64,000 bases of DNA, taken from Nitrospira sp. (GTDB lineage Bacteria > Nitrospirota > Nitrospiria > Nitrospirales > Nitrospiraceae). Under the pieces are notes generated by a model. The model was not told the origin of the DNA. It saw nothing but the letters and a program-made list of their open reading frames with translations, and did no database searches. Positions 1-64,000 of this stretch are shown one piece after another. The position numbers were made by a program, and so were the translations under genes. Position 1 is the first letter of the stretch, and the number at the start of each line of letters is the position of its first letter. The stretch lies in assembly GCA_018242725.1 (NCBI GenBank), contig JAFEBI010000014.1:1-64000 (forward strand). The letters run 5' to 3'.

Positions 1-63
1 CATCTTGCACCTCCAGACCTCAGATTGTAGGTCGACGGCGTCCACTTTCTCGAGCTTACCTCA

Positions 64-601
64 AGTGTCCACAATCATCTCGAACGAGATTTCCAGGCGA
101 CGGCACCGAATACCAAATGGGTGACCGATATCACGTACATTTGCACCGCCGCACACTGGGTGTATCGCTGCATCGTGCTCGATTTGTATTCGGGTATGAT
201 CATAGGCTGGTCGATGAGCCCACGGCAGGATCGCCAATTGGTGGTCCAAGCCGTGCTCATGGCACTCGGGCAACGGCCCGGCCGCACGCCGGTGATTCTG
301 CATTCCGATCGAGGGTGTCCGTTTACATCCGACGAGTACCAGCACCGCTTGACGGTGCACCACCTTAACCTGCAGCATGAGTGCGGTCGGGAGTTGTGCC
401 GACAATGCGGCCGCCGAAAGTTTCTTTGGCGTGCTCAAACGCGAGCGGAGGCACCGGCGGCAGTACCGGACCAGAGATGAGGCCCGAGCGGATATTTTTG
501 ACTACATCGAACGCTGGCACAATCCCCGGCAGCGACGGAAACTCCCAAGTCAACGAGAGGGGCAAGAACTCTTACCTCAACCGTCCGTAGAAACGGGGTA
601 G
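64..601 (+). pseudogene. IS3-family transposase (orfB type), frameshifted remnant
   Basis: The reading frame through about position 370 encodes an integrase-core segment with WVTDITYI and HSDRG, holding the first two acidic residues of the DDE triad. The homologous continuation, with DNAAAESFFGVLKRER and the third acidic residue, lies in another frame from about 377 to 601. Together they form the C-terminal two thirds of an IS3-family OrfB, so a frameshift near 370 has broken the gene. The 5' part would lie left of the window. No orfA or clear terminal repeats are visible. A short CTAGGG/CCCTAG palindrome follows the stop codon at 608-623. Confidence 0.8.
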
Positions 602-739
602 AACCCACTAGGGTTCCCCCTAGCTGTAAAAGAGAGATAAGTTTGATAAAGATCACAGCCGAATAGACCACCTCTATCCCATAATGAGGAGGAACTTATC
701 AAAGGCTATTACTGTGGGCCGTTAGTTAGGGAGGAAGGA

Positions 740-919
740 ATGCAGCAGATGCGTGGTGATTTTCAGGGGACCATCCAAGAAGATTTTGTCTTACAGCAAC
801 AGCTGTGGAGAGCTCAGCGGATCGGCTGGGTTATTCTGATTGTCCTGCTTCTTTGTGCCCTGACTGGATTCAGTGGTGCGGGTCCAGCATACCAGGTCGG
901 ATCCGTGGTTTCTTCATAA
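740..919 (+). CDS. Small single-span membrane protein, possibly truncated
   Basis: This 59-residue frame begins with ATG nine bases after a strong GGAGG ribosome site. Its N-terminal half is polar (MQQMRGDFQGTIQEDF). It is followed by one clear membrane helix, about residues 28-46, rich in V, I and L. The C-terminus runs into a region coded on the other strand by the next small gene, so this may be the N-terminal stub of a longer membrane protein cut by rearrangement inside the island. The family is not recognised. The ribosome site and the helix are the only support. Confidence 0.4.
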   Translation: MQQMRGDFQGTIQEDFVLQQQLWRAQRIGWVILIVLLLCALTGFSGAGPAYQVGSVVSS

Positions 920-1148
920 CTCGTCGAAGGGATCGGTGGGGTTTTACGAGGGCTGGCATGTCGAGTATATCGCTCTTTTTCTTCCAAGCCTGGAGCGACG
1001 TTTGAAGGCCAAATAGCGTATTCATGATGAAGTGGAACTCCGCCTCTGAAAGAGGCCTCCCTTCTACGAGGTACACTCCAAGCGCAGCGGATGCCGACTG
1101 AAACATAGGGATAACCTGCGGTGCTCTTAAGTCTTTTGCGCTCGCCAT
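870..1148 (-). CDS. Hypothetical protein, 92 residues
   Basis: The frame starts at ATG behind GGGAGG with good spacing and encodes a mixed polar and hydrophobic protein, with LSEAEFHFIMNTLFGLQ near the middle and a basic, proline-containing tail. No domain is recognised. Its last 16 codons overlap the 3' end of the opposing small membrane gene, an arrangement more like a rearrangement junction than a designed overlap. It lies in island DNA, where lone small genes are common. The ribosome site and amino acid composition favour a real gene, but the evidence is modest. Confidence 0.4.
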   Translation of the reverse strand: MASAKDLRAPQVIPMFQSASAALGVYLVEGRPLSEAEFHFIMNTLFGLQTSLQAWKKKSDILDMPALVKPHRSLRRVMKKPRIRPGMLDPHH

Positions 1149-1449
1149 CCTCTCTACCTCCCGGCTCGTGGGGACCCATTACCGAGTGGATGAATGTGAG
1201 ACTTGCGTTGCTGCCCTGTCGGTCTTACTAGAAGCCACCTTTAAGGAGAGGCAGGTGCATGAGACGACTTATCGCCTTTCCCCTGGGGCCTTGGGTCGTG
1301 AAGCTTGGCGGAGGCAGCTCTCTATGCACGGCGCGAGAGTTTATACCAGAAGTGAGTATCCGGCCTACCTAGGAAAACACCTAGAGGCTAAGGGAGGTAA
1401 CGCTTCCACCTGATTGATCTTAACAGAGACTTATACAGTCCACCAAGGC

Positions 1450-1656
1450 TCAGTCCAATTTCCATTTTCTCTGTCGCCTCCCTAACGACCAGTACAACGC
1501 CCCTATCCAGCCTAGCACGGTCCATCCCATTGTGAGATTCACGACCCCAATCAGAAGGCAGTTAGGATGCCCTCGGGCGAGGGCGATAAACGCAGGAAGA
1601 CAATACGCGAACGTCGTACCCAAAACTTCGAGGACAGTGACAACATCATTGTCCAT
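1450..1656 (-). CDS. Superinfection-immunity-like small membrane protein
   Basis: The 68-residue product has two hydrophobic segments separated by ARGHPN, ending in LTMGWTVLGWIGALYW and a basic tail. This matches the pattern of the short superinfection-immunity (Imm_superinfect) family: a helix, the RGHxN turn, and an N-LxxGWTxxGW helix. Members are small inner-membrane proteins named after phage T4 Imm, but most bacterial copies have no shown function. I chose the second ATG (1656) because an AAGG ribosome site lies about eight bases upstream; the ATG at 1665 directly abuts that site. It sits alone in island DNA, transcribed towards the left edge. Confidence 0.7.
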   Translation of the reverse strand: MDNDVVTVLEVLGTTFAYCLPAFIALARGHPNCLLIGVVNLTMGWTVLGWIGALYWSLGRRQRKWKLD

Positions 1657-1695
1657 GGGACGCATCCTTCACTTAGCGAGGTAGGGCCTTCTCTT

Positions 1696-1872
1696 CTACT
1701 TTCCTTTCGATTTCTCCTTGTACTTCTTCAGTAAATCCTTAATTGCCTCTTCAATAAGTTCATTCATGTACCGTTCTGAATCTACAGAAAGATGTTCAAG
1801 ATCCTTCATTAAATGAGGATCAAGACGAAGCCCGTACTGGTTCCTTACTTTTGTTGAACGGGGCCGGGGCAT
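1696..1872 (-). CDS. Ribbon-helix-helix type DNA-binding protein
   Basis: This 58-residue protein begins MPRPRSTKVRNQYGLRL, followed by LDPHLMKDLEHLSVDSERYMNELIEEAIKDLL and a lysine-rich tail. A short beta-strand followed by two helices fits the CopG/Arc-like fold used by plasmid copy regulators and antitoxins. An upstream ATG at 1899 would add nine residues and place the start inside an inverted repeat, so 1872 is preferred although it has no obvious Shine-Dalgarno. It diverges from a second RHH gene across a perfect 10-base inverted repeat, which suggests autoregulation. No toxin partner is evident. Confidence 0.6.
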   Translation of the reverse strand: MPRPRSTKVRNQYGLRLDPHLMKDLEHLSVDSERYMNELIEEAIKDLLKKYKEKSKGK

Positions 1873-1891
1873 GACCGGGGAAATGTAGCAG

Positions 1892-1921
1892 ATGACCATC
1901 AGGCTATCAAATGATGGTCAT
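1892..1921. promoter_or_regulatory. Perfect inverted repeat, likely operator
   Basis: ATGACCATCA at 1892-1901 is exactly complementary to TGATGGTCAT at 1912-1921, with ten bases between. It lies in the divergent promoter region between two ribbon-helix-helix genes. One more ATGACCAT copy occurs at 1973-1980, at the start of the plus-strand gene. Two half-sites about two helical turns apart fit a dimer-of-dimers RHH operator. Which of the two proteins binds is unknown. Confidence 0.5.
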
Positions 1922-1972
1922 TGATATTATAAAAGGTATATTGATATCTTTAAACCGCTAATGGAGGTGAGC

Positions 1973-2155
1973 ATGACCATGCACCGTATCAATATTCAGC
2001 TTCCGGCAGTCCTTAAGCGACAAATCGATGCACAGCGCAAGCGCAGCATCAGTGCAGCGGGGCTGATTCGACACTTGCTTGAGCAACACTTTCAGCAGGG
2101 GGCCCAAGTAGCCTATCACACTAACAACCAGGGAGGTATCAAATGGAGAAGGTAA
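1973..2155 (+). CDS. Ribbon-helix-helix type protein, 60 residues
   Basis: MTMHRINIQLPAVLKRQI opens with a strand of alternating residues. It is followed by a helix-turn-helix segment with SISAAGLIRHLLEQHF, the typical order of a CopG-like ribbon-helix-helix protein. GGAGGT lies just upstream of ATG 1973; an earlier in-frame ATG at 1961 precedes this ribosome site and is unlikely to be used. Its end overlaps the following gene by 13 bases, so the two are probably translated together. It diverges from another RHH gene across a perfect inverted repeat that could be its operator. Confidence 0.6.
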   Translation: MTMHRINIQLPAVLKRQIDAQRKRSISAAGLIRHLLEQHFQQGAQVAYHTNNQGGIKWRR

Positions 2156-2484
2156 CCAGCATTGCAGTGGAGAATGATTTAGACCAGACGACGCACGAGG
2201 AGCCAGAACGAATCTGGCGTGAGCGAGCCATTGCCGAGGAAGATTTATTTTATGGTGAAGATGGGGCAGGCTGGATGGGATGGTTTCTGAGGCTGTCCCT
2301 GACGGGAATGTACCCACGACGGATTGGTGCCTTTCACACCAGAGAAGAAGCATTGGACGTGCTCGAAGCCGTGGCCTACCAGTTTGAGGTGGAGATCATG
2401 ACCGAGATCCAAAACGATCTCGAAAGTCATCAGGTGTGCATCCAAGAGGGCGTTGCCCCTCTCACTGCGACAGCACACGCCTAG
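2143..2484 (+). CDS. Hypothetical protein, 113 residues
   Basis: ATG at 2143 follows GGGAGG and overlaps the end of the upstream RHH gene, implying translational coupling. The product is acidic at the N-terminus, has a central GWMGWFLRLSLTGMYPRRIGAF stretch interrupted by few charges, and continues with an amphipathic helix (TREEALDVLEAVAYQF). No family is recognised. It is not an obvious toxin (no PIN, RelE or MazF signature), so the pair is not a clear toxin-antitoxin module. The integrase gene follows after 83 bases, so it may be co-transcribed cargo at the integrase end of the island. Confidence 0.5.
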   Translation: MEKVTSIAVENDLDQTTHEEPERIWRERAIAEEDLFYGEDGAGWMGWFLRLSLTGMYPRRIGAFHTREEALDVLEAVAYQFEVEIMTEIQNDLESHQVCIQEGVAPLTATAHA

Positions 2485-2567
2485 CGTCCTCAGACGGGGA
2501 ACCGTCGAGGGGAATTCCCGTTCGGCGCTCCCCGTCACACCATCCTAACTTCATCGGAGGAGATCAT

Positions 2568-3773
2568 ATGGCACGAAAAGGACGACTCGACCGAGGCTTG
2601 ATCAGCAAGCCAGGTCCAACCGGCAAGCCGGTGTGGTATGTGCGTTTGTGGCACGAAAGCAAGGCTCGGCAGTTTGGCAGCTTCCCCAACAAGACGAAGG
2701 CGCGAGAGTTTTTCGAGAAAGCCAAGTTGGAGCAGAAGGATGGGCGATTCTTTCCTGAGCGGTATCAACATGGTGGGTATGAACTGGTCGATGTGGTGAT
2801 TGATCGGTATATGCTCACCATCACCACCAAGAAGCCCAAGGGACAAGCGGAAGAAAAATACTTTGCTGAATGGTGGAAGCGATACTTTCACGAGCGGCGA
2901 TTGAATGCGGTCACAGTGCAAGCCTTGGAAGACGCCAGACAGAAACTCTTGAAGACAGTGGTTGCCGAAGGGAAACAGGGTGCCCCTGATAAGCTGATGA
3001 CGCCACAGCGAGTGAACCGCTATATGGCTTTTTTACGTCATCTGCTCAATGGGGTGGTTCGAGACGGTAAGTTTCCCTCTAATCCTGTGTTGAAGCTCAA
3101 AATGTATCGAGAGCCAAAGGGGAAAACGCGGTTTCTCTCAACGGAGGAGGAACAGATCTTATTGGAGAAGCTGGGGCCGATCCATGGACCGTGGGCACGG
3201 TTCTCAATCTTGACCGGCTTACGCCTTGCAGAACAATTTCGGCTGCAATGGGCTGACGTGGATCTGGAATGGGGAGTCTTGACCCTCTCGACCACAAAGG
3301 CAGGCGGTGTGCAATATGCTCATCTCAATGAAGAAGCGAAAGCTATTCTTCGTAGTCTCGATTCGTGGCAGCGGTCGAAGTGGGTGTTTCCGTCAAAGAA
3401 TCCAGCCACGCCAATCGATACCCAGAACTTCTATCACTATGTGTGGGTGCCGAGTGTGACGGCGTCGGGCCTAGAGTGGGTGACGTGGCACGATCTCAGG
3501 CACACGTTCGCCAGTCGGTTAGCCATGAATGGACAGGCCGAGGGCACCATCGCCGCGTTGTTGCGACATTCCACTACAGCCCTAGTGAGACGCAAACCCC
3601 ACCTGAGCCAATCACATCTCAAGGCAGCGGTGGAAGGTGTGGCAGGATTTGGAAAGACGGCAACTGAGCCACAGCAACCCACGGCTCAAGAGCCGAACTC
3701 AGAGCCCATTTCTATTGGAACCGTGTCAGAAACTGTAACTGCTGGATCTGAGGAAGAGCGAAGGAATGTGTAA
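2568..3773 (+). CDS. Tyrosine-recombinase integrase lacking the catalytic Tyr
   Basis: This 401-residue protein has an N-terminal DNA-binding part, a SAM-like core-binding domain (about residues 70-170) and a catalytic domain. The box-I arginine is in TGLRLAEQ and box II is WHDLRHTFASRL. The following LLRHST supplies the next conserved histidine. Relatives then read RYAHLS, but here the codons give RKPHLS, so the nucleophile tyrosine is replaced by lysine at residue 343. The protein would bind DNA but could not cleave it. ATG 2568 follows GGAGGAGAT with good spacing. The gene points at the 3' end of tRNA-Thr, its expected attachment site. The C-terminal tail is long and low in complexity. Confidence 0.85.
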   Translation: MARKGRLDRGLISKPGPTGKPVWYVRLWHESKARQFGSFPNKTKAREFFEKAKLEQKDGRFFPERYQHGGYELVDVVIDRYMLTITTKKPKGQAEEKYFAEWWKRYFHERRLNAVTVQALEDARQKLLKTVVAEGKQGAPDKLMTPQRVNRYMAFLRHLLNGVVRDGKFPSNPVLKLKMYREPKGKTRFLSTEEEQILLEKLGPIHGPWARFSILTGLRLAEQFRLQWADVDLEWGVLTLSTTKAGGVQYAHLNEEAKAILRSLDSWQRSKWVFPSKNPATPIDTQNFYHYVWVPSVTASGLEWVTWHDLRHTFASRLAMNGQAEGTIAALLRHSTTALVRRKPHLSQSHLKAAVEGVAGFGKTATEPQQPTAQEPNSEPISIGTVSETVTAGSEEERRNV

Positions 3774-3787
3774 GTGTGCAGGAAATA

Positions 3788-3863
3788 TGGAGCTGGCGAG
3801 AGGAATCGAACCTCCAACCTGCGGTTTACAAAACCGCTGCTCTGCCGATTGAGCTACGCCAGC
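3788..3863 (-). tRNA. tRNA-Thr (anticodon TGT)
   Basis: Read on the minus strand, the sequence folds with acceptor arms GCTGGCG and CGCCAGC, a D arm, a five-pair anticodon stem GCGGT/ACCGC around the loop TTTGTAA, and a T arm with GGTTCGATTCC. The anticodon TGT reads ACA threonine codons. The 3' CCA is encoded (3788-3790). The variable loop is short, as in class I tRNAs. The integrase gene ends 15 bases beyond the 3' end, marking this tRNA as the island's attachment site. Confidence 0.95.
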
Positions 3864-3895
3864 CTGTCGCGGTCTGCATGACCCTACGGTGCCGA

Positions 3896-3925
3896 ACAGT
3901 ACCAATAGGGCAACAGGCCTGTCAA
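3896..3925 (-). promoter_or_regulatory. Sigma70-type promoter of tRNA-Thr
   Basis: On the minus strand a perfect TTGACA -35 box (3925-3920) is followed after 18 bases by TACTGT (3901-3896) as a -10 element matching TATAAT at four positions. Transcription would start near 3889, about 26 bases before the tRNA 5' end. The strong -35 box and the placement are the evidence; the -10 is weak. Confidence 0.5.
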
Positions 3926-4030
3926 GAAACCTTCCGCCATCCGACTCTCGTCAAAGTAATTGATATCGCTTGCAATGAGTGCCTTGGGCCATTATTCTAA
4001 ACCCGCCACGCATTTCGTGTTCCAAATGTT

Positions 4031-5488
4031 ATGAGCATGAACGCGGTCAACGTACTAATTATCGACGATGATGCGGCCGTCCGGGCGATCCTGCAGGAGG
4101 TGCTTCTGCACGAGGGCTATGGTGTTTCCATGGCCGAGGACGGTCACACGGCGATTCACGTTGCCAAAGAGTCGGTCGTCCATATCGTGATTACGGACCT
4201 GCAGTTGCCGGATATCGATGGGTTGGAGATCATCGATCGTTTGGTCAAGCAGGATGCCAAGATCATTCCCATCATGATGACTGGGTTCGGAACAATTGAA
4301 ACCGCAGTGAGAGCCATGAAGTCCGGTGCCTTTGATTTCATTACCAAACCCTTTGATCTCGAGACCGTCGCGGTCGTGGTGCGAAAGGCGGCGGAGTTTT
4401 ATCGGCTGCGACAGGAAAACCACCTGCTACGGAAAGCCGTCCGTGATCAGTATCGGTTGGAGCAGTTGGTCGGAGTCAGTGAGCCGATGCAACAGGTGCT
4501 GGAGTTCGTGCAAAAGGTCGCCGACAGTGACAGCACGGTCATGATCCAAGGTGAGAGCGGCACCGGCAAGGAGTTGGTCGCCCGGATGCTCCATTTCAAC
4601 AGCCTGCGAAGGGACCGCCCGCTTGTTCCGGTCAACTGCGGGGCCATCCCTGAAAATCTGCTGGAGTCCGAACTCTTCGGGCACGAAAAAGGTGCGTTCA
4701 CCGGTGCCACTCATTCGAGGATGGGTCGGTTTGAATTGGCGAACGGCGGGACGATCTTTCTTGATGAGATCGGCGAAATGAGTCTTCCTTTACAAGTAAA
4801 GCTCCTGCGGGTGTTACAGGAACGGGAGTTTGAACGAGTCGGTGGCAATCGCACGATTCACGTGGATGTGCGCATTATTGCGGCGACGAATCAGGATCTG
4901 GAGCTGCAGGTGGAGGAACGGCGATTTCGGAAGGATCTCTTCTATCGGCTCAATGTCATTCCCATCGTGATTCCTCCTCTTCGAGAACGTCGAAGCGATA
5001 TCCCGTTGCTTATCGAGCACTTTCTGACACGGTTCAATCAGAGTAAGCATACGGATGTGTCGGGTTTTTCGCCCGACGCGCTGCAGTTCTTGATCGAGTA
5101 CGATTGGCCCGGCAACATTCGTGAGTTGGAGAATATGATCGAACGGTTGGTCGTCCTGAAAAAGCAGGGGACGTTGGCTGTCGAGGACTTGCCTCAAAAA
5201 ATCGGTCGCCGGTCGATCGCGCCTGAATTCAAAGAGCAGTTCATTCGGTTCAACGACGAAGGGATCAATCTCTCAAGAGAGGTGGAACAGTACGAAAAGC
5301 ATCTCATCATGGAAGCATTGCGCAAAGCGAATGGTGTCACTTCTCGAGCCGCGCAGTTACTCCACTTGAATCGAACAACATTGGTTGAAAAGCTGAAACG
5401 CAAGGGGGTTGATCCTCGCTCCCATGTGGAAACTCTTCCGCTCTGGCCCCGTGTCTCCAGTCAAAAGATTGACGACCTTCCGACCTAG
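4031..5488 (+). CDS. NtrC-family sigma54-dependent response regulator
   Basis: Three domains are visible. A receiver (about 5-120) has the acidic pair in IIDDDAAVR, the phosphorylatable Asp in ITDLQLPDIDG, Thr in MMTG and Lys in ITKPF. An AAA+ domain (about 145-380) has Walker A GESGTGKE, the sigma54-contact loop GAFTGA and the R-finger region. A C-terminal Fis-type helix-turn-helix contains TSRAAQLLHLNRTTLVEKL. It should activate sigma54 promoters after phosphorylation. Unlike FleQ/FlrA, its receiver is complete, so it is not simply FlrA. No kinase gene adjoins it. Its place at the head of the flagellar cluster, upstream of several sigma54-type promoters, suggests it drives flagellar genes. 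ATG 4037 is an alternative start. Confidence 0.92.
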   Translation: MSMNAVNVLIIDDDAAVRAILQEVLLHEGYGVSMAEDGHTAIHVAKESVVHIVITDLQLPDIDGLEIIDRLVKQDAKIIPIMMTGFGTIETAVRAMKSGAFDFITKPFDLETVAVVVRKAAEFYRLRQENHLLRKAVRDQYRLEQLVGVSEPMQQVLEFVQKVADSDSTVMIQGESGTGKELVARMLHFNSLRRDRPLVPVNCGAIPENLLESELFGHEKGAFTGATHSRMGRFELANGGTIFLDEIGEMSLPLQVKLLRVLQEREFERVGGNRTIHVDVRIIAATNQDLELQVEERRFRKDLFYRLNVIPIVIPPLRERRSDIPLLIEHFLTRFNQSKHTDVSGFSPDALQFLIEYDWPGNIRELENMIERLVVLKKQGTLAVEDLPQKIGRRSIAPEFKEQFIRFNDEGINLSREVEQYEKHLIMEALRKANGVTSRAAQLLHLNRTTLVEKLKRKGVDPRSHVETLPLWPRVSSQKIDDLPT

Positions 5489-5576
5489 TCGATGCCACTC
5501 CTGACGCGATTCGCGCAGATTCTCAATTCCTTAGGATCATTCTCCTGGTTTTCCTCAGGTTTTTGGCCGATGCGAA

Positions 5577-5592
5577 GGGCATGAGCTTTGCT
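5577..5592 (+). promoter_or_regulatory. Possible sigma54 promoter before the TPR gene
   Basis: GGGCAT at 5577-5582 and TTTGCT at 5587-5592 place GG and GC ten bases apart, the exact sigma54 spacing. The expected start site (about 5603) would leave almost no leader before the GTG at 5607. Either translation then begins later, for instance GTG 5637, or this match is fortuitous. It fits a scheme in which an upstream NtrC-type activator turns on the downstream kinase-regulator pair. Confidence 0.35.
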
Positions 5593-5606
5593 GGTGTCTT
5601 CTCGCT

Positions 5607-7781
5607 GTGGATCTATGCCGTCTTCCATATGTCCGAGTGATTTTCTTGATCGTCATCTGGACAGTTGCGCCTCCAGTGGTCAATGGGCAGACGCTTCCTT
5701 CCGGGAAGAGTTCCAGTAACCCTGTCGGCGTTCGGCCAGAAGCGGTGAAAAATCAGGCGCCGGTTGAACGACTCGCCCTGTTATTGCCGGACGATGGTCC
5801 ACGTCTGGAAGGTCAGTCGACCGGGATCGATGGGTTGGCGTGGCAGGAAGGACAGTCTGCGTACAAGAAGCAAGCGTGGGCAGAGGCGCAACGATTCTTT
5901 GGGAAGATTGTCACGGATTACCCTGAGAGCTCACTCGTGCCGTCCGCGAAAGCATTTCTCATTGAATTGGCCCTTCGTGAGGACTCCTCAGGCCAAGGTC
6001 GCGCTTCGGGAATCCAGGAGTACAAGAAACTCGTGCGAGACCATCCGCAGTCGGTGAATGCTCGAAGAGCAGAGTGGCGGATTGGTGATCTGTACTTTGA
6101 GCAAGGCTGGTATCAAGAGGCTCAGGCGTTCTATGAGCAAGCGATGGCTCATGCCGAGAGCCATCATTTCGATGGACCACGATCGTTGCTTGGGCTGGGT
6201 TATGCGTATATGGCCATGGGCAAGTGGCGCGAGGCTGAGCATGCCTTTTCAAATGTGCGCGCACGGAGTGAGCACGAGCCGCTGTTGCAAGGTGCCACGC
6301 TGGGGATGGCCCATGCCTTGTATCGACAACAGCGCTATTCCGACGCCCAACCGCTCTTCGACTTCGCCTATCGACGTTGGCCTCGTCTGGTTAAAGCTGA
6401 TCCACTTGCGCTTCAACGTTTTGCCCTGTCGGAAATCAGACTCCAGCATGAGACATCCGCAAGGGAGTTGCTCCTGTTGTTGTACAATTTATATCCCCGT
6501 CACGAGTATGCGCCTGCGGCGCTGTTGCAGCTTGCCGAGAGCCTGAGGGCCGGCGCCAACCAGCGACTCGCAGAGTTTGTATACGCCCTTCTTCCGGCGC
6601 TCTATCCCTATAGCCTGCCGGCCACGACGGCCAAGCTTCGTCTAGCGATTCAGCAAACGGAGACGATGCAGGCCGGGGAGGGCGAGTCACTCGGGCGCAC
6701 CGTCAGTGCCATGATGCACGATGTCCCGACTCCGTTCCAGAATGCCGCATCGTATCGATCGTTATTGGAGGACATTGCCACGCGGGAAGCGGCGAATCCA
6801 GCCGGGAGCGAGGCGCTCTTTTACCTGGCGAAAGCCGCAGAGCAGCGTAACGACATGCAACAGGCGATCGGCTTCTACCGGGATATCACTCTGAAGGCAG
6901 GGCAGGTAAATGATCCCTGGGCCGCAAAGGCTGTAGCCCGCCTGGCTGTACTACTGACTCCATGGATTGAAGCCGCCATTGCGTCGCAGGATGATCTGAC
7001 GGTTGTCAGTCTGTTCCATCGGCATGGGGCCGTGGCCAGACAACACTATGCGCGATCACCTTTATTATTGCAGATTGCTGAGGCGCATCGCCGGCTGGGA
7101 TTCGCGGCAGAAGGCAGCAGCCTGTACCAGCAGGTGATCAAGGCCCACAACGAGCCGGCGTTGATCGAGCCGGCGTTGATTGGGCTTGGGAAAATCTATC
7201 TGGATCAGCGCGACCCTGATGCGGCGCGGAAGGTGTTTGAACGATACCGTTTTCAGTTTCCGCTTGGAACCTACGAAGGGGAAGTCGTGCTGTTGCTGGC
7301 GCAGACCATGCGGCAACAACGAGATATGCAGGGCCTCCTCCATCTGTGCCGCACGTGGCTGCTGCGCCATCCCGGTCACCGGGAGCGCCCTGCGATGTAT
7401 CTCCAACTGGCCAAGACGTTGGGAGAGCTGGACAAGCTCGAAGAGTCCGCTCTGGCCTATGAAGAAGGCCTCAAAGCCGGGGCCATCGCGTCTTCCGAGA
7501 CGCTGTTGGCCTATGCCGACACGCTGTCGCGGCTGAATCGGCATGAACGAGCGATTGCGGTGTATCAGTCCGTGTTGGAGAAAAAACCTAAAGTGCGTCA
7601 AGCTGAATGGGCTCGCCTGCAAACGGCTCAGCATTGGACTGCGCTGAAACAATACGATCGTGCCACGGTGGCCCTGGCGGAACTCGGCCGTGCGAATGAT
7701 GAGATGGTGAATCGGCTCTCAGCATCGCTCAAGGGAGCCACGCAAACGGTCAGGCATTCAGAAAAAGCGGAGGGGCTATGA
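5607..7781 (+). CDS. Exported tetratricopeptide-repeat protein
   Basis: This 724-residue protein starts with a hydrophobic segment (IFLIVIWTVAPPVVNG) that resembles a signal peptide. The rest is helical, with many TPR-type 34-residue units, such as GQSAYKKQAWAEAQRFF near residue 80 and ERAIAVYQSVLEKKP near 650. The first third resembles the YbgF/BamD style of TPRs, and some units have lost their register. It would act as a periplasmic or membrane-tethered scaffold. Its stop overlaps the start of the FlrB-like kinase gene (ATGA), so the three genes form one operon. This suggests a link to sensing flagellar assembly. GTG 5607 is uncertain; GTG 5637 is possible. Confidence 0.7.
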   Translation: MDLCRLPYVRVIFLIVIWTVAPPVVNGQTLPSGKSSSNPVGVRPEAVKNQAPVERLALLLPDDGPRLEGQSTGIDGLAWQEGQSAYKKQAWAEAQRFFGKIVTDYPESSLVPSAKAFLIELALREDSSGQGRASGIQEYKKLVRDHPQSVNARRAEWRIGDLYFEQGWYQEAQAFYEQAMAHAESHHFDGPRSLLGLGYAYMAMGKWREAEHAFSNVRARSEHEPLLQGATLGMAHALYRQQRYSDAQPLFDFAYRRWPRLVKADPLALQRFALSEIRLQHETSARELLLLLYNLYPRHEYAPAALLQLAESLRAGANQRLAEFVYALLPALYPYSLPATTAKLRLAIQQTETMQAGEGESLGRTVSAMMHDVPTPFQNAASYRSLLEDIATREAANPAGSEALFYLAKAAEQRNDMQQAIGFYRDITLKAGQVNDPWAAKAVARLAVLLTPWIEAAIASQDDLTVVSLFHRHGAVARQHYARSPLLLQIAEAHRRLGFAAEGSSLYQQVIKAHNEPALIEPALIGLGKIYLDQRDPDAARKVFERYRFQFPLGTYEGEVVLLLAQTMRQQRDMQGLLHLCRTWLLRHPGHRERPAMYLQLAKTLGELDKLEESALAYEEGLKAGAIASSETLLAYADTLSRLNRHERAIAVYQSVLEKKPKVRQAEWARLQTAQHWTALKQYDRATVALAELGRANDEMVNRLSASLKGATQTVRHSEKAEGL

Positions 7782-9076
7782 CCTGCATGACGACGAACCC
7801 GGAGGAACGGGCCCTCTTACAGGCGGCGTTTCAGAGTTTCGATGCGGCCGCGCACACGTTACAGCAATCCTATAGCGCACTCACGGCGCGTGTGGAGGAG
7901 ATGGATGCCGAACTCGCGCAGAGCAACGAAGCGCTGCGTCGCCAGCTCGTCGACAACGAAGCCATGCGCGTGCGCTTAGATGGAATTCTTGAATCGTTGT
8001 CGACCGGGGTGGTGGTGGTGGACGAGTGCGGGATCATCACTCGTAGTAATCGCGCTGCGGAGCAGCTTCTTGGGGCGAGCGATGTCGAGCTGCACAGTCG
8101 TTGCATCCCGGAAGTCTTAGCGGGGCGAAGTCTCACGATCTCTGATCGTCCGCAACGCATTGGGCAGCGTGTGGTGTCCATCAGTCAGGTCCCACTTCGA
8201 AACGACTCCGGTGAGGATTCGGGGCACCTCGTTCTGCTTCAGGACATTACCCGGATTTATCAACTCGAAGAACAATTGCAACGAAAGGATCGGCTTGCTG
8301 CGATGGGCGAGTTGATCGGTCGAATCGCGCATGAGATCCGCAATCCATTGGGCAGCGTGGAGCTCTTTGCGTCGCTGCTGCAACGCGACCTCAATGAGCA
8401 TGAACCCACGCAACGGTACGCGCAGCAAATTTCGCAGGCCGTTCAGTTGATGGATGGGCTTCTGGCGAATCTACTGCTGTACATGCGCCCGGTGCACTTG
8501 ACGCGAACGTGGCATCACGCGGAATCGTTGCTCAACGAATCGCTAGAGTTGGCTGCGCATGCGATTGCCAAAGTACCCGTAGACATCCGCATCGACATCA
8601 GCCGGGAGGTACCGTCGATTTGGTGTCACAACGGACAGTTGAAGCAGGTTGTCGTGAACTTGGTCGTCAACGCCGTCCAGGCGATGCCGAACGGAGGCGC
8701 GTTAGCGATCAGTCTGTCCCAAGAGCCGCTTCAGTCACTGGGCAAACCTGCCGTGCGACTGACCGTCCGTGATTCTGGTGTCGGGATCGATCCGGCCCAT
8801 CGCTCGCGTCTGTTCGACCCATTTTTTACGACGAAAGACGAGGGGACTGGTCTGGGGCTCGCCATCGTGCATTCCATCGTGGACGCCCACTATGGCCGGA
8901 TTGATGTCGAGAGCACAGTGGGGCAGGGCACGGCCTGTTCGATCATACTCCCTCATCCCTCCGTAGCCGGAGACGTGAGTCCCGAGGATGGTCCTGGCTG
9001 CGAAGAAGGTGTCGTCAAGAACGCCGAGCGAGCGGTGCGAGAGGTCGTCCTGATGGAGGATTCGTCTTATGACTGA
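7778..9076 (+). CDS. FlrB/FleS-like sensor histidine kinase
   Basis: The 432-residue protein is probably cytoplasmic: no membrane segment is visible. It has an N-terminal coiled coil (about 15-65) and a PAS domain (about 65-160, with LDGILESLSTGVVVVDE). The HisKA domain has the phospho-acceptor in GRIAHEIRNPLGS, and the HATPase domain has N box NLVVNAVQAMP, DSGVGID and GTGLGLAIVHSIV. Soluble PAS-HisKA kinases with this H-box next to an NtrC-type regulator match the FlrB/FleS/AtoS-like flagellar kinases of polar flagellates. It overlaps the TPR gene upstream and the regulator downstream, so kinase and regulator are co-translated partners. No periplasmic sensor is present; the signal is probably assembly state, sensed inside the cell. 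Confidence 0.9.
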   Translation: MTCMTTNPEERALLQAAFQSFDAAAHTLQQSYSALTARVEEMDAELAQSNEALRRQLVDNEAMRVRLDGILESLSTGVVVVDECGIITRSNRAAEQLLGASDVELHSRCIPEVLAGRSLTISDRPQRIGQRVVSISQVPLRNDSGEDSGHLVLLQDITRIYQLEEQLQRKDRLAAMGELIGRIAHEIRNPLGSVELFASLLQRDLNEHEPTQRYAQQISQAVQLMDGLLANLLLYMRPVHLTRTWHHAESLLNESLELAAHAIAKVPVDIRIDISREVPSIWCHNGQLKQVVVNLVVNAVQAMPNGGALAISLSQEPLQSLGKPAVRLTVRDSGVGIDPAHRSRLFDPFFTTKDEGTGLGLAIVHSIVDAHYGRIDVESTVGQGTACSIILPHPSVAGDVSPEDGPGCEEGVVKNAERAVREVVLMEDSSYD

Positions 9077-10484
9077 CCGTGAGAAGCAAATCCCGGTGAT
9101 GGAAACAGGTGAGGAGCAGGAACGGATTCTGGTCGTCGATGATGATCCGTCGATGCGCATCGCCTTGATGGAAACCGTCAGGCGACTCGGTTATGCCGTG
9201 CAGGGGGCGACTGATGGGACAGAGGCCTTGGAGCGAATCGCGAAGTTTCGTCCGTGGTTGGTCTTGACGGATTTGCGCATGCCTCGCCTTACGGGTCTTG
9301 AGCTGATCAAGGAAATGAAGGCACGAGCCCCGCAAACGGCGATTGTCCTCATGACGGCCTACGGCACAGTTGAAACAGCCGTTGAGGCCATGAAGCTGGG
9401 AGCCAGCGAATATCTATTGAAGCCATTTTCCATGGATGTGCTGGAACGAGCCATCGCCAATCTCAAAGCAGGCCGTGAGGAAGGGATTGGCCTCGGTCAG
9501 CCGATCCATCAGGTCGAGCACCGAGCGTTGCTCAGCCAGGACCCTGGGATGGTCAGACTCCTGAGCACGATTGAAGGAGTGGCTTCCAGTCAGGCCACCG
9601 TCCTGATTCATGGCGAAAGTGGAACGGGCAAAGAGTTGCTGGCACGGTTTATCCATTTGCGAAGTCCGCGGGCCCATCGACCGTTCATTGCGGTGAACTG
9701 TGCCGCGCTTCCTGATGGATTACTGGAAAGTGAACTCTTCGGCCATGAGCGAGGGGCATTTACCGGTGCCGTCATCAGGAAAGTCGGGAAGTTTGAGATG
9801 GCCCATACAGGCACGCTGCTCTTGGACGAAATCAGCGAAATGAATCTGGCACTCCAGGCGAAACTGTTGCGCGTCTTGCAGGAACGTGAGGTGGATCGGA
9901 TCGGTGGGCGTGATCCGGTTCCGGTCAACATTCGTGTGATCGCCACGACGAATCGTATGCTCTATCGGGAGGTTGAGCAGGGTCGTTTTCGCGAGGATCT
10001 CTATTATCGATTGAACGTCTTCCCCGTGACGGTGCCGCCGTTGCGCGAGCGGATCGTCGATATTCCCATACTCGCGCGCCATTTTGTAAACCAATCAGCT
10101 GCAAGAAACGGCCTGACGGCACCAGTCCTGTCGAACGATGCGCTGGCGCATTTACAACGGCTGCCCTGGAAAGGAAATGTGCGTGAGTTAGAGAACGTGA
10201 TGGAACGAGCGATGTTGTTGGCCGGCCAGGGGCCTATTTTGCCGGAACATTGTCCACCTGAAAAGAACGAGGACGTCACCATTCCGTTCGTGCGTGCAGC
10301 GCAACCGACGAATGGATCTCTGTGGGAGATGGAACGAGAGCTGATTTTCAAAACCTTGGCTCGTGTGAAAGATAACCGGACCCATGCGGCGAAAGAGTTG
10401 GGTATCAGCATTCGTACGCTCCGCAACAAACTCCGGGAGTATCGAGAGGGTGAACACTCGGCTTCCAGTCCGCCAGGAGGGTGA
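9069..10484 (+). CDS. FlrC/FleR-like sigma54 response regulator
   Basis: The 471-residue protein has a complete receiver (about 17-135: VVDDDPS, VLTDLRMPRLTG, LMTAYGT, LLKPF). The AAA+ domain (about 160-400) has GESGTGKE, GAFTGA and a Walker B in LLLDEISEM. A Fis-type helix-turn-helix at the C-terminus contains THAAKELGISIRTLRNKL. It is coupled by an eight-base overlap to the FlrB-like kinase, its probable phosphodonor. By analogy with FlrC it should switch on sigma54-dependent hook and basal-body genes. A sigma54-type element sits just downstream, before flgB. The three-gene block TPR-kinase-regulator immediately precedes the structural operon. Confidence 0.92.
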   Translation: MTDREKQIPVMETGEEQERILVVDDDPSMRIALMETVRRLGYAVQGATDGTEALERIAKFRPWLVLTDLRMPRLTGLELIKEMKARAPQTAIVLMTAYGTVETAVEAMKLGASEYLLKPFSMDVLERAIANLKAGREEGIGLGQPIHQVEHRALLSQDPGMVRLLSTIEGVASSQATVLIHGESGTGKELLARFIHLRSPRAHRPFIAVNCAALPDGLLESELFGHERGAFTGAVIRKVGKFEMAHTGTLLLDEISEMNLALQAKLLRVLQEREVDRIGGRDPVPVNIRVIATTNRMLYREVEQGRFREDLYYRLNVFPVTVPPLRERIVDIPILARHFVNQSAARNGLTAPVLSNDALAHLQRLPWKGNVRELENVMERAMLLAGQGPILPEHCPPEKNEDVTIPFVRAAQPTNGSLWEMERELIFKTLARVKDNRTHAAKELGISIRTLRNKLREYREGEHSASSPPGG

Positions 10485-10616
10485 CCACAATTGCCGATGG
10501 GCAAAATTGTCCCAGGCACCCACTGTGTGAAACAGAGTTCTGAGGCGGTGGGAGGGCTGAACACAAGAAGTATGGTGCGGAAGCAGCGCTGGCGGGTGAC
10601 GTCTAGACAGGGAGAC

Positions 10617-10632
10617 CGGCATCCAGGTTGCA
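10617..10632 (+). promoter_or_regulatory. Sigma54 promoter before flgB
   Basis: CGGCAT and TTGCA place GG (10618-10619) and GC (10630-10631) exactly ten bases apart, giving GGCA at -24 and TTGCA at -12. The site lies about 38 bases before the flgB ATG, in a 185-base gap that otherwise shows no gene. Its position after the FlrC-like regulator gene supports the call. Confidence 0.65.
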
Positions 10633-10669
10633 AGGACGACGGGGTGTCACGCTGAAAGGAGTCAGGAGC

Positions 10670-11080
10670 ATGACGATCTTTGATCGAACAATGCGGTTGC
10701 TGGAGCGCACGCTTGACCTTCGCAGTGGTCGGCAACGGGTCATCGCCTCGAATCTCGCGAACGAAGAAACCCCGGGGTATCGTGCATCGGAACTGACCTT
10801 CATGGATCAATTACAGTCGGCACACAAGGGGCGTCTTCCCATTGTCTTAGCAGCGACCCAGCCTCGGCATTTTGGTCTCCAGGGGGCGCAAGGAGTGCAG
10901 GCGGTGACCGGAACGCTCAATGAAGTGCCTGCCGGAGATATTCCGCTCGACGCCAATTCGGTCAATCTCGAATTGGAGATGGCGAAGTTGTCCGAGAACG
11001 TCATGCAGTATAACGCTGCGGCCACCATCCTTGCGAAGAGGTTTAATGGACTGTTGAATGCGATACGAGAGGGGCGATAA
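10670..11080 (+). CDS. flgB: Flagellar basal-body rod protein FlgB
   Basis: The 136-residue product has the N-terminal rod motif QRVIASNLANEETPGYRA and the C-terminal heptad region with NLELEMAKLSENVMQYNAAATILAKRF, both typical of FlgB, the proximal rod subunit exported by the flagellar type III system. Length fits the family. ATG 10670 follows GTCAGGAG; upstream in-frame codons lie inside the promoter region and are unlikely starts. It opens the large basal-body operon behind a sigma54-type promoter and is followed by flgC after 67 bases. Confidence 0.95.
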   Translation: MTIFDRTMRLLERTLDLRSGRQRVIASNLANEETPGYRASELTFMDQLQSAHKGRLPIVLAATQPRHFGLQGAQGVQAVTGTLNEVPAGDIPLDANSVNLELEMAKLSENVMQYNAAATILAKRFNGLLNAIREGR

Positions 11081-11147
11081 CGAATGACTGGGCCTTTCAC
11101 AGCCGGAGGCGGTTGACGAGTCACTCTTGATACCGAGGAGGTTTACC

Positions 11148-11597
11148 ATGGAGATGTCCGACAGTTTGGCTGTTTCGGTTTCCGGGTTAGATGCCCAACG
11201 GCGACGACTCAACGTCATTGCCAGCAATCTTGCCAACGCGCAGTCGACGAAAACGCCGTCCGGCGGGCCGTATAAGCGGCGGGACGTGGTGTTTCGATCG
11301 ACGGCGGTACCGAGCGCGTTTCAGCGATCGTTTCGGCAGGTTGCGGTGGGTCCGTCGGCCCATGCCCTTGAAGGAGTTTCTGTCTCACGGGTGCGAGAGG
11401 ATCCCAAGCCGGGGCAACTGATCTATGATCCACACCATCCGGATGCTGATCCGAAAGGATTTGTCAGGCTTCCCAACGTCAATGTGATGGAAGAAATGGT
11501 GAATATGATCGGTGCGTCGCGCGCGTATGAGGCGAACGTGCAGGCGATCAATGCGACACGCGCGATGTGGAACAAGGCGCTGGAAATCGGGAGGTAA
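11148..11597 (+). CDS. flgC: Flagellar basal-body rod protein FlgC
   Basis: The 149-residue protein shows the rod-family N-terminus (SGLDAQRRRLNVIASNLANAQST) and the C-terminal NVNVMEEMVNMIGASRAYEANVQAINAT, the hallmark coiled-coil end of FlgC. It forms part of the proximal rod, exported through the flagellar secretion system without a cleaved signal. ATG 11148 has a strong GAGGAGG ribosome site seven bases upstream. It lies between flgB and fliE, only two bases before the fliE start codon, in the canonical order. Confidence 0.95.
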   Translation: MEMSDSLAVSVSGLDAQRRRLNVIASNLANAQSTKTPSGGPYKRRDVVFRSTAVPSAFQRSFRQVAVGPSAHALEGVSVSRVREDPKPGQLIYDPHHPDADPKGFVRLPNVNVMEEMVNMIGASRAYEANVQAINATRAMWNKALEIGR

Positions 11598-11599
11598 CG

Positions 11600-11911
11600 A
11601 TGGGACCAATCACTGGTGTGGGATCCGGCATCGCTCCTATTGCCGATGTGGCGTCGATGGGATCCACGGGAACGACCGGAAAAACAGGCGGCCCGGGATT
11701 CGTCGATTCGCTCAAGTCGGCGATCGGCAATGTCAACGATGCGCAAAAAGAAGCGAGTCGAGCGGTCGACGCGCTCATGACCGGCGATACGCAGGATATT
11801 CATCGAACCATGGTTGCGTTGCAGCAAGCCGATGTGTCGTTCCAATTGATGATGCAGGTCAGAAATAAACTCGTGACCGCCTACGAGGAAATTCAGCGGA
11901 TGCAGATCTGA
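11600..11911 (+). CDS. fliE: Flagellar hook-basal body protein FliE
   Basis: The 103-residue protein joins the MS ring to the rod. Its C-terminal half is diagnostic: VNDAQKEASRAVDALMTGD followed by DIHRTMVALQQADVSFQLMMQVRNKLVTAYEEIQRMQI, with the Q-A-D-V/L-S-F signature. The N-terminal half is glycine- and threonine-rich and poorly conserved, as usual. GGGAGG precedes the ATG. The gene directly follows flgC and precedes fliF by 33 bases. Confidence 0.93.
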   Translation: MGPITGVGSGIAPIADVASMGSTGTTGKTGGPGFVDSLKSAIGNVNDAQKEASRAVDALMTGDTQDIHRTMVALQQADVSFQLMMQVRNKLVTAYEEIQRMQI

Positions 11912-11944
11912 TCAGTCGCGTCGGTCGACGATTAAGGGGTGGGC

Positions 11945-13510
11945 ATGTTCTCCAAGTTCTCCATCAATCAACGGATGATCATCCTCGTCGCGTTGGCGGG
12001 ATCCATTGCCGGTCTGATCGCCATCGCCTTGTGGACGCAACAGCCTGATATGCAAGTGCTGTTCACCCACCTCGGCAGCGAAGACGCCGCCGCCATTATC
12101 GACAAGCTCAAAGAGACCAAAGTTCCGTACGAGACGACCGGTGGCGGATCAACCGTGCTGGTGCCCAGCGACCAGGTTCACGATCTGCGTTTGCAGCTCG
12201 CAACCCAGGGGCTTCCCCATGGCGGAGGAGTGGGATTCGAGATTTTCGACAAGACGTCGATTGGAATGTCCGAATTTGTCCAAAAGTTGAATTATCGCCG
12301 GGCGTTGCAGGGGGAATTGGCGCGAACCATCGCTCAGATGCCGGAGGTGGAACGGGCTCGTGTCCATCTGGCCATGCCGGAACGACGACTGTTCGCGAGT
12401 GAGCAGGAGAAAGCGAGAGCCTCCGTGATCGTCACGCTTCGCGGTGGGCAGCAACTCTCGCCGGCACAGGTGCAGGGTGTCATTCATCTGGTATCGAGTA
12501 GTGTGGAAGGGCTTCAATCTCGGGATGTGACTGTGGTGGACGGACACGGACGTCTCTTGTCGGCAACGGTGACGGATGAGACAGCCGGGCTTACCAATAC
12601 GCAGCTTGATTATCAGCGGAGCATTGAAAAAGATATCGAGACGCGTATCCAAACGATGTTGGAACGGATCGTTGGGCCCAATAAGGCGGTGGTTCGCGTG
12701 TCGAGTGTCGTGGATTTCAGAAAAGTCGAGACGACGGAAGAGCGATATGATCCGAATAGCCAAGTCGTGAGAAGCGAACAGCGAGGACAAGAAAAGTCCA
12801 ATGGAAGCAACGGGGTCGGCGGGGGTGTGCCAGGCGTTCAGTCGAACGTGCCGCCAGGGACGGATGCGGAGCCGTCACAAACCAGTTCGAACAGCAGTCA
12901 AACGAAAAACGAAACGGTCAATTATGAGATCAGCCGCACCGTGTCGAAAATTGTGGAACCTGTCGGGGCCATCAAGCAGCTGTCTGTTGCGGTGTTGGTC
13001 GACGGGGTGTATGAGGCCGCGAAGGTCGGCGAAGGCCAGACGGGGGATGCGCCGGTTGCGGCACGAAAATATACTCCACGATCGGAAGAGGATATCAAGC
13101 GGATCGAAGATATCGTGAAGAAAGCGATGGGGTTTTCGGCTGAACGACAAGATCAGGTGCAAGTTGTGAACGTTCAGTTCGGGACCGAGCCGGATGAACC
13201 GCAGGCCGCGACGGCGGAAGCCGCGTCGGAAGGGGTAAAACCGTGGATGCCCTATCTTCGATACGGAGTGGGGATTCTTCTCTTTGCCGTTGTTCTCTTG
13301 TTTGTCGTTCGGCCCTTGCTCGCCATGTTGGGGACAAACATGGAACAGACACAGGCAGAGGCGTCCGTGGCTGAGCTTTCTGGTGGGACCGCAGCGGGTG
13401 GAATGACGTTGGCGAATGTGCCCGATCGAGCACAGATCATTGATATGGCGAAAAAAAATCCTGATGCGACGGCCGTGGTCGTCAAAGAGTGGTTGAAGAC
13501 CCCAAGTTAG
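11945..13510 (+). CDS. fliF: Flagellar MS-ring protein FliF
   Basis: The 521-residue protein has an N-terminal membrane helix (about 10-30, IILVALAGSIAGLIAIALW) and ring-building motifs in the periplasmic part (SEFVQKLNYRRALQGELARTI, RVHLAMPERRLF). A variable, Gly/Ser-rich segment around 285-325 is followed by a second membrane helix (about 437-460) and a cytoplasmic tail that contacts FliG. It forms the MS ring in the inner membrane, base of the rotor and housing of the export gate. An in-frame GTG lies two codons upstream; ATG 11945 is preferred after AAGGGG. fliG starts nine bases after the stop. Confidence 0.96.
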   Translation: MFSKFSINQRMIILVALAGSIAGLIAIALWTQQPDMQVLFTHLGSEDAAAIIDKLKETKVPYETTGGGSTVLVPSDQVHDLRLQLATQGLPHGGGVGFEIFDKTSIGMSEFVQKLNYRRALQGELARTIAQMPEVERARVHLAMPERRLFASEQEKARASVIVTLRGGQQLSPAQVQGVIHLVSSSVEGLQSRDVTVVDGHGRLLSATVTDETAGLTNTQLDYQRSIEKDIETRIQTMLERIVGPNKAVVRVSSVVDFRKVETTEERYDPNSQVVRSEQRGQEKSNGSNGVGGGVPGVQSNVPPGTDAEPSQTSSNSSQTKNETVNYEISRTVSKIVEPVGAIKQLSVAVLVDGVYEAAKVGEGQTGDAPVAARKYTPRSEEDIKRIEDIVKKAMGFSAERQDQVQVVNVQFGTEPDEPQAATAEAASEGVKPWMPYLRYGVGILLFAVVLLFVVRPLLAMLGTNMEQTQAEASVAELSGGTAAGGMTLANVPDRAQIIDMAKKNPDATAVVVKEWLKTPS

Positions 13511-13519
13511 AGCCTGGCG

Positions 13520-14512
13520 ATGGCACATACGCTGACCGGTGAACAAAAAGCGGCGATTCTGCTTCGTGCGATCGGGGAAGAAGCGGCCGCTCAAGTCATG
13601 AAGCAACTGGATCCAAAGGAGATCAAGAAGCTGGGAAACTTCATGAGCGGGACGGCCCAGATTTCCCGGGAGGACGAAGAGGCGGTCATCGCTGATTTCC
13701 AGACAGCAAGCGCAACCGGAGGCATTCAATTCCAAGGACGAGAGTTCATCAAGACCGTGCTGACAAAGGCCCTGGGAGCAGAAAAAGCGGCGCGGATTAT
13801 TGAGTCCATGACGCAGAAAAACTATCCTGGGATTGAGGCTCTGAAGTGGGTCGACGTGAAAACGCTTGCGCAAATGTTGAAGATAGAACATGCGCAAACA
13901 GTCGCCGTTATTCTTGCACACTTGGAGAGCGATCAGGCTAGCCAGGTCCTCGCCGCGCTCCCGGAGGCTATGCGAGGGGATGTCGCGCTTCGGCTCGCCA
14001 CAATGGAAGAGGTCCAGCCGGATGTATTGGAGGAGCTAAGCGATACCTTGCAGGAAACCTTGTTGGCAGACCATGGGGTGGGCGCGCATAGCGTCGGAGG
14101 GGCTGAGGTGATGGCCAATATTCTGATGCGAATGGACAAAACGAACGAAGGCGGCATCATGGCGCGCATCACGGAGAAGAGCCAAACACTCGCCGATAAC
14201 ATTCGGGCGCTGATGTTCGTATTCGACGACATGGTGAAAGTGGATGATCGTGGAATCCAGGAGCTCATGAAGGAAATCAGCAAGGAAGATTTGCCTGTGG
14301 CGCTGCGCGGGGCTAATCCGGAGGTGAAGGAAAAATTCTTTAAGAATATGTCGAGTCGTGCTGCGGAAATGTTGAAAGATGATATGGAAGCCAGGGGACC
14401 GGTTAAAGTATCGGATGTCGAAAAGTCACAACAAAACATCCTTAAAGTCTGCCGAAAGCTGGAGGACGAAGGCCGTATAGTCATCGCCGGTGTCGGAGAG
14501 GAGATGCTCTAG
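13520..14512 (+). CDS. fliG: Flagellar motor switch protein FliG
   Basis: The 330-residue protein shows the full FliG layout: an N-terminal MS-ring-binding domain (LTGEQKAAILLRAIGEEAA), a middle domain with the EHAQTVAVILAHL helix (the EHPQ-like motif), and a C-terminal torque domain with MFVFDDMVKVDDRGIQ and RAAEMLKDDMEARGPVKVSDVE. The conserved charged residues of the torque helix are present, so the motor should be of the standard type. The TAG stop shares its last base with the GTG start of the next gene (receiver-FliH), indicating tight coupling. Confidence 0.96.
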   Translation: MAHTLTGEQKAAILLRAIGEEAAAQVMKQLDPKEIKKLGNFMSGTAQISREDEEAVIADFQTASATGGIQFQGREFIKTVLTKALGAEKAARIIESMTQKNYPGIEALKWVDVKTLAQMLKIEHAQTVAVILAHLESDQASQVLAALPEAMRGDVALRLATMEEVQPDVLEELSDTLQETLLADHGVGAHSVGGAEVMANILMRMDKTNEGGIMARITEKSQTLADNIRALMFVFDDMVKVDDRGIQELMKEISKEDLPVALRGANPEVKEKFFKNMSSRAAEMLKDDMEARGPVKVSDVEKSQQNILKVCRKLEDEGRIVIAGVGEEML

Positions 14513-15537
14513 TGGCAGCTGCGGCTATGCCGTCGATGTCGTCTCAGGGGCAGGGACTCTCCAGAGTCCAGGGGTCAGTCCTTGTCGTCGATGATGAGGA
14601 AAGCATTCGGAATCTCTTCCTTGAACTCTTCAGGTCTGAGCGCATCAATGTTCGCGTTGCCGGTTCCGGACGGGAGGCGGTGGAGATGGTCAAGCAGATG
14701 GCGCCGACGCTGCTGATTGTCGATGTGTTGCTGCCGGACGGAGATGGCATTGCCCTACTGGAAGAAGTACAGAAACTCGACAATCGGATCATCGGAGCAG
14801 TGATGACCGGAGCGGCGACCATTGAGCTTGCTGTGCGAGCGATGAAGGCCGGGGCTGTTGAGTTTTTCTTGAAGCCGTTTCAGACCGAGGTGGTCAGTGC
14901 CGCAGTTCGGCGGTTGTTGGCGATTCACCAGGCGCGCGGGGAGAATTCTGTGGTGAAGCACGCGGCCGTTCGGTCTGGGGCGATTCGGCTACAGAATGCT
15001 CCCTTTCATACCTTCAGCGAGGGAGGCATGTTTCGCGAAGCCGATGGGCCAGGGGAATACGAACGTGGGTTAGCGGAAGGACGACGGCTTGTAGAGGATG
15101 AGCGTCGACAAACTTTGGCCGTGCTGACCGCCGCCGCCAGACAGTTTGACCTGGCGCGAGGAACGGTGCGGCAAACGATGGAAGCGGACGTTATCGAATT
15201 GGCGTTTCAAGTAGCTTCTAAAATTCTTCATGAGTCTGCCGAGTCGTGCCGGGAGCAGATCATCGTTCAGGCCAAGGCTGGGATCAGTGCGCTTCGCGAC
15301 GCCGAGAGTGTGGTGATACAGGCTCATCCCTTGGATGCCGCCGTCTTGGAGACGGCCAAAGTCGAGTTGGCAGGACAACGGGATATCGCCTTCGTCATCA
15401 ACGTCGAAGCGGTGCCATCACTCCCGCGGGGGAGTTGTCTTTTGCATACCGGTACGCGATTGGTCGATGCCTCCCTCGAGACACAGTTGGCCCGTTTGGG
15501 GACTGCCGTGCAGCATGGAGGTGCTCATGAGTTTTAG
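14512..15537 (+). CDS. fliH: Receiver domain fused to flagellar export regulator FliH
   Basis: This 341-residue protein joins two modules. Residues about 20-140 form a complete response-regulator receiver: acidic pair D27-D28 in VVDDEES, phosphorylatable D71 in LLIVDVLLPDGDG, T99 in VMTG and K121 in FFLKPF. Residues about 190-341 are FliH: a long helix (EYERGLAEGRRLVEDE), the VIELAFQVASKIL region and the C-terminal GSCLLHTGTRLVDASLETQL that contacts the FliI ATPase. Ordinary FliH has no receiver. The receiver resembles those of the nearby NtrC-type regulators (TIELAVRAMKAGAVEFFLKPF-like end), suggesting domain capture. Its GTG start overlaps the fliG stop, and its 3' end overlaps fliI by 11 bases, so it is a full operon member. 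Phosphorylation could tune export ATPase activity; that is inference. Confidence 0.9.
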   Translation: MAAAAMPSMSSQGQGLSRVQGSVLVVDDEESIRNLFLELFRSERINVRVAGSGREAVEMVKQMAPTLLIVDVLLPDGDGIALLEEVQKLDNRIIGAVMTGAATIELAVRAMKAGAVEFFLKPFQTEVVSAAVRRLLAIHQARGENSVVKHAAVRSGAIRLQNAPFHTFSEGGMFREADGPGEYERGLAEGRRLVEDERRQTLAVLTAAARQFDLARGTVRQTMEADVIELAFQVASKILHESAESCREQIIVQAKAGISALRDAESVVIQAHPLDAAVLETAKVELAGQRDIAFVINVEAVPSLPRGSCLLHTGTRLVDASLETQLARLGTAVQHGGAHEF

Positions 15538-16834
15538 TCATCTTCTTGAGCACGTTGAACCCATCGAGATATCCGGACGGGTGGCCCAGGCCGTGGGGAT
15601 GGTGGTGGAAGGATATGGTCCGATGACGACGATCGGGGAGCTTTGCCGTATCACGAGAGAGGCGGGTGAAGCTCCAATTACGGCGGAGGTAGTCGGATTT
15701 CGTGGAGACCGCGTGCTGTTGATGCCGCTTGGAGACATGCGGGGGATCGGACCCGCCAGCCGCATCACCATGACCGGCCGGGTGGCGACTCTCGCGGTCG
15801 GGCCTGGTCTGTTGGGCCGGGTTCTGGATGGATGCGGGGATCCCATCGACGGGAAGGGAACGCTGAAGACGAGCCATCGGTATCCGCTGCATGCTGCCGC
15901 ACCGAATCCTCTCCAGCGGGCTCGCATCCAAGATCCCCTTGATCTCGGTGTTCGTGCGATCAACGGATTTTTAACCTGTGGCCGTGGACAAAAGATGGGG
16001 ATTTTTTCAGGTTCAGGGGTCGGAAAGAGCGTCCTGTTGGGGATGATCAGCCGCTACACAAAAGCAGATGTCAACGTCATTGCGCTCATCGGAGAACGAG
16101 GACGAGAAGTCAAGGAGTTCCTGGAGCGTGACCTGGGGACTGAGGCGCTTGCGCGAACCGTTGTGGTCGTCGCAACGTCTGATCAAGCTCCTTTGATCCG
16201 TCTACGAGCTGCGCTGGTGGCTACGACGATTGCCGAATACTTTCGTGATGCAAGACAACATGTTCTCTTGTTGATGGATTCCCTCACGCGATTAGCCTAC
16301 AGCCAACGAGAGGTCGGACTGGCCATCGGAGAGCCGCCGACGACAAAAGGCTATACGCCATCGGTGTTTGCGCTTTTGCCGAAGATTTTAGAGCGCGTGG
16401 GAACAGGCCCTGGACCAGGAACAATTACGGGCCTGTATACCGTGCTGGTGGATGGCGATGACCTGAGCGATCCTATTGCCGATACGGTTCGATCGATCTT
16501 GGATGGCCATATTGTGCTGTCACGTACGTTGGCCGCGCGTAATCACTTTCCGGCCATTGATCTGCTCCAGAGCACGAGCCGTGTCATGCGGGATATTGTC
16601 GGGAAAGCGCATCATGATGCCGCTAGACGGGTGCTTGAATTGATGGCTCGGTATCAACAGTCCGAAGATCTCGTGTTATTGGGCGCGTACAAGGCCGGGA
16701 TGAATGCGGGACTCGATAAAGCCGTTCAAGCCCAGGATTCGATCAATGGATACCTCCGACAAGCGGTCGACGAGCCTGCAAGCTTGGCGTCATCAGTGCA
16801 GGACCTTGAGGCGCTCGCGCGGCAAGCGGCATGA
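15527..16834 (+). CDS. fliI: Flagellum-specific ATPase FliI
   Basis: The 435-residue ATPase resembles F1-beta. Walker A is GSGVGKS (about residue 165), Walker B lies in VLLLMDSLTR, and REVGLAIGEPPTTKGYTPSVF plus the C-terminal helices are typical of FliI. It energises unfolding and delivery of export substrates at the cytoplasmic face of the flagellar gate, held there by FliH. ATG 15527 follows GGAGG and overlaps the end of the receiver-FliH gene, so FliH and FliI are made together. A longer upstream frame exists but would run antisense to normal start signals. It overlaps fliJ by four bases (ATGA). Confidence 0.96.
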   Translation: MSFSHLLEHVEPIEISGRVAQAVGMVVEGYGPMTTIGELCRITREAGEAPITAEVVGFRGDRVLLMPLGDMRGIGPASRITMTGRVATLAVGPGLLGRVLDGCGDPIDGKGTLKTSHRYPLHAAAPNPLQRARIQDPLDLGVRAINGFLTCGRGQKMGIFSGSGVGKSVLLGMISRYTKADVNVIALIGERGREVKEFLERDLGTEALARTVVVVATSDQAPLIRLRAALVATTIAEYFRDARQHVLLLMDSLTRLAYSQREVGLAIGEPPTTKGYTPSVFALLPKILERVGTGPGPGTITGLYTVLVDGDDLSDPIADTVRSILDGHIVLSRTLAARNHFPAIDLLQSTSRVMRDIVGKAHHDAARRVLELMARYQQSEDLVLLGAYKAGMNAGLDKAVQAQDSINGYLRQAVDEPASLASSVQDLEALARQAA

Positions 16835-17274
16835 GGAGTCTTGATTCGATACGAAAGGTTCGCGCACAGACCGTCGAGTCACTGATGATGGAATTATCGC
16901 ATATCGCACAAGCGCTTACTCGCAGTGAAGCGCAATATCGCGCCATGAAAGGTCAGATTCAGGCGGATACTGAGGCCTATGCTGAGCAGGCCGGTCGAGG
17001 CCTGACGATCGAAGAGCTCCTGCAATGGCAGGGGAAATTGGATGCTCAGCGGTCCGCGTTGCAACAAGTCCGTGCCGCAATCGATCATGGGACCGGTCTA
17101 TGGCAGCAGACTCAGGAACGACTTGTTGAAGCCAGGCAAGAGTGCAAGCTTCTTCAAAGAGTTGTCGACCAGCGTCAAACTGCCGTGCGCGCGGTGATTA
17201 CACGCCGGGAGCAGTGGGCTGAAGATGAGACTGCAAGTCGCCGGGTCTTCATTCGGGATCGAGGCAATTCATGA
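16831..17274 (+). CDS. fliJ: Flagellar export coiled-coil protein FliJ
   Basis: The 147-residue protein is almost entirely predicted helix with heptad patterns (RSEAQYRAMKGQIQ, ERLVEARQECKLLQRVVDQRQTAV), many Q, E, R and A residues and no hydrophobic core. This is the profile of FliJ, the central stalk of the FliI hexamer. Sequence conservation in the family is low, so the call rests on size, coiled-coil character and position directly after fliI, with which it overlaps by four bases. The next gene starts within its last codon (ATGA). Confidence 0.85.
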   Translation: MRSLDSIRKVRAQTVESLMMELSHIAQALTRSEAQYRAMKGQIQADTEAYAEQAGRGLTIEELLQWQGKLDAQRSALQQVRAAIDHGTGLWQQTQERLVEARQECKLLQRVVDQRQTAVRAVITRREQWAEDETASRRVFIRDRGNS

Positions 17275-18026
17275 AGGGGCGAATCAGTCCGATGAAGGTT
17301 TCCCCGTTCATCTTCAGTAACCGTTGGCCATGGTTTGCACCACGGCTGAGAAAGAATCGACGTGGGTCGCTTGGGACGATGGTCGGGGGATTGGTCGTCT
17401 CGATGATCCTTTTTTGGGTCATGGTTCAGTTGGGGCAAGCCTCTTCAGAGCCCAAGCCCAAGGCTTTGCCGCCGCAACATTCCGTCAAGCAAGAAGGGCA
17501 ACCATCTGCCTCGGAGGGACCATCCCATGAACCTGACGGCAAAGATGGGGCAACGGCGGCGGTCCGATCGACGACTCAGGGACCGGCAATTGAGATACCC
17601 CGTGAAGTGCTCGAGATGCTTGATCAACGAAAGCGCGACCTGGATCGACGGGAAGAGATTCTTCGCCAGAATGAAGAACGGCTCACGATCGTGAGAAGTC
17701 AGGTTGAAGAGCTTCTTGAGCAGAACGAGGCGCTGGAAAAGCGGATACAGAGCGCACGGGCAAAAGAGGAACGCCCTGCGGCTCAATCGACCAAGATCCA
17801 GGCGGACAAAGATCGTGGAGCACAGGAACAGCGGACTCAGCTGGCCAAAATCTTCGAGTCGATGCCGTCGGAAGATGCTGCGGCACGTCTTGAGCGGATG
17901 CCGGACAGAAAAGCGATCGAAATTCTTCGAATGGTGAAGTCCAAGACTGCCGGCGCAATCCTCTCCCAAGTGAAAGCGGACCGAGCTGCCAAACTCACCG
18001 AACAGTTGCTTGCACCAACCCCCTAG
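17271..18026 (+). CDS. MotE-like membrane protein with MgtE_N-type C-terminus
   Basis: This 251-residue protein has a basic N-terminus, one membrane helix (about 42-62, MVGGLVVSMILFWVMVQL), a proline-rich linker and a long coiled coil (about 105-170). It ends in an MgtE-N-like segment (LAKIFESMPSEDAAARLERMPDRKAIEILRMVKSKTAGAILSQV). This layout matches MotE/YlxF proteins, which follow fliJ in many flagellar operons and act as periplasmic chaperones for the MotC-type stator partner. It overlaps fliJ by four bases and ends this transcription block; about 180 bases without a gene follow. No motB or motC is in the window. Confidence 0.8.
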   Translation: MKGRISPMKVSPFIFSNRWPWFAPRLRKNRRGSLGTMVGGLVVSMILFWVMVQLGQASSEPKPKALPPQHSVKQEGQPSASEGPSHEPDGKDGATAAVRSTTQGPAIEIPREVLEMLDQRKRDLDRREEILRQNEERLTIVRSQVEELLEQNEALEKRIQSARAKEERPAAQSTKIQADKDRGAQEQRTQLAKIFESMPSEDAAARLERMPDRKAIEILRMVKSKTAGAILSQVKADRAAKLTEQLLAPTP

Positions 18027-18207
18027 AATTCCACAGTGCCGTTGGTTTTTCGCGCCAAACGCATGACCTCCGTCTCTTTCCGTCAGCTATCAGGACGATC
18101 GATGGCGTGCACGTTTTCTTGAAGGTTGCATTCGTTGAATAAATAATATACAACTTAATACTTTGAGATTTAATACATAAGCATTTATTTTTATTGGAGG
18201 AATTGAT

Positions 18208-18819
18208 ATGTCTCAACAAGTCGTTCCCATTAGTCGGTCGCCACGAGCGCCTCTGTCCAGAGTTTTGCTCTTCGCTTGTACCATCATGGCTACGCTCGGC
18301 TCTGTCTCGGACATGGTGCTTGCCGGGCAGCAGGTTCCATTCATTGTTACGAGCACGCACACGCAGAATGCACCTTGGTCGATCGATGAGGGTGCCGTCA
18401 AGCCTGCCGGTCAAAGCGGGCGGTTTATTGTCAGAGATCGACACATCACGGGCACGTTCGCAGGGGACATCAGTGGTGGCTTCACAGTCACCTATGATAC
18501 CAATGTTCCTCTTGCCACTCAGTCAGGTCCCATTCACGCCCGAATGGTTGCCGGTATATACGAGGCAAATATGACGATGGTATCCAGTCTGGGCCCTACA
18601 CCGGTGCCCTGTGAGATGCCGGATGGTAAGACCTGTCTTGAAACACCGGTCGGCAACTTCGTGCCCGGACTGTTGCTGAACGGCAGAATGAACTTTCAAA
18701 GCGGGGCCAAAGGCAAGGGGAACGTGAGCGGATGGCTGATTGCGCTTCTTGACCAAGAGGGGCACATAACGAGTATTGTGGCCGGTCAAATCACGATCGT
18801 CGGTCAGTGGATGCAATGA
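18208..18819 (+). CDS. Secreted protein of unknown function
   Basis: The 203-residue product begins with a basic stretch followed by a hydrophobic core (VLLFACTIMATLGSVSDMVLAG), a likely signal peptide cut near residue 33. The mature part is rich in G, T, V and S and probably all beta, with one pair of cysteines (PCEMPDGKTC) that could form a disulphide. No family is recognised. Its leader is strikingly AT-rich compared with neighbouring DNA (about 18120-18200) and has a strong GGAGG before the ATG. It interrupts the flagellar order between the motE-like gene and fliK, with gaps of 181 and 403 bases, so it probably has its own promoter and may be a later insertion. Confidence 0.7.
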   Translation: MSQQVVPISRSPRAPLSRVLLFACTIMATLGSVSDMVLAGQQVPFIVTSTHTQNAPWSIDEGAVKPAGQSGRFIVRDRHITGTFAGDISGGFTVTYDTNVPLATQSGPIHARMVAGIYEANMTMVSSLGPTPVPCEMPDGKTCLETPVGNFVPGLLLNGRMNFQSGAKGKGNVSGWLIALLDQEGHITSIVAGQITIVGQWMQ

Positions 18820-19170
18820 ATGTAGAAGTTTTGAAGCAGATTCCGGGAAGCAGCGTACGGCAGCCGATGATCAGATACTGTGGAGCGGAGGCACGTTAAG
18901 TGCCTCATCGGTTCTCATTCAGTAATTTTTGTAGACTCATGATTCGACTTCTCTCGTCTGGATTGGCATTTTCGGTTCAAACTGCCAGAGAAGCACGCCA
19001 AGGAGAATTTGCAACACATGGAGAGTCCGCTATAAGGAGCTTTGATGCGGGCTCTATTCAATTCCGATCTCTTTTGCCTACCACCCAGTAAAATTTTCCT
19101 CTTTTCCGCTACGTGATCGTGAGCTGAATCGCAACCACTCGATATTTCAGTTCATTAGGAACTACCGATC
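18820..19170. other. Intergenic stretch with no gene seen
   Basis: About 350 bases between the secreted-protein gene and the fliK promoter. Frames here are short and lack ribosome sites. GCACGTTAAGTGC near 18893 is a weak short hairpin that may end the upstream transcript. Nothing else is recognisable. Confidence 0.4.
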
Positions 19171-19186
19171 TGGCACAAGGTTTGTA
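19171..19186 (+). promoter_or_regulatory. Sigma54-type promoter before fliK
   Basis: TGGCAC at 19171-19176 is a perfect -24 box. At the correct spacing the -12 element reads TTTGTA, with GT in place of the usual GC. It lies 37 bases before the fliK ATG. The same GT variant appears in the element before the PEP mutase gene, so it may be tolerated by the local sigma54. Confidence 0.55.
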
Positions 19187-19222
19187 TTTCGTCCTACCGG
19201 AATCTCACGAGGACAGATAGGC

Positions 19223-20857
19223 ATGAGTTTCATTGCTCCAGGTCTAGTTTCTGCCACATCGAGCCCTCCCTCGGATGGGATCGTGCGATCTACTCGATCC
19301 GCAGCCAGCAGTGATTCTGCCGTTCGAAAGAGTTTTTCTTCTGTGTTGCAGGGAGTTCGTGGAGAAGAAAAGAAGGGGAATACTCAGGAAGCAGAAAGTC
19401 ATCGAGGGGCAAGCCAGGTTGAGGGTCGACCGGATACTAAACAGAGCAAAAGCCTCAACTCAGCGGCGTCTCAAACGGAACGGGCTGAGGCCACACAGGT
19501 TCGAACTTCAGACAGTGCATCGTTAAAGAGCAAAGAAAACCAAACCGGTGACGATTCTCAGGAGGAATCGGAATCTCCACTGCCGCAGAGCCACGCCGGA
19601 TCAGCAGCTGAAGGACAGATGGTTGTGGCTATGACCCCTACGAGTGTGTTGCAGGCTGGAGCTCAGGTGATGGTGAGTGGAGCACCCGATCCGCACGCCG
19701 GCTTACCGGCATCTGACGGCGAGTGCAGTTCTGCTGAAGCATCCCCATCCATACCGATGGCAACTGATGCGTCAGTGCAACCAACCGAGAACCGTTCATT
19801 CGAGAAAACAACATTGAAAACAACAGCTAGTGTACCACCCACTGTATCGGAACAAGCTCAGGATGCATCACCGTCCCAGAAGGGAGCCGAGTCCCACGTC
19901 ACGCAGTCTGCTGAGCTGAAGGGTTCCGAAGCCCAAAATGACGCGAAGGGACAGGCAACCGATTCTGTAAAAACTCAAGCTGCGATTCAAGCTTCATCAT
20001 CCGGTGGAACGATTTCATCTTTTGATCACACTATTGCTCGGCCTGTCCAAACCCATGACGGGAAGCTCTTGCCGGGGAGTCAATTTGATCGAAACCTTGT
20101 TGCTCTTGATCGAGGCGAAAACGGTGTCGCGCATCATCCAACGGACAATCAGGCGCCCCTTCTTGTGCCAACTCACGAGGATCAGGGAGATACTGGTCCA
20201 AGGACTCAGGGGATCATCCCTCATGAACAGCAGCTCGTTGTTGATCAGGAAGAACTGTTCAGTCAGTCAGGGCATGAGCAGGATGGTCGACAGCAGGGCA
20301 ATCCTGAAGCCAAGCTATTTCAAGGGACAGTCGTCGATCTTCCATCCATGAATGGACGTACAACGGAACATTATGCGGCTGTCGCACAAAGTCAGACCAA
20401 TTTCGTGCCAACGGCACCTCCCCCAACGGTCATTGTGCCGTCGGCGCAAGCAGTCTCCTCAGCGCCTGATCCGACTCAGCAATCGACTCCTCCCATCCTG
20501 AGATCAGTGGTGTTGGAGGTGGCTCAACCAGAGTTGGGGCATGTCAACATCCGTGTCGCCATGATGAACGAGTCCGTGCATGCTCATTTCTCAACGGATC
20601 GAGCGGATGTCGGACAGTTTCTTATCAATGGGCAGGATCGGCTTCAAACGGCTTTGCAGGTGAACGGATTAGATATGGGACAATTCAGAGTCGATATCGA
20701 TCGTCAGAGCAGTGGTCGTTCATTTCATCAGGGATTGTTCCAGGAGCAAGCACCGACATGGAATCAGAGATCACAGGGAGGCGGGACGGAACAGGCTCAA
20801 GGATGGTCCGATGATGCACGATCGTTACTCCAGGGGCGACTAAATTTGGTGGCCTAA
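19223..20857 (+). CDS. fliK: Flagellar hook-length control protein FliK
   Basis: The 544-residue protein has a long low-complexity N-terminal region rich in S, Q, E, T and A with no fold visible. It ends in a conserved C-terminal domain (about 415-505: LRSVVLEVAQPELGHVNIRVAMMNESVHAHF, then ALQVNGLDMGQFRVDI), matching the Flg_hook substrate-switch domain of FliK. This protein measures the hook and switches export from hook to filament subunits. Length is above average for the family but within range. It begins a fliK-flgD-flgE unit behind a sigma54-type element. flgD starts 17 bases after the stop. Confidence 0.9.
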   Translation: MSFIAPGLVSATSSPPSDGIVRSTRSAASSDSAVRKSFSSVLQGVRGEEKKGNTQEAESHRGASQVEGRPDTKQSKSLNSAASQTERAEATQVRTSDSASLKSKENQTGDDSQEESESPLPQSHAGSAAEGQMVVAMTPTSVLQAGAQVMVSGAPDPHAGLPASDGECSSAEASPSIPMATDASVQPTENRSFEKTTLKTTASVPPTVSEQAQDASPSQKGAESHVTQSAELKGSEAQNDAKGQATDSVKTQAAIQASSSGGTISSFDHTIARPVQTHDGKLLPGSQFDRNLVALDRGENGVAHHPTDNQAPLLVPTHEDQGDTGPRTQGIIPHEQQLVVDQEELFSQSGHEQDGRQQGNPEAKLFQGTVVDLPSMNGRTTEHYAAVAQSQTNFVPTAPPPTVIVPSAQAVSSAPDPTQQSTPPILRSVVLEVAQPELGHVNIRVAMMNESVHAHFSTDRADVGQFLINGQDRLQTALQVNGLDMGQFRVDIDRQSSGRSFHQGLFQEQAPTWNQRSQGGGTEQAQGWSDDARSLLQGRLNLVA

Positions 20858-20874
20858 GAACAGGGAGACTTCAA

Positions 20875-21528
20875 ATGGCCCAGATATCAGGAATCGGTTC
20901 TACATCGATCACGTCGACACCGGAACAGACCGGACCGAAAACGCTGGGGCAGGATGATTTTCTCAAGTTACTCGTGACACAGCTCAAAAATCAGGATCCG
21001 TTGAAACCCACGGACAACACCGAATTCGTTTCTCAACTCGCTCAATTCAGCCAGTTGGAGCAGAGCTCGAAGCAGGCCGATCTTCTGCAAAAAAGCCTCG
21101 ATGCGCAAACGGCATTCCAGGAGTTCTCATTGGTGCCCATGATCGGACGCACCGTGACCGTCGGTCAGCCGCTTATTCAGCTCGGTTCCGCACCGGCTCC
21201 GTTTGGATACACGCTGGATAAGAATGCCACAAAGGTTCATGTCAGCATCATGGATTCTCAGGGGCAGGTCGTGCGGAATTTAGAATATCGTGACCGACCC
21301 TCCGGGGCCAATGTCGCTCAGTGGGATGGAAAGGACAACAATGGCGTCTCTATGCAATCAGGTCTCTATCGTTATGTTATTTCGGCCACTGACTTAGAAG
21401 GCAAGACAGTCAAGGTCGACGGTACTGCCATGGTCACCGTGTCCGGTGTCCGAATGGATCAGGGACAAGCCAAACTTCTTGTCGGCGATTTGGCAATTGA
21501 TCCGTCCACAGTCGTCGAGCTGCGATAA
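20875..21528 (+). CDS. flgD: Flagellar hook assembly scaffold FlgD
   Basis: The 217-residue protein has the conserved N-terminal motif LGQDDFLKLLVTQLKNQDPLKPTDNTEFVSQLAQFSQLEQ. The C-terminal FlgD Tudor-like and FLG/FnIII-type region contains VVRNLEYRDRPSGANVAQWDGKDNNGVSMQSGLYRY. FlgD caps the growing hook and guides FlgE insertion. It has no cleaved signal, as expected for a flagellar export substrate. It follows fliK closely and precedes flgE by 19 bases. Confidence 0.95.
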   Translation: MAQISGIGSTSITSTPEQTGPKTLGQDDFLKLLVTQLKNQDPLKPTDNTEFVSQLAQFSQLEQSSKQADLLQKSLDAQTAFQEFSLVPMIGRTVTVGQPLIQLGSAPAPFGYTLDKNATKVHVSIMDSQGQVVRNLEYRDRPSGANVAQWDGKDNNGVSMQSGLYRYVISATDLEGKTVKVDGTAMVTVSGVRMDQGQAKLLVGDLAIDPSTVVELR

Positions 21529-21547
21529 TAAGAGGAGGATTGAATCA

Positions 21548-22906
21548 ATGGGAATTCTATCGTCGCTGTTTACAGGCGTCAGTGGGCTCAATGCAAACGG
21601 AAATGCGTTATCGGTCGTGGGTAACAATATCGCGAATATAAGCACGGTTGGGTTCAAATCAAGTCGTTCCGTGTTCGCCGACTTGGTCAGTTCGTCACTG
21701 GGAGGGGCGGGTGGCGCAATTCAGACGGGTCTGGGAGTCGCGCTCAACGGAGTACAGGGAGACTTCAGCCAGGGGTCGCTCAGTACCACGAGCAATTCGC
21801 TCGATCTCGCCATTGACGGCAACGGCTTTTACGTCCTTCGCGATGCAGCTGGAGCGGCGTACTATTCTCGCGCGGGACAATTTCATCTGGATTCACAAAA
21901 TCGTATTGTCGACCCAAGCGGATTTTTTCTTCAGGGCTATCAGGTCAATACCAGCGGTTTTACGACGGCTAGCATCAGTGGCGTCGCGCTTCCCACTACA
22001 ACGGCTCCGCCGAATCCGACCAGCACCGTCGATATCGGCGCCAATCTGAATTCGCAAACGACGTCCGGGGCGTTCTCGCTTTTAAACCCCGCTGGGACCG
22101 CTGGGTTTACCACGTCGCTCACCGTGTATGATTCCGTCGGCAACAGTCATCTTCTCACCACCTATTTCACGAAGACAGCGCCGAACACCTGGACCTATGA
22201 CGTGGTGGGAAGCACAAGCGAGATTGACACGGGTGGTTACAATGCAGCCAATATCAATGCGGCGCTTGGGATCGTGCGGTTGGCATCCGGCAGCCTGACG
22301 TTCACGACAGCAGGCGCGCTTGATACCGAGAGTGTGGTGACGAGCTATGATAGCGGCGGGGCTGGTGGCACGCCCGGGGGCACGGTCGGACAATCACAAA
22401 TCGATTTTATCGGCGCGACTCCGAATCAGGCGATTACTTTCAATTTCGGCACAAGTGTGACGACTGATGGAGGGGCCGGAATGAATTTGACGACGCAATT
22501 CGGGGCGACCTCGGGGTTGGTTCAACAATCTCAGAATGGATTCGGCGCCGGAGCCCTCCAGACGTTCAGTGTGGAGACCAATGGGATGGTCAACGGCAGA
22601 TTCTCAAATGGGCAGGTTCGTCCGTTGGCCCAGTTGGCGTTGGCGAGATTCCCGGATCCGCTGGGTCTTGTGCGCACCGGAAAGAACACGTTTGCCGAAT
22701 CCGGCACCTCCGGACAACCCTTAATCGGCGCGGCGACCTCTGCCGGCCTTGGGAGAGTCCTCTCCAATACTCTGGAGTTGTCCAATGTGGATCTCGGCGA
22801 ACAGTTCATTGACATGATTGCCGCGCAACGAGGGTTCCAGGCAAATTCCAGAGTCATCACGACTTCGGATGAGGTGCTTCAAGAGTTGGTGAATTTGAAG
22901 CGATAG
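21548..22906 (+). CDS. flgE: Flagellar hook protein FlgE
   Basis: The 452-residue protein carries the rod/hook family N-terminus (GVSGLNANGNALSVVGNNIANISTVGFK), the FlgE D1 region (SLDLAIDGNGFYVLRD), a glycine- and threonine-rich middle forming the exposed hook domains, and the C-terminus SNVDLGEQFIDMIAAQRGFQANSRVITTSDEVLQELVNL. It polymerises into the hook. ATG 21548 follows AAGAGGAGG; an open frame upstream lies inside flgD and is not used. A strong hairpin follows 15 bases after the stop, ending the fliK-flgD-flgE unit. Confidence 0.96.
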   Translation: MGILSSLFTGVSGLNANGNALSVVGNNIANISTVGFKSSRSVFADLVSSSLGGAGGAIQTGLGVALNGVQGDFSQGSLSTTSNSLDLAIDGNGFYVLRDAAGAAYYSRAGQFHLDSQNRIVDPSGFFLQGYQVNTSGFTTASISGVALPTTTAPPNPTSTVDIGANLNSQTTSGAFSLLNPAGTAGFTTSLTVYDSVGNSHLLTTYFTKTAPNTWTYDVVGSTSEIDTGGYNAANINAALGIVRLASGSLTFTTAGALDTESVVTSYDSGGAGGTPGGTVGQSQIDFIGATPNQAITFNFGTSVTTDGGAGMNLTTQFGATSGLVQQSQNGFGAGALQTFSVETNGMVNGRFSNGQVRPLAQLALARFPDPLGLVRTGKNTFAESGTSGQPLIGAATSAGLGRVLSNTLELSNVDLGEQFIDMIAAQRGFQANSRVITTSDEVLQELVNLKR

Positions 22907-22920
22907 CTGTATCGGTTCTA

Positions 22921-22946
22921 GCCCGGGAAGAACAGTCTTCCCGGGC
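22921..22946 (+). terminator. Strong hairpin after flgE
   Basis: GCCCGGGAAGA (22921-22931) pairs perfectly with TCTTCCCGGGC (22936-22946) around a four-base ACAG loop. There is no T-run, so it could act as a Rho-independent-like terminator or as a 3'-end stabiliser. It separates the fliK-flgD-flgE unit from the fliL operon. Confidence 0.65.
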
Positions 22947-23107
22947 CTCGCCCCAACGCCTTCTCATCGCGTCAGTTTCTTGACGGTGTCAATGACTGAC
23001 CTGACGGTACATTCGGAAGGCGCCAGCGGTCTGGCCTCCCTCGCATAAATCTCGTGTCAAATACATCTATTGTGAAGCACTGTGGCCGGCGGCCACAAAC
23101 CGTTCAA

Positions 23108-23123
23108 TGGCATATGCATTGCA
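23108..23123 (+). promoter_or_regulatory. Sigma54 promoter before fliL
   Basis: TGGCAT (23108-23113) and TTGCA (23119-23123) match the -24/-12 consensus with GG and GC exactly ten bases apart. The element lies 40 bases before the fliL ATG in a 256-base gap. It would drive the long fliL-to-fliA operon. Confidence 0.75.
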
Positions 23124-23162
23124 ATTGCTTCACGGGGGCGATGAGGCCTTCAAGGAGGAGCT

Positions 23163-23714
23163 ATGGCAGATGCAGCCGAGACGGACGAGAAAACTGCAGG
23201 GGCGCCGCCCGCTCCGGCGTTTCCGATCAAGTTGCTCATTATTGTGTCAGTGGTTGCCCTCCTGTTCGGTGTGGGAGGAGCGGTCGTCACCGTCAAGTTT
23301 TTCGGTGGATCCGATAAAAATGCAGAACATGCCGATGAACATAAGGCCGAGACGGCGACGAAGTCCGACGCCCAAGGCGGAACGAGCGGAAAATCAGGAC
23401 AGACTGCCGCCCCGGGAGTCATGGTCGACCTGGATCCGTTCATTGTGAATCTGGCGGACGTCCCGGACGTGCGCTACTTGAAACTGACCGTCAAGCTTGA
23501 AGTCGACAGTGATGCGGTTTCCGCCGACCTGTCCGCGAGGATCCCCCAGGTCCGCGACGCAGTTCTTGTGTTACTCAGCAGTAAGGATGTCAATGCGGTG
23601 AGAACCACACAAGGGAAATTTCAATTGCGGGATGAGATTACGCAACGGATCAACGGGTTGCTCCCTAAGCCGGGCGTGCGGTCGGCGTATTTCACGGATT
23701 TTGTTGTTCAGTAA
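23163..23714 (+). CDS. fliL: Flagellar basal body-associated protein FliL
   Basis: The 183-residue protein has a short cytoplasmic N-terminus, one membrane helix (about 21-47, IKLLIIVSVVALLFGVGGAVV) and a periplasmic domain with VDLDPFIVNLADVPDVRYLKLTVKLEV and LLSSKDVNAVRT, the FliL signature. FliL surrounds the stator units at the basal body and supports torque. GGAGGAG precedes the ATG. It is the first gene of the fliLMNOPQR-flhBA-flhFG-fliA operon; fliM follows after 11 bases. Confidence 0.94.
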   Translation: MADAAETDEKTAGAPPAPAFPIKLLIIVSVVALLFGVGGAVVTVKFFGGSDKNAEHADEHKAETATKSDAQGGTSGKSGQTAAPGVMVDLDPFIVNLADVPDVRYLKLTVKLEVDSDAVSADLSARIPQVRDAVLVLLSSKDVNAVRTTQGKFQLRDEITQRINGLLPKPGVRSAYFTDFVVQ

Positions 23715-23725
23715 CGGCCACCCGC

Positions 23726-24700
23726 ATGGAAAAAATCCTCTCACAAGACGAAATCGATGCCCTCCTGAAGGGGGTGGTTTCGGGAGAAGTCGACACCGCG
23801 CCCAAGGAAAGTGAAACGACTGCAAAGGGCGTCGAGCAATACGACCTCTTCAATCAGGAACGGATCATTCGCGGGCGAATGCCTACGATGGAAATGATCA
23901 ACGATCGGTTTATTCGTCGGCAATCCGTTGCCTGGACCAATATGTTTCGTGACGCCATTGAGTTTAGTGTGGTCGGAACCCAAGTCCTCAAGTTCGGAGA
24001 ATTTCTCAAGAAGATCCCGCAGCCCTCTTCCTTGAATGTGTTTCACATGTCCCCGTTGCGCGGCAGCGCGCTCTATGTGATGGATGCATTTCTCGTCTAC
24101 TTGATCATCGATTACTTCTTCGGCGGCAAGGGACAAACTCACGTGAAGCCGGAAGGCCGGGACTTTACCCCTGTGCAGTTACGCGTGATCAAAAAGCTAC
24201 TGTTGCAGGCGTTGGTTGATCTTGAAAAGGCGTGGCAGGTTGTCGCGGCGGTGAAGGTGGAATATGTCCGATCGGAAAGTAACCCGCAGTTTGCGATGGT
24301 GGTGACGTCTTCCGAAATCGTAATGGTCGTGACGTTGCAGGTTGTTCTCGGAGAAACCGCTCGTGAGCTCTACATTGTGTATCCCTATGCCATGCTCGAA
24401 CCGATCAAGGAAAAATTGTATTCCGGTCTCGTATCCGACCAAGTCGAGCAGAACGGAGACTGGAGTCAACGATTCCGAGAGCGCCTACAGGAATGTCCTT
24501 TGCCGATCGTGGTTCGGCTGGGAACCGCCACGGTGACTGTCAGGGATGTTCTCAATTTCTCCCCCGGGGATGTGGTGTTACTGAATCAGCGACCGGGCGA
24601 TCCACTCGATTGTTTTGTCGAAGGGTACCATAAATTCCAGGGGAGTCCCGGGGTCTACAAAGGCAATCACGCATGTCGCGTGACCAAAGTGTTGACGTAA
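23726..24700 (+). CDS. fliM: Flagellar motor switch protein FliM
   Basis: The 324-residue protein starts with the CheY-P binding peptide (ILSQDEIDALLKG, residues 4-16). It has the FliG-contacting middle domain (QERIIRGRMPTMEMINDRF, GGKGQ) and a C-terminal SpoA domain (LGTATVTVRDVLNFSPGDVVLL). It forms the C ring and transmits the chemotaxis signal. The intact N-terminal peptide implies control by phospho-CheY even though no cheY is in the window. It lies between fliL and fliN. Confidence 0.96.
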   Translation: MEKILSQDEIDALLKGVVSGEVDTAPKESETTAKGVEQYDLFNQERIIRGRMPTMEMINDRFIRRQSVAWTNMFRDAIEFSVVGTQVLKFGEFLKKIPQPSSLNVFHMSPLRGSALYVMDAFLVYLIIDYFFGGKGQTHVKPEGRDFTPVQLRVIKKLLLQALVDLEKAWQVVAAVKVEYVRSESNPQFAMVVTSSEIVMVVTLQVVLGETARELYIVYPYAMLEPIKEKLYSGLVSDQVEQNGDWSQRFRERLQECPLPIVVRLGTATVTVRDVLNFSPGDVVLLNQRPGDPLDCFVEGYHKFQGSPGVYKGNHACRVTKVLT

Positions 24701-24725
24701 GCGGGATCGGAGGACGCGAAGGACT

Positions 24726-25094
24726 ATGGCCGAATCAGAATTCACGACATCTCGTGATTCCCAGACCAGCGGAGGGACGGCTCCACAGCTTGCATCGTTT
24801 CCGCCTGTTCAGGATTCAGAAACCGGAGGCGGCTCGAAGAATATCGATTTTATCTTAGATATTCCGATGAATGTCGCGGTGTATGTGGGATCCACCAAAA
24901 TGGCGATCCGCGATCTACTTCAGTTGGCGCAAGGGTCCGTCATCGAGCTCGATAAATTGGCAGGCGAGCCAATGGAGGTGATGGTCAACAATAAACTGGT
25001 CGCGCGCGGCGAGGTCGTCGTGGTGAACGAAAAGTTCGGTATTCGGTTGACCGATGTGGTCAGCGCGGCCGAGCGTGTTCAGCAGCTCCGGTAA
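24726..25094 (+). CDS. fliN: Flagellar motor switch protein FliN
   Basis: The 122-residue protein has a variable, Ser/Thr/Gly-rich N-terminus and a C-terminal SpoA domain (FILDIPMNVAVYVGSTKMAIRDLLQLAQGSVIELDKLAGEPMEVMVNN, then VVVNEKFGIRLTDV), diagnostic of FliN. It builds the lower C ring and helps dock the FliH-FliI export complex. It follows fliM by 25 bases and precedes fliO. Length is normal. Confidence 0.95.
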   Translation: MAESEFTTSRDSQTSGGTAPQLASFPPVQDSETGGGSKNIDFILDIPMNVAVYVGSTKMAIRDLLQLAQGSVIELDKLAGEPMEVMVNNKLVARGEVVVVNEKFGIRLTDVVSAAERVQQLR

Positions 25095-25113
25095 ACGGTC
25101 GAAGGGAGAGCCT

Positions 25114-25521
25114 GTGATTGACGTCTGGGATAGCCTGATTCGAACGGTCGCGGCGCTGGCCGTGGTGTTGCTGTGTATCGGTATCGCCGCATTGGTGGCC
25201 CGTCGGGTGATGGGGCCGCGGGCAGGGAATTCCGGCGGCCGACCATTGGTTCAGGTGTTAGCGAGCGGGTATCTTGCTCCGCGCAAGACGATTAGTTTGG
25301 TGGAAGTCGCCGGCGAGTATTTGATCGTGGGAGCGACGGCCACGGATCTCATTTCCTTGGGACGAATCGACAATACGGCGCATCTCCGTGAATTGCTCGG
25401 GATGCCGCCTCAGAAGCCTTCCACCGAGGTGACATCCGCTCCAGGGGGAGATGTGGCGTCCTGGCTTCAACGACAACCGCTCCATTGGGCTGAGCATGAT
25501 AAGGAACGGCATGGTCACTGA
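25114..25521 (+). CDS. fliO: Flagellar biosynthesis protein FliO
   Basis: The 135-residue protein has one N-terminal membrane helix (about 8-31, VAALAVVLLCIGIAALVA) and a cytoplasmic domain with VQVLASGYLAPRKTISLVEVAGEYLIVGATATDLISLG, the FliO signature. FliO assists FliP ring formation in the export gate. GTG 25114 follows AAGGGAGAG at good spacing; an upstream in-frame ATG lies inside fliN. Its 3' end overlaps the proposed fliP start by about ten bases. Confidence 0.88.
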   Translation: MIDVWDSLIRTVAALAVVLLCIGIAALVARRVMGPRAGNSGGRPLVQVLASGYLAPRKTISLVEVAGEYLIVGATATDLISLGRIDNTAHLRELLGMPPQKPSTEVTSAPGGDVASWLQRQPLHWAEHDKERHGH

Positions 25522-26278
25522 TCGCGTTCATTCACGACGGCTCGGCTGGACGCTTGTCGTCGGGGCGGGGGTGCTGCTTTTGGCATCGGCAGCAGAAGCG
25601 GCCACAAACGGCCCGTCGGTCAGCATTGATTTGGGTGCCGGTGGCCCAAAACAAATGGCCGTCGTCATCCAGATTCTGATCCTGTTGACGGTGCTGTCTT
25701 TGGCGCCGGCCTTGTTCATCATGGTGACGTCGTTTACCAGGATCGTCATTGTCCTGGCGTTCCTCCGGCAAGCGCTCGGCACACAAGCAGTCCCTCCCAA
25801 TCAAGTCTTGTTGTCCTTGGCCCTGTTCCTGACGATGTTCATTATGGCGCCGGTCGGACAGTCCGTCTACAGCAACGCGCTGCAGCCGTTGCTTGCCGAA
25901 CAGATTTCCTATGAGGATGCGTGGAAGAAGGGGATCGAGCCGGTTCGGGGGTTCATGCTGAAGCAGGTACGGGACAAGGACCTTGAGTTGTTCATTCAGT
26001 TAAGTCACATACCCAAACCGGATCGGGTTGAAGACGTTCCGACCCATGCCATCATTCCGGCATTTATTCTGAGTGAGTTACGAATCGCCTTTCAAATCGG
26101 GTTCTTGATCTATATTCCATTTCTGATCGTGGACATGGTCGTCGCGAGCATCTTGATGTCGATGGGCATGATGCTCCTGCCTCCGGTCGTCATCTCCCTC
26201 CCGTTCAAGTTGATTCTATTCGTGCTGGCTGACGGCTGGTATCTCGTTGTCGGCTCGATGGTGCGCAGCTTTCAATGA
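25511..26278 (+). CDS. fliP: Flagellar export gate protein FliP
   Basis: The 255-residue protein has a cleavable-type signal peptide (WTLVVGAGVLLLASAAEAA), unusual among export-gate proteins but typical of FliP. This is followed by membrane segments with MVTSFTRIVIVLAFLRQALGTQ, PPNQVLLSLALFLTMFIM, and the C-terminal FLIYIPFLIVDMVVASILMSMGMMLLPPV. These are family hallmarks. FliP forms the core of the FliPQR export gate. ATG 25511 follows AAGGAAC; ATG 25496 is an alternative. A gap of 90 bases separates it from fliQ. Confidence 0.95.
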   Translation: MVTDRVHSRRLGWTLVVGAGVLLLASAAEAATNGPSVSIDLGAGGPKQMAVVIQILILLTVLSLAPALFIMVTSFTRIVIVLAFLRQALGTQAVPPNQVLLSLALFLTMFIMAPVGQSVYSNALQPLLAEQISYEDAWKKGIEPVRGFMLKQVRDKDLELFIQLSHIPKPDRVEDVPTHAIIPAFILSELRIAFQIGFLIYIPFLIVDMVVASILMSMGMMLLPPVVISLPFKLILFVLADGWYLVVGSMVRSFQ

Positions 26279-26368
26279 CTTCATGGTCGTTCGAGTGAGT
26301 AATGCAACGGGAGTGGTGTGGGATTCGGTCGGCGACGCCGTAGGACATGATTCGGTACGGAGCAGTCG

Positions 26369-26638
26369 ATGACACCTGAAATCGTGACGGAATTGGGCAG
26401 GCAGGCATTGGAAACCACGCTGCTCGTATCGGCTCCGATCTTAGGCCTGAGTCTGCTCGTCGGTCTGATCGTCAGTGCGTTCCAGGCCATGACTCAGCTG
26501 AACGAGGCGACGCTGACATTTGTTCCCAAAGTGTTGGCGCTCTTTGGGGCGTTATTACTGTTTCTCCCGTGGATGTTGAACGTCATGACGACGTTCATGG
26601 CAAATCTCTTGATGAACATTCCGAACTACGTGCGCTAG
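26369..26638 (+). CDS. fliQ: Flagellar export gate protein FliQ
   Basis: The 89-residue protein has two membrane helices: ETTLLVSAPILGLSLLVGLIVSAFQAMTQ and VPKVLALFGALLLFLPWMLN. They are joined by the conserved QLNEATLTFVPK loop, the FliQ signature. Four or five copies wrap the FliP5-FliR core. Length is exactly that of the family. Gaps of 90 bases before and 133 bases after it are long for this compact operon; the latter contains a possible 41-codon frame. Confidence 0.95.
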   Translation: MTPEIVTELGRQALETTLLVSAPILGLSLLVGLIVSAFQAMTQLNEATLTFVPKVLALFGALLLFLPWMLNVMTTFMANLLMNIPNYVR

Positions 26639-26655
26639 CGGCTTGTTGAAATACG

Positions 26656-26781
26656 ATGGTGAAGATCTTGAAACCTCGTCGTCATGGATGCCCAGAAAGT
26701 GATGGCGAGGCGCTCGGCGATGTGCGGATCAACTTAGACGAACTGCTTCAACCGGATGCGAGAAAGGAACGATGGCGCTGA
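26656..26781 (+). CDS. Possible 41-residue small protein between fliQ and fliR
   Basis: A frame from ATG 26656 runs without interruption to a TGA that overlaps the fliR start region by ten bases. The product is basic at the start and charged throughout (MVKILKPRRHGC, then RINLDELLQPDARKERWR). There is no good ribosome site. The overlap with fliR looks like translational coupling, and the gap it fills is unusual for this operon, but a frame of this length can arise by chance. Confidence 0.25.
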   Translation: MVKILKPRRHGCPESDGEALGDVRINLDELLQPDARKERWR

Positions 26782-27560
26782 CACACACCATTCAGGTGCT
26801 CCTTCCCGAGTTTCAAGCGTTCTTGGTTCTCATTTCTCGAATCGGAGGACTGCTCGCCGCATTGCCGGTGCTGAGTGGAAACTCAGTTCCGTTGAAGGTG
26901 AAAGGAGCATTGGTGCTGGCGTTGGGAGTGCTGTTGGCTCCTTTGATCCATCTTCCGGCGGTGCCTTACGATCCCCTTGTACTGGCCGCCGGGCTGCTCA
27001 GCGAACTGGTGATCGGGTTGGCGATTGGGTTGGCTGTCCGGCTGTTTTTCGGCGCGTTCGAGGTCGCGGGAGAAATGATCGGCGTTCAGATGGGATTCGG
27101 TGTGGTGCAGCTTCTTGATCCCGCCACATCTCGCCAGACACCGCTGATGGCGCAGTTCTTCACCCTGTTGGCGTCCCTCGTCCTGCTCTCATTGAACGCG
27201 CACATGCTCATCGTGGCGACTATTTTGTCCAGCTATGAATCCATCCCGGCATTCGGAGCCGCTCTTCCTGCCGGAGCGGGAGATGCGGTGCTGCGTCTCT
27301 CTCAACACATGTTCATGGTCGGCCTCAAGCTTGCCGCTCCGGTGCTCGTGATCATTCTGATGATCAACATCCTGCTCGCGATTCTTGGACGGGCGGTCAG
27401 TCAAGTCAACGTGTTCTCGCTGAGCTTCCCGATCACCATTGTCGGAGGATTGGCGGTACTCAGCGTATCGATGCCGTTTACCGTGGAACTCCTGATCCAG
27501 GAAGTCGAACGATTGCAATTTGCGATCTTTGGGCTCCTGAAGGCACTGGGACATGGCTGA
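26772..27560 (+). CDS. fliR: Flagellar export gate protein FliR
   Basis: The 262-residue protein has about six hydrophobic segments and conserved FliR features: FLVLISRIGGLLAALPVLSG near the start, the GAFEVAGEMIGVQMGFGVVQLLDP segment, and LKLAAPVLVIILMINILLAILGRAVSQVNVFSLSFPI. It forms the FliPQR gate with FliP and FliQ. A GAAAGGA ribosome site precedes the ATG. It overlaps the flhB start by eight bases. Confidence 0.95.
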   Translation: MALTHTIQVLLPEFQAFLVLISRIGGLLAALPVLSGNSVPLKVKGALVLALGVLLAPLIHLPAVPYDPLVLAAGLLSELVIGLAIGLAVRLFFGAFEVAGEMIGVQMGFGVVQLLDPATSRQTPLMAQFFTLLASLVLLSLNAHMLIVATILSSYESIPAFGAALPAGAGDAVLRLSQHMFMVGLKLAAPVLVIILMINILLAILGRAVSQVNVFSLSFPITIVGGLAVLSVSMPFTVELLIQEVERLQFAIFGLLKALGHG

Positions 27561-28629
27561 GGACCGGGGAAATAAAACAGAGCCGGCGACCCCTAAACGC
27601 AAGGAGGAGGCGCGCAAGCAAGGGCAGGTCGCCGTGAGTCGCGACGTGTCGACGGCGGCCGTGCTCTTAGGCGGCGTGGGGTTGTTGGGCTCCATGTTGC
27701 CGATCGGGCTCCAGAAAATGACCGAGATGACTCGTCAAGGTTTGACGCTTCCGTTTCCTGGAGCGTGGTATCGAGAGATCTCACCTGATCAGGTCTACAC
27801 AATTTTGATTCAGACCGGTGTGACGGTAGGCGTGTTGAGCCTTCCGATTGTGTTGGGAGTCGTCGTGCTGGGCAGTATAGCCACTCTCCTCCAAACCGGT
27901 TTGTTATGGCGAGCGAATGCCTTTCAACTCGATTGGAGTCGAATCAATCCAGCCAAAGGGTTCTCACGCCTGGCCTCGTTGCGATCCGTCATGGAACTCG
28001 TCAAGGGTCTGCTCAAGATCGCCATCATCACAGGAATCGGGCTTTGGGTCACCCGCCATGACGTGCTGCGGATTCCGGAGCTGATCCAGTTTGAGTTGAG
28101 CGGCGTACTCCCGCTGGCGGGGAATCTTGCGTTCAAGGTCGGGTTGGCGGTGTCGGGAGCGATCGCGCTGCTGGCTGTCTTTGACTATGCCTATCAGCGA
28201 TATGAATGGGAACGCAGTCTCCGCATGTCGAAGGAGGAGATCAAAGAAGAACACAAGGCAGCGGAAGGCGATCCTCTGATTAAAAGTCGCGTACGAACTG
28301 TCCAGCGTGAGTTGGTGAAAAAGCGCATGCTGGCGGCCGTCAAAACCGCCGATGTCGTGATTACGAACCCCACGCACTTGGCTGTGGCACTGAAGTATGA
28401 CACCGCCACGATGACGGCTCCGGTCGTGGTTGCCAAAGGCGCCGGCGTGATCGCGGAACGAATCAGAGAGTTGGCACGGCATCATAGCGTGCCGGTCGTG
28501 GAAAATAAGTTCGTCGCCAGGACGATATTCAGGCTCGTCGATATCGGGAAAGAAATTCCGAATGATCTCTATCGCGCGGTGGCGGAGATCCTGGCCTTTG
28601 TGTATCGCGCGAGAGGGGGCATGGCGTGA
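27553..28629 (+). CDS. flhB: Flagellar export switch protein FlhB
   Basis: The 358-residue protein begins with the typical KTEPATPKRKEEARKQGQVAVSRD segment, has four membrane helices and a cytoplasmic domain with the autocleavage motif NPTH in VVITNPTHLAVAL (about residue 271). Cleavage between N and P switches the export apparatus from rod/hook to filament substrates together with FliK. All key residues are present. It overlaps fliR at its start and precedes flhA by 23 bases. Confidence 0.96.
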   Translation: MAEDRGNKTEPATPKRKEEARKQGQVAVSRDVSTAAVLLGGVGLLGSMLPIGLQKMTEMTRQGLTLPFPGAWYREISPDQVYTILIQTGVTVGVLSLPIVLGVVVLGSIATLLQTGLLWRANAFQLDWSRINPAKGFSRLASLRSVMELVKGLLKIAIITGIGLWVTRHDVLRIPELIQFELSGVLPLAGNLAFKVGLAVSGAIALLAVFDYAYQRYEWERSLRMSKEEIKEEHKAAEGDPLIKSRVRTVQRELVKKRMLAAVKTADVVITNPTHLAVALKYDTATMTAPVVVAKGAGVIAERIRELARHHSVPVVENKFVARTIFRLVDIGKEIPNDLYRAVAEILAFVYRARGGMA

Positions 28630-28652
28630 GTCGGTCGTAAGTTCTATCCATT

Positions 28653-30749
28653 ATGGCAACCGTCACGGAACCAGCGGGCGCACCGCACTTCATCAAACAC
28701 CCGGACGTTCTCATGTCCGTGGGGGTTGTCGCCATTCTCATGGTGATGCTCCTGCCGTTGCCGCGGTTCATCCTCGACTTGTTGCTCAGCTTCGATATCA
28801 CCCTCTCCGTCATCATCCTCTTGGTCGGCCTTCAAGTACGCCGCCCGATCGAATTTTCGGTCTTCCCGTCGATTCTCTTGATGATTACGTTGTTCCGATT
28901 GTCGCTGAATATCGCCTCGACGCGACTCATCCTTCTGCATGGCAACGAGGGAGCCGGGGCAGCCGGTGAGGTCATTCGGGCGTTCGGAAATTTTATTGTC
29001 GGCGGCAATTACACCGTCGGGCTCGTGGTCTTTACGATTCTCGTCGTGATCAATTTTGTGGTGGTCACCAAAGGAGCGGGCCGTGTCGCCGAAGTTGCGG
29101 CGCGCTTCACGTTGGATGCGATGCCGGGGAAACAGATGAGCATCGATGCGGATCTGAATGCCGGGCTGATCAATGAAGCCGACGCGCGCCGGCGACGGCG
29201 CGAAATCACCGAGGAGGCAGACTTCTACGGGTCGATGGACGGCGCCAGTAAGTTTGTTCGAGGGGACGCTATCGCGGCGGTGATCATCACCTTGGTCAAT
29301 ATCCTCGGCGGCCTCGCCATCGGTATTTTGCAACAAGGGATGAGTCCGGGACTCGCGGCGCAAACGTATACGGTGTTGACCGTCGGTGAAGGACTGGTCG
29401 CGCAGATCCCCGCTCTCATTGTATCGACCGCAGCGGGTATTGTCGTGACGCGAGCAGCTTCAGACATGGACTTGGGAGGGGCGATGACAAAGCAATTGCT
29501 GATGTCCCCCAAGCCGGTCGGAATTGCAGCGGGGATTCTTCTCGCGCTCGGCTTAGTCCCTGGCCTGCCGCATCTGGCATTCCTGGTATTAGGCAGTGCA
29601 GTGGCGTGGATGGCCTATTACTTGCACCAAGAGGAACTTCGGGAAGCTGCCCCAACCCCGGCGCCTGCGGCTCCTAAAGCTGATGAGGGGCCGACCCGCG
29701 TGGCTCCGTTGGATCTGATGGAGGTGCAAGTGGGCTATGGATTGATTGGCCTGGTGGAAGGGACCCAAGGCACCGCATTGCTCGACCGGATCAAAGCGCT
29801 CCGGCGGCAGTTCGCGGAAACGATGGGATTCGTCGTGCCACCCATCCACATCCGCGATAATTTACAGTTGAGGCCGAACGAATACGCCATCGTGTTGAAG
29901 GGAGTGGAGGTCGCCAAAGCGGATGTGTTGCCCGGGCATCTGTTGGCGATTGATCCAGGGACGGGGCAGAAGGGGGTGGTCCAAGGCATTGCGACGAAAG
30001 AGCCTGCATTCGGGCTGCCGGCGCTCTGGATTCCGGAAGATGGAAGAGAACAGGCTCAGATTGCCGGGTATACCGTTGTGGATGCGAGTTCTGCCATCGC
30101 CACTCATCTTTCAGAACTCGTGAAGCGGTATGGTCACGAATTGTTGGGGCGCCAGGAGGTTCAGGCGCTTCTGGATGAGGTTGGGAAATCCCATCCCAAG
30201 CTGGTGGAAGAGCTGATTCCGACGATGGTTCCGTTGGGAACGGTGGTTCGGGTTCTCGGCAATTTGCTCAAGGAGGGTATTCCGATTCGGGACTTACGCT
30301 CCATTCTGGAGGCGATTTCTGATCAAGCCGTGAACAGTAAAGATCCTGAGCTGTTGACAGAATATGCCCGACAAGCTTTGGCGAGAACGATCACCAAACA
30401 GTATCAAGCATCGGACGGCAGCTTGCAGGTCATTACGTTGGATCCTCGGCTCGATCGGTCGCTGGCCGATCAAGTTGCGGCACTTCCGCCTGGCGCGGCC
30501 TTACAGCTTGATCCGACCCTGTCGCACAAGCTTCTGACGGGAATTAAACAGGCGGCTGAACGAGTTGCGGCTCGAGGGCAACAACCGATCGTCATTTGCT
30601 CACAGGCCGTTCGGCGGCATCTTCGTCGCCACAGCGATCGTATTCTTCATTCGGTTCCGGTGATGGGATTCAACGAAGTCGATTCCTTTGTTCGCTTACA
30701 ATCGCTTGATACGGTGCGAGTCGACTTCGAGTTGGCACAGTCATCCTAG
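28653..30749 (+). CDS. flhA: Flagellar export gate protein FlhA
   Basis: The 698-residue protein has eight membrane segments in its N-terminal half, including the FHIPEP signature region (VFPSILLMITLFRLSLNIASTRLIL and VTKGAGRVAEVAARFTLDAMPGKQMSIDADL). A large cytoplasmic domain follows (about 340-698), with PPIHIRDNLQLRPNEYAIVLKGV, that forms the docking ring for chaperone-substrate complexes. Length matches the family. It lies between flhB and flhF. Confidence 0.97.
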   Translation: MATVTEPAGAPHFIKHPDVLMSVGVVAILMVMLLPLPRFILDLLLSFDITLSVIILLVGLQVRRPIEFSVFPSILLMITLFRLSLNIASTRLILLHGNEGAGAAGEVIRAFGNFIVGGNYTVGLVVFTILVVINFVVVTKGAGRVAEVAARFTLDAMPGKQMSIDADLNAGLINEADARRRRREITEEADFYGSMDGASKFVRGDAIAAVIITLVNILGGLAIGILQQGMSPGLAAQTYTVLTVGEGLVAQIPALIVSTAAGIVVTRAASDMDLGGAMTKQLLMSPKPVGIAAGILLALGLVPGLPHLAFLVLGSAVAWMAYYLHQEELREAAPTPAPAAPKADEGPTRVAPLDLMEVQVGYGLIGLVEGTQGTALLDRIKALRRQFAETMGFVVPPIHIRDNLQLRPNEYAIVLKGVEVAKADVLPGHLLAIDPGTGQKGVVQGIATKEPAFGLPALWIPEDGREQAQIAGYTVVDASSAIATHLSELVKRYGHELLGRQEVQALLDEVGKSHPKLVEELIPTMVPLGTVVRVLGNLLKEGIPIRDLRSILEAISDQAVNSKDPELLTEYARQALARTITKQYQASDGSLQVITLDPRLDRSLADQVAALPPGAALQLDPTLSHKLLTGIKQAAERVAARGQQPIVICSQAVRRHLRRHSDRILHSVPVMGFNEVDSFVRLQSLDTVRVDFELAQSS

Positions 30750-30757
30750 GAGAACCG

Positions 30758-32104
30758 ATGAAGGTCAAGACATTTCACGCGCTCACTATGCAGGATGCCC
30801 TCCGAGCCATTAAGGAGGAATTGGGGCCGGATGCCATTATCCTGTCGTCCAAAGAGGTTCGCGAGGGGGGGCGACTTCTACGAGTCTTCAATCACTCGGT
30901 GTTGGAGGTGATGGCGGCAGCTGAGTACGAGCGTCCCCAGGTCGCACGGGAGAGCGCACAGGTTCAAGAACCTGCGTCGACAGCGCGAATGTCAGGGGAC
31001 AGCGAGTCGGCCATTGATTCGGCGAAGACTTTTAAGCAGACCTTACGTGGAGTGTTGGAACCTATCAATAGGACGAAACCGAGAAAGAAGAATCAACAGG
31101 AGCCGCCGCACAAGCCTGCCACATCGGGTGGGAAACCGAGTCGACTCCGCCAGGTACGGGCGGTGTATGACGAACTGAGTCAGGTGTTGCGCAATCTTTC
31201 TCCGGAAGCCTGTCCGCCACGGGTCGATCGCTCATTCCCGGTTCTTTCAACCCTTCGTCAATCATTGTGTGATCAAGGAATGCATCCGTCCACGATCGAG
31301 TTGCTCCTCAGCGAGGCGCTGAAGACCGAGCCACGAGCGCATGTTCCAGACGAACAGGTGATGAGACGCGCGCTCCATCAGGAAGTCGTACGGCGTGTAC
31401 GTGTCACCGGGCCGTTGGATCATGGCCGGGCACGTCCTGCCATTGAATTGTTCATCGGACCGAGCGGAGCCGGGAAAACGTCGGCTGTCGCCAAACTCGC
31501 TGCGTACTATCGCCGGGAGCAGCGGAAGTCGGTCGCTCTGATTACGTTTGATACCTATCGCGAGACCGCAGTGGAGCAGCTCCGACGGTACGCCAAGATC
31601 ATCGGAGTTCCGTTTGCCTGTGCGCTCTCGGCTCGGCAGGTGCAAGCGGGACTGCGCCGTCATGCGAAGGTGGACCTTGTGCTGATGGATATGCCGGGAA
31701 TTACCCCGGCAGATCTGGCCTTGGCGCACGATCTGTGTCGCCTGTTGAAGCAAGATTCTCTGACGACGCATCTGGTCTTGCCGGCCTCCATCAGCGCACG
31801 GGACGCCTGTCGAATGGCCGGCTGCGCGAGAGCACTTCCGGATCTCCGTCTGTTCTTTACCAAACTCGATGAAACGGAATCCTTCGGGACAATATTCGAA
31901 GCGGTGCATACGACGAGTGTCCCACTGTCGTACTGGAGTGTTGGCCGACGAGTCCCAGGGGACATCGAGGTCGCCACTCCCGAAGTGCTGGCTGCCAGGC
32001 TCACGATAGGTCGTGCGGAGCGTGTGCATGATCACGTCGGACAGTCGGATCAATCAGCGGAAGCGAGCTCGGCGTTGGCGGCAACGGGAACCTATCACAG
32101 ATAA
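30758..32104 (+). CDS. flhF: Flagellar SRP-like GTPase FlhF
   Basis: The 448-residue protein has the N-terminal MKVKTFHALTMQDALRAIKEELGPDAIILSSKEV signature, a linker, an N domain and the SRP-type GTPase domain: P-loop GPSGAGKTSAVAKLA (about residue 231), DTYRETAVEQLRRYA and the TKLDE guanine-specificity motif. FlhF marks the cell pole for flagellar assembly. The G3 motif usually reads DTAG; here it is DMPG, a departure that might reduce GTP hydrolysis. Its presence with flhG is the main evidence for polar flagellation. flhG follows 19 bases later. Confidence 0.95.
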   Translation: MKVKTFHALTMQDALRAIKEELGPDAIILSSKEVREGGRLLRVFNHSVLEVMAAAEYERPQVARESAQVQEPASTARMSGDSESAIDSAKTFKQTLRGVLEPINRTKPRKKNQQEPPHKPATSGGKPSRLRQVRAVYDELSQVLRNLSPEACPPRVDRSFPVLSTLRQSLCDQGMHPSTIELLLSEALKTEPRAHVPDEQVMRRALHQEVVRRVRVTGPLDHGRARPAIELFIGPSGAGKTSAVAKLAAYYRREQRKSVALITFDTYRETAVEQLRRYAKIIGVPFACALSARQVQAGLRRHAKVDLVLMDMPGITPADLALAHDLCRLLKQDSLTTHLVLPASISARDACRMAGCARALPDLRLFFTKLDETESFGTIFEAVHTTSVPLSYWSVGRRVPGDIEVATPEVLAARLTIGRAERVHDHVGQSDQSAEASSALAATGTYHR

Positions 32105-32123
32105 CGCGGTTGGAGGTCACACT

Positions 32124-32993
32124 ATGCAGCTCAGATCCAAATCGTCTGCCCTGGTGCCGGAGCCAGTCCGATCGGAAGGTGGGGCATTTCCCCAAGTGAT
32201 TGCCGTCTCAAGCGGAAAAGGTGGCGTGGGAAAAACCAATGTTGTGGCGAATGTGGGGATGGCTCTGACACAACTTGGGAAACGGGTCCTCATCCTGGAT
32301 GCCGATCTCGGTCTTGGAAATCTTGACGTGCTTCTTGGCCTGGTCCCACGGCTCACGATTGAAGATGTGCTTGCTGGGACCCATACATTCGACGAAATCG
32401 TGTTGAAAGGTCCCGCGGGTATTCATGTGTTGCCGGCGAGCTCCGGAGTCCCGCAGCTGACGACATTGACAGAATCCCAACAGCTCATCATCCAAGATCA
32501 GTTAGCACAGTTTTCCGGCGGGATGGATGTGCTGTTGATTGATACCGGCGCGGGTATTTCCACCAGTGTGACATTTTTTGCCGCCTCGGCTGATGAGACC
32601 GTGGTCGTGGTGTCTCCAGAACCCACATCGCTCACGGATGCCTATGCCTTGATCAAGGTCTTGGCGCGTCAATATCGTGAACGTCGCTTCAAAATATTGG
32701 TGAACCAAGCAAAAAGCCATCGAGAAGCATCTGAGGTGTTCGGAAAACTCGATGTCGCGGCGGATCGATTTTTGCATGTCGCTCTCGAGTTGATTGGAGC
32801 CATTCCTTATGACGACTATGTGCCGATGGCTGTCATGCAGCAGAAGGCGGTCCTGGAATTATTCCCTGAAGCACCGGCGTCCGAAGCGTTTAAAAAGTTA
32901 GCCAGGCAGATCGTGCAATGGCCGAAGCCTGCGCTTCCAAAAAGCTCGATGCAGTTGGTCTGGCAACGGTCGGCGACGCACGCCGGCAATTAG
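32124..32993 (+). CDS. flhG: Flagellar number regulator FlhG (MinD-like ATPase)
   Basis: The 289-residue ParA/MinD-type ATPase has the deviant Walker A motif SGKGGVGKTNVVANVG near residue 33, VLILDADLGLGNLDVLLGL and DVLLIDTGAGIS. A C-terminal amphipathic segment is expected for membrane binding. FlhG (FleN/YlxH) limits flagellar number and interacts with FlhF and sigma54 activators. ATG 32124 follows TTGGAGGTC; the longer upstream frame lies within flhF. It precedes fliA by 19 bases. Confidence 0.95.
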   Translation: MQLRSKSSALVPEPVRSEGGAFPQVIAVSSGKGGVGKTNVVANVGMALTQLGKRVLILDADLGLGNLDVLLGLVPRLTIEDVLAGTHTFDEIVLKGPAGIHVLPASSGVPQLTTLTESQQLIIQDQLAQFSGGMDVLLIDTGAGISTSVTFFAASADETVVVVSPEPTSLTDAYALIKVLARQYRERRFKILVNQAKSHREASEVFGKLDVAADRFLHVALELIGAIPYDDYVPMAVMQQKAVLELFPEAPASEAFKKLARQIVQWPKPALPKSSMQLVWQRSATHAGN

Positions 32994-33012
32994 CAAAAGG
33001 TTAGCAATTATT

Positions 33013-33762
33013 ATGAGCAAGGCGGCATTACCACACGAGCGGAAATCTTTCTCGGCGGAAGGGGCCAGACGTGAGCAACTGATCAAAGAGTTTGCCCATG
33101 TCATTCGTGCCATGGCCCATCGGCTGGCTTTCCGGCTGCCGGCCTATCTGGATGCAGAGGATCTGATTTCGGTCGGCACTATCGGATTGATGGATGCGAT
33201 GACAAAGTATGATCCGACAAGGGAAGCCAAGTTCAAAACGTATGCGGAGTTTCGTATTCGCGGCGCGATGCTCGATGAGATCCGCGCTATGGATTGGATT
33301 CCCCGATCGGTTCATGAGCGAATTTCCTTGCTCCAAAAAACCCACACTCTCCTCATGAGCCGCCTCGGTCGCCCGCCGCATGATGAGGAGGTTGCAACCG
33401 AGTTGAAGATGTCACTGGAAGAGCTGGATGAGTTCATCACACGTGCCAGAGGGGCGGTCATGATTAGTGTCGATGATCTGAGCCTCCACGAGCCGGACGG
33501 GCACAAAGTGGTGAAGATGTTGGCCGATACCCATACTCCTGATCCGCTCTCTTCATTGGTAAATGAACGAGAACGTGAGTCTATTGCCGGAGCGATTCAG
33601 ATGTTGCCGGAAAAGGAACGGCTGGTCCTTACGCTGTACTACTACGAAGAACTTACCATGAAAGAAATTGGAGAACTTCTCAAGGTGACAGAATCGCGAG
33701 TCTGCCAAATCCATACGAAAGCCATCATCCGACTCAAAGCCACCCTCGAAGCGATCACCTAG
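33013..33762 (+). CDS. fliA: Flagellar sigma factor FliA (sigma28)
   Basis: The 249-residue sigma factor has region 2 (LPAYLDAEDLISVGTIGLMDAMTKYDP, FKTYAEFRIRGAMLDEIRAMDWIPRSVHE), region 3 (LGRPPHDEEVATEL) and region 4 (LPEKERLVLTLYYYEELTMKEIGELLKVTESRVCQIHTKAI), in typical FliA form. It transcribes late flagellar genes and is held by FlgM, encoded in this window at 42.9 kb. FliA-type promoter elements are visible before flgM, csrA, the PilZ gene and the HD-GYP gene. It is the last gene of the fliL operon before an accessory interruption. Confidence 0.96.
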   Translation: MSKAALPHERKSFSAEGARREQLIKEFAHVIRAMAHRLAFRLPAYLDAEDLISVGTIGLMDAMTKYDPTREAKFKTYAEFRIRGAMLDEIRAMDWIPRSVHERISLLQKTHTLLMSRLGRPPHDEEVATELKMSLEELDEFITRARGAVMISVDDLSLHEPDGHKVVKMLADTHTPDPLSSLVNERERESIAGAIQMLPEKERLVLTLYYYEELTMKEIGELLKVTESRVCQIHTKAIIRLKATLEAIT

Positions 33763-34123
33763 GAGTCACCCGGAAGATCGCGACGGCGGTCAGGAAAAAT
33801 GTGCCGCCTGCCGGGCAGAATCTATCCTCCCGCCGTGCGGTTGCGAATGGTGTCATCACGGGCTCAGAAAATTAACAAAGCGATGGAGGCCGCGCCACCG
33901 TTCTTGCTGCCGCCTAAAACAAATGCTCGCCTGGGCTCACCTCACGGAGCCGATGGTGGTCGATGATGTCCGGCGTATTCTTGCCGACCTGTTGGCGGCT
34001 TCAGCCACGTGGCGTACAGTAGACCAGTGAGGTCTCTGCGCGCTGTGGCACCGGACCGGTGTGGCTGTTGATGGTGATGCACGGTTCAAGATTTGCCCCC
34101 TATGTTGACGGCACTTGCCCGAT
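33763..34123. other. Decayed stretch after fliA
   Basis: About 360 bases hold no convincing intact gene. It contains one copy of an imperfect 38-base repeat (33791-33828). It also has a 35-codon frame from ATG 33923 to the stop at 34030 (MVVDDVRRILADLL within it), probably a fragment of a lost gene. An hsp20 remnant follows. Confidence 0.5.
33791..33828 (+). repeat. Imperfect 38-base repeat, copy 1
   Basis: This stretch, beginning CAGGAAAAAT and ending TCCT, matches 37645-37682 at 32 of 38 positions. The two copies lie in the same orientation at either end of the accessory block between fliA and flgF. They may be traces of a duplicated mobile element or of a lost gene. Confidence 0.55.
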
Positions 34124-34237
34124 GTGATCGAAGAGGAAAAGGTAAAAGCCGAATTCAAAGATGGGGTGCTGAGTCTCTATCTGCCGAAGTCGGAGAAGGC
34201 GAAACCGAAAACCATTGAAGTAAAGATGGCGGCATAA
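34124..34237 (+). pseudogene. C-terminal remnant of a small heat-shock protein (Hsp20)
   Basis: The frame reads VIEEEKVKAEFKDGVLSLYLPKSEK, then KTIEVKMAA and a stop. This is the last strand pair and tail of the alpha-crystallin domain, whose hallmark is the A-x-x-x-N/D-G-V-L motif (here AEFKDGVLSLYLPK). No upstream portion of the domain can be read in any frame, so only the final 37 codons remain. It lies in the decayed accessory block after fliA and is almost certainly non-functional. Confidence 0.75.
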
Positions 34238-34354
34238 GCTGCTTGCAGAAAGTTTCTTTGAGCGAAGGCTCTCCTCCCGTGGCAGGCCTTTGTCATGTTG
34301 GGGACGCCCTCATCAAAAACTCTGTTCACGAGGAAACCCAACGGCAGAGGAAGC

Positions 34355-34386
34355 GGCTCCACTTGCCTGCCGACGGGAGTGGAGCC
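34355..34386 (-). terminator. Hairpin downstream of the thioredoxin-like gene
   Basis: GGCTCCACT (34355-34363) pairs with AGTGGAGCC (34378-34386) around a 14-base loop. It lies 11 bases beyond the stop codon of the minus-strand thioredoxin-like gene. No T-run follows, so termination strength is uncertain. Confidence 0.5.
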
Positions 34387-34397
34387 ACAACATCACC

Positions 34398-34634
34398 CTA
34401 CTTCAAGGCATCGAGTCCGGCTCCGAAGTTAATATGAAACGGCTGCCCATCAAGCACGAGAGCTGGGACGGACTTGACCCCGGCAGCCTCGGCTTCTGTG
34501 ATGCGGCCCTTCTGTTGTCCCAAATGCACAATCTCAACGTTGTAGCGCGAACGGTCAAGCGCATTCGCAACGTTCTGCTCTGCGTCAACGCATACAGGAC
34601 AACCTGCGTGGTAAAACACTGCTTTCTTGCTCAT
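34398..34634 (-). CDS. Thioredoxin/glutaredoxin-like protein
   Basis: The 78-residue protein begins MSKKAVFYHAGCPVCVDAE: a beta strand leading straight into a CPVC redox motif (C12 and C15), followed by a helix. Later GVKSVPALVLDG supplies the cis-proline of the thioredoxin fold. It is shorter than ordinary thioredoxins and closest in style to small glutaredoxin-like or TlpA-independent thioredoxin-family proteins. ATG 34634 follows AAGGGAG; a longer frame upstream would lack such a site. It is the only minus-strand gene in the accessory block and has its own hairpin downstream. It has no evident flagellar role. Confidence 0.75.
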   Translation of the reverse strand: MSKKAVFYHAGCPVCVDAEQNVANALDRSRYNVEIVHLGQQKGRITEAEAAGVKSVPALVLDGQPFHINFGAGLDALK

Positions 34635-35305
34635 GTACACTCCCTTACAAATGTGGTTGTGATGACAGACGGATCTGACTCTTCGAGCATAGCCCTCGTC
34701 CGATATCGCCGTCAAGGTTGCGGAGACGTGGGCGTGTCTGCATCCCATATGTTGCACCGTTTCGCTGCGAAGCCAGGCGGAGTTGCTGCAGCAAATCAGA
34801 GGTGAATGATATTCGGTCCTTCCTCAAGAAATTCCTGGTTACAGCCCATATGCGAAAAAACCGTATTGCTAAGAGCACTCAGGAAGTGGTACGTAACTGA
34901 CTGTCTCGCATTCACCTGTGGTGAGGAAACCTGATCGGTGCAGTACACCTGTGCCGCATTTTGTTCAGCGACTTACCCGAGTAGTGAAAATGAAGTCTGG
35001 CCCATGGGAGGAAGATGAACCTACTGTGTGACGGCCACAGTTCTGTGGTTTAGTATTGGTCCTGATCACAAGCACATACTGTGCTGGGCAATCTGCCCTG
35101 CCGCGCAGCAAGATCGGCGAGGAAGACACGTTGCGGGTAACGTGCAGCTCACTGGGGCGGTGGAGTTCCCCTACTAGATCCCCGAGTTTCGTGAGGGAGC
35201 TGGCAGTACTCCCTTCGTCTTTCCGTAAACTTTACGACACAGCCCTACATTATGCAGTAAGGGTATCAACGTCAACATCTGAACAGTGCCTGAGCAGGAC
35301 ATCTA
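34635..35305. other. Intergenic stretch, no gene seen
   Basis: About 670 bases separate the thioredoxin-like gene from the serC homologue. Frames on both strands are short or lack ribosome sites. A 12-codon frame from ATG 35014 has a good GGGAGGA ribosome site but no recognisable role. No clear sigma54 or FliA element was found. The promoter of the serC homologue presumably lies here. Confidence 0.4.
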
Positions 35306-36400
35306 GTGCGCACAGTTTACAATTTCTCGCCTGGGCCTGGTGCCCTCCCAGATTCAGTTATCCGACAAACGCAGGAAGCTCTTCACTGTGTCCCCGGAGG
35401 TCATATTTCGCTCTTAGGTCTCAATCACCGAACCTCCTTATTTGAGCATATTCTTGAAGAAACGGAGGACAATGTTCGCCGGTTATTACACATACCACCT
35501 GAGTATCACGTATTGTTTCTTCAAGGTGGAAGCAGCTTGCAATTTACTATGATTCCGATGGCGTTTCTGCGTGGAAGGACCCAACCAGCCGAATACTTCC
35601 ATACAGGATATTGGAGCAATAAGGCGATTCAGGAGGCTGCTTTTGAAGGTCCTGTGCGAGTTGTCTGGAGCGGCACCCCAGCCGGATTCAGACGATTACC
35701 CGATGCACCGGAATACCACATCAGTCCGACTGCGAGTTATTTCCATTACATTACCAATGAGACCGTTGAAGGCTTGCAGTTTGACTCGGTACCCGAATGT
35801 GGCCAGGTCCCGCTCGTGTGTGACATGTCTTCCGATTTTCTAGCTCGCAGTATTCCATTGGAACGCTACGGCCTGATTTATGCTCACGCACAAAAGAATC
35901 TCGGTCCCTCCGGTGTCACGGTGGTTATTCTGCATCAGGATCTGTTGGCCAAGTCGTCGCAAGGGCTGCCGACTATGCTGGACTATCGTACGCACTGTGA
36001 ATACCGGTCCAATTACAACACCCCCCCAGTATTTGCCATCTATGTGGTCTTGTTGGTCACGCGTTGGTTGCTCAACGAGATCGGCGGGATAAAGATTATG
36101 GAGGAAATTAATCGACAAAAAGCGGCTCAACTCTATCACGTGCTGGACGCAAGCCAGGGATTTTATTCCGGACGCGCCGCACCGAAGAATCGCTCGTTGA
36201 TGAATGTCACCTTTACGCTCCCTGATACGTCTGTGCAACAACGGTTCCTTGATGAGGCAACAGCAGCAGGGTTCTACGGCTTGCAAGGGCACCGTTCAGT
36301 CGGTGGCATCCGAGCATCGCTGTACAATGGTGTGACTCTCAAGGCGGTCGAAGCGCTATGCCATTTTATGGAAGCATTTCGGTTGCAACACGAATCTTAA
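35306..36400 (+). CDS. serC: Phosphoserine aminotransferase-like PLP enzyme
   Basis: The 364-residue protein has the SerC layout and length: NFSPGPGALP at the start, FLQGGSSLQFTMIPMAFL, the PLP lysine K197 in YAHAQKNLGPSG, and the C-terminal GHRSVGGIRASLYN signature. SerC transfers an amino group from glutamate to 3-phosphohydroxypyruvate in serine synthesis. One departure is visible: the segment usually reading S-x-x-E-x-SHR is SLLGLNHRT here, so substrate preference may have shifted. GTG 35306 is the start. It is followed after 15 bases by a GNAT gene, suggesting a two-gene unit inside an accessory block between fliA and flgF. It could be a relocated housekeeping gene or a specialised paralogue. 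Confidence 0.85.
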   Translation: MRTVYNFSPGPGALPDSVIRQTQEALHCVPGGHISLLGLNHRTSLFEHILEETEDNVRRLLHIPPEYHVLFLQGGSSLQFTMIPMAFLRGRTQPAEYFHTGYWSNKAIQEAAFEGPVRVVWSGTPAGFRRLPDAPEYHISPTASYFHYITNETVEGLQFDSVPECGQVPLVCDMSSDFLARSIPLERYGLIYAHAQKNLGPSGVTVVILHQDLLAKSSQGLPTMLDYRTHCEYRSNYNTPPVFAIYVVLLVTRWLLNEIGGIKIMEEINRQKAAQLYHVLDASQGFYSGRAAPKNRSLMNVTFTLPDTSVQQRFLDEATAAGFYGLQGHRSVGGIRASLYNGVTLKAVEALCHFMEAFRLQHES

Positions 36401-36415
36401 GAAGTCACTGCCTTC

Positions 36416-36928
36416 ATGCACATACGACATTTTGCTAAAGAAGACATCAATGGCGTGCAGCTCCTAATCAGCAGCCAACGCTCGCTTGTGTTATATCCAC
36501 CTTATACCTACTGGCTCATTTCACACTTCTTCGCATCAACGTCCTTTGTGCTTGAACATGAAGGCCGTATTATTGGGTATATCGGTGGTCTCCCCATCAA
36601 CAACAAAAAGATTTTATTTATTTGGCATTACATTGCCCACACCACTTTTCGAGGGAGAATCAGTGGCTATGGGTTGATCAACACCGTTATTGATCTCGGC
36701 TTGGAACAGGGGTACCAATTTCTTCAGTGTACAATTCGCCAAGACAATCTCAAAAGCTACAACAGCATGAAGCGGGCTCTACAGCGGCGAGGCCTCAAAC
36801 TGGAACCGAGGGGCACCGAAAGGCTGTATGATGTTACCAGCAATGAAACGATTACCTTCAATATGTATCAATGTCCGTTGCAGTGTGACGTGACCCCCAA
36901 CCAGAAAAGTAAGCCAGGAGAAGCGTGA
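36416..36928 (+). CDS. GNAT-family N-acetyltransferase
   Basis: The 170-residue protein follows the GNAT fold order: MHIRHFAKEDINGVQLLI, a central strand FVLEHEGRIIGYIGGLPI, then the acetyl-CoA binding segment (HTTFRGRISGYGLINTVIDLGLEQGY, a diverged Q/RxxGxG/A) and LQCTIRQDNLKSYNSMKRALQRRGLKL. The style is near diaminobutyrate acetyltransferases (EctA-like), but substrate cannot be assigned. It starts 15 bases after the serC homologue, so the two may act in one pathway that makes an N-acetylated amino compound. DNA here is somewhat richer in AT than the flanking flagellar genes, consistent with later acquisition. Confidence 0.75.
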   Translation: MHIRHFAKEDINGVQLLISSQRSLVLYPPYTYWLISHFFASTSFVLEHEGRIIGYIGGLPINNKKILFIWHYIAHTTFRGRISGYGLINTVIDLGLEQGYQFLQCTIRQDNLKSYNSMKRALQRRGLKLEPRGTERLYDVTSNETITFNMYQCPLQCDVTPNQKSKPGEA

Positions 36929-37174
36929 GGAACGGGCAGAGAGAGGGTGTCTCGTCCGCGCGGACAGTGAAGGTTTTAGTGGTAAGCCGCTCCCTCATTT
37001 CCTGCCGAATCCCGCCTCAGCGCCGTCTCGAGGCCTGAAGCCGACTGCTGTCTGAGTGATTATTCTCGGTTTCACCATCCGCATTTCGCTCGTCCGCCTC
37101 ATGGTGAGCAGGCGAGTCCGCCATCCTCACGGACAATGGTCTCGCTTACATGGTTCTCCTAGCAACTGTTCTTG
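36929..37174. other. Short gene-free stretch before the IS remnant
   Basis: About 245 bases without a supportable gene. It may include the far end of the degraded insertion element, but no terminal repeat could be recognised. Confidence 0.3.
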
Positions 37175-37520
37175 TCAGCCTGACTCTTGTGGGTGGATGT
37201 TCCGCTCGGTCTTCGCCTCTGACGCAAACACATCGATGCCCGCCCAGACCTCCGCTGGGGTCCGCCCTCGCAAGTGATCATGCGGCCGATCATGGTTGTA
37301 CCAGGTCCCCACTTGTTGCAACGCTACCGCGAGTTCTTGTCCGTTCATAATCAGCTCCATTGCTAATGCCCGTTTCACTATGCCGATGCATCATTCCACT
37401 CGTCCGTATTGCCGGGGACAGCCGGGCTCGGTGCATGGATGCCTGATCCCCAGCAGCCGAAGGCACCACCATCGAAATTACTGTGACATGAAGACGGTTT
37501 CATTGTTGGTGTGTAGAAAT
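37175..37520 (-). pseudogene. Transposase (integrase-core type) remnant with stop codons
   Basis: On the minus strand one frame reads RLLGIRHPCTEPGCPRQYGRVE, a stop, CIGIVKRALAMELIMNG and then WYNHDRPHDHLRGRTPAEVWAGIDVF. This is the C-terminal half of an integrase-core transposase: related intact copies keep GRIERFFGTLK across the position where the stop lies. Further upstream the frame has another stop and a TNNETVF stretch where relatives have TDNE, so an active-site aspartate is also lost. The N-terminal half is absent. It marks old transposition in the block between fliA and flgF. Confidence 0.75.
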
Positions 37521-37798
37521 TGTGGCCGGCTTTAGATCACGAACAGCATGAACAGGTCTTTAGCGGCGGTGCGTGCCGTCGTGTCCGATCAGCCAGAGGA
37601 AGGAGAAGGTCTGCGATGAGCATGAAGGGGGTTGGGTGTCGTTCCAGGAAAAATATGCCGCTCGCTGGGTAGAATCTTTCCTGGCTGAACGGCTGCTGAA
37701 TCGAGCAGCACGATGTTCTTTATTCACCATTGCCGTGATCCCTTCAGATTTCATTGGTTTTGAATTGTGAATCCAGACAATGGGCAGGGTGAAGACCT
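37521..37798. other. Intergenic stretch before flgF
   Basis: About 280 bases contain the second copy of the 38-base repeat and no supportable gene. Open frames here lack ribosome sites and resemble decayed coding sequence. The flgF promoter begins at its right end. Confidence 0.35.
37645..37682 (+). repeat. Imperfect 38-base repeat, copy 2
   Basis: It matches 33791-33828 at 32 of 38 positions in the same orientation. It lies next to the transposase remnant, about 120 bases before the flgF promoter. Confidence 0.55.
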
Positions 37799-37814
37799 TG
37801 GCACAAGGGTTGCT
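37799..37814 (+). promoter_or_regulatory. Sigma54 promoter before flgF
   Basis: TGGCAC (37799-37804) and TTGCT (37810-37814) match the -24/-12 consensus perfectly with GG and GC ten bases apart. The element lies 35 bases before the flgF ATG and should drive flgF-G-A-H-x-I-J. It is the best sigma54 match in the window. Confidence 0.85.
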
Positions 37815-37848
37815 GTCTTTGTGTCGAGACCAATAAGGAGTTGCTCAG

Positions 37849-38619
37849 ATGAATCGTGGTATCTATCCAATCCTCTCCGGTGCGTTGGCTCATGAGCGGC
37901 GGATGCAAGTCTTCGCCAATAACATGGCGAATGTGAATACGGCTGGCTTCAAGCAAGACGAGCAGGCCTTCAAAGCCATTTTCCCCAGATACCAGGCGGT
38001 CATTCCTGCGATCGGCCGGAATGCGGGATTGGCCCAGCAAATTGTGGCCAGGCCATTTGGAGCGACCGAACGCGCATTCGTTGCGCCGCACACGATGAAG
38101 ACCACGTTCGAAGCCGGTCGTATCAGGCTCACCGGCAATCCGCTGGATCTCGCGATTCAGGGGAGAGGGTTTTTGGAAGTGGAGACACCACAAGGGGTTC
38201 GATACACCAGGAACGGCATGTTGTCGTTGGACAATCAGCGCAGGTTAGTGAATGGGCTGGGTTATCCTGTGATGGGAACGAAAGGGGAAATCAAGATTCC
38301 CCCAGGGAAGGTAGAAATCACTCCTCAAGGCGATATCAGAGTGGATGACAAGCCCGTGACGACGATTAAAATCATGGATTTTCCAGATGACGAGATGCCG
38401 GTCAAGTCCGCCGAAGGGCTGTTTGCGTCCGAGAAAGGCAAACCGGTCAAGAACCCTCAGATTCTGGCCGGGCATATCGAGGAATCAAACGTCAATTCAA
38501 TCGGTGAAATGGTAAAGATGATTGAGGGAATGCGGAGTTACGAATCCGCGCAAAAACTCATTCAAACGCTCGATCGGATGGCTGAGGTGGCGATTCAAGA
38601 CATCGGGCGAGTCGCATAG
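37849..38619 (+). CDS. flgF: Flagellar basal-body rod protein FlgF
   Basis: The 256-residue rod protein opens with NRGIYPILSGALAHERRMQVFANNMANVNTAGFKQDE, shows PLDLAIQGRGFLEVETPQGVRYTRNGMLSLD, and ends with NVNSIGEMVKMIEGMRSYESAQKLIQTLDRM. These are the FlgE/F/G family features. The first-position assignment to FlgF follows from its place directly upstream of flgG and from length. It forms the proximal rod. It opens an operon behind a near-perfect sigma54 promoter, just after the accessory block. Confidence 0.93.
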   Translation: MNRGIYPILSGALAHERRMQVFANNMANVNTAGFKQDEQAFKAIFPRYQAVIPAIGRNAGLAQQIVARPFGATERAFVAPHTMKTTFEAGRIRLTGNPLDLAIQGRGFLEVETPQGVRYTRNGMLSLDNQRRLVNGLGYPVMGTKGEIKIPPGKVEITPQGDIRVDDKPVTTIKIMDFPDDEMPVKSAEGLFASEKGKPVKNPQILAGHIEESNVNSIGEMVKMIEGMRSYESAQKLIQTLDRMAEVAIQDIGRVA

Positions 38620-38682
38620 GGACAGCGCGCACGTCATTTCAGGCCAGACCTGTATGAATTACCACTGTAAGGGAGAGCTCCA

Positions 38683-39474
38683 ATGATTCGTGCCATGTGG
38701 ACCGCCGCAACGGGGATGACGGCTCAGCAGATCAATGTCGATACCATCGCGCACAACCTTGCCAACGTGAACACCAATTCCTTTAAGCGAAGCCGAGCCG
38801 AGTTTGCTGACCTGGTCTATCAAATCCAGCGACTTCCCGGTACAAATGCCTCGAATGTCGGCGTCTTCCCCGTTGGGATTCAGGTCGGGACGGGGGTCCG
38901 TCCGACCACCGTGGCGAAAGAATGGCTGCAAGGGAATATGCGTCAAACGAATAATGAGACGGATCTGGCGATCGACGGCAACGGGTTTTTCCAAGTATCC
39001 CGTCCGGACGGCACCATCATGTACACCAGGAACGGCTCATTCAAGCGAGACAACGTCGGGAACCTCGTCACCGGTGACGGCGATCTGCTGAATCCAGTCA
39101 TTACTATTCCGTCCGGCGCGCTCAAGGTGGATATTGGTCAAGATGGTACCGTGTCTGTGCTGCTCCCCGGTGTGACTCAAGCTTCACAAGTCGGTCAGAT
39201 CCAGCTGACCCGGTTCGACAATCCCTCAGGTTTGGTGGCAATGGGGAACAACCTGTTCATCGATAGTTTTGCATCGGGTCCTCCCACACAAGGAACCGGA
39301 GGATTCACGACCGGATTCGGCACGATTCAACAGGGATTTCTGGAGAGCTCGAATGTCAATCTCGCTGAGGAGATGGTCAACATGATCATTGCCCAGCGCA
39401 GCTATGAGATCAATTCGAAGACGATTCAGGCCTCCGATGAGATGATGGCCATTGCCAACAATCTGCGACGGTAG
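38683..39474 (+). CDS. flgG: Flagellar distal rod protein FlgG
   Basis: The 263-residue protein reads MIRAMWTAATGMTAQQINVDTIAHNLANVNTNSFKRSRAEFADLVYQ, the classic FlgG start. It has TDLAIDGNGFFQVSRPDGT and the C-terminal SNVNLAEEMVNMIIAQRSYEINSKTIQASDEMM. Length equals that of E. coli FlgG. It forms the distal rod. A GGGAGAG ribosome site precedes the ATG, and flgA starts nine bases after the stop. Confidence 0.97.
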   Translation: MIRAMWTAATGMTAQQINVDTIAHNLANVNTNSFKRSRAEFADLVYQIQRLPGTNASNVGVFPVGIQVGTGVRPTTVAKEWLQGNMRQTNNETDLAIDGNGFFQVSRPDGTIMYTRNGSFKRDNVGNLVTGDGDLLNPVITIPSGALKVDIGQDGTVSVLLPGVTQASQVGQIQLTRFDNPSGLVAMGNNLFIDSFASGPPTQGTGGFTTGFGTIQQGFLESSNVNLAEEMVNMIIAQRSYEINSKTIQASDEMMAIANNLRR

Positions 39475-39483
39475 GGGGGAAGC

Positions 39484-40284
39484 ATGGTGAGGATCGGGAT
39501 CGTGCTCATATCGCTCTGGGTGGGGTGGCTGAGCGGGACTTCTGTGGTCTCTGCAGGGAGCAAAGTCGATACAGGCACCGTCACACTGGTCAATGCGGGG
39601 CACGAGCTGAGATCTGTCGGGAAAGAGCGCGAGAAACCGACCACGCAAGAGCTCAACGCCGAACTGTTCCAAGGAGCGATTCATCGATATCTGGAGCAAG
39701 CGTGGTCACAAAAAGTGAAGACGATCACCGTGACGGTGCTGGATCCAGCCGAACCGATTTCTGTGCCGTCGGGAATCATCGAGTTTCACGTATTACCGAC
39801 CGGTTCCAACGATGGCCTTGGGAGACGGGTCTTCCCAGTTTCAGTTGCAGTGGGCGGAAAAGCCTGGAAAACGATCCAGGTCTTGGCGGATGTCTCGGCG
39901 ATGGTCGAGGCCATCGTTCCCACACGTCTGTTGAAGACGGAGGAGTTGATCGACGGCGCGGATCTCAAGACCACGCGCATTCGAATTCACCAGTGGAATC
40001 ACCAGTTTGTGACTGAGCGCGATGAGGTGATCGGCAAGAGCGCCGCCCGACCACTCCCGCCTGATACGCCATTGCGTCCAACCTTTGTGAAGCTTCCACT
40101 CATTGTGAAGAAGGGGGACCGAGTTTTGATTGAGGCGCGTCGAGGAGGTCTGTCGATTCAGACCTATGGGATCACAAAAACAAGCGGTCAAGTTGGGCAG
40201 ACCATTATGGTTGCGAATCTGGATTCCGGAAGAGAGCTGAGAGCGAAGGTTGTAGCGCCTAGTCTGGTACAGGTTGAGTTCTAG
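39484..40284 (+). CDS. flgA: Flagellar P-ring assembly chaperone FlgA
   Basis: The 266-residue protein has a signal peptide (VRIGIVLISLWVGWLSGTSVVSAG). The C-terminal SAF-type domain contains VVPTRLLKTEELIDGADL-like and PLIVKKGDRVLIEARRGGLSIQTYG segments, which match FlgA. It is a periplasmic chaperone for FlgI. Family conservation is weak, so the call relies partly on its place between flgG and flgH. GGGGAAGC precedes the ATG. Confidence 0.9.
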   Translation: MVRIGIVLISLWVGWLSGTSVVSAGSKVDTGTVTLVNAGHELRSVGKEREKPTTQELNAELFQGAIHRYLEQAWSQKVKTITVTVLDPAEPISVPSGIIEFHVLPTGSNDGLGRRVFPVSVAVGGKAWKTIQVLADVSAMVEAIVPTRLLKTEELIDGADLKTTRIRIHQWNHQFVTERDEVIGKSAARPLPPDTPLRPTFVKLPLIVKKGDRVLIEARRGGLSIQTYGITKTSGQVGQTIMVANLDSGRELRAKVVAPSLVQVEF

Positions 40285-40290
40285 GAGCGT

Positions 40291-41010
40291 ATGGTGAGTT
40301 TCCCAGTATCCGCCCATCGAGCACAGTTGAGACGTGCCATTGCGGCACTCGGGATTATGGCCGTGATGTTTTTGCACGGCTGTTCAAGTCCGCCAAGCCC
40401 GTCGAGCAAAGTGACTCTGCCGCTGATTCCTCCTCCCAAGACGCTTGGCTCGCTCTGGCAGGAAGAAAACGGACGAGCCTATCTGTATGAGGACATGCGT
40501 GCCATGCGGATCGGGGATATTCTGACCGTGAAAGTCTCCGAAGTTCATAAAGGATCCAAGTCCGCCGATACGGCGGTTCAACGAGATTCGACGATTAAGA
40601 ACGGCATGGTCGGGAGCGGGATGGGATATATAGGGCTTCCTGGGATCCGTTTCAGCGATGAAACGAAACGCGGGTTCGGAATCAATGCAAGCGCCAATAA
40701 CAAGTTCGACGGGAAAGGCTCCACCAATCGTGAAGGCACATTGACAGGGACCATCTCTGCGATCGTCACGGAGGTGCTTTCCAACGGGGATCTTCGGATC
40801 GAGGGGCGGAGGGAAGTCACCGTCAACAGCGAGAAGCAGCTGATGACCATCGGCGGGATCGTTCGTCGTGTGGATGTGGATACCAAGAATACCGTGGCGT
40901 CGAGTGCCATCGCTGATGCGAAAATCGAGTATTCCGGGTTGGGTGTGTTGGACGATGTCCAACGGCCTGGCTGGTTTGTTCGAATTCTGGATTGGATCTA
41001 TCCGTTCTAA
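40291..41010 (+). CDS. flgH: Flagellar L-ring lipoprotein FlgH
   Basis: The 239-residue protein has a lipoprotein signal ending in MFLHGC, with the lipidated cysteine near residue 31. The FlgH core reads GSLWQEENGRAYLYEDMRAMRIGDILTVKVSE, GTLTGTISAIVTEVLSNGDLRIEGRREVTVNSEKQ and SSAIADAKIEYSGLGVLDDVQRPGWFVRILDWIYPF. It forms the outer-membrane L ring, direct evidence for a Gram-negative envelope. It follows flgA by six bases. Confidence 0.96.
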   Translation: MVSFPVSAHRAQLRRAIAALGIMAVMFLHGCSSPPSPSSKVTLPLIPPPKTLGSLWQEENGRAYLYEDMRAMRIGDILTVKVSEVHKGSKSADTAVQRDSTIKNGMVGSGMGYIGLPGIRFSDETKRGFGINASANNKFDGKGSTNREGTLTGTISAIVTEVLSNGDLRIEGRREVTVNSEKQLMTIGGIVRRVDVDTKNTVASSAIADAKIEYSGLGVLDDVQRPGWFVRILDWIYPF

Positions 41011-41023
41011 GGAGGGTGTCGTT

Positions 41024-41308
41024 ATGCCCGCTCCGATGAGGCGCGCGGTTCCCAGAAAAACATCTTCCAAACGGCGAGTGGTGAATGTGCAATCGTTGCA
41101 ACTGATGGTTAGAAGTGGAGTCGTACGTAGGGCAGACGCTATGCCTCCGCTTCCGATTAAGCGAGCTCGTGTGCAACTATCGGATCAACAGCAACGAGCC
41201 ATTTGTAAAGAAGGCGTGCAAGAGCAAGGGTGGTTGTCACGTGTCATTTTTGGCCCGAAACCGAATCCCGCGCTCACGAAGCGTTCCTCATTCGAGGGAG
41301 GACAATAG
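41024..41308 (+). CDS. Small basic protein between flgH and flgI
   Basis: This 94-residue protein starts at ATG 41024 behind a strong AAGGAGGG site, 13 bases after flgH, and ends four bases before flgI, so it belongs to the operon. The N-terminal half is very basic (MRRAVPRKTSSKRRVVNV), followed by QLMVRSGVVRRADAMPPLPIKRARVQL and an end with GWLSRVIFGPKPNPAL. There is no signal peptide or membrane helix, so it should stay in the cytoplasm unless it is a type III export substrate. No family is recognised. Placement between two ring genes suggests a role in ring assembly or regulation; a nucleic-acid-binding role would fit its charge. Function unknown. Confidence 0.75.
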   Translation: MPAPMRRAVPRKTSSKRRVVNVQSLQLMVRSGVVRRADAMPPLPIKRARVQLSDQQQRAICKEGVQEQGWLSRVIFGPKPNPALTKRSSFEGGQ

Positions 41309-41312
41309 CTGT

Positions 41313-42446
41313 ATGGTGTTACGGTGGCTGGTGTTGCTGTTCTTCTTGACGGCTGGCTTCCTCTGGCCTGTGAATGCCGATGCCGTGAGGATCAAGGATA
41401 TCGGCGCGATTGAGGGAGTGCGTGAAAACCAACTGCTCGGCTATGGCTTGGTGGTTGGATTAGACAGCACCGGCGATCGTGTGATCGGTGGACAGTTTAC
41501 GATTCAAGCGATGATGTCGATGTTGAACAAGATGGGGGTCCATCTTGTCATCGACCCCATTCAACTCCTGACGAGGAATATCGCGTCGGTGATGGTCACT
41601 GCGAAACTTCCTCCGTTCTCGAAGCCCGGCATGACGTTGGATGCCGTGGTTTCCTCAATGGCCAACGCAAAGAGTTTACAAGGAGGCACCTTACTATTGA
41701 CGCCCCTTAAGGCAGCGAACCAGCAAGTATTTGCCGTAGCGCAAGGGCCCGTTTCAATCGGAGGATTTCTTGGCGGCACCGGCGGGGCCGGTGGGGCGAC
41801 AGTGGCCAAAAATCATCAGGCGGCAGGTGTGGTGCCGAGTGGGGCCATTATTGAAAAAGAACTTCCCGTCGACATCGATTCGTGGGAGACCGTCTCCGTT
41901 CTGCTCCGTCATCCGGATTTCACGACGGCGATTCGGACGGCCGAGGCCATTGAGCATGCGTTTGGGAAGGGGAGTGCGTCAGCCGTCAACGCCGGCTACA
42001 TCAAGGCGACGATTCCTCCGGTGTTTCATGGCCGGGTTGTTGAATATATTGCGTCGATTGAAGGGCTTGATGTATCCGTCGATGCCATTGCGAAGGTCGT
42101 TGTCAATGAGCGAACGGGTACGGTCGTCCTTGGAGAACACGTTCGGATCTCAACCTGTGCCATTTCTCATGGGAACCTCACCATTTCAGTCAAAAATACG
42201 TTGAATGTGTCTCAGCCGGCGGCGCCGCTTGTGGGGAATGCCGCAGGACAAACCACTGTCACCCCCGATGTCCAGACCGAGGTCAAAGAGCAGGAGTCTC
42301 GGCTGATCGTCGTCGATGAAACAGTTACTTTGGGAGAGGTTGTCCAGGCCCTCAACGCCGTAGGGGTCACGCCTCGGGATCTGGTAGCGATTCTCTCGGC
42401 GCTCAAGTCGGCCGGGGCCCTTCAGGCGAATCTGGAGATCATTTGA
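41313..42446 (+). CDS. flgI: Flagellar P-ring protein FlgI
   Basis: The 377-residue protein has a signal peptide (VLRWLVLLFFLTAGFLWPVNADA) and the FlgI hallmarks RIKDIGAIEGVRENQLLGYGLVVGLDSTGD, NIASVMVTAKLPPFSKPGMTLD, VVVNERTGTVVLGEHVRIS and the C-terminal LNAVGVTPRDLVAILSALKSAGAL. It forms the periplasmic P ring. ATG 41313 follows GGGAGGACA; the longer frame upstream overlaps the small basic gene and lacks a signal peptide. flgJ follows after eight bases. Confidence 0.96.
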   Translation: MVLRWLVLLFFLTAGFLWPVNADAVRIKDIGAIEGVRENQLLGYGLVVGLDSTGDRVIGGQFTIQAMMSMLNKMGVHLVIDPIQLLTRNIASVMVTAKLPPFSKPGMTLDAVVSSMANAKSLQGGTLLLTPLKAANQQVFAVAQGPVSIGGFLGGTGGAGGATVAKNHQAAGVVPSGAIIEKELPVDIDSWETVSVLLRHPDFTTAIRTAEAIEHAFGKGSASAVNAGYIKATIPPVFHGRVVEYIASIEGLDVSVDAIAKVVVNERTGTVVLGEHVRISTCAISHGNLTISVKNTLNVSQPAAPLVGNAAGQTTVTPDVQTEVKEQESRLIVVDETVTLGEVVQALNAVGVTPRDLVAILSALKSAGALQANLEII

Positions 42447-42454
42447 GGACTGCT

Positions 42455-42862
42455 ATGGATGGGATCACCCAAACAGGCTTGGAGAAGAGTCGGGCGTTCA
42501 TGTCGGCACCATTATATATGGATCCTGGGACGCTGCTCCCCCCAAGTCAGCCGCATAATCATCCTAACCCATTGATGGTACAGGATGTTATGAAGGAGCG
42601 TCAGAAACTGATCGAGGCCGGGAAACAGTTTGAGTCCTATTTTGTTTCGCATTTACTGAAGGTTATGAGAGAAACCGTCCCTCAGGGAGCGATAGCCAAT
42701 AAACAGGGTGCGTATTTCCATTCATTCTATGATGAGGAAATCGGACGCCGAGCGGCAGAATCTGGGGGAATCGGCATTGCTCGAATGGTTCAAGAGCACG
42801 CAGAAAAATATTTTTCAGGCTTCCCTATAAGACACTCAAGTTTTCCTGTGAGGGACCGATAA
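42455..42862 (+). CDS. flgJ: Rod-binding protein FlgJ, N-terminal domain only
   Basis: The 135-residue protein matches the rod-cap domain of FlgJ (ERQKLIEAGKQFESYFVSHLLKVMRETVPQGAI, FHSFYDEEIGRRAAESGGIGIARMVQEH). The C-terminal peptidoglycan-hydrolase domain found in enteric FlgJ is absent, as in many other phyla, so a separate lytic enzyme must open the wall. ATG 42455 follows TTGAGGA; an upstream in-frame TTG is less likely. A FliA-type promoter overlaps its stop codon. Confidence 0.92.
   Translation: MDGITQTGLEKSRAFMSAPLYMDPGTLLPPSQPHNHPNPLMVQDVMKERQKLIEAGKQFESYFVSHLLKVMRETVPQGAIANKQGAYFHSFYDEEIGRRAAESGGIGIARMVQEHAEKYFSGFPIRHSSFPVRDR
42836..42862 (+). promoter_or_regulatory. FliA (sigma28) promoter before flgM
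   Basis: TCAA (42836-42839), 15 bases, then ACCGATAA (42855-42862) matches the sigma28 consensus and spacing almost perfectly; GTTT follows TCAA as in the extended -35 box. It overlaps the end of flgJ and lies about 73 bases before flgM. It would let FliA drive flgM-flgN-flgK-flgL. Confidence 0.8.
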
Positions 42863-42934
42863 GAAACTCGACAGGGCCAAAGGGCACTGATCGTTCAGGA
42901 CACAAATTGGAGGAGTTGGGGAAGGAGTAGGACG

Positions 42935-43240
42935 ATGCAGATTTCAGGTCATGGGAAAGTTGACCATCTGGCAAAAGTGTTGCTTGGAGTGCATGAGGCT
43001 GAGAACACAGCTGCTCGGCAACCGACGGCTCAACCCAAGGCTGGCAAGGATGAGGTTCAGATCTCGGCTCAAGCAAAGGAACTGCAACGGATTCGAGAGT
43101 TGGTCAATCAGCCGGATTCATTGCGGGCAGAACATGTCGATCGCATCAAACGTTCTCTTGATAGCGGCACCTACGATATCAGTGGTCGCGCAGTCGGAGA
43201 TGCGCTGATTAAACAGGTCCTGACCGACGCTGTACTCTAA
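42935..43240 (+). CDS. flgM: Anti-sigma28 factor FlgM
   Basis: The 101-residue protein ends with KDEVQISAQAKELQRIRELV, then RAEHVDRIKRSLDSGTYDISGRAVGDALIKQ, the FlgM signature that binds FliA. The N-terminal half is less conserved, consistent with disorder and export through the completed hook. It follows flgJ and precedes flgN. GGAGGAGTT and GGAAGGAG lie before the ATG. A FliA-type promoter upstream indicates feedback, since FlgM inhibits the factor that makes it. Confidence 0.93.
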   Translation: MQISGHGKVDHLAKVLLGVHEAENTAARQPTAQPKAGKDEVQISAQAKELQRIRELVNQPDSLRAEHVDRIKRSLDSGTYDISGRAVGDALIKQVLTDAVL

Positions 43241-43301
43241 AGCGGCAGGAATCCACCTACGTTGGGCTGTCGCCGCAACGGATCCTTGATCTGGTCCATG
43301 G

Positions 43302-43826
43302 ATGGGCAGGTTTCCGATCGTGAATGTTTCAATCTCTCTCCATCAATTGAGCCATATTCTCGCCTGTGAATCAGTCCAGTGCGATCTTTTGACGCAAAAC
43401 ATCATTCAAGAACGGGATGCCATCAAGCGGATGGCGCTCAGTGAATTTCTTGCCATCAGCAAGTCAAGAAGTTCGATTCTCGAATCGCTTCATCATCTGA
43501 AAGATGAGTTAGATCTGCTGCTGAATAACCTCGCAAGTGTCCATCAGATTCCACAATCCAATCGAACAGTTACCGAAATACTGCATCAGACTCAAGACCC
43601 TCAGGCCGGAGCGATTCTCCGGCAGTATGAGAAACTTGCGGAAAAGGTCCGGTCGGTCAAGCAAGATATCGGGGTGAACCAGATTCTGATCAACAATGTT
43701 CAATCGTTTCTGATGCGTGCCGCCGAAGCTCACCGGCAAGGGGCGACGGAAGAGGATTTGTACTCAGCATCTGGGGCTCCGGGTTTGGTTAGTCGTCAGG
43801 CTGTGTTGATCAAACGGAAAGGCTGA
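43302..43826 (+). CDS. flgN: Flagellar export chaperone FlgN
   Basis: The 174-residue protein is all helix, with long heptads (LLTQNIIQERDAIKRMALSEFLAISKSRSSILESLHHLKDELDLLLNN, VRSVKQDIGVNQILINNVQSFL). This suits FlgN, the chaperone for FlgK and FlgL. Sequence conservation is weak in the family, so the position immediately before flgK is part of the evidence. An in-frame GTG at 43320 could be an alternative start. flgK begins six bases after the stop. Confidence 0.85.
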   Translation: MGRFPIVNVSISLHQLSHILACESVQCDLLTQNIIQERDAIKRMALSEFLAISKSRSSILESLHHLKDELDLLLNNLASVHQIPQSNRTVTEILHQTQDPQAGAILRQYEKLAEKVRSVKQDIGVNQILINNVQSFLMRAAEAHRQGATEEDLYSASGAPGLVSRQAVLIKRKG

Positions 43827-43832
43827 GGGTCG

Positions 43833-45857
43833 ATGGGACTGGACTCGCTCATGAGCATCGGGAAGACGGCCCTGTTCACGGCTCAACAGGCGTTGACGGT
43901 AACGGGCCACAACATCAGCAATGTCAATACACCGGGTTATTCCAGACAGCAAATCATGTTGACCGAACAACGACCGGCGGATGGCAGTCCCGGACAAGTC
44001 GGTACCGGCGTGAAGATCGCAGAAATCCGGCGGGCGGTTGATTCATTCCTTAATCGGGAGTTTACGGTCTCTCAGCAAGATCTTGGACAGTTCACGGTTG
44101 CGCAGGAGGAGCTCAGCAAGCTGGAGAGTCTTTTGGGCGATACAAACGGGAAGGGTTTGGCCGGACAATTGAACGAGTTTTTTAAAGCATTGCAGGATGC
44201 CTCCACGTCGCCGTCTCAGGTTACACCTCGTTCGGTCTTACTGGGGAAAGCGGCGACACTGGCCGTCTCATTCCATCAGCTCAGTGCGGACCTGACAAAT
44301 ACTCGCCAGGCGATTGACGTGCAGGTCGGCGTGACGATCAATGAAATCAATAGTCTTACAAAAAAGGTCGCTGAGCTCAATACGCAGATCAAGTCAGCTG
44401 AGGTCAGCGGCCAGAATGCGAATGATCTCCGGGATCAGCGCGATTTGGCCATCAATGATTTAGCGACGAGGGTTGAGGTTTCGACATTGGAACGTCCTGA
44501 TGGTACCGTTTCCGTCTTCACGGCCCGTGGATTGATCTTGGTCGATCAAGAAACAACGCGCAATCTGGTGGGAGTGGAGTCTTCCGACAATCAAGGCTTG
44601 CTTGATGTCGGGTATGATATCGGAGGAAATCGGCCGGCTATCATTGGCGGTCTGATTTCCAGCGGGAAGCTTCGAGGACTCTTGGATGTGCGCGATCAAA
44701 CGATCCCCTCGGTCTTACAGGGAGTCGACGCATTAGCAGGATCTCTTTTGACGGAGGTCAATCAAGTTCACCGGCTTGGGTACGGACTTGATGGTTCGAC
44801 CGGGCAGGATTTTTTTGCAGGTCTATCGGTCACGACTAAGACGCCCACGACGAATACGGGGACCAGCTCAATCAGTAGCGGAATCGTCACGGCTCCAAGC
44901 AACTTGACATTCCACGACTACGAGATTCGATTCAGCGGTACCAACAGTTATGCGATCATCGATGCCACTACGGGGAATGGGATCAGAGGTAACTATACCG
45001 GAACTGCCCTCACTCCTCCAACGGTGGATGCGCCGGTGAGTCTCGTAACAGGAGTGAATGACACCCTGGTCGTGTCCGTCGATGGAACCACTTCAGGAAC
45101 GATTACATTGAGCGGTGCAGCCTCACCTGGTCAGCCGTATGCCTCAGGCTCTGCGCTTGCCGCCGAACTCGAGGGCAAGATCAATGCGGATTCAACGCTT
45201 TCCGGAGCCGGCCGCAAGGTGACCGTGCATTTCGATAGCACGACGAATCGGTTGGTACTGCAATCCGCCACGATTGGCGGTACTAGTTCAGTTGATGTGA
45301 CAGGTGGGACGGCAAGGGCCAGCCTCGGTCTCTCCGGAGGTACCAGCACTGCGGCATCAGGCACATATAGCGGCCCTCAAACGTTCCACGTCGATGGTAT
45401 CGCCGTAACAGTTTCTGGCGCTCCGGCAGCAAACGATGTCCTGAAGTTTAACTCACGGGAAAATGCAGCTCGTGATTTATCCGTTGTGTTATCCGATCCC
45501 ACGAAGCTGGCTCTGTCGTCGACACGCGCAGGGGTTCCTGGAAATAATCAGAACGGAATTGCTCTGGTTGCTCTTCAATCCAAAGCCGTCGTTGGGCTCA
45601 GCAATGCGACGTTTTTTGATGCGTATCGAAAGACAGCCAGTGATCTTGGCGTTGCGTCGCAGGTTGCCAGCCAGCGCTTCGACGCCGAGAATGTTCGCAA
45701 CGAACAATTGCAAACGTTTCAGTCCCAGGTTTCTGGTGTGTCGCTCGATGAAGAGCTGGTCAATTTACTAAAGTATCAGAGGGCATTTCAGGCAGCCTCT
45801 CGTTTGATCACTGCCGCCGATGAGATGATGGCGACCTTGATCTCGCTCAAACAATAG
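43833..45857 (+). CDS. flgK: Hook-associated protein 1 FlgK
   Basis: The 674-residue protein starts with LMSIGKTALFTAQQALTVTGHNISNVNTPGYSRQ, has the family segment LRDQRDLAINDLATRVEV, and ends with SLDEELVNLLKYQRAFQAASRLITAADEMMATLISL. It forms the hook-filament junction. It is longer than typical FlgK (about 550) because of a Gly/Thr/Ser-rich insertion at about 355-515. Part of this (about residues 398-500) is clearly homologous to an insertion in FlgL (DGTTSGTI, KINADSTLSGAG, SSVDV). A flagellin-hook-IN-like fold is plausible. It is co-transcribed with flgN and flgL. Confidence 0.95.
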   Translation: MGLDSLMSIGKTALFTAQQALTVTGHNISNVNTPGYSRQQIMLTEQRPADGSPGQVGTGVKIAEIRRAVDSFLNREFTVSQQDLGQFTVAQEELSKLESLLGDTNGKGLAGQLNEFFKALQDASTSPSQVTPRSVLLGKAATLAVSFHQLSADLTNTRQAIDVQVGVTINEINSLTKKVAELNTQIKSAEVSGQNANDLRDQRDLAINDLATRVEVSTLERPDGTVSVFTARGLILVDQETTRNLVGVESSDNQGLLDVGYDIGGNRPAIIGGLISSGKLRGLLDVRDQTIPSVLQGVDALAGSLLTEVNQVHRLGYGLDGSTGQDFFAGLSVTTKTPTTNTGTSSISSGIVTAPSNLTFHDYEIRFSGTNSYAIIDATTGNGIRGNYTGTALTPPTVDAPVSLVTGVNDTLVVSVDGTTSGTITLSGAASPGQPYASGSALAAELEGKINADSTLSGAGRKVTVHFDSTTNRLVLQSATIGGTSSVDVTGGTARASLGLSGGTSTAASGTYSGPQTFHVDGIAVTVSGAPAANDVLKFNSRENAARDLSVVLSDPTKLALSSTRAGVPGNNQNGIALVALQSKAVVGLSNATFFDAYRKTASDLGVASQVASQRFDAENVRNEQLQTFQSQVSGVSLDEELVNLLKYQRAFQAASRLITAADEMMATLISLKQ

Positions 45858-45873
45858 AGAGAGGAGCGTTCTC

Positions 45874-47652
45874 ATGCGCGTCACTGACCAACAGATATTC
45901 GGGGTTCTCGTCAATAACTATCAGAGAGCCCGGTTGAAAGAGATGGAACTGCACGAGCACCTGGCCACCGGGAAACAAGTTCTGCAGCCGTCTGATGACC
46001 CAGGCCGGTTCAATCAGATACTGGAGAAGCAGACAACGCTGGCCAAGCTTGAACAACGCATTCGCAATGTGGCGACAGCGACCACACGTATCGATTTGGC
46101 CGACACATCTCTCCAAGGTACGACGACGACGCTCTCACGGATCAGAGAATTGGCTGTTCAGTTTGCTTCCGACACCAATGGTGCGCCGGAGCGAATAGCC
46201 GGGGCACGTGAAATCGGGACCCTTCTTCAACATCTGCTTCAGCTGGGAAATGCTGAATTTGAGGACAACCAACCGGTTTTCGGAGGAACAAGCCGACATG
46301 GATTTGCCGCGGGGTTGACGCTGTCGACGCCGGTTACAGTGACGGATGCTGTTGCGGATTCTTTGATCGTGAAGATAGATGGTGTGACATCAGGAACAAT
46401 TGATCTGACCAGCGGAACCGAGACGTTCAATGGGTCAGAATTAGCCGCGAGAGTACAAAGCCGTATCAATGCGGATTCAATACTGAGTGCTGCTGGGAAA
46501 AGTGCTTCCGTTAGCTATACTGATGGCAGGCTGGTCGTCACTTCTGACTCAAGCGGTTCGACCTCAAGCGTTGAGGTGTTGAGCGGTTCGGCTCGTGCAT
46601 TGCTCGGCTTCAATGGAGGAAGTGCTGGTTCCGGTGAATCGACGTTTTCGTCGACCGTGACAACGAATGTGGGTGCCGCAAACAGTGGTGGGGCAGTGGT
46701 GTCGCAAGGACAGATCATCGACACGAGCGCAACGTCTTTTGACAACTATGTGGTCAGATTCACCGGACCAGGGAATTTTGATGTACTCGATATTTCGGCA
46801 CCGGTCACGGCGGTTCCTAATTCCGCCAACACCGGTCGCATTGGCTCAATTGATGCCGGAATCATTGATCCTCAACGTGCGACGCTAGATGCATACGAGA
46901 TACAGTTTACGTCTCCGTCCCAATATTCCGTCCGGAACACGACGACCGGTGCGACGCTCTCAACCGGAAACTCTTATGTATCCGGAGGGGCCATCGAATT
47001 CGACGGTCTCCGTGTAGTGCTCTCGAACGTGCAGGGAAACGGACCAGCTACAGGAGATCGACTCGCCGTCGCCGTCGCTCCGAAACCAGTGCTCACCAAC
47101 CGGACCTACACGTCCGGTGATCCCATCCAGTTTGATGGAATCCAGGTTCGAATCACTAACGGCGCCTCAGCGCCAGTGGCAGGGGATCTATTTCATGTTG
47201 TGAGTCAAACAAAATATGCCGGTGATTCGGGTAGTCAGCAGGTGGAGGTGGCGGATGGAGAGGTCGTCACGACCAACATGCCCGGCGATCGAGTGTTTAG
47301 CGGTTCCGATATCAACGTATTCGACACGGTTCAACAACTTCTTGCGGCACTGCGAGGAAATTTCAAAGCTGGTATCAGAGAGAGTCTTGGTGGGCTCGAT
47401 CGAGCGATCAGCCAAGTGACGGCCGGCCATGGTACCATCGGCGCCTTGGCCAATCGATTAGAGGCCACTTCCGCCGCATTAGATGATACTAAATCAATAG
47501 CTACGAATGCCCTGTCGTCATTGCAAGACATTGATCTGGCAAAAACCATATCCGAACTGACCTTACAAGATTATGCCCTTCAGGCGGCCGGCCAGACGCT
47601 GTCGCGGATCTTTGACAACTCCCTTCTGAAATATTTACCCTCTCAAGTGTAG
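45874..47652 (+). CDS. flgL: Hook-associated protein 3 FlgL, enlarged
   Basis: The 592-residue protein starts with RVTDQQIFGVLVNNYQRARLKEMELHEHLATGKQVLQPSDDPGRF and ends with DLAKTISELTLQDYALQAAGQTLSRIFDNSLLKYL. These flagellin-like ends are typical of FlgL. Ordinary FlgL has about 300-400 residues; here the middle (about 145-480) is enlarged. It includes a module homologous to one in FlgK (DGVTSGTI, RINADSILSAAG, SSVEVLSGSARALLGF) and two related DAYEIQF/FDGLRV/FDGIQV repeats. It forms the second junction ring below the cap. A FliA-type promoter for csrA overlaps its 3' end. Confidence 0.93.
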   Translation: MRVTDQQIFGVLVNNYQRARLKEMELHEHLATGKQVLQPSDDPGRFNQILEKQTTLAKLEQRIRNVATATTRIDLADTSLQGTTTTLSRIRELAVQFASDTNGAPERIAGAREIGTLLQHLLQLGNAEFEDNQPVFGGTSRHGFAAGLTLSTPVTVTDAVADSLIVKIDGVTSGTIDLTSGTETFNGSELAARVQSRINADSILSAAGKSASVSYTDGRLVVTSDSSGSTSSVEVLSGSARALLGFNGGSAGSGESTFSSTVTTNVGAANSGGAVVSQGQIIDTSATSFDNYVVRFTGPGNFDVLDISAPVTAVPNSANTGRIGSIDAGIIDPQRATLDAYEIQFTSPSQYSVRNTTTGATLSTGNSYVSGGAIEFDGLRVVLSNVQGNGPATGDRLAVAVAPKPVLTNRTYTSGDPIQFDGIQVRITNGASAPVAGDLFHVVSQTKYAGDSGSQQVEVADGEVVTTNMPGDRVFSGSDINVFDTVQQLLAALRGNFKAGIRESLGGLDRAISQVTAGHGTIGALANRLEATSAALDDTKSIATNALSSLQDIDLAKTISELTLQDYALQAAGQTLSRIFDNSLLKYLPSQV

Positions 47653-47669
47653 AGCTTTGTAACCGATAG
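47643..47669 (+). promoter_or_regulatory. FliA (sigma28) promoter before csrA
   Basis: TCAA (47643-47646), exactly 15 bases, then ACCGATAG (47662-47669) fits the sigma28 consensus. It overlaps the flgL stop codon and lies about 36 bases before the csrA start. It suggests csrA-fliW can be expressed as late genes independently of flgL. Confidence 0.75.
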
Positions 47670-47704
47670 GGTTATGAAGCCCTATATAGCCAGGGAAGGC
47701 CGGT

Positions 47705-47950
47705 ATGCTGGTACTGACCCGTCGATGTGGAGAAAGTGTCACGATTGGCCCTGATATCAGGGTCGTCGTACTTGGCCTCAAAAGCGGGCAAGTTCGCTTG
47801 GGGATTGAAGCTCCTTCGGCGGTCGCTGTTCATCGGGAGGAAGTCTACGCACGGATTCAAGAAGAGAATCGCTTGGCGGCCAAAACTCAAGCGGTTCCCC
47901 TCGATGCGTTTCGCCGACTGATCCCAGGAAAGCGTGGAATGGTCTCATAA
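47705..47950 (+). CDS. csrA: Post-transcriptional regulator CsrA
   Basis: The 81-residue protein begins [15 protein letters not shown] and has [29 protein letters not shown], the complete CsrA core with the RNA-contact residues L4 and R44 region. CsrA binds GGA motifs in mRNA leaders and commonly represses flagellin synthesis. The C-terminal extension beyond the core is modest. AGGGAAGG before the ATG contains a GGA that could serve autoregulation. It is adjacent to fliW, its protein antagonist. Confidence 0.95.
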
Positions 47951-47960
47951 GGATGTCGAG

Positions 47961-48443
47961 ATGAAATGCAGATCGACCCGATTTGGGGCATTCGAAGTCT
48001 CGGACGACAGCATTGTCCGGTTTCCCGTAGGTTTGTTGGGATTTCCGGATTCCCAACGGTATGTCATTCTGGATCATGACACAGAGGCTCCGTTTAAATG
48101 GCTCCAATCGATCGATGAGCCTGGGTTGGCATTCGTGATTCTTGATCCCGCCATATTCCAGACCGATTATCATGTCAGTGTGCCAGCCGATATTCTAGCC
48201 AAGATGAACAACGGGAAAGAGGACGATCTGGCATTGGCGATCATCTTGACCATTCCGTCTGACGATCCAGCTCACATTACGGCAAATCTACGCGGTCCGT
48301 TGGTCATGAGCCACAAGACGAGATTAGGCACACAGTTGGTACTCTCTGAAGAATATCCGACCAGGTTTCCGCTCTTTCCTGCATCGCACTCCCAGTCATC
48401 AATCTCCGTAGAGCCACGGTCTGCTGCAAAGTGTCCTGCATAA
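47961..48443 (+). CDS. fliW: Flagellar assembly factor FliW (CsrA antagonist)
   Basis: The 160-residue protein has FGAFEVSDDSIVRFPVGLLGFPDSQRYVILDHD, PFKWLQSIDEPGLAFVILDP and ADLRGPLV-type (ITANLRGPLVMSHKTRLGTQLVL) motifs, all diagnostic of FliW. It binds CsrA and flagellin in a partner switch that links flagellin translation to export. ATG 47961 follows AAGGATG. It ends this part of the flagellar cluster; a hairpin follows. The flagellin gene this switch would govern is not in the window. Confidence 0.95.
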   Translation: MKCRSTRFGAFEVSDDSIVRFPVGLLGFPDSQRYVILDHDTEAPFKWLQSIDEPGLAFVILDPAIFQTDYHVSVPADILAKMNNGKEDDLALAIILTIPSDDPAHITANLRGPLVMSHKTRLGTQLVLSEEYPTRFPLFPASHSQSSISVEPRSAAKCPA

Positions 48444-48497
48444 GATCGCGTGACTATGCCACCCTGCGTAATCCGCGTTGTTCATGACGGTTTGTGA

Positions 48498-48522
48498 TGA
48501 AGCGTGAGCGGTTCACGCTTCA
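48498..48522. terminator. Perfect hairpin between convergent genes
   Basis: TGAAGCGTGA (48498-48507) pairs exactly with TCACGCTTCA (48513-48522) around a five-base loop. It lies between the ends of fliW (plus strand) and the hybrid kinase gene (minus strand), where a bidirectional terminator is expected. No T-run is present. Confidence 0.55.
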
Positions 48523-48587
48523 CTGACGAAGACTATTCGCGTCGCAGCATGGGCCATTAAAGTAGAAGCGCTCGTGGATATTGCGAG

Positions 48588-51476
48588 TCAAGCGGCTGCT
48601 TGTGTCAGGGCAGGGTACCCATTGCGATAGGATTCCAGTACTTGGACCAGTCGTGCGACTTCGACCTCAAGTTGCGCGTACACGGGAGGAGCGTCATGAA
48701 GTGCTTGAAGGCGACCGACTGCCTCAAGGCGACTGGCGATCAACCCAACCTCCGAGGCACAGAGATTTCCTGCGGTTCCTTTAAATGTGTGTGCGGATCG
48801 TTCGACGGCGGACGAATTTCCATCAGCCAGGGCCGTTCGAATGTCGGCCAGCATCGTTTGATAACGATCCAAAAAGAGACGGATGAGTTGGCCAAACAAC
48901 TCATTGTCACTCCCAATGTTTTGATACATTTGTACGTGGTCGAAAATGCCTTGAGCAGGATCGGTAGCGCCAGAAGGCAGCACCGGCTTGGTTGCTTGGA
49001 GCTTCTGAGGTGGAGCCGGCGTCCAGCGCGCAAGTGCAGCCCGTAGTTCGTCGAGCTTGATCGGCTTCGAGAGGTAGTCATCCATGCCCGCGGCTAAGCA
49101 ACGCTCACGATCGCCTTGCATGGCATTGGCGGTGACGGCGATGATTGGTATATGCCGGTGAGTTTCAAGCGACGAGTTGCAGGTTTTATCAGGGCCGCCT
49201 GTATCGTCCGGACCAATGTCGGACGCTTCGCGTTCACGAATGATTCGGGTTGTCTCAAAGCCGTCCATGAGGGGCATCTGACAATCCATCAGGATGGCGG
49301 CATATCGTCCTTTTGCCAGTGCCGCCAAGGCTTCCTGCCCATTATCGACGACATCCGATCGGTATCCCAGTTTCTCGACCATCCGAACGGCAAGCTTCTG
49401 GTTGATAATATTGTCTTCTACCACCAGCACATGTTGGTGCTGAACGTTCTCAGCAACGGTGTGTCTCGTGACCAGTTGCGGGACAATGGCACCGATCTGC
49501 TCGGTTGTCCGTTCTTGATCATCCTGTATCCCAAGAACGGTTCGGAGACACCCCCGTAACTCATCGTGACGCACAGGTTTGGGGAGGTAGCCCATTGCGC
49601 CGGAAGAGCGAGCCTGTTCGGCATGCCCGCGCTGGAGAATGGACGTCATGACCACAAGACGTGTAGGTGACCTCTCCGGATGACTGTTGAGCTCGCGCGC
49701 GAGCTGTAAGCCGTCTTTCCCCGGCATGATGACGTCCAAAATGGCGAGATCGTACGGTGTCCCTCTCTGATTGGCCTCTGTAATACGTTGCCAGGCCGAC
49801 TCGGCATCTTCGGCCAGGTCGTCCACCATTCCCCATCCGGAAACGAGATGGTGGAGAATCATGCGATTCGATTCATTGTCGTCCACAATCAGGACCCGTT
49901 TCCCTGCGAGTTCACCGGACGGAAGAATGGCACGGGGAGAGCCGGCCTGTTTCTGAAAGCGCGCCGTACACCAGAAAGTACTTCCTTGACCTTCGATGCT
50001 ACGGACTCCAATCTGACCTCCCATCAGCTCCACCAACTGTTTAGAAATCGAGAGACCCAGGCCGGTTCCCCCATATTTTCTTGTCGTTGAACTGTCGGCT
50101 TGAACGAACGGGCGAAAGAGCTTGTCGATCGTCGCCGAACTCATGCCGATTCCGCTGTCCGTGACTTCGAATCGGATGACCACGGTATGCGTGAAGTCTT
50201 CCTCAAGATACGCTTGGAGGGCCACATCTCCTTTGTCCGTAAATTTCACGGCATTGGCAACCAGATTGGTGAGGACCTGCCGGAGGCGTCCTGGGTCCCC
50301 TTTAAGCCCTGTCGGAACGGCTGCGTGTACCAATCCGGTAAGTTCGATTCCTTTGGTCTCGGCCCGCTCGGCAAACTGTGCTAATACCTGTTCCACGGTG
50401 GTTCTTAGATTGAAATCCAAGCACTCTAACTCCAGCTTCCCGGCTTCGATTTTGCTGCATTCCAGCACGTCGTTGATCAACTGCAACAGGGCTTCACCGC
50501 ACTGACGAATGGTTTCAGCATAGGAGTGCTGTTCAGGCGTCAACGGAGTCTCCATCAGCAGGCTCGTCATGCCGATCACGCCGTTCATGGGTGTGCGCAA
50601 TTCATGGCTGACTGTGGCCAAGAATGCAGACTTCACGCGTGCCGACTCCGTCGCCTTCTCAAGCGCCTGATCGAGACGTTGATTGCTCTCCGCAAGTTGG
50701 GTGGCAGTCTCTTGGAGTGCCTGTTGTGTCGTATAGACGGTGGTCATGTCCGTTGCGTACCCGCGGACAACCCCGTGGGGGAGGACCGGACAAAAGGTCC
50801 ATGAAAAACTGGCATGAGGAAGCGTGACTTTTTCCCCATGCAGGATTTGGCCGGTTGAGAGACATCGCTGGATGATCGTCATGAGCTGAGCAGGTGCCAC
50901 GCTGGGAAACCCTTCGAGACTATAACCGAATCGAGAGAGCAGCGAAATCATGGCGGGGTTGGCATACAAGAGGCTGCCATGTCGGTCCAACTCAATCATG
51001 GGTGAAGGACTCTCATGCGCAATGGCGGCGAGGCGGTCGCGCTCGTGCTTGACCTCCATTTCTTGAGACAAGTCCCGTATGCAGATCATCAGCACAGTAA
51101 CGTTGCCGAACATGTTGGGGGTACATGTCCATTCCACTGGAAGGGCAGTGCCCGTCCGTTTCATATAGAGCTGTTGCCTCGAGGCAATTGGCTGACCGCT
51201 TCGTAATACCCTGGTGAGTTGTGCCGTGATTAAGGCCGCATCGGACGCCGTGAGCGTCGACCAGAAGGCGGGAAAGGATTGCTTCATGGGAATCCGTGAT
51301 CGTGGTCCCAGGAACCGGCGTCCTTCCCGGTTGACGGCGAGGATTGTGAGGTCGGGGTTAAGGATAAGGGCACCAATCGGCAAGTCCTCAAGCACGTCAG
51401 CAAGGGTGGGAATGTGCCACGAGTCGACTGTCGTTCGACGGCGGGATGGTCCGTGTTTTCTCTGGGATTGCGGCAT
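48588..51476 (-). CDS. Hybrid sensor histidine kinase, PAS-PAS-HK-REC-REC-HPt
   Basis: The 962-residue protein is a BarA-style phosphorelay. Two PAS domains (about 25-135 and 150-255) are followed by HisKA with SHELRTPMNGVIGM (about 290) and HATPase with NLVANAVKF, DSGIGM and GGTGLGLSIS. Receiver 1 (about 525-650) has AILDVIMPGKDG and LPKPV. Receiver 2 (about 690-825) has ILMDCQMPLMDG and LSKPI. A C-terminal HPt domain has AHTFKGTAGN. All phosphorylation sites appear intact. No membrane helix is evident, so it is cytoplasmic. Its start shares bases with the HD-GYP stop, forming an operon behind a FliA-type promoter, so it probably belongs to the motility regulon. Confidence 0.95.
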   Translation of the reverse strand: MPQSQRKHGPSRRRTTVDSWHIPTLADVLEDLPIGALILNPDLTILAVNREGRRFLGPRSRIPMKQSFPAFWSTLTASDAALITAQLTRVLRSGQPIASRQQLYMKRTGTALPVEWTCTPNMFGNVTVLMICIRDLSQEMEVKHERDRLAAIAHESPSPMIELDRHGSLLYANPAMISLLSRFGYSLEGFPSVAPAQLMTIIQRCLSTGQILHGEKVTLPHASFSWTFCPVLPHGVVRGYATDMTTVYTTQQALQETATQLAESNQRLDQALEKATESARVKSAFLATVSHELRTPMNGVIGMTSLLMETPLTPEQHSYAETIRQCGEALLQLINDVLECSKIEAGKLELECLDFNLRTTVEQVLAQFAERAETKGIELTGLVHAAVPTGLKGDPGRLRQVLTNLVANAVKFTDKGDVALQAYLEEDFTHTVVIRFEVTDSGIGMSSATIDKLFRPFVQADSSTTRKYGGTGLGLSISKQLVELMGGQIGVRSIEGQGSTFWCTARFQKQAGSPRAILPSGELAGKRVLIVDDNESNRMILHHLVSGWGMVDDLAEDAESAWQRITEANQRGTPYDLAILDVIMPGKDGLQLARELNSHPERSPTRLVVMTSILQRGHAEQARSSGAMGYLPKPVRHDELRGCLRTVLGIQDDQERTTEQIGAIVPQLVTRHTVAENVQHQHVLVVEDNIINQKLAVRMVEKLGYRSDVVDNGQEALAALAKGRYAAILMDCQMPLMDGFETTRIIREREASDIGPDDTGGPDKTCNSSLETHRHIPIIAVTANAMQGDRERCLAAGMDDYLSKPIKLDELRAALARWTPAPPQKLQATKPVLPSGATDPAQGIFDHVQMYQNIGSDNELFGQLIRLFLDRYQTMLADIRTALADGNSSAVERSAHTFKGTAGNLCASEVGLIASRLEAVGRLQALHDAPPVYAQLEVEVARLVQVLESYRNGYPALTQAAA

Positions 51477-52747
51477 TACGCGGCTCGCAAGTCAGAATTG
51501 TCCAGGTGAATACCGATATTGACTCGCTCACGCGTTGGGTCGAGCACACGAAGGACAGAACGTACCGTATGGTCCGCAGATGGTACGGCGAGATCCACCT
51601 CGATCGGTGTGGGATAAGAGCCTCCCTGAGGGTCGGTCGTAATCTTGACGAGTGGTTTGAGTCGTTGGTGAGGGTTGACTCCAACGACCACAGCTTGTTC
51701 TCCGGTATTGAGTCTGACCAAACTTCCCACAGGGTAGACGCCGATGCTTCGAATCATCAGTTCCACGAGAGCCTTCTCGAAATGGCCTCGCTCTCCGGCC
51801 AGGAACAGTTGTCGAACGGCATCATGGGGTAGCATGGAGGGACGTGTGCCACGTCGGCTCACCATGCTGTCGTAAAAGTCCACGATGCCGACGATTTGCG
51901 CGAGCTGCGAAGTCTGGTCGTGGTGGAGGGCGGATGGAAAGCCACTTCCATTACTTCGCTCATGATGCTCCTTGACGATGCGTAAAACATCCTCCGGCAT
52001 CCCTGGTTGTTCAGTGAGTACTGTGACTCCAAGTTTGCAGTGCTGCTCCAGAAGGGTCTTGTCCTGTCCAGTGCATTCATCTCGCTTGCGCACTAAATTG
52101 CGGGGCAATCGCACATATCCTGTATCGTGCAGCAACGCTCCCATTCCGACTAGTTCCTGTGTCGGTTGATCCAGTCCGCTCTCAAGGGCCACGATGAGCG
52201 ACAGGATGCAGGTGTCCAGTGCATGGGTCGTCAGGGATCGATCGAACTGCTTGATTTTTTGAACAGCGAGCTGAGTGGCCATCGCGGCATGATCGCTGAG
52301 CACGTGCTCCAGGATAGTTGATACGATCGCTTTGGTTGCTCCGGGTGAAGGAGGAATGCCACGTTCAAGATCAGTGAAGATGCGCTCCATAGCTTCTTGA
52401 GCTTGGGCATAGATGACCGAGGGCGGCTGACTGGCATCGGGCGTCGCAATTCCACCGGATGCCGTCGTGTTCGCGAGTGAGGGTGATTTAAGACGGGACG
52501 GTTCTGGTTGTGCGTCGTGCTCGAGGCTTTCCGGACCGGCCGGTGATGGAGACGATGGTACATCAAGCCCCTTACTGGTATCGATCGTCACCACCTGGAT
52601 CCCATGGCGCTTCATGAGTTGGATGGTGTCCAAGTCCATGACGGTAAATTTATGAGAAAGAAATGGGGTGCGGTACCAAGGGATGTCCATTCCAACGAGA
52701 TACATACCGAGGATCAGCTGGTCGATTGGAATATGCTTGGTGGCCAT
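51476..52747 (-). CDS. HD-GYP domain protein, probable c-di-GMP phosphodiesterase
   Basis: The 423-residue protein has an N-terminal DUF3391-type domain (IPIDQLILGMYLVGMDIPW, residues about 5-60) and a C-terminal HD-GYP domain: LLHDTGYVRLP, the HCKLG segment, and EHHERSNGSGFP near residue 270. These supply the metal-binding histidines and the GYP-type motif. Two departures stand out: HDxGK is HDTGY, and GYP is GFP; activity may be altered. It would hydrolyse c-di-GMP and favour motility. It is co-transcribed with the hybrid kinase, diverging from a PilZ gene. The ATG at 52747 lacks a strong ribosome site. Confidence 0.88.
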   Translation of the reverse strand: MATKHIPIDQLILGMYLVGMDIPWYRTPFLSHKFTVMDLDTIQLMKRHGIQVVTIDTSKGLDVPSSPSPAGPESLEHDAQPEPSRLKSPSLANTTASGGIATPDASQPPSVIYAQAQEAMERIFTDLERGIPPSPGATKAIVSTILEHVLSDHAAMATQLAVQKIKQFDRSLTTHALDTCILSLIVALESGLDQPTQELVGMGALLHDTGYVRLPRNLVRKRDECTGQDKTLLEQHCKLGVTVLTEQPGMPEDVLRIVKEHHERSNGSGFPSALHHDQTSQLAQIVGIVDFYDSMVSRRGTRPSMLPHDAVRQLFLAGERGHFEKALVELMIRSIGVYPVGSLVRLNTGEQAVVVGVNPHQRLKPLVKITTDPQGGSYPTPIEVDLAVPSADHTVRSVLRVLDPTRERVNIGIHLDNSDLRAA

Positions 52748-52814
52748 AGAATCGGGGACTCCAGGTCGGAAACGTTGTCGAACGAACCTTCATCTTGCAG
52801 TTGGTTCGCGTGCG

Positions 52815-52842
52815 TTATCGGCGATAGCAACATTGAACTTGA
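52815..52842 (-). promoter_or_regulatory. FliA promoter for the HD-GYP/hybrid kinase operon
   Basis: On the minus strand TCAA (52842-52839), 16 bases, then GCCGATAA (52822-52815) is a near-consensus sigma28 promoter, one base wider than usual. It lies about 68 bases before the HD-GYP start codon. The perfect GCCGATAA box is the strongest evidence. Confidence 0.65.
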
Positions 52843-52913
52843 TTGGTGCGTGCACGACAGTGCGTGTTGGAGTGCGTTCTGAATCACTATGTTCCATCTC
52901 GTATCCTTGATGC

Positions 52914-52941
52914 TCAAGAATAGTCCGTGATGGACCGATAG
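52914..52941 (+). promoter_or_regulatory. FliA promoter for the PilZ gene
   Basis: TCAA (52914-52917), 16 bases, then ACCGATAG (52934-52941) matches the sigma28 pattern with the same 16-base spacing as its divergent neighbour. It lies 50 bases before the PilZ ATG. In enteric bacteria the homologous ycgR gene is also FliA-dependent. Confidence 0.6.
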
Positions 52942-52990
52942 AGCCCATCAGCGAGTGGTTGCCGTGATTGGGCAACGAGGAAGAACCACG

Positions 52991-53713
52991 ATGAACGAAT
53001 TAGTCGAAGCGACTCCCTCTCCAGCATCGTTCTTATCCGTAGGATTGGCCATCAAACTATCTCTGACGCTCGATGGACAGAAGGTGATGTACGGCTCAAC
53101 GCTGTTGGGTTGGAAGGATCACGCCTGGCTTGTCTGTGAATGGCCTTTGCCGCTGAGTCATGACCAGCGGGTCGAGAGCGGGACTCCGTGCACCGTGAGC
53201 TATCTTCATGACGGCAAACTTGTCGGGTATCGCAGTGAAATTCGCGATCGGGTTACGTCGCCGGTGCCGTTGCTCTTCGTGGCCTACCCGAAGACCGTGG
53301 AAGAGATGCATCTGCGTAAACATCTTCGGGCGTCTGCAAACGAACCGATCCTCTTAATGCAAGTCGATATGACAAACGTATCGCCTTCTGTGTTACCTGC
53401 GAATAGCTGTTTTGGTGGTTTACTGAAAGATCTCAGCGGAGGAGGATGCAGTGTGACTTTGGTTCAAAGGCCAGCGTGGGTGCGCTCAGGATCGGCGCTT
53501 CGGCTGGAGTTCGAACTTCCTGGCCTAGGACACATTACCAATCTAACGGGTGTCGTGAAAAACGTCGATGTGCGGCATGGCAGTGACACGATCGGGATCG
53601 AGTTTCGGTTCGGCAAAATGGAGTACATCGAGTATCGAGGCTGGGGTGGGTCGGTCAAGAATGCGATCGAGCAGTGGGCGACACAGAAAACAGAAGGGCT
53701 CTCTCCGCGCTGA
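52991..53713 (+). CDS. PilZ-domain protein, YcgR-like flagellar brake
   Basis: The 240-residue protein has an N-terminal YcgR-N-like beta domain (about 15-105: KLSLTLDGQKVMYGSTLLGW, VSYLHDGKLVGYRSEI). The PilZ domain has its c-di-GMP motif split as usual: RKHLRA (RxxxR-type) near 115 and DLSGGGCSV (DxSxxG) near 155. On binding c-di-GMP such proteins slow the flagellar motor. ATG 52991 follows AGGAAG; an upstream in-frame GTG is unlikely. It diverges from an HD-GYP gene, pairing a c-di-GMP effector with a probable c-di-GMP hydrolase. Confidence 0.88.
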   Translation: MNELVEATPSPASFLSVGLAIKLSLTLDGQKVMYGSTLLGWKDHAWLVCEWPLPLSHDQRVESGTPCTVSYLHDGKLVGYRSEIRDRVTSPVPLLFVAYPKTVEEMHLRKHLRASANEPILLMQVDMTNVSPSVLPANSCFGGLLKDLSGGGCSVTLVQRPAWVRSGSALRLEFELPGLGHITNLTGVVKNVDVRHGSDTIGIEFRFGKMEYIEYRGWGGSVKNAIEQWATQKTEGLSPR

Positions 53714-54076
53714 TGCGAGTTCTGTAGGCAGCCTCCGACCTTCCTCGCGGCATAATTTTCCCCTTTCGCTTGCCTTGATGATCAGCTCTCTTTTCATTAA
53801 TGAGTGATAGTAAGAAAAGGCGGACCCTTCCCGGGCATAGGTCTTGCTCCTATGCTTGCCGGAAGTTGTTTCCTTGGATTCGAGGCATTGCCGAGACAGG
53901 GGTATCCAATTGTCTTCATAGCGCTGTCATGGGAGCGTTCCCGGCAAGTGTGCTCCGTGGTGGTGACGTCGACAGTTCGTTTCACTGTGCCACCAGTCAA
54001 AGTGTCGATTTTGCCGTGATCATGATATGAGTCGCTGGGGGAGGCCTCAGTCGCTATGCATTTGGGAGGGATGACT
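53714..54076. other. Intergenic stretch, no gene seen
   Basis: About 360 bases between the PilZ gene and the methyltransferase gene. A 76-codon frame exists but lacks a ribosome site and has an unlikely, cysteine-rich composition. No clear sigma54 or FliA element was found. GGGAGG at its end is the ribosome site of the next gene. Confidence 0.4.
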
Positions 54077-55078
54077 ATGGATTGGTCGGCATACAAGACA
54101 TACTGGTCAAAATACCTCATGGATACTACTAGTACCGAGACGCTGTTGTCCAATGATCCGAAACGAATGAAAGGATGCCATGCGTATGCGACGTTCGCGA
54201 CCCTATTGAGGCACGTTGAGCTTGAGCAACTGCAGAACATGCGAGTTGTCGATTACGGGTGCGGTACCGGCCGTCTGGCCAGACTCATCGCCCCGTTCTG
54301 CCGACAGTTGATTTTGGTGGATGTGTCGGTCGAGGCTCTCCAGGCGTGTCAGAAGCGGTTTGGTCATCTATCCAACGTGGAATACAGACTCGTGCAAGAC
54401 TCCAATTGGGTTATTACGGATAAGGTTGACTATGTGTACTCATACGCGTCTTTGATCTATATCTGCGATGCAAACGCTTTCTGGCACACAGTTGAAGGAA
54501 TAGATAAGGGTGCTGATGCCTTTGCTATTCATCTCCACAGCACCATCAATGAAGCTCCATACATGGCGGCTTACCCAGATATCGGTCGAGAGCTTCACAA
54601 GGTCAAGGGTTATAGACCTCGCCCGGAGACCATTCTCAATCGTTATTCTTCGGCATCTTCCGGGCGATACCTGGTGGAATGGCATGAACCTGATGTTCGA
54701 GGAAAAGACCCCTTCTTCTACAAAACGAGCCAGGCCTTCTCCGGCGTTCCGACGGGGGACGAGCCTTCTTCCTTGTGCACTAGGGAACGATTGGACAGGT
54801 TCCTCTGCAAGGAGGCTGAGCGCTGGTATGCCGACGGGGAAGTCAACAAGGCCTTGGAATTGTTGCTTGAGCTTGCTGGTGCGGAAACCAAAGTGTGGGA
54901 GGTTTACAATAATCTCGGCGTCATCGCGTTCGATCGATCCGATGTCGATTTGGCCATAACTTGTCTCAAAACTGCTCTGTCCAAAGGAGGGGCTTCGGAA
55001 GCCGCAAACAATCTGGAAACAGTGTTGCGAGCTAGCGGCAATAACTCGGAGGCCTGGTTAGTGGGGCAGGCACAGTAG
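54077..55078 (+). CDS. SAM-dependent methyltransferase with TPR tail
   Basis: The 333-residue protein has a class I methyltransferase fold: motif I RVVDYGCGTGRLARLI (about 55-70), the acidic end of strand 2 in LILVDVSVEAL, and motif IV-like DKVDYVYSYASLIYI. After residue about 245 a tetratricopeptide-like tail follows (RWYADGEVNKALELLLELAG, VWEVYNNLGVIAFDRSDVDLAITCLKTAL). The substrate is unknown. TPR-tailed methyltransferases are common in polysaccharide and flagellin-glycan loci, and it stands upstream of such genes here. ATG 54077 is preferred because GGGAGG lies seven bases before it; ATG 54071 would be too close. Confidence 0.8.
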   Translation: MDWSAYKTYWSKYLMDTTSTETLLSNDPKRMKGCHAYATFATLLRHVELEQLQNMRVVDYGCGTGRLARLIAPFCRQLILVDVSVEALQACQKRFGHLSNVEYRLVQDSNWVITDKVDYVYSYASLIYICDANAFWHTVEGIDKGADAFAIHLHSTINEAPYMAAYPDIGRELHKVKGYRPRPETILNRYSSASSGRYLVEWHEPDVRGKDPFFYKTSQAFSGVPTGDEPSSLCTRERLDRFLCKEAERWYADGEVNKALELLLELAGAETKVWEVYNNLGVIAFDRSDVDLAITCLKTALSKGGASEAANNLETVLRASGNNSEAWLVGQAQ

Positions 55079-55112
55079 AGGTCAGCGAAACACTCTAACC
55101 CACATAATTCAT

Positions 55113-55139
55113 GAAAACTTCTACTGCAACTGCCGATAG
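55113..55139 (+). promoter_or_regulatory. FliA-type promoter with no obvious gene behind it
   Basis: GAAA (55113-55116), exactly 15 bases, then GCCGATAG (55132-55139) fits the sigma28 pattern, with one mismatch in the -35 box. The next intact gene starts 480 bases downstream. A transcript from here would first traverse an inverted repeat and a possible broken gene. Confidence 0.5.
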
Positions 55140-55222
55140 GCTGTTGCGGTCAGACTAGTGGGCTCGCCCCTCGTGACGTCGGCGTACTTTTCAGGTAGGC
55201 CGTGCCAGTCTCGCAACGCGTC

Positions 55223-55248
55223 TTGACGATTTTTCCACGGATCGTCAA
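55223..55248 (+). repeat. Perfect 8-base inverted repeat
   Basis: TTGACGAT (55223-55230) is complementary to ATCGTCAA (55241-55248) with ten bases between. It may be a transcription terminator of a short RNA started at the FliA-type element 100 bases upstream, or an operator. The ten-base spacer starts with TTTT. Confidence 0.4.
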
Positions 55249-55281
55249 TGAGTATTACGAACTAAAGCGTGACATGCCAAT

Positions 55282-55571
55282 ATGGAAGTTGCCAGCCCCA
55301 TATCTGTTGAGCAGCCGGTCCATGCCGGTATTCCACTGGTAGTGTCTCATATCACCTCGGTATTACCGGTACAGAGTGACTGGGAGCTCTTTGAGGCTAG
55401 GCAGGGATTACCGAGTTAGAACAATTCTGCCGACATGAATTCACCCGTCAGATTATAAATCCAAGATTTGTGCGGACAATACTAAGGGCCAAAGATGGCA
55501 CGTTATTTGTACAGTGTGAGCGTAACAGTAGGGGTGCAACAGTGGCCTCAGTTGATGCTGTGACTGCTTAG
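55282..55571 (+). pseudogene. Possible frameshifted small gene
   Basis: A frame from ATG 55282 encodes 45 residues (EVASPISVEQPVHAGIPLVV at the start) and stops at 55419. A second frame overlapping its end reads ITELEQFCRHEFTRQIINPR, then FVRTILRAKDGTLFVQC, to the stop at 55571. Read together, with one shift near 55400, they give a plausible protein of about 100 residues of no known family. Composition is better than random, but neither part has a ribosome site. A single-base error or true decay could explain it. Confidence 0.25.
55496..55511 (+). promoter_or_regulatory. Sigma54-type element before the PEP mutase gene
   Basis: TGGCACG (55496-55502) is a perfect -24 box, and at the right spacing the -12 reads TTTGTA, with GT for GC exactly as in the fliK element. 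Start would be near 55522, giving a leader of about 100 bases before the next gene. The overlap with a possible decayed frame makes this uncertain. Confidence 0.4.
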
Positions 55572-55620
55572 GTCTCATGCACGTGGTGAGCTGTCCAGCC
55601 ACAACCTAAGGAGCAGACAA

Positions 55621-57003
55621 ATGGGAGTTGTCTATGTAGGTATGACGGTGGACATCCTGCATCATGGCCATATTAACGTGATTGAGACGGCCCGCCAGTA
55701 TGGTGAAGTGCTTGTTGGTCTGCTGACAGATTCGGCGATTGCCGATCATAAACGCCTTCCGCATTTAACGTATCAACAGCGTCAACGGATTGTCGGCAAC
55801 ATTGTGGGTGTCTCAAAAATCGTTCCTCAAGAAGAGTGGGACTACGCTCCAAACATTAGGCGGTATCGTCCCGACTTCATGGTGCATGGAGACGACTGGC
55901 TCGACGGTCCCCTGGCGCCCTACCGGGCCAGAGCAATTGAGGCATTGCAGATTTACGGCGGGTCTCTGATTGAAATTCCGTACACCCCTGGGGTGTCGTC
56001 TCATGCACTGGCTGCTCAAATGCGGAGTCAAGGGACCACTGCGGATATTCGGCGTCGAACGCTGAAACGACTGTTGGCGGCCAAACAAGTGTCACGTTTC
56101 ATTGAGGTGCACAATCCGCTCTCGGCATTGATTGCCGAGCACGCGACGGTCACTGTCGAGGGAAAAGTCAGGGAGTTTGACGGATTCTGGAGCAGTTCCC
56201 TTGCAGACGCTACGGCAAAGGGCAAGCCGGACATTGAGGCCGTCGATATCAGCAGTCGTCTGGCGAACGTCAACGACATATTCGAAGTCACCACCAAACC
56301 CATGATTTTTGATGGCGATACCGGTGGGAAACTAGAACACTTTGAATTCAATGTCAGGTCTCTTGAGCGACTGGGCATTTCAGCGGTGATCATCGAGGAT
56401 AAGAAGGGGCTTAAGAGAAACTCGTTGCTCGGCACTGATGTGACTCAGTATCAGGAAGAGGTTGAGGAGTTCTGCGCCAAGATTCAGGCGGGACGAAGGA
56501 GCCGGGTCAGTGAGGATTTTCTCCTCATCGCACGGTGTGAGAGTCTCATTCTTGGACGGGGATTACAAGATGCGATGATGCGAGCTAGGGCCTATGTCGA
56601 AGCCGGTGCCGACGGCATCATGATCCACAGTCTCATGAAGACCCCTGATGAAGTCCTCGAGTTTGCTCGATTGTTCAGGAACGAGTTTCAAAGCATTCCC
56701 CTGATTTGTGTGCCGACCAGCTATCACACCGCAACAGCGGATGTCCTTGCGACCGGCGGGTTCAACGTAGTGATTTACGCCAATCATCTCTTGCGCGCAG
56801 CTTATCCTGCCATGCAACGTGTGGCACACGAGATATTGTACAGCGGACGCTCCACGGAGACGGAGCCCAATCTGCTAGGCATCCCGGAAATCTTGAAGCT
56901 GATTCCCACTCGATCAGGAATCAGTGAACCGCCGAGCGGCAATTGGGTCGGTTCTCATTTGGCAGCGAGTCAACAGGTGAGCGAAGGAACTGCTGTATCT
57001 TGA
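55621..57003 (+). CDS. Cytidylyltransferase-phosphoenolpyruvate mutase fusion
   Basis: The 460-residue protein has two domains. Residues 1-140 are a TagD-like nucleotidyltransferase: YVGMTVDILHHGHINVI with the HxGH motif (14-17), GLLTDSAIADHKR, and GVSS near 125 at the place of the ISTT motif. Residues about 155-430 are a PEP mutase: GFWSSSLADATAKGKPD, FDGDTGG with metal-binding D231 and D233, and the diagnostic EDKKGLKRNS (259-268). PEP mutase makes phosphonopyruvate, the first step to all natural phosphonates. Such fusions imply later activation as a CMP-phosphonate and transfer to a glycan. No phosphonopyruvate decarboxylase or aminotransferase is in the window, yet one is required to pull the reaction. 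AAGGAG precedes the ATG. A giant transferase gene follows. Confidence 0.92.
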   Translation: MGVVYVGMTVDILHHGHINVIETARQYGEVLVGLLTDSAIADHKRLPHLTYQQRQRIVGNIVGVSKIVPQEEWDYAPNIRRYRPDFMVHGDDWLDGPLAPYRARAIEALQIYGGSLIEIPYTPGVSSHALAAQMRSQGTTADIRRRTLKRLLAAKQVSRFIEVHNPLSALIAEHATVTVEGKVREFDGFWSSSLADATAKGKPDIEAVDISSRLANVNDIFEVTTKPMIFDGDTGGKLEHFEFNVRSLERLGISAVIIEDKKGLKRNSLLGTDVTQYQEEVEEFCAKIQAGRRSRVSEDFLLIARCESLILGRGLQDAMMRARAYVEAGADGIMIHSLMKTPDEVLEFARLFRNEFQSIPLICVPTSYHTATADVLATGGFNVVIYANHLLRAAYPAMQRVAHEILYSGRSTETEPNLLGIPEILKLIPTRSGISEPPSGNWVGSHLAASQQVSEGTAVS

Positions 57004-57164
57004 TCTTAATCTCAAAGGGCCGGAATGCGCGAGGAAGTCTGTCTGCCGATTCCCACATTCCCGTTTCGCAGCGAGAATGGCCCCGTTCCGAATCGAGATA
57101 GACCCGTGCCCAGTAGGTTTGGACGAAAGAGAGACAGCCATTTCACATCACAACGAGGATATCA

Positions 57165-60100
57165 ATGAATCGCCGGCCACTTATTTCATTCTTCTTTACC
57201 GATGATATCGAGCGACAAACGCTGGCACCTATTGCCCAAGAGGCCGAGCGACGCCAATACCGAGTGCGATTCACCGATCGCATGGATGAACCAGCTGAGA
57301 TCGGTATCTACTGTTCCCACCGTCCTGATCCCTCCAACTCGAGGATGTCGGCCATCTTACTGCACGACCTAGCCCAGAGACATGACATTTGGCCCGACTT
57401 CTGGAAATACGAGCCTTGGAACCGTTTCGATATCGGAATACTGCCAGGACCGTCTTGGCGTAAGCGCTGGCAGGCTTGCGCCATGCAGCCAGAGGCCTGT
57501 CCACGTATCGGGGTGTATGAACTGGGGTGGCCGAAAGCGGACGTGATCTTCCGGGATCCGGAAGCCTTTCAGCAGACGGTGGCCGGACTCAGAACTGATC
57601 TGCACCTCGGACCACGCCGTTCCGTACTCTATGCTCCATCCTGGGAAAATGACGGCAAGCAGGATGACCTGGTGCAGTCCTTGCGACATCTGCCGGTGAA
57701 TCTCCTGCTCAAGCAGGCACCTTGGCCGGAGGCCTACCCGCAGATCTTAGAAAACATCCGGCGGATGAACGAGTTGCACCGAGATTGCGCGGAGAATGTC
57801 CATATCCTTGATCCACATCTCAGCATCATGCCGTGTCTCGGGCTTGCAGATGTGCTCGTTACTGAAGAATCCAGCGTCATGGTGGAAGCGCTGCTACTCG
57901 GCATTCCCGTGGTGGCCGTGACGGACTGGCTGATCCCAGACCGCAATCCGTCGCGCCCGGCAATGATCCCCTTTGAGTTTCCCATCAGGACAACACGCGC
58001 GGAGCTTCAGCACACAGTAGCAGGTCTTCTTGCCAATTTTGATCAAGCACGGATCGATATGGTTCGGCTCCGAGACGAACAATTCGCCTGTCTCGGCGAG
58101 AGTGCCTCACGCATCATGGACGTGATCGAGGCTGGTTGGGAGGGCAAGGTACCGGCGATCGTCCCAGTGGTGGCGGAGATCCTCTCTTCCATCGGACCGT
58201 CGGATTACCAGTTCGATTCCACACTCCGTATTTGGCGCCGGAACGACTATAAGGGTATCGCTTATTCAGATGGGAAAGAAACAGAGAGCCGGATCTTGGC
58301 CATTCTCAGAAACAGCAGTGACCTGACATCCGACTCATCGGAGTTGGAACGGTCTATCATCGACTGGCCGACGGAGTATCACCTGTCGTCGGGGCGCGGG
58401 AATTTGCTCCGATGGATGAAGGTTCCTTCGGGAAGCCGGATCTTGGAATTGGGGTGTGGTTGTGGGGCTATCACGAGGGTATTGGGAGAATCAGGGGCAG
58501 CGGTCACGGCGGTGGAAGGCAGCGTCCAACGAGCAGCCATCGCGGCAGAGCGTTGCCGTGACCTGTCCAACGTCCGCGTGGTGGCGGACAATATCGCAAC
58601 GTTTTGCGTGGAGGAGCAGTACGACATCGTCACGCTTATTGGAGTGCTGGAGTATTCGTCCCTATTCATGCCGGGGGAGGATCCCATCGGAGCATGCCTC
58701 CGTAAGGCCCGTTCGTTTCTCAAGGAGGGTGGGACGCTGCTCATCGCTATTGAGAATCAGCTTGGCCTCAAATACTTCGCCGGCAGTTCCGAAGACCACA
58801 TGGGGCAACCATTCTACGGCGTCGGGGATCTGTACGGTCCCCGGACAGCAGTAACGTTTGGTAGAAACGAACTCCGCCGACGTCTGACGGAGGTTGGTTT
58901 TACAGAGACGGAGTTCTTTTATCCATTCCCAGACTATAAATTGCCTCAAGTGATTGTCAGCGACCATGTCAGATCGTTCCCGGCCTTCCGCGTCGCCGAT
59001 CTGCTCGCTCGGATATCGAGTCGAGACTACACGCGGGACTGGCGTCCGAACTTTCCAGAAAACCTCGCGGCCCAGGCACTTGAGCGCAACGGTCTGCTTT
59101 TGGACATGGCGAACTCATTTCTGATCTCAGCCAGCTCTGGTGTCGCCCAAAGGAAGTCATGGCTCGCAACCTATTACTCGTCAGTAACACGCCGATCAAG
59201 TCTTCGCGTCGAAACTACTTTCATGCCGGATGCTGACGGCAGCATCCGGGTCCATCGACGTCGTTTACTTGATCAACAGCCTCAGTACGCGGACGCAATG
59301 TGGCATCAAGAGCTACAGACAGTCGGTTCCTACCACGGGGGAACACTGTTCTCGACGGAGCTCATGCGGTTAATCGCCAGGCGTGCGTCGGCGCAGGACA
59401 TTGCGGCATGGCTGCGTCCTTGGGTGTGGTTGTTGCTCGAACATGCAACATGGCCAGTGCAAGAGGCGCGGGAGAAAGCGAGCAGCCTCTCGTGGATGGA
59501 TGCGCTGTTGCCGGGTGAGTTTGCCGACTGCATCCCCTTCAACTTGGTTCGAGATAACGAGGGTAGGCTGCATCGGTTCGACCACGAGTGGGTGCATGCC
59601 ACGAAAGTGCCGCTTTGCTGGGTCTTGTTTCGCGGGCTCTTTCACTTACAGTATCAGGCATTTCCATCGCCGAAACCTCAAGAATGGACGGCGCTCACCT
59701 TAGCCATTCTTCAGCACCTCGGACTCTCGTTGGAGAAACGGCATGATCGGCTGATTAGGGAGTACGAAGGCTCCCTACAAGGCTTTGTCTCGCGGCCATC
59801 CACTCACGAGGGGGTGATCTGCAGCATTATCATCCCTGTCTGGAATAAGCTGGAACTTACGGCGCAATGTCTGACGGCACTATCAGCCGTGACGACGGAA
59901 CCCTCTTATGAAGTCATCGTAGTGGACAACGGTTCGACCGACGGCACAGCGGAATACTTGTCCACATTGTCCGGTGATGTGCAGATCATACGGAATCAGG
60001 AGAACCTAGGATTCGCCAAGGCCTGTAACCAAGGAGCGCGGGCTGCAAAGGGACAATATCTGGTCTTTCTCAACAACGATACGATTCCATTGAAGGGCTG

Positions 60101-61433
60101 GTTGAAGGCCCTCGTTAGCGAAGTTGATGGATATCCGGAGGTCGGTATCGTCGGCAGTAAACTGCTGTATCAAGACGGGACGATCCAGCATGCCGGCGTA
60201 GCCTTGAGTCGAGTCGATGGGCTGCCCTATCACATATATATGGGCTTTGCAGGTGATACACCTGCCGCGAATCAGCGACGAGAGTGTCAAGTGGTCACCG
60301 GGGCCTGTTTGTTGATACGCCGGTCGGTCTTTAGGGAGTTGGGGGGCTTTGACGAGGGGTTCCTCAACGGCTTTGAAGATGTTGATCTCTGCCTCAAGGC
60401 CGGAGCGCGAGGGCAGCGGGTCGTGTACCAGCCTCGGAGCGTTCTATATCATCTCGAAAGCCAAACCCCTGGCCGCAAACTCCATGACGACAGCAACGCA
60501 AAACGCTTGCTGGAACGATGGGGATCGAACTGGTGGCTGCCTGATGAGGATCTGCATTACCACATGGGCGGGTATAAACACATTCTCAGGATAATAGAAA
60601 AGCGATTCGCGGGGACCGTCCAATTGTTTAAGGATATTGAAGAGCGTGCGGCTTGGGCCCATGTGGCAGCGACTCAAGCAGCCGCGGTCAAGAAGGACTG
60701 GTCATCGGTACGGAGAGAACTCGCGTTGACCCACGATTGGCCGCATGACAGCCATGTCTTGTTCTGGGCTTCCACGGTTTGCGAGAAGCTTCAAGAGCCA
60801 GCTCTTCAACAACAATTTCTCAGCCGTTACCTTGAATTGGAAGAGGCGCCTGGCGCGCGCCTTTCACTGGCCCGCATGTTGCTGATGCAACAGAATCTTG
60901 CTGCCGCAGAGCAGCAGGTGAAAGCACTCCTCGCAACAGCTCCCGAGAATGCCGAAGCGCAGGTGTTGCGAGGTGTGATCTGCATGCAACGGGAACAGTA
61001 CGGGGAAGCGGAAGCGGCATTCTCATCTGCGTTGAGGCAGGGTGCAGAACGCAAGAAGTGTCTCATGGGGCTTGGCATGGCTTCTTTAGGAAGAGCATAC
61101 CCGCAAGGGGCTTGGGAACGGTTTTGCGAAGTGCTTGCCGAATACCCTGATGACGCCGAAGCGATTCATTGGTTGCTTCGTGCAGGGACGGCCCAGAATC
61201 GTTGGCAGGAGTTGGGTGAGCACTTGCACCGGTACACGACTAGAAACTCCGGAGATGTTGCGGCTCGCTTCGCCCTCACCGGTGTCCTGTTACGCGGTGA
61301 GCAGATCGAAGCCGCTCGCAGGGAATATGATGCCCTTTGCAAGGTCGACTCATCGTATGACGGACTAGTACAGCTTGGCCAGGCAATCGCCGGAAGGGAA
61401 GCGGCTCTTACCATGGAAGCCACTTCGTCCTAA
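57165..61433 (+). CDS. Giant transferase: glycerophosphotransferase-methyltransferase-GT2-TPR
   Basis: The 1422-residue protein contains several modules. Residues 1-330 resemble CDP-glycerol glycerophosphotransferases (TagB/TagF type: RRSVLYAPSWENDG, then ADVLVTEESSVMVEALLLGIPVVAV). Residues 400-610 are a class I methyltransferase (ILELGCGCGAITRVL near 425). Residues about 884-1110 are a GT2 glycosyltransferase (IIIPVWNKLELTAQCL, VVDNGSTDGTAEYL, FLNNDT, GGFDEGFLNGFEDVDLCLKA). Residues about 1220-1410 are TPR-like repeats. Together they could add a CMP- or CDP-activated phosphate-containing group, methylate and extend a surface glycan. It follows the cytidylyltransferase-PEP mutase gene by 161 bases, so CMP-phosphonate is an attractive donor for the first domain; that is inference. 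It has no signal or membrane helix. Confidence 0.88.
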   Translation: MNRRPLISFFFTDDIERQTLAPIAQEAERRQYRVRFTDRMDEPAEIGIYCSHRPDPSNSRMSAILLHDLAQRHDIWPDFWKYEPWNRFDIGILPGPSWRKRWQACAMQPEACPRIGVYELGWPKADVIFRDPEAFQQTVAGLRTDLHLGPRRSVLYAPSWENDGKQDDLVQSLRHLPVNLLLKQAPWPEAYPQILENIRRMNELHRDCAENVHILDPHLSIMPCLGLADVLVTEESSVMVEALLLGIPVVAVTDWLIPDRNPSRPAMIPFEFPIRTTRAELQHTVAGLLANFDQARIDMVRLRDEQFACLGESASRIMDVIEAGWEGKVPAIVPVVAEILSSIGPSDYQFDSTLRIWRRNDYKGIAYSDGKETESRILAILRNSSDLTSDSSELERSIIDWPTEYHLSSGRGNLLRWMKVPSGSRILELGCGCGAITRVLGESGAAVTAVEGSVQRAAIAAERCRDLSNVRVVADNIATFCVEEQYDIVTLIGVLEYSSLFMPGEDPIGACLRKARSFLKEGGTLLIAIENQLGLKYFAGSSEDHMGQPFYGVGDLYGPRTAVTFGRNELRRRLTEVGFTETEFFYPFPDYKLPQVIVSDHVRSFPAFRVADLLARISSRDYTRDWRPNFPENLAAQALERNGLLLDMANSFLISASSGVAQRKSWLATYYSSVTRRSSLRVETTFMPDADGSIRVHRRRLLDQQPQYADAMWHQELQTVGSYHGGTLFSTELMRLIARRASAQDIAAWLRPWVWLLLEHATWPVQEAREKASSLSWMDALLPGEFADCIPFNLVRDNEGRLHRFDHEWVHATKVPLCWVLFRGLFHLQYQAFPSPKPQEWTALTLAILQHLGLSLEKRHDRLIREYEGSLQGFVSRPSTHEGVICSIIIPVWNKLELTAQCLTALSAVTTEPSYEVIVVDNGSTDGTAEYLSTLSGDVQIIRNQENLGFAKACNQGARAAKGQYLVFLNNDTIPLKGWLKALVSEVDGYPEVGIVGSKLLYQDGTIQHAGVALSRVDGLPYHIYMGFAGDTPAANQRRECQVVTGACLLIRRSVFRELGGFDEGFLNGFEDVDLCLKAGARGQRVVYQPRSVLYHLESQTPGRKLHDDSNAKRLLERWGSNWWLPDEDLHYHMGGYKHILRIIEKRFAGTVQLFKDIEERAAWAHVAATQAAAVKKDWSSVRRELALTHDWPHDSHVLFWASTVCEKLQEPALQQQFLSRYLELEEAPGARLSLARMLLMQQNLAAAEQQVKALLATAPENAEAQVLRGVICMQREQYGEAEAAFSSALRQGAERKKCLMGLGMASLGRAYPQGAWERFCEVLAEYPDDAEAIHWLLRAGTAQNRWQELGEHLHRYTTRNSGDVAARFALTGVLLRGEQIEAARREYDALCKVDSSYDGLVQLGQAIAGREAALTMEATSS

Positions 61434-61437
61434 TCCG

Positions 61438-62622
61438 ATGACACGGCGTACACTTCTGATCCAACTAGCCAGGCTCGGCGATCTCGTGCAAACGATCCCG
61501 GCCATCACCGCGCTCAAGGAAGCGCACGAGGACTGGGCTGTCGATCTTTTATGTCCGGCACATTTGGAGAACATCGGACGCGTACTTCCTGGAATTTCTA
61601 CGGTGGTGAGATGGGATGGACCCGCGTGGAAGCAACGTGCGCTCCAGGCCGAGAAAGAATTCCGACCGGAATATCTCGTCGAAGCCGACACCGATATTCG
61701 CGCGGTTGTGAAAGAGCTCTATGACTGTGCGTTTGTCCTCAACCAACATCCGCGAGCGATCTTGGCCGGTGCACTTCTTGCCCGAGATAGTACGGGAGCA
61801 ATTTCAGGAGGTCCGCTCGATCAGAAATTATCACCGTGGGCGACCTATGTGCGAAGTGTCGCCAGCGACAAAGGAGACAACCGCGTTCACTTGGCCGATG
61901 CGTTCTGCGGGATGTGCGGTGTAGCCCCACCGAAAGAGATGATGCCTATGCAAGTTCTCTCCGCACCACTTCCCCTCGATCTTGATGCGATCAGGCAATC
62001 TGGTGGAGCCTGGCTCGGACTACTCGTGGGTGCGGGAGATCCGGAGCGAGTCATTCCGGCCTCGGTCTTGGTTTACCTGATCACCGCCTGTCTGAATAGG
62101 CTCCCACACAGTCGCATCGTGCTCTTCGGGAGTAGGCACGAACAAGAGCGAGCTCACTGGATTCAGGCGGAGCTTTCTCCATCTCTCGTAGGGCGCGTCT
62201 GGGACACGACAGGCCGTCTTTCGTTGACGGAGTTAGCACAGGCACTCACCCGCTGCCAGGTTGTTATCGGGGCAGATACCGGGCCGCTTCATCTTGCAGC
62301 CGCTGTAGGGACAAAGGTGATTGGTTGGTACTTTGCTCGCGCGAGGCTTCACGAAACGGGGCCCTATGGGACACACCATTGGGTCTGGCAAGCAACCGGA
62401 GGTGAGGGCTACGCTCAGCCGGTAAGCATCCCACATCATTGGCCAATTGATGAGACGATCGCGCTCCTGTCGAACGACCAGGTCGATTCGGTTCCAGGCT
62501 GGTCACTCTGGGAGAGTCATCGAGATCGGTGGGGCGCCTACTATGTTCAGGCTGGTCAGGAAGCGATCGCTCCACTTCAACGAGAACACGTTTGGAAGGA
62601 CTTACATTTCGCTGTGGCGTGA
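61438..62622 (+). CDS. Glycosyltransferase family 9 (heptosyltransferase-like)
   Basis: The 394-residue protein shows the GT9 pattern: MTRRTLLIQLARLGDLVQTIPAITALKE at the N-terminus, and TELAQALTRCQVVIGADTGPLHLAAAVGTKVIGWYF in the nucleotide-sugar domain, with the DTGPLHLA hallmark. GT9 members move ADP-heptose or similar sugars onto core oligosaccharides. Here the C-terminus is extended (WSLWESHRDRWGAYYVQ). ATG 61438 lies four bases after the giant transferase stop, so the two are one operon. It probably acts in the same glycan pathway. Confidence 0.9.
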   Translation: MTRRTLLIQLARLGDLVQTIPAITALKEAHEDWAVDLLCPAHLENIGRVLPGISTVVRWDGPAWKQRALQAEKEFRPEYLVEADTDIRAVVKELYDCAFVLNQHPRAILAGALLARDSTGAISGGPLDQKLSPWATYVRSVASDKGDNRVHLADAFCGMCGVAPPKEMMPMQVLSAPLPLDLDAIRQSGGAWLGLLVGAGDPERVIPASVLVYLITACLNRLPHSRIVLFGSRHEQERAHWIQAELSPSLVGRVWDTTGRLSLTELAQALTRCQVVIGADTGPLHLAAAVGTKVIGWYFARARLHETGPYGTHHWVWQATGGEGYAQPVSIPHHWPIDETIALLSNDQVDSVPGWSLWESHRDRWGAYYVQAGQEAIAPLQREHVWKDLHFAVA

Positions 62623-62634
62623 GGGAGGAATGCG

Positions 62635-64000
62635 GTGGAGTATCTGAACCACAACCTGGAGAGACTTCGCCGGAATGCTCCTGAACTTGCAGAAGCAGTG
62701 CGGCACAGTCTTGGTGGAGTCTTGACGATCGTCCCCTCGCGAGAGGGTTCTCCTTCCGCTACCCATAAAGGGCAATGGGTCCACAGCGCCTATGATCCAA
62801 AGAAAGAGGCCGGGTCATGGGCAGAACAGCAGTTCCAGCAATGGAAAGCTGACGAGGTGGCTGTGGTTCTTGGGGTTGGCCTCCTCTATCACGTGGAGGC
62901 GCTCGCTCTTTCTCGCTCTTCCGATGCCCGAATGGTCGTTGTGGTGCCGGATCTGTCCCTGTTGAAAGATGCAATGGGTGCGAGGCCTCTCGGGCCGTGG
63001 GCCGACAGGATTCACTGGGTAACCGGTACACCGGAGGAAATGGCTACGCAATTGACTGCACAATCCTCCCCTTTGCGGTTTTTGACCTATGGGCCGGCGG
63101 CACGGCTGCATGTGGATGTTCATGAGCGACTGCAGACGAGCCTCAGTCGGATGATGGCTAGAAAAACGGGGGGGCAACTGCATGTGGCGGTGGTTGGCCC
63201 AATCTATGGAGGATCGCTGCCGATTGCCCGGTATGTCGTATCAGCCTTGAATCAGTTGGGGCATCGAGTCAGTTGGCTCGATCACCACGTTCATCAGGGT
63301 AGCTATGAGGCCTTCGGATCGTATCGCGAAGAACGCCATCGCCTGATGCTTCAAAGTCGATTTGCCGACGTGCTCAGCTTGAGTACGATGGCGCATCTGG
63401 CGGAGGATCCACCCGATCTGGTTCTCGCCATTGCCCAAGCTCCGTTGGGTTTGGCGGTATTGCAACACCTTCGCAAGAAGAAATTTCTGACCGCCATGTG
63501 GTTTGTGGAGAACTATCGTCATCTGACCTACTGGCAACAGTTGGCGGCGGGATATGACTATTGGTTTGTCATCCAGCAAGGGGGCTGTTTCGACGCATTG
63601 AAGCGGGCCGGGGCGGGTCACGTGCATTACCTGCCTATGGCGGCAGATCCCACGGTGCATCGCCCACTGACTCTGACAGCGGCTGAGCAACAAGAATATG
63701 GGGCCGATGTCTCGTTTGTCGGGGCTGGTTATGCCAACCGGAGGACGCTCTTGCCTCAGTGGCTCTCTCACGAATGGACGACGAAACTGTGGGGAAATGA
63801 ATGGGACGGTGCTACCGCGCTTTCAGGAATACTTCAACGCGACGGCGCCAGGGTCGATACAGATACCTGTATGAAAGTGTTTAGTGCTACGGCCGTGAAT
63901 TTGAATCTGCATTCGTATTCAGGGACGGGCATGGATCCTCAACCGGACTTCGTAAACCCTCGCACGTTTGAATTGGCGGCCTGCGGCGCGTTTCAGCTTG
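62635..64000 (+). CDS. CgeB-like glycosyltransferase, cut by window edge
   Basis: The frame opens with GTG 62635, eight bases after GGGAGG, and stays open through the right edge (at least 455 codons). It starts YLNHNLERLRRNAPELAEAV and has HVAVVGPIYGGSLPIARYVV, then FVGAGYANRRTLLPQWLSHEWTTKLWGNEW and the C-terminal PRTFELAACGAFQL, a pattern seen in DUF3880/CgeB-type glycosyltransferases. The first 170 residues resemble the N-terminal part of similar multi-domain surface-glycan enzymes. It follows the GT9 gene by 12 bases. The substrate is unknown; context favours modification of flagellin or another surface polymer. Confidence 0.85.
   Translation, partial: MEYLNHNLERLRRNAPELAEAVRHSLGGVLTIVPSREGSPSATHKGQWVHSAYDPKKEAGSWAEQQFQQWKADEVAVVLGVGLLYHVEALALSRSSDARMVVVVPDLSLLKDAMGARPLGPWADRIHWVTGTPEEMATQLTAQSSPLRFLTYGPAARLHVDVHERLQTSLSRMMARKTGGQLHVAVVGPIYGGSLPIARYVVSALNQLGHRVSWLDHHVHQGSYEAFGSYREERHRLMLQSRFADVLSLSTMAHLAEDPPDLVLAIAQAPLGLAVLQHLRKKKFLTAMWFVENYRHLTYWQQLAAGYDYWFVIQQGGCFDALKRAGAGHVHYLPMAADPTVHRPLTLTAAEQQEYGADVSFVGAGYANRRTLLPQWLSHEWTTKLWGNEWDGATALSGILQRDGARVDTDTCMKVFSATAVNLNLHSYSGTGMDPQPDFVNPRTFELAACGAFQL

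Follow-up and report, generated by a model that had tools for sequence, protein, structure and literature searches.

Phosphonyl tailoring of bacterial surfaces is described for the Pnt systems, in which PepM, Ppd, an AEP transaminase, PntC and a LicD-like transferase take part, and the steps that follow the PEP mutase in such tailoring have been called enigmatic (PMC6697681). A published survey counted 23.6% of PEP mutases as fusions with a cytidylyltransferase (CyT) (PMC6697681). A separate class of surface enzymes, the TagF-like capsule polymerases of Gram-negatives (Cps1B, Cps3D and Cps7D), carries a TagF-like domain, a glycosyltransferase (GT) domain and TPRs, and TagF-like enzymes depend on two histidines, H444 and H584 in TagF (PMC5974469). 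On flagella, 2-aminoethylphosphonate (AEP), marked in mass spectra by a fragment of m/z 126.03, decorates the type A flagellin glycan of Clostridioides difficile (PMC8861647), the only flagellin-glycan phosphonate found in the literature searched; in the survey that PMC8861647 cites, as quoted there, this species is pepM-negative.

Here we describe a locus in which these elements come together, in a 64,000-nucleotide stretch of a Nitrospira sp. genome (contig JAFEBI010000014.1, positions 1 to 64,000; the window). A CyT-PEP mutase fusion gene and a giant gene whose product opens with a TagF-like domain belong to a glycosylation island that has flgKL on one side and fliC/fliD on the other, the placement by which a flagellin glycosylation island is recognized here. 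Whereas C. difficile carries AEP on flagellin without a known source, the window has its pepM inside the flagellar island. It would share the Pnt logic of making AEP, activating it with CTP and transferring it to a surface glycan, but differs from Pnt in that the candidate transferase is TagF-like rather than LicD-like, activation in the island is Fom1-type rather than PntC-type, the setting is flagellar rather than capsule or wall, and the steps are spread over three contigs.

The fusion gene (55621-57003, + strand) encodes 460 residues, with the CyT domain at residues 1-135 and the PEP mutase at 148-430. In Pfam, CTP_transf_like covers residues 9-101 (48 bits against a cut-off of 21) and PEP_mutase residues 148-406 (188.5 bits against 31.5). 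The product also clears the PEP-mutase equivalog TIGR02320, at 398.9 bits where 319.55 are required, and it fails the sister-family models for phosphonopyruvate hydrolase, PrpB and CPEP mutase. Its motif, EDKKGLKRNS, matches EDKxxxKxNS as well as the published EDKXXXXXNS. Residues D231, D233, E259, K265, N267, R305 and H336, which we take from established family knowledge to be the PEP- and metal-binding positions, are invariant in the family alignment, and the five otherwise invariant positions that differ in the window's protein are not among them. The CyT domain keeps its HHGH (HxGH-type) and SS motifs and is 54% identical over 131 residues to PDB 5x3d, presumably the CyT domain of Fom1. 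The initial annotation had read a cytidylyltransferase fused to a PEP mutase with the EDKxxxKxNS motif, and both domains bear it out; its label 'TagD-like' fits the cytidylyltransferase domain (PF01467) only in a loose sense, as the model of TagD proper, the glycerol-3-phosphate cytidylyltransferase (TIGR01518), gave 53.1 of the 165.4 bits required. Judged from its sequence, the fusion is a true PEP mutase with a Fom1-type cytidylyltransferase in the Fom1 layout. As a matter of gene prediction, its part in making and activating a phosphonate is firm. Its GC content (0.533) resembles that of its surroundings (0.549), so composition gives no sign of a recent horizontal gain. Fom1, from the fosfomycin pathway of Streptomyces wedmorensis, has the same domain order and predicted chemistry (PMC6697681), but it serves a small-molecule antibiotic, whereas the window's fusion stands among glycosyltransferase and flagellar genes, with no sign of fosfomycin-type ones.

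Along the contig, flagellar rod genes, flgK and flgL (43833-47652), fliW, and genes for a histidine kinase, an HD-GYP-type protein, PilZ and a methyltransferase precede the fusion; the giant gene, a GT9 gene, a CgeB-like gene, another GT9 gene, a small ORF, fliC (contig positions 66915-67742) and fliD follow it. Most of the flagellar names were read off the translations; that of fliC is also backed by its resemblance to flagellins of Methylophilus, which Pfam recognizes. The upstream methyltransferase, which also has TPRs (54056-55078, + strand), recurs in the same island of a relative, G206, at 70% identity, and we infer that it belongs to the same pathway. Downstream of the giant gene lie a GT9-family (heptosyltransferase-like) protein (61375-62622, + strand; Glyco_transf_9, 54.2 bits), for which ATG at 61438 is a likelier start than 61375, and a CgeB-like glycosyltransferase with DUF3880 and Glyco_trans_1_2 (62635-64000, + strand, continuing to contig position 64452). 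A sigma54-type promoter-like box, TGGCACGTTATTTGTA (55496-55511, + strand), with one mismatch to TGGCACGNNNNTTGCW, stands 110 nt before the fusion within a 21-base stretch of which 19 bases are conserved upstream of the giant gene in G206, where the remaining intergenic DNA aligns poorly; no sigma70-like site was found upstream of the fusion on the same strand. A second box with one mismatch lies at 37799, just upstream of a flagellar rod gene. Taken as a set, such boxes are not in excess over chance in the window (13 found, 11.2 expected). The flagellar flanks, the GT9 and CgeB-like neighbors and the sigma54-type element had each been named by the initial annotation, and all were recovered.

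The giant protein (57165-61433, + strand; 1422 residues) resembles Cps1B, Cps3D and Cps7D in uniting a TagF-like domain, a GT domain and TPRs in one chain, and is unlike them in lacking the second catalytic histidine, in having a methyltransferase region in between and in its partner gene, the PEP mutase fusion. The class I methyltransferase region (58398-59591, + strand), recognized by Pfam methyltransferases, family alignment and fold, spans about residues 400-880. Phosphoethanolamine methyltransferases are among its fold matches, tied with many others, and no substrate is therefore assigned. In its C-terminal part a kinase-like motif, D788xxPxN793...D806xEW, was seen by eye only; a WbdD-like kinase domain after the methyltransferase was considered and rejected, as searches of Pfam, of the PDB and by fold brought up nothing but methyltransferases. 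A GT2 domain follows at residues 887-1102 (59823-60470, + strand; Glycos_transf_2, 110.8 bits), and then a TPR region at about residues 1218-1382 (60816-61310, + strand).

The first domain, at residues 1-340 (57165-58184, + strand), had been called CDP-glycerol-phosphotransferase-like, an assignment upheld by profile, fold and homologs. Pfam gave no match to these residues of the window's protein. A profile of the 12-member family reached the TagF-like Cps3D (1.3e-10) and TarL (4.9e-5), the best Foldseek match of the AlphaFold model (pLDDT 90.4) was TagF (4e-13), and a Methylophilus homolog exceeds the cut-off of Pfam Glyphos_transf (PF04464). Fold alone is indecisive, because VIA-align places GT-B epimerases about level with TagF: UDP-GlcNAc 2-epimerases score Z 21-22 at an rmsd of about 4 over 290 residues, and TagF Z 20 at 4.3-4.7 over 300. 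The first catalytic histidine (TagF H444) corresponds to H67, kept in 11 of the 12 family members and placed by strand and motif rather than by superposed atoms, and the ESS motif is retained. The second (TagF H584, in K-x-H-P) is replaced, the window having K183-Q184-A185-P186; K-Q-A-P is common to the window, G206 and the Methylophilaceae, and the control L089 has K-F-H-P. With dN/dS of 0.085 against G206, the domain is under strong purifying selection. Since the alanine is fixed in the clade and the domain is so constrained, altered chemistry or substrate is likelier than decay. The domain cannot be classed as a full TagF-family enzyme; phosphonate transfer by it is plausible.

Only the first and the activating steps are encoded in the island, and the pathway is not self-contained there. 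A check set beforehand looked beyond the 64 kb for a phosphonopyruvate decarboxylase and an aminotransferase. The decarboxylase is present on contig C31 (500.2 bits, cut-off 312.5), where its gene comes after that of a second PEP mutase, one joined to a nucleotidyltransferase-like domain. The genome is thus not one that lacks this enzyme, an outcome that the initial annotation had named as fatal to its proposal. Contig C29 adds a split decarboxylase pair, a PhnW-like (AEP-transaminase-like) gene, a nucleotidyltransferase-like gene, and CDP-alcohol phosphotransferase-like and flippase-like genes. For the aminotransferase part of the check, the PhnW-like gene scores 351.2 bits, just under the cut-off of 360.8. 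Phosphonate synthesis is old in the genus, because the C29-type CDP-alcohol phosphotransferase gene occurs in 77 of its 79 genomes and both relatives whose clusters were read, G050 and G381, have a PEP mutase within the cluster or next to it; this C29-type pathway probably serves a lipid. For the HEP route, a search of the genome with the Segatella phosphonoacetaldehyde reductase, run with no positive control, gave no match, so HEP may still be a product.

A scan of genome contigs for the fusion yielded 18 loci, 17 of which reach downstream. All 17 have a decarboxylase there, and these cassettes also include a PhnW-related aminotransferase, Segatella having only the decarboxylase of the pair, and a second cytidylyltransferase; both cytidylyltransferases keep their motifs. 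Since the cassette aminotransferases reach only 60-64 bits against PhnW models, AEP is a likely, not a certain, product. A clear TagF-like homolog lies within 10 kb in 10 of the 18 loci, with a weak one in one more, and hosts that pair the fusion with the TagF-like family come from the Methylophilaceae, the Pelagibacteraceae and Segatella. Six Methylophilus species, which belong to another phylum than the window, have the fusion ortholog divergent from fliC, with its start some 0.5 kb away. It heads an operon of decarboxylase, aminotransferase, second cytidylyltransferase, methyltransferase and, last, a TagF-like protein that is 51-53% identical to the window's domain; Methylophilus methylotrophus DSM 46235 is one carrier of the operon. 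Being related, the six are treated as a single event, and setting them beside the window was a post hoc choice. Just past that operon, on the opposite strand, a protein of more than 1,700 residues shares the methyltransferase region of the giant protein (39-40%). In Methylotenera the operon and fliC share a contig, some 29 kb apart. A capsule-type locus on a Segatella copri plasmid, with fusion, decarboxylase, phosphonoacetaldehyde reductase and CDP-glycerol glycerophosphotransferase, supports the fusion/TagF-type pairing outside flagella. Our literature search found no description of phosphonate on Methylophilus flagella and no paper joining phosphonate with CDP-glycerol glycerophosphotransferase.

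In a maximum-likelihood tree the window's fusion falls into one group (96/97) with fusions from a Kiritimatiellae, an Acidobacteriota and one further bacterium, and the Methylophilaceae fusions form a separate group (100/99); on account of these different branches, placement of the fusion beside flagellin probably arose twice. Because 7 of the 15 fusion-bearing hosts gave no flagellin, several of their assemblies being incomplete, the cassette would be a general surface-tailoring device, recruited to flagella if our reading is right. The window's genome has no close match to the cassette's aminotransferase family or its second cytidylyltransferase. The window thus has a stripped version of the conserved cassette, in which fusion and TagF-like part are retained and which has to rely on genes outside the locus for the middle steps.

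Within the phylum, a full-length match to the fusion occurs only in the window's genome among 396, and the TagF-like domain in 2 of the 79 genomes of the genus, the other being G206. That relative has the whole island in the same order, with a giant gene 81% identical over residues 1-879, and in its assembly (95% complete) no fusion stands between the methyltransferase and giant genes. A 147-residue ORF at that place does not code for a cytidylyltransferase and has probably arisen by chance. Either the fusion was gained in the window or it was lost in G206, and the TagF-like domain in G206 draws either on CMP-phosphonate that the core pathway makes or on a different donor.

The explanation that we favor, at about even odds, is transfer from a CMP-phosphonate to a flagellin glycan, as a phosphonyl-tailoring step built into the flagellin glycosylation island and a variant of known phosphonyl tailoring. 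The PEP mutase half of the fusion would form phosphonopyruvate, which the C31 decarboxylase or the split one on C29 would convert to phosphonoacetaldehyde, and the PhnW-like transaminase of C29 would turn this into, probably, AEP. The CyT half would then yield the CMP-phosphonate, from which the TagF-like domain would move the phosphonyl group onto a glycan with release of CMP. That glycan would be built by the GT2 domain and the neighboring transferases and modified by a methyltransferase, and its most likely carrier would be flagellin. The identity of the phosphonate, the donor of the TagF-like domain, the acceptor, the order of steps and the C-P product are all inferred, and the choice of flagellin as target is based on gene position in two lineages. 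Against this explanation we count Ala185, the absence of the fusion from G206, the cassette partners missing from the genome and the hosts in which flagellin was not found. In all, the initial interpretation is partly supported. A bolder form, that two phyla evolved, each on its own, a dedicated pathway for placing a self-made phosphonate on flagellin through a class of TagF-like phosphonyl transferases without the second catalytic histidine, we put forward only tentatively.

The alternative that survives best, though we think it rather unlikely, is that the fusion supplies CMP-phosphonate to some other surface polymer or to the lipid-type pathway of C29, its position within the flagellar island, ahead of an unrelated giant glycosyltransferase, being accidental. 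It draws on the giant gene without a fusion in G206, on fusions that adjoin CDP-alcohol phosphotransferases (L025, L029) or belong to hosts where flagellin was not found, and on the genus-wide C29 cluster, but an accident would have to account for the recurrence of fusion and TagF-like family beside flagellin in Methylophilus, from a different branch of the fusion tree, and for two genes arranged head to tail downstream of a single conserved promoter-like box.

Unlikely, too, is a TagF-like domain that makes an ordinary phosphodiester (glycerol-phosphate or hexose-phosphate) flagellin glycan, with phosphonate a separate decoration or a minor donor. Known TagF-like polymerases with GT-A/GT-B and TPR domains use such donors (PMC5974469), and the domain is under purifying selection in G206, which has no fusion there. 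Yet no family-level glycerol-3-phosphate cytidylyltransferase accompanies it, as the window's CyT fails TIGR01518 (a comparison made for this one PF01467 gene, besides which the genome has three others), and the pairing with a PEP mutase recurs in three distinct groups of hosts. That residues 1-340 are another GT-B enzyme of glycosyltransferase or epimerase type, or have lost TagF chemistry, is very improbable: the alanine throughout the flagellar clade and the epimerases that tie with or exceed TagF in VIA-align would allow it, but profile E-values are significant for TagF-type enzymes and for no epimerase, Foldseek puts TagF first, and H67 and the ESS motif are kept.

For phosphonyl tailoring, the window's locus and the Methylophilus operon together supply a family of candidate transferases and, in flagellin, a candidate acceptor that is easily purified. 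If the favored explanation is true, culturable methylotrophs would carry phosphonates in their flagella, and there would be a genetically defined counterpart to the AEP on flagellin of C. difficile. Cells that carry the fusion beside their flagellin genes may thus decorate their flagella with phosphonates.

Within the 1422-residue giant protein, a D-x-x-P-x-N ... F-D-x-E-W motif found by eye 3' of the methyltransferase (window 59526-59591) is invariant across seven relatives and, judged only by eye, resembles a kinase catalytic loop; we pose as a question whether methyltransferase and motif together may constitute a WbdD-like methyltransferase-kinase. Other giant proteins of the genus (L087:9874-14676; L088:9969-14231) share a GT2-like part with this one and are 36-38% identical to it in the methyltransferase region, and no TagF-like domain was seen in either.

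A Bacteroides finegoldii plasmid locus (L092:10329-15514) holds a TagF-like gene, 30.8% identical to the Methylophilus TagF-like protein over 49% of the latter, together with genes for a class V aminotransferase, a cytidylyltransferase, a phosphotransferase and an LTA synthase; the 22 kb read contain no annotated PEP mutase. In the Methylophilus rhizosphaerae fusion gene, the linker that joins the cytidylyltransferase to the PEP mutase contains an in-frame TAG (L017:10397-10399), and the two halves may therefore be made as separate proteins.

The window's own genome encodes a second PEP mutase, fused at its C-terminal side to a nucleotidyltransferase-like domain and followed by a phosphonopyruvate decarboxylase gene, among housekeeping genes (L005:10122-13025, equivalent to G000:C31:132121-135024). 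A further phosphonate-type cluster (L070:5080-10586, equivalent to G000:C29:160079-165585) comprises a split phosphonopyruvate decarboxylase, a PhnW-like transaminase gene and genes resembling those for a nucleotidyltransferase, a CDP-alcohol phosphotransferase and a flippase. This type of cluster, which adjoins a PEP mutase gene in relatives, occurs in 77 of 79 genomes of the genus, as counted by its CDP-alcohol phosphotransferase-like gene, and looks like a core phosphonolipid pathway.
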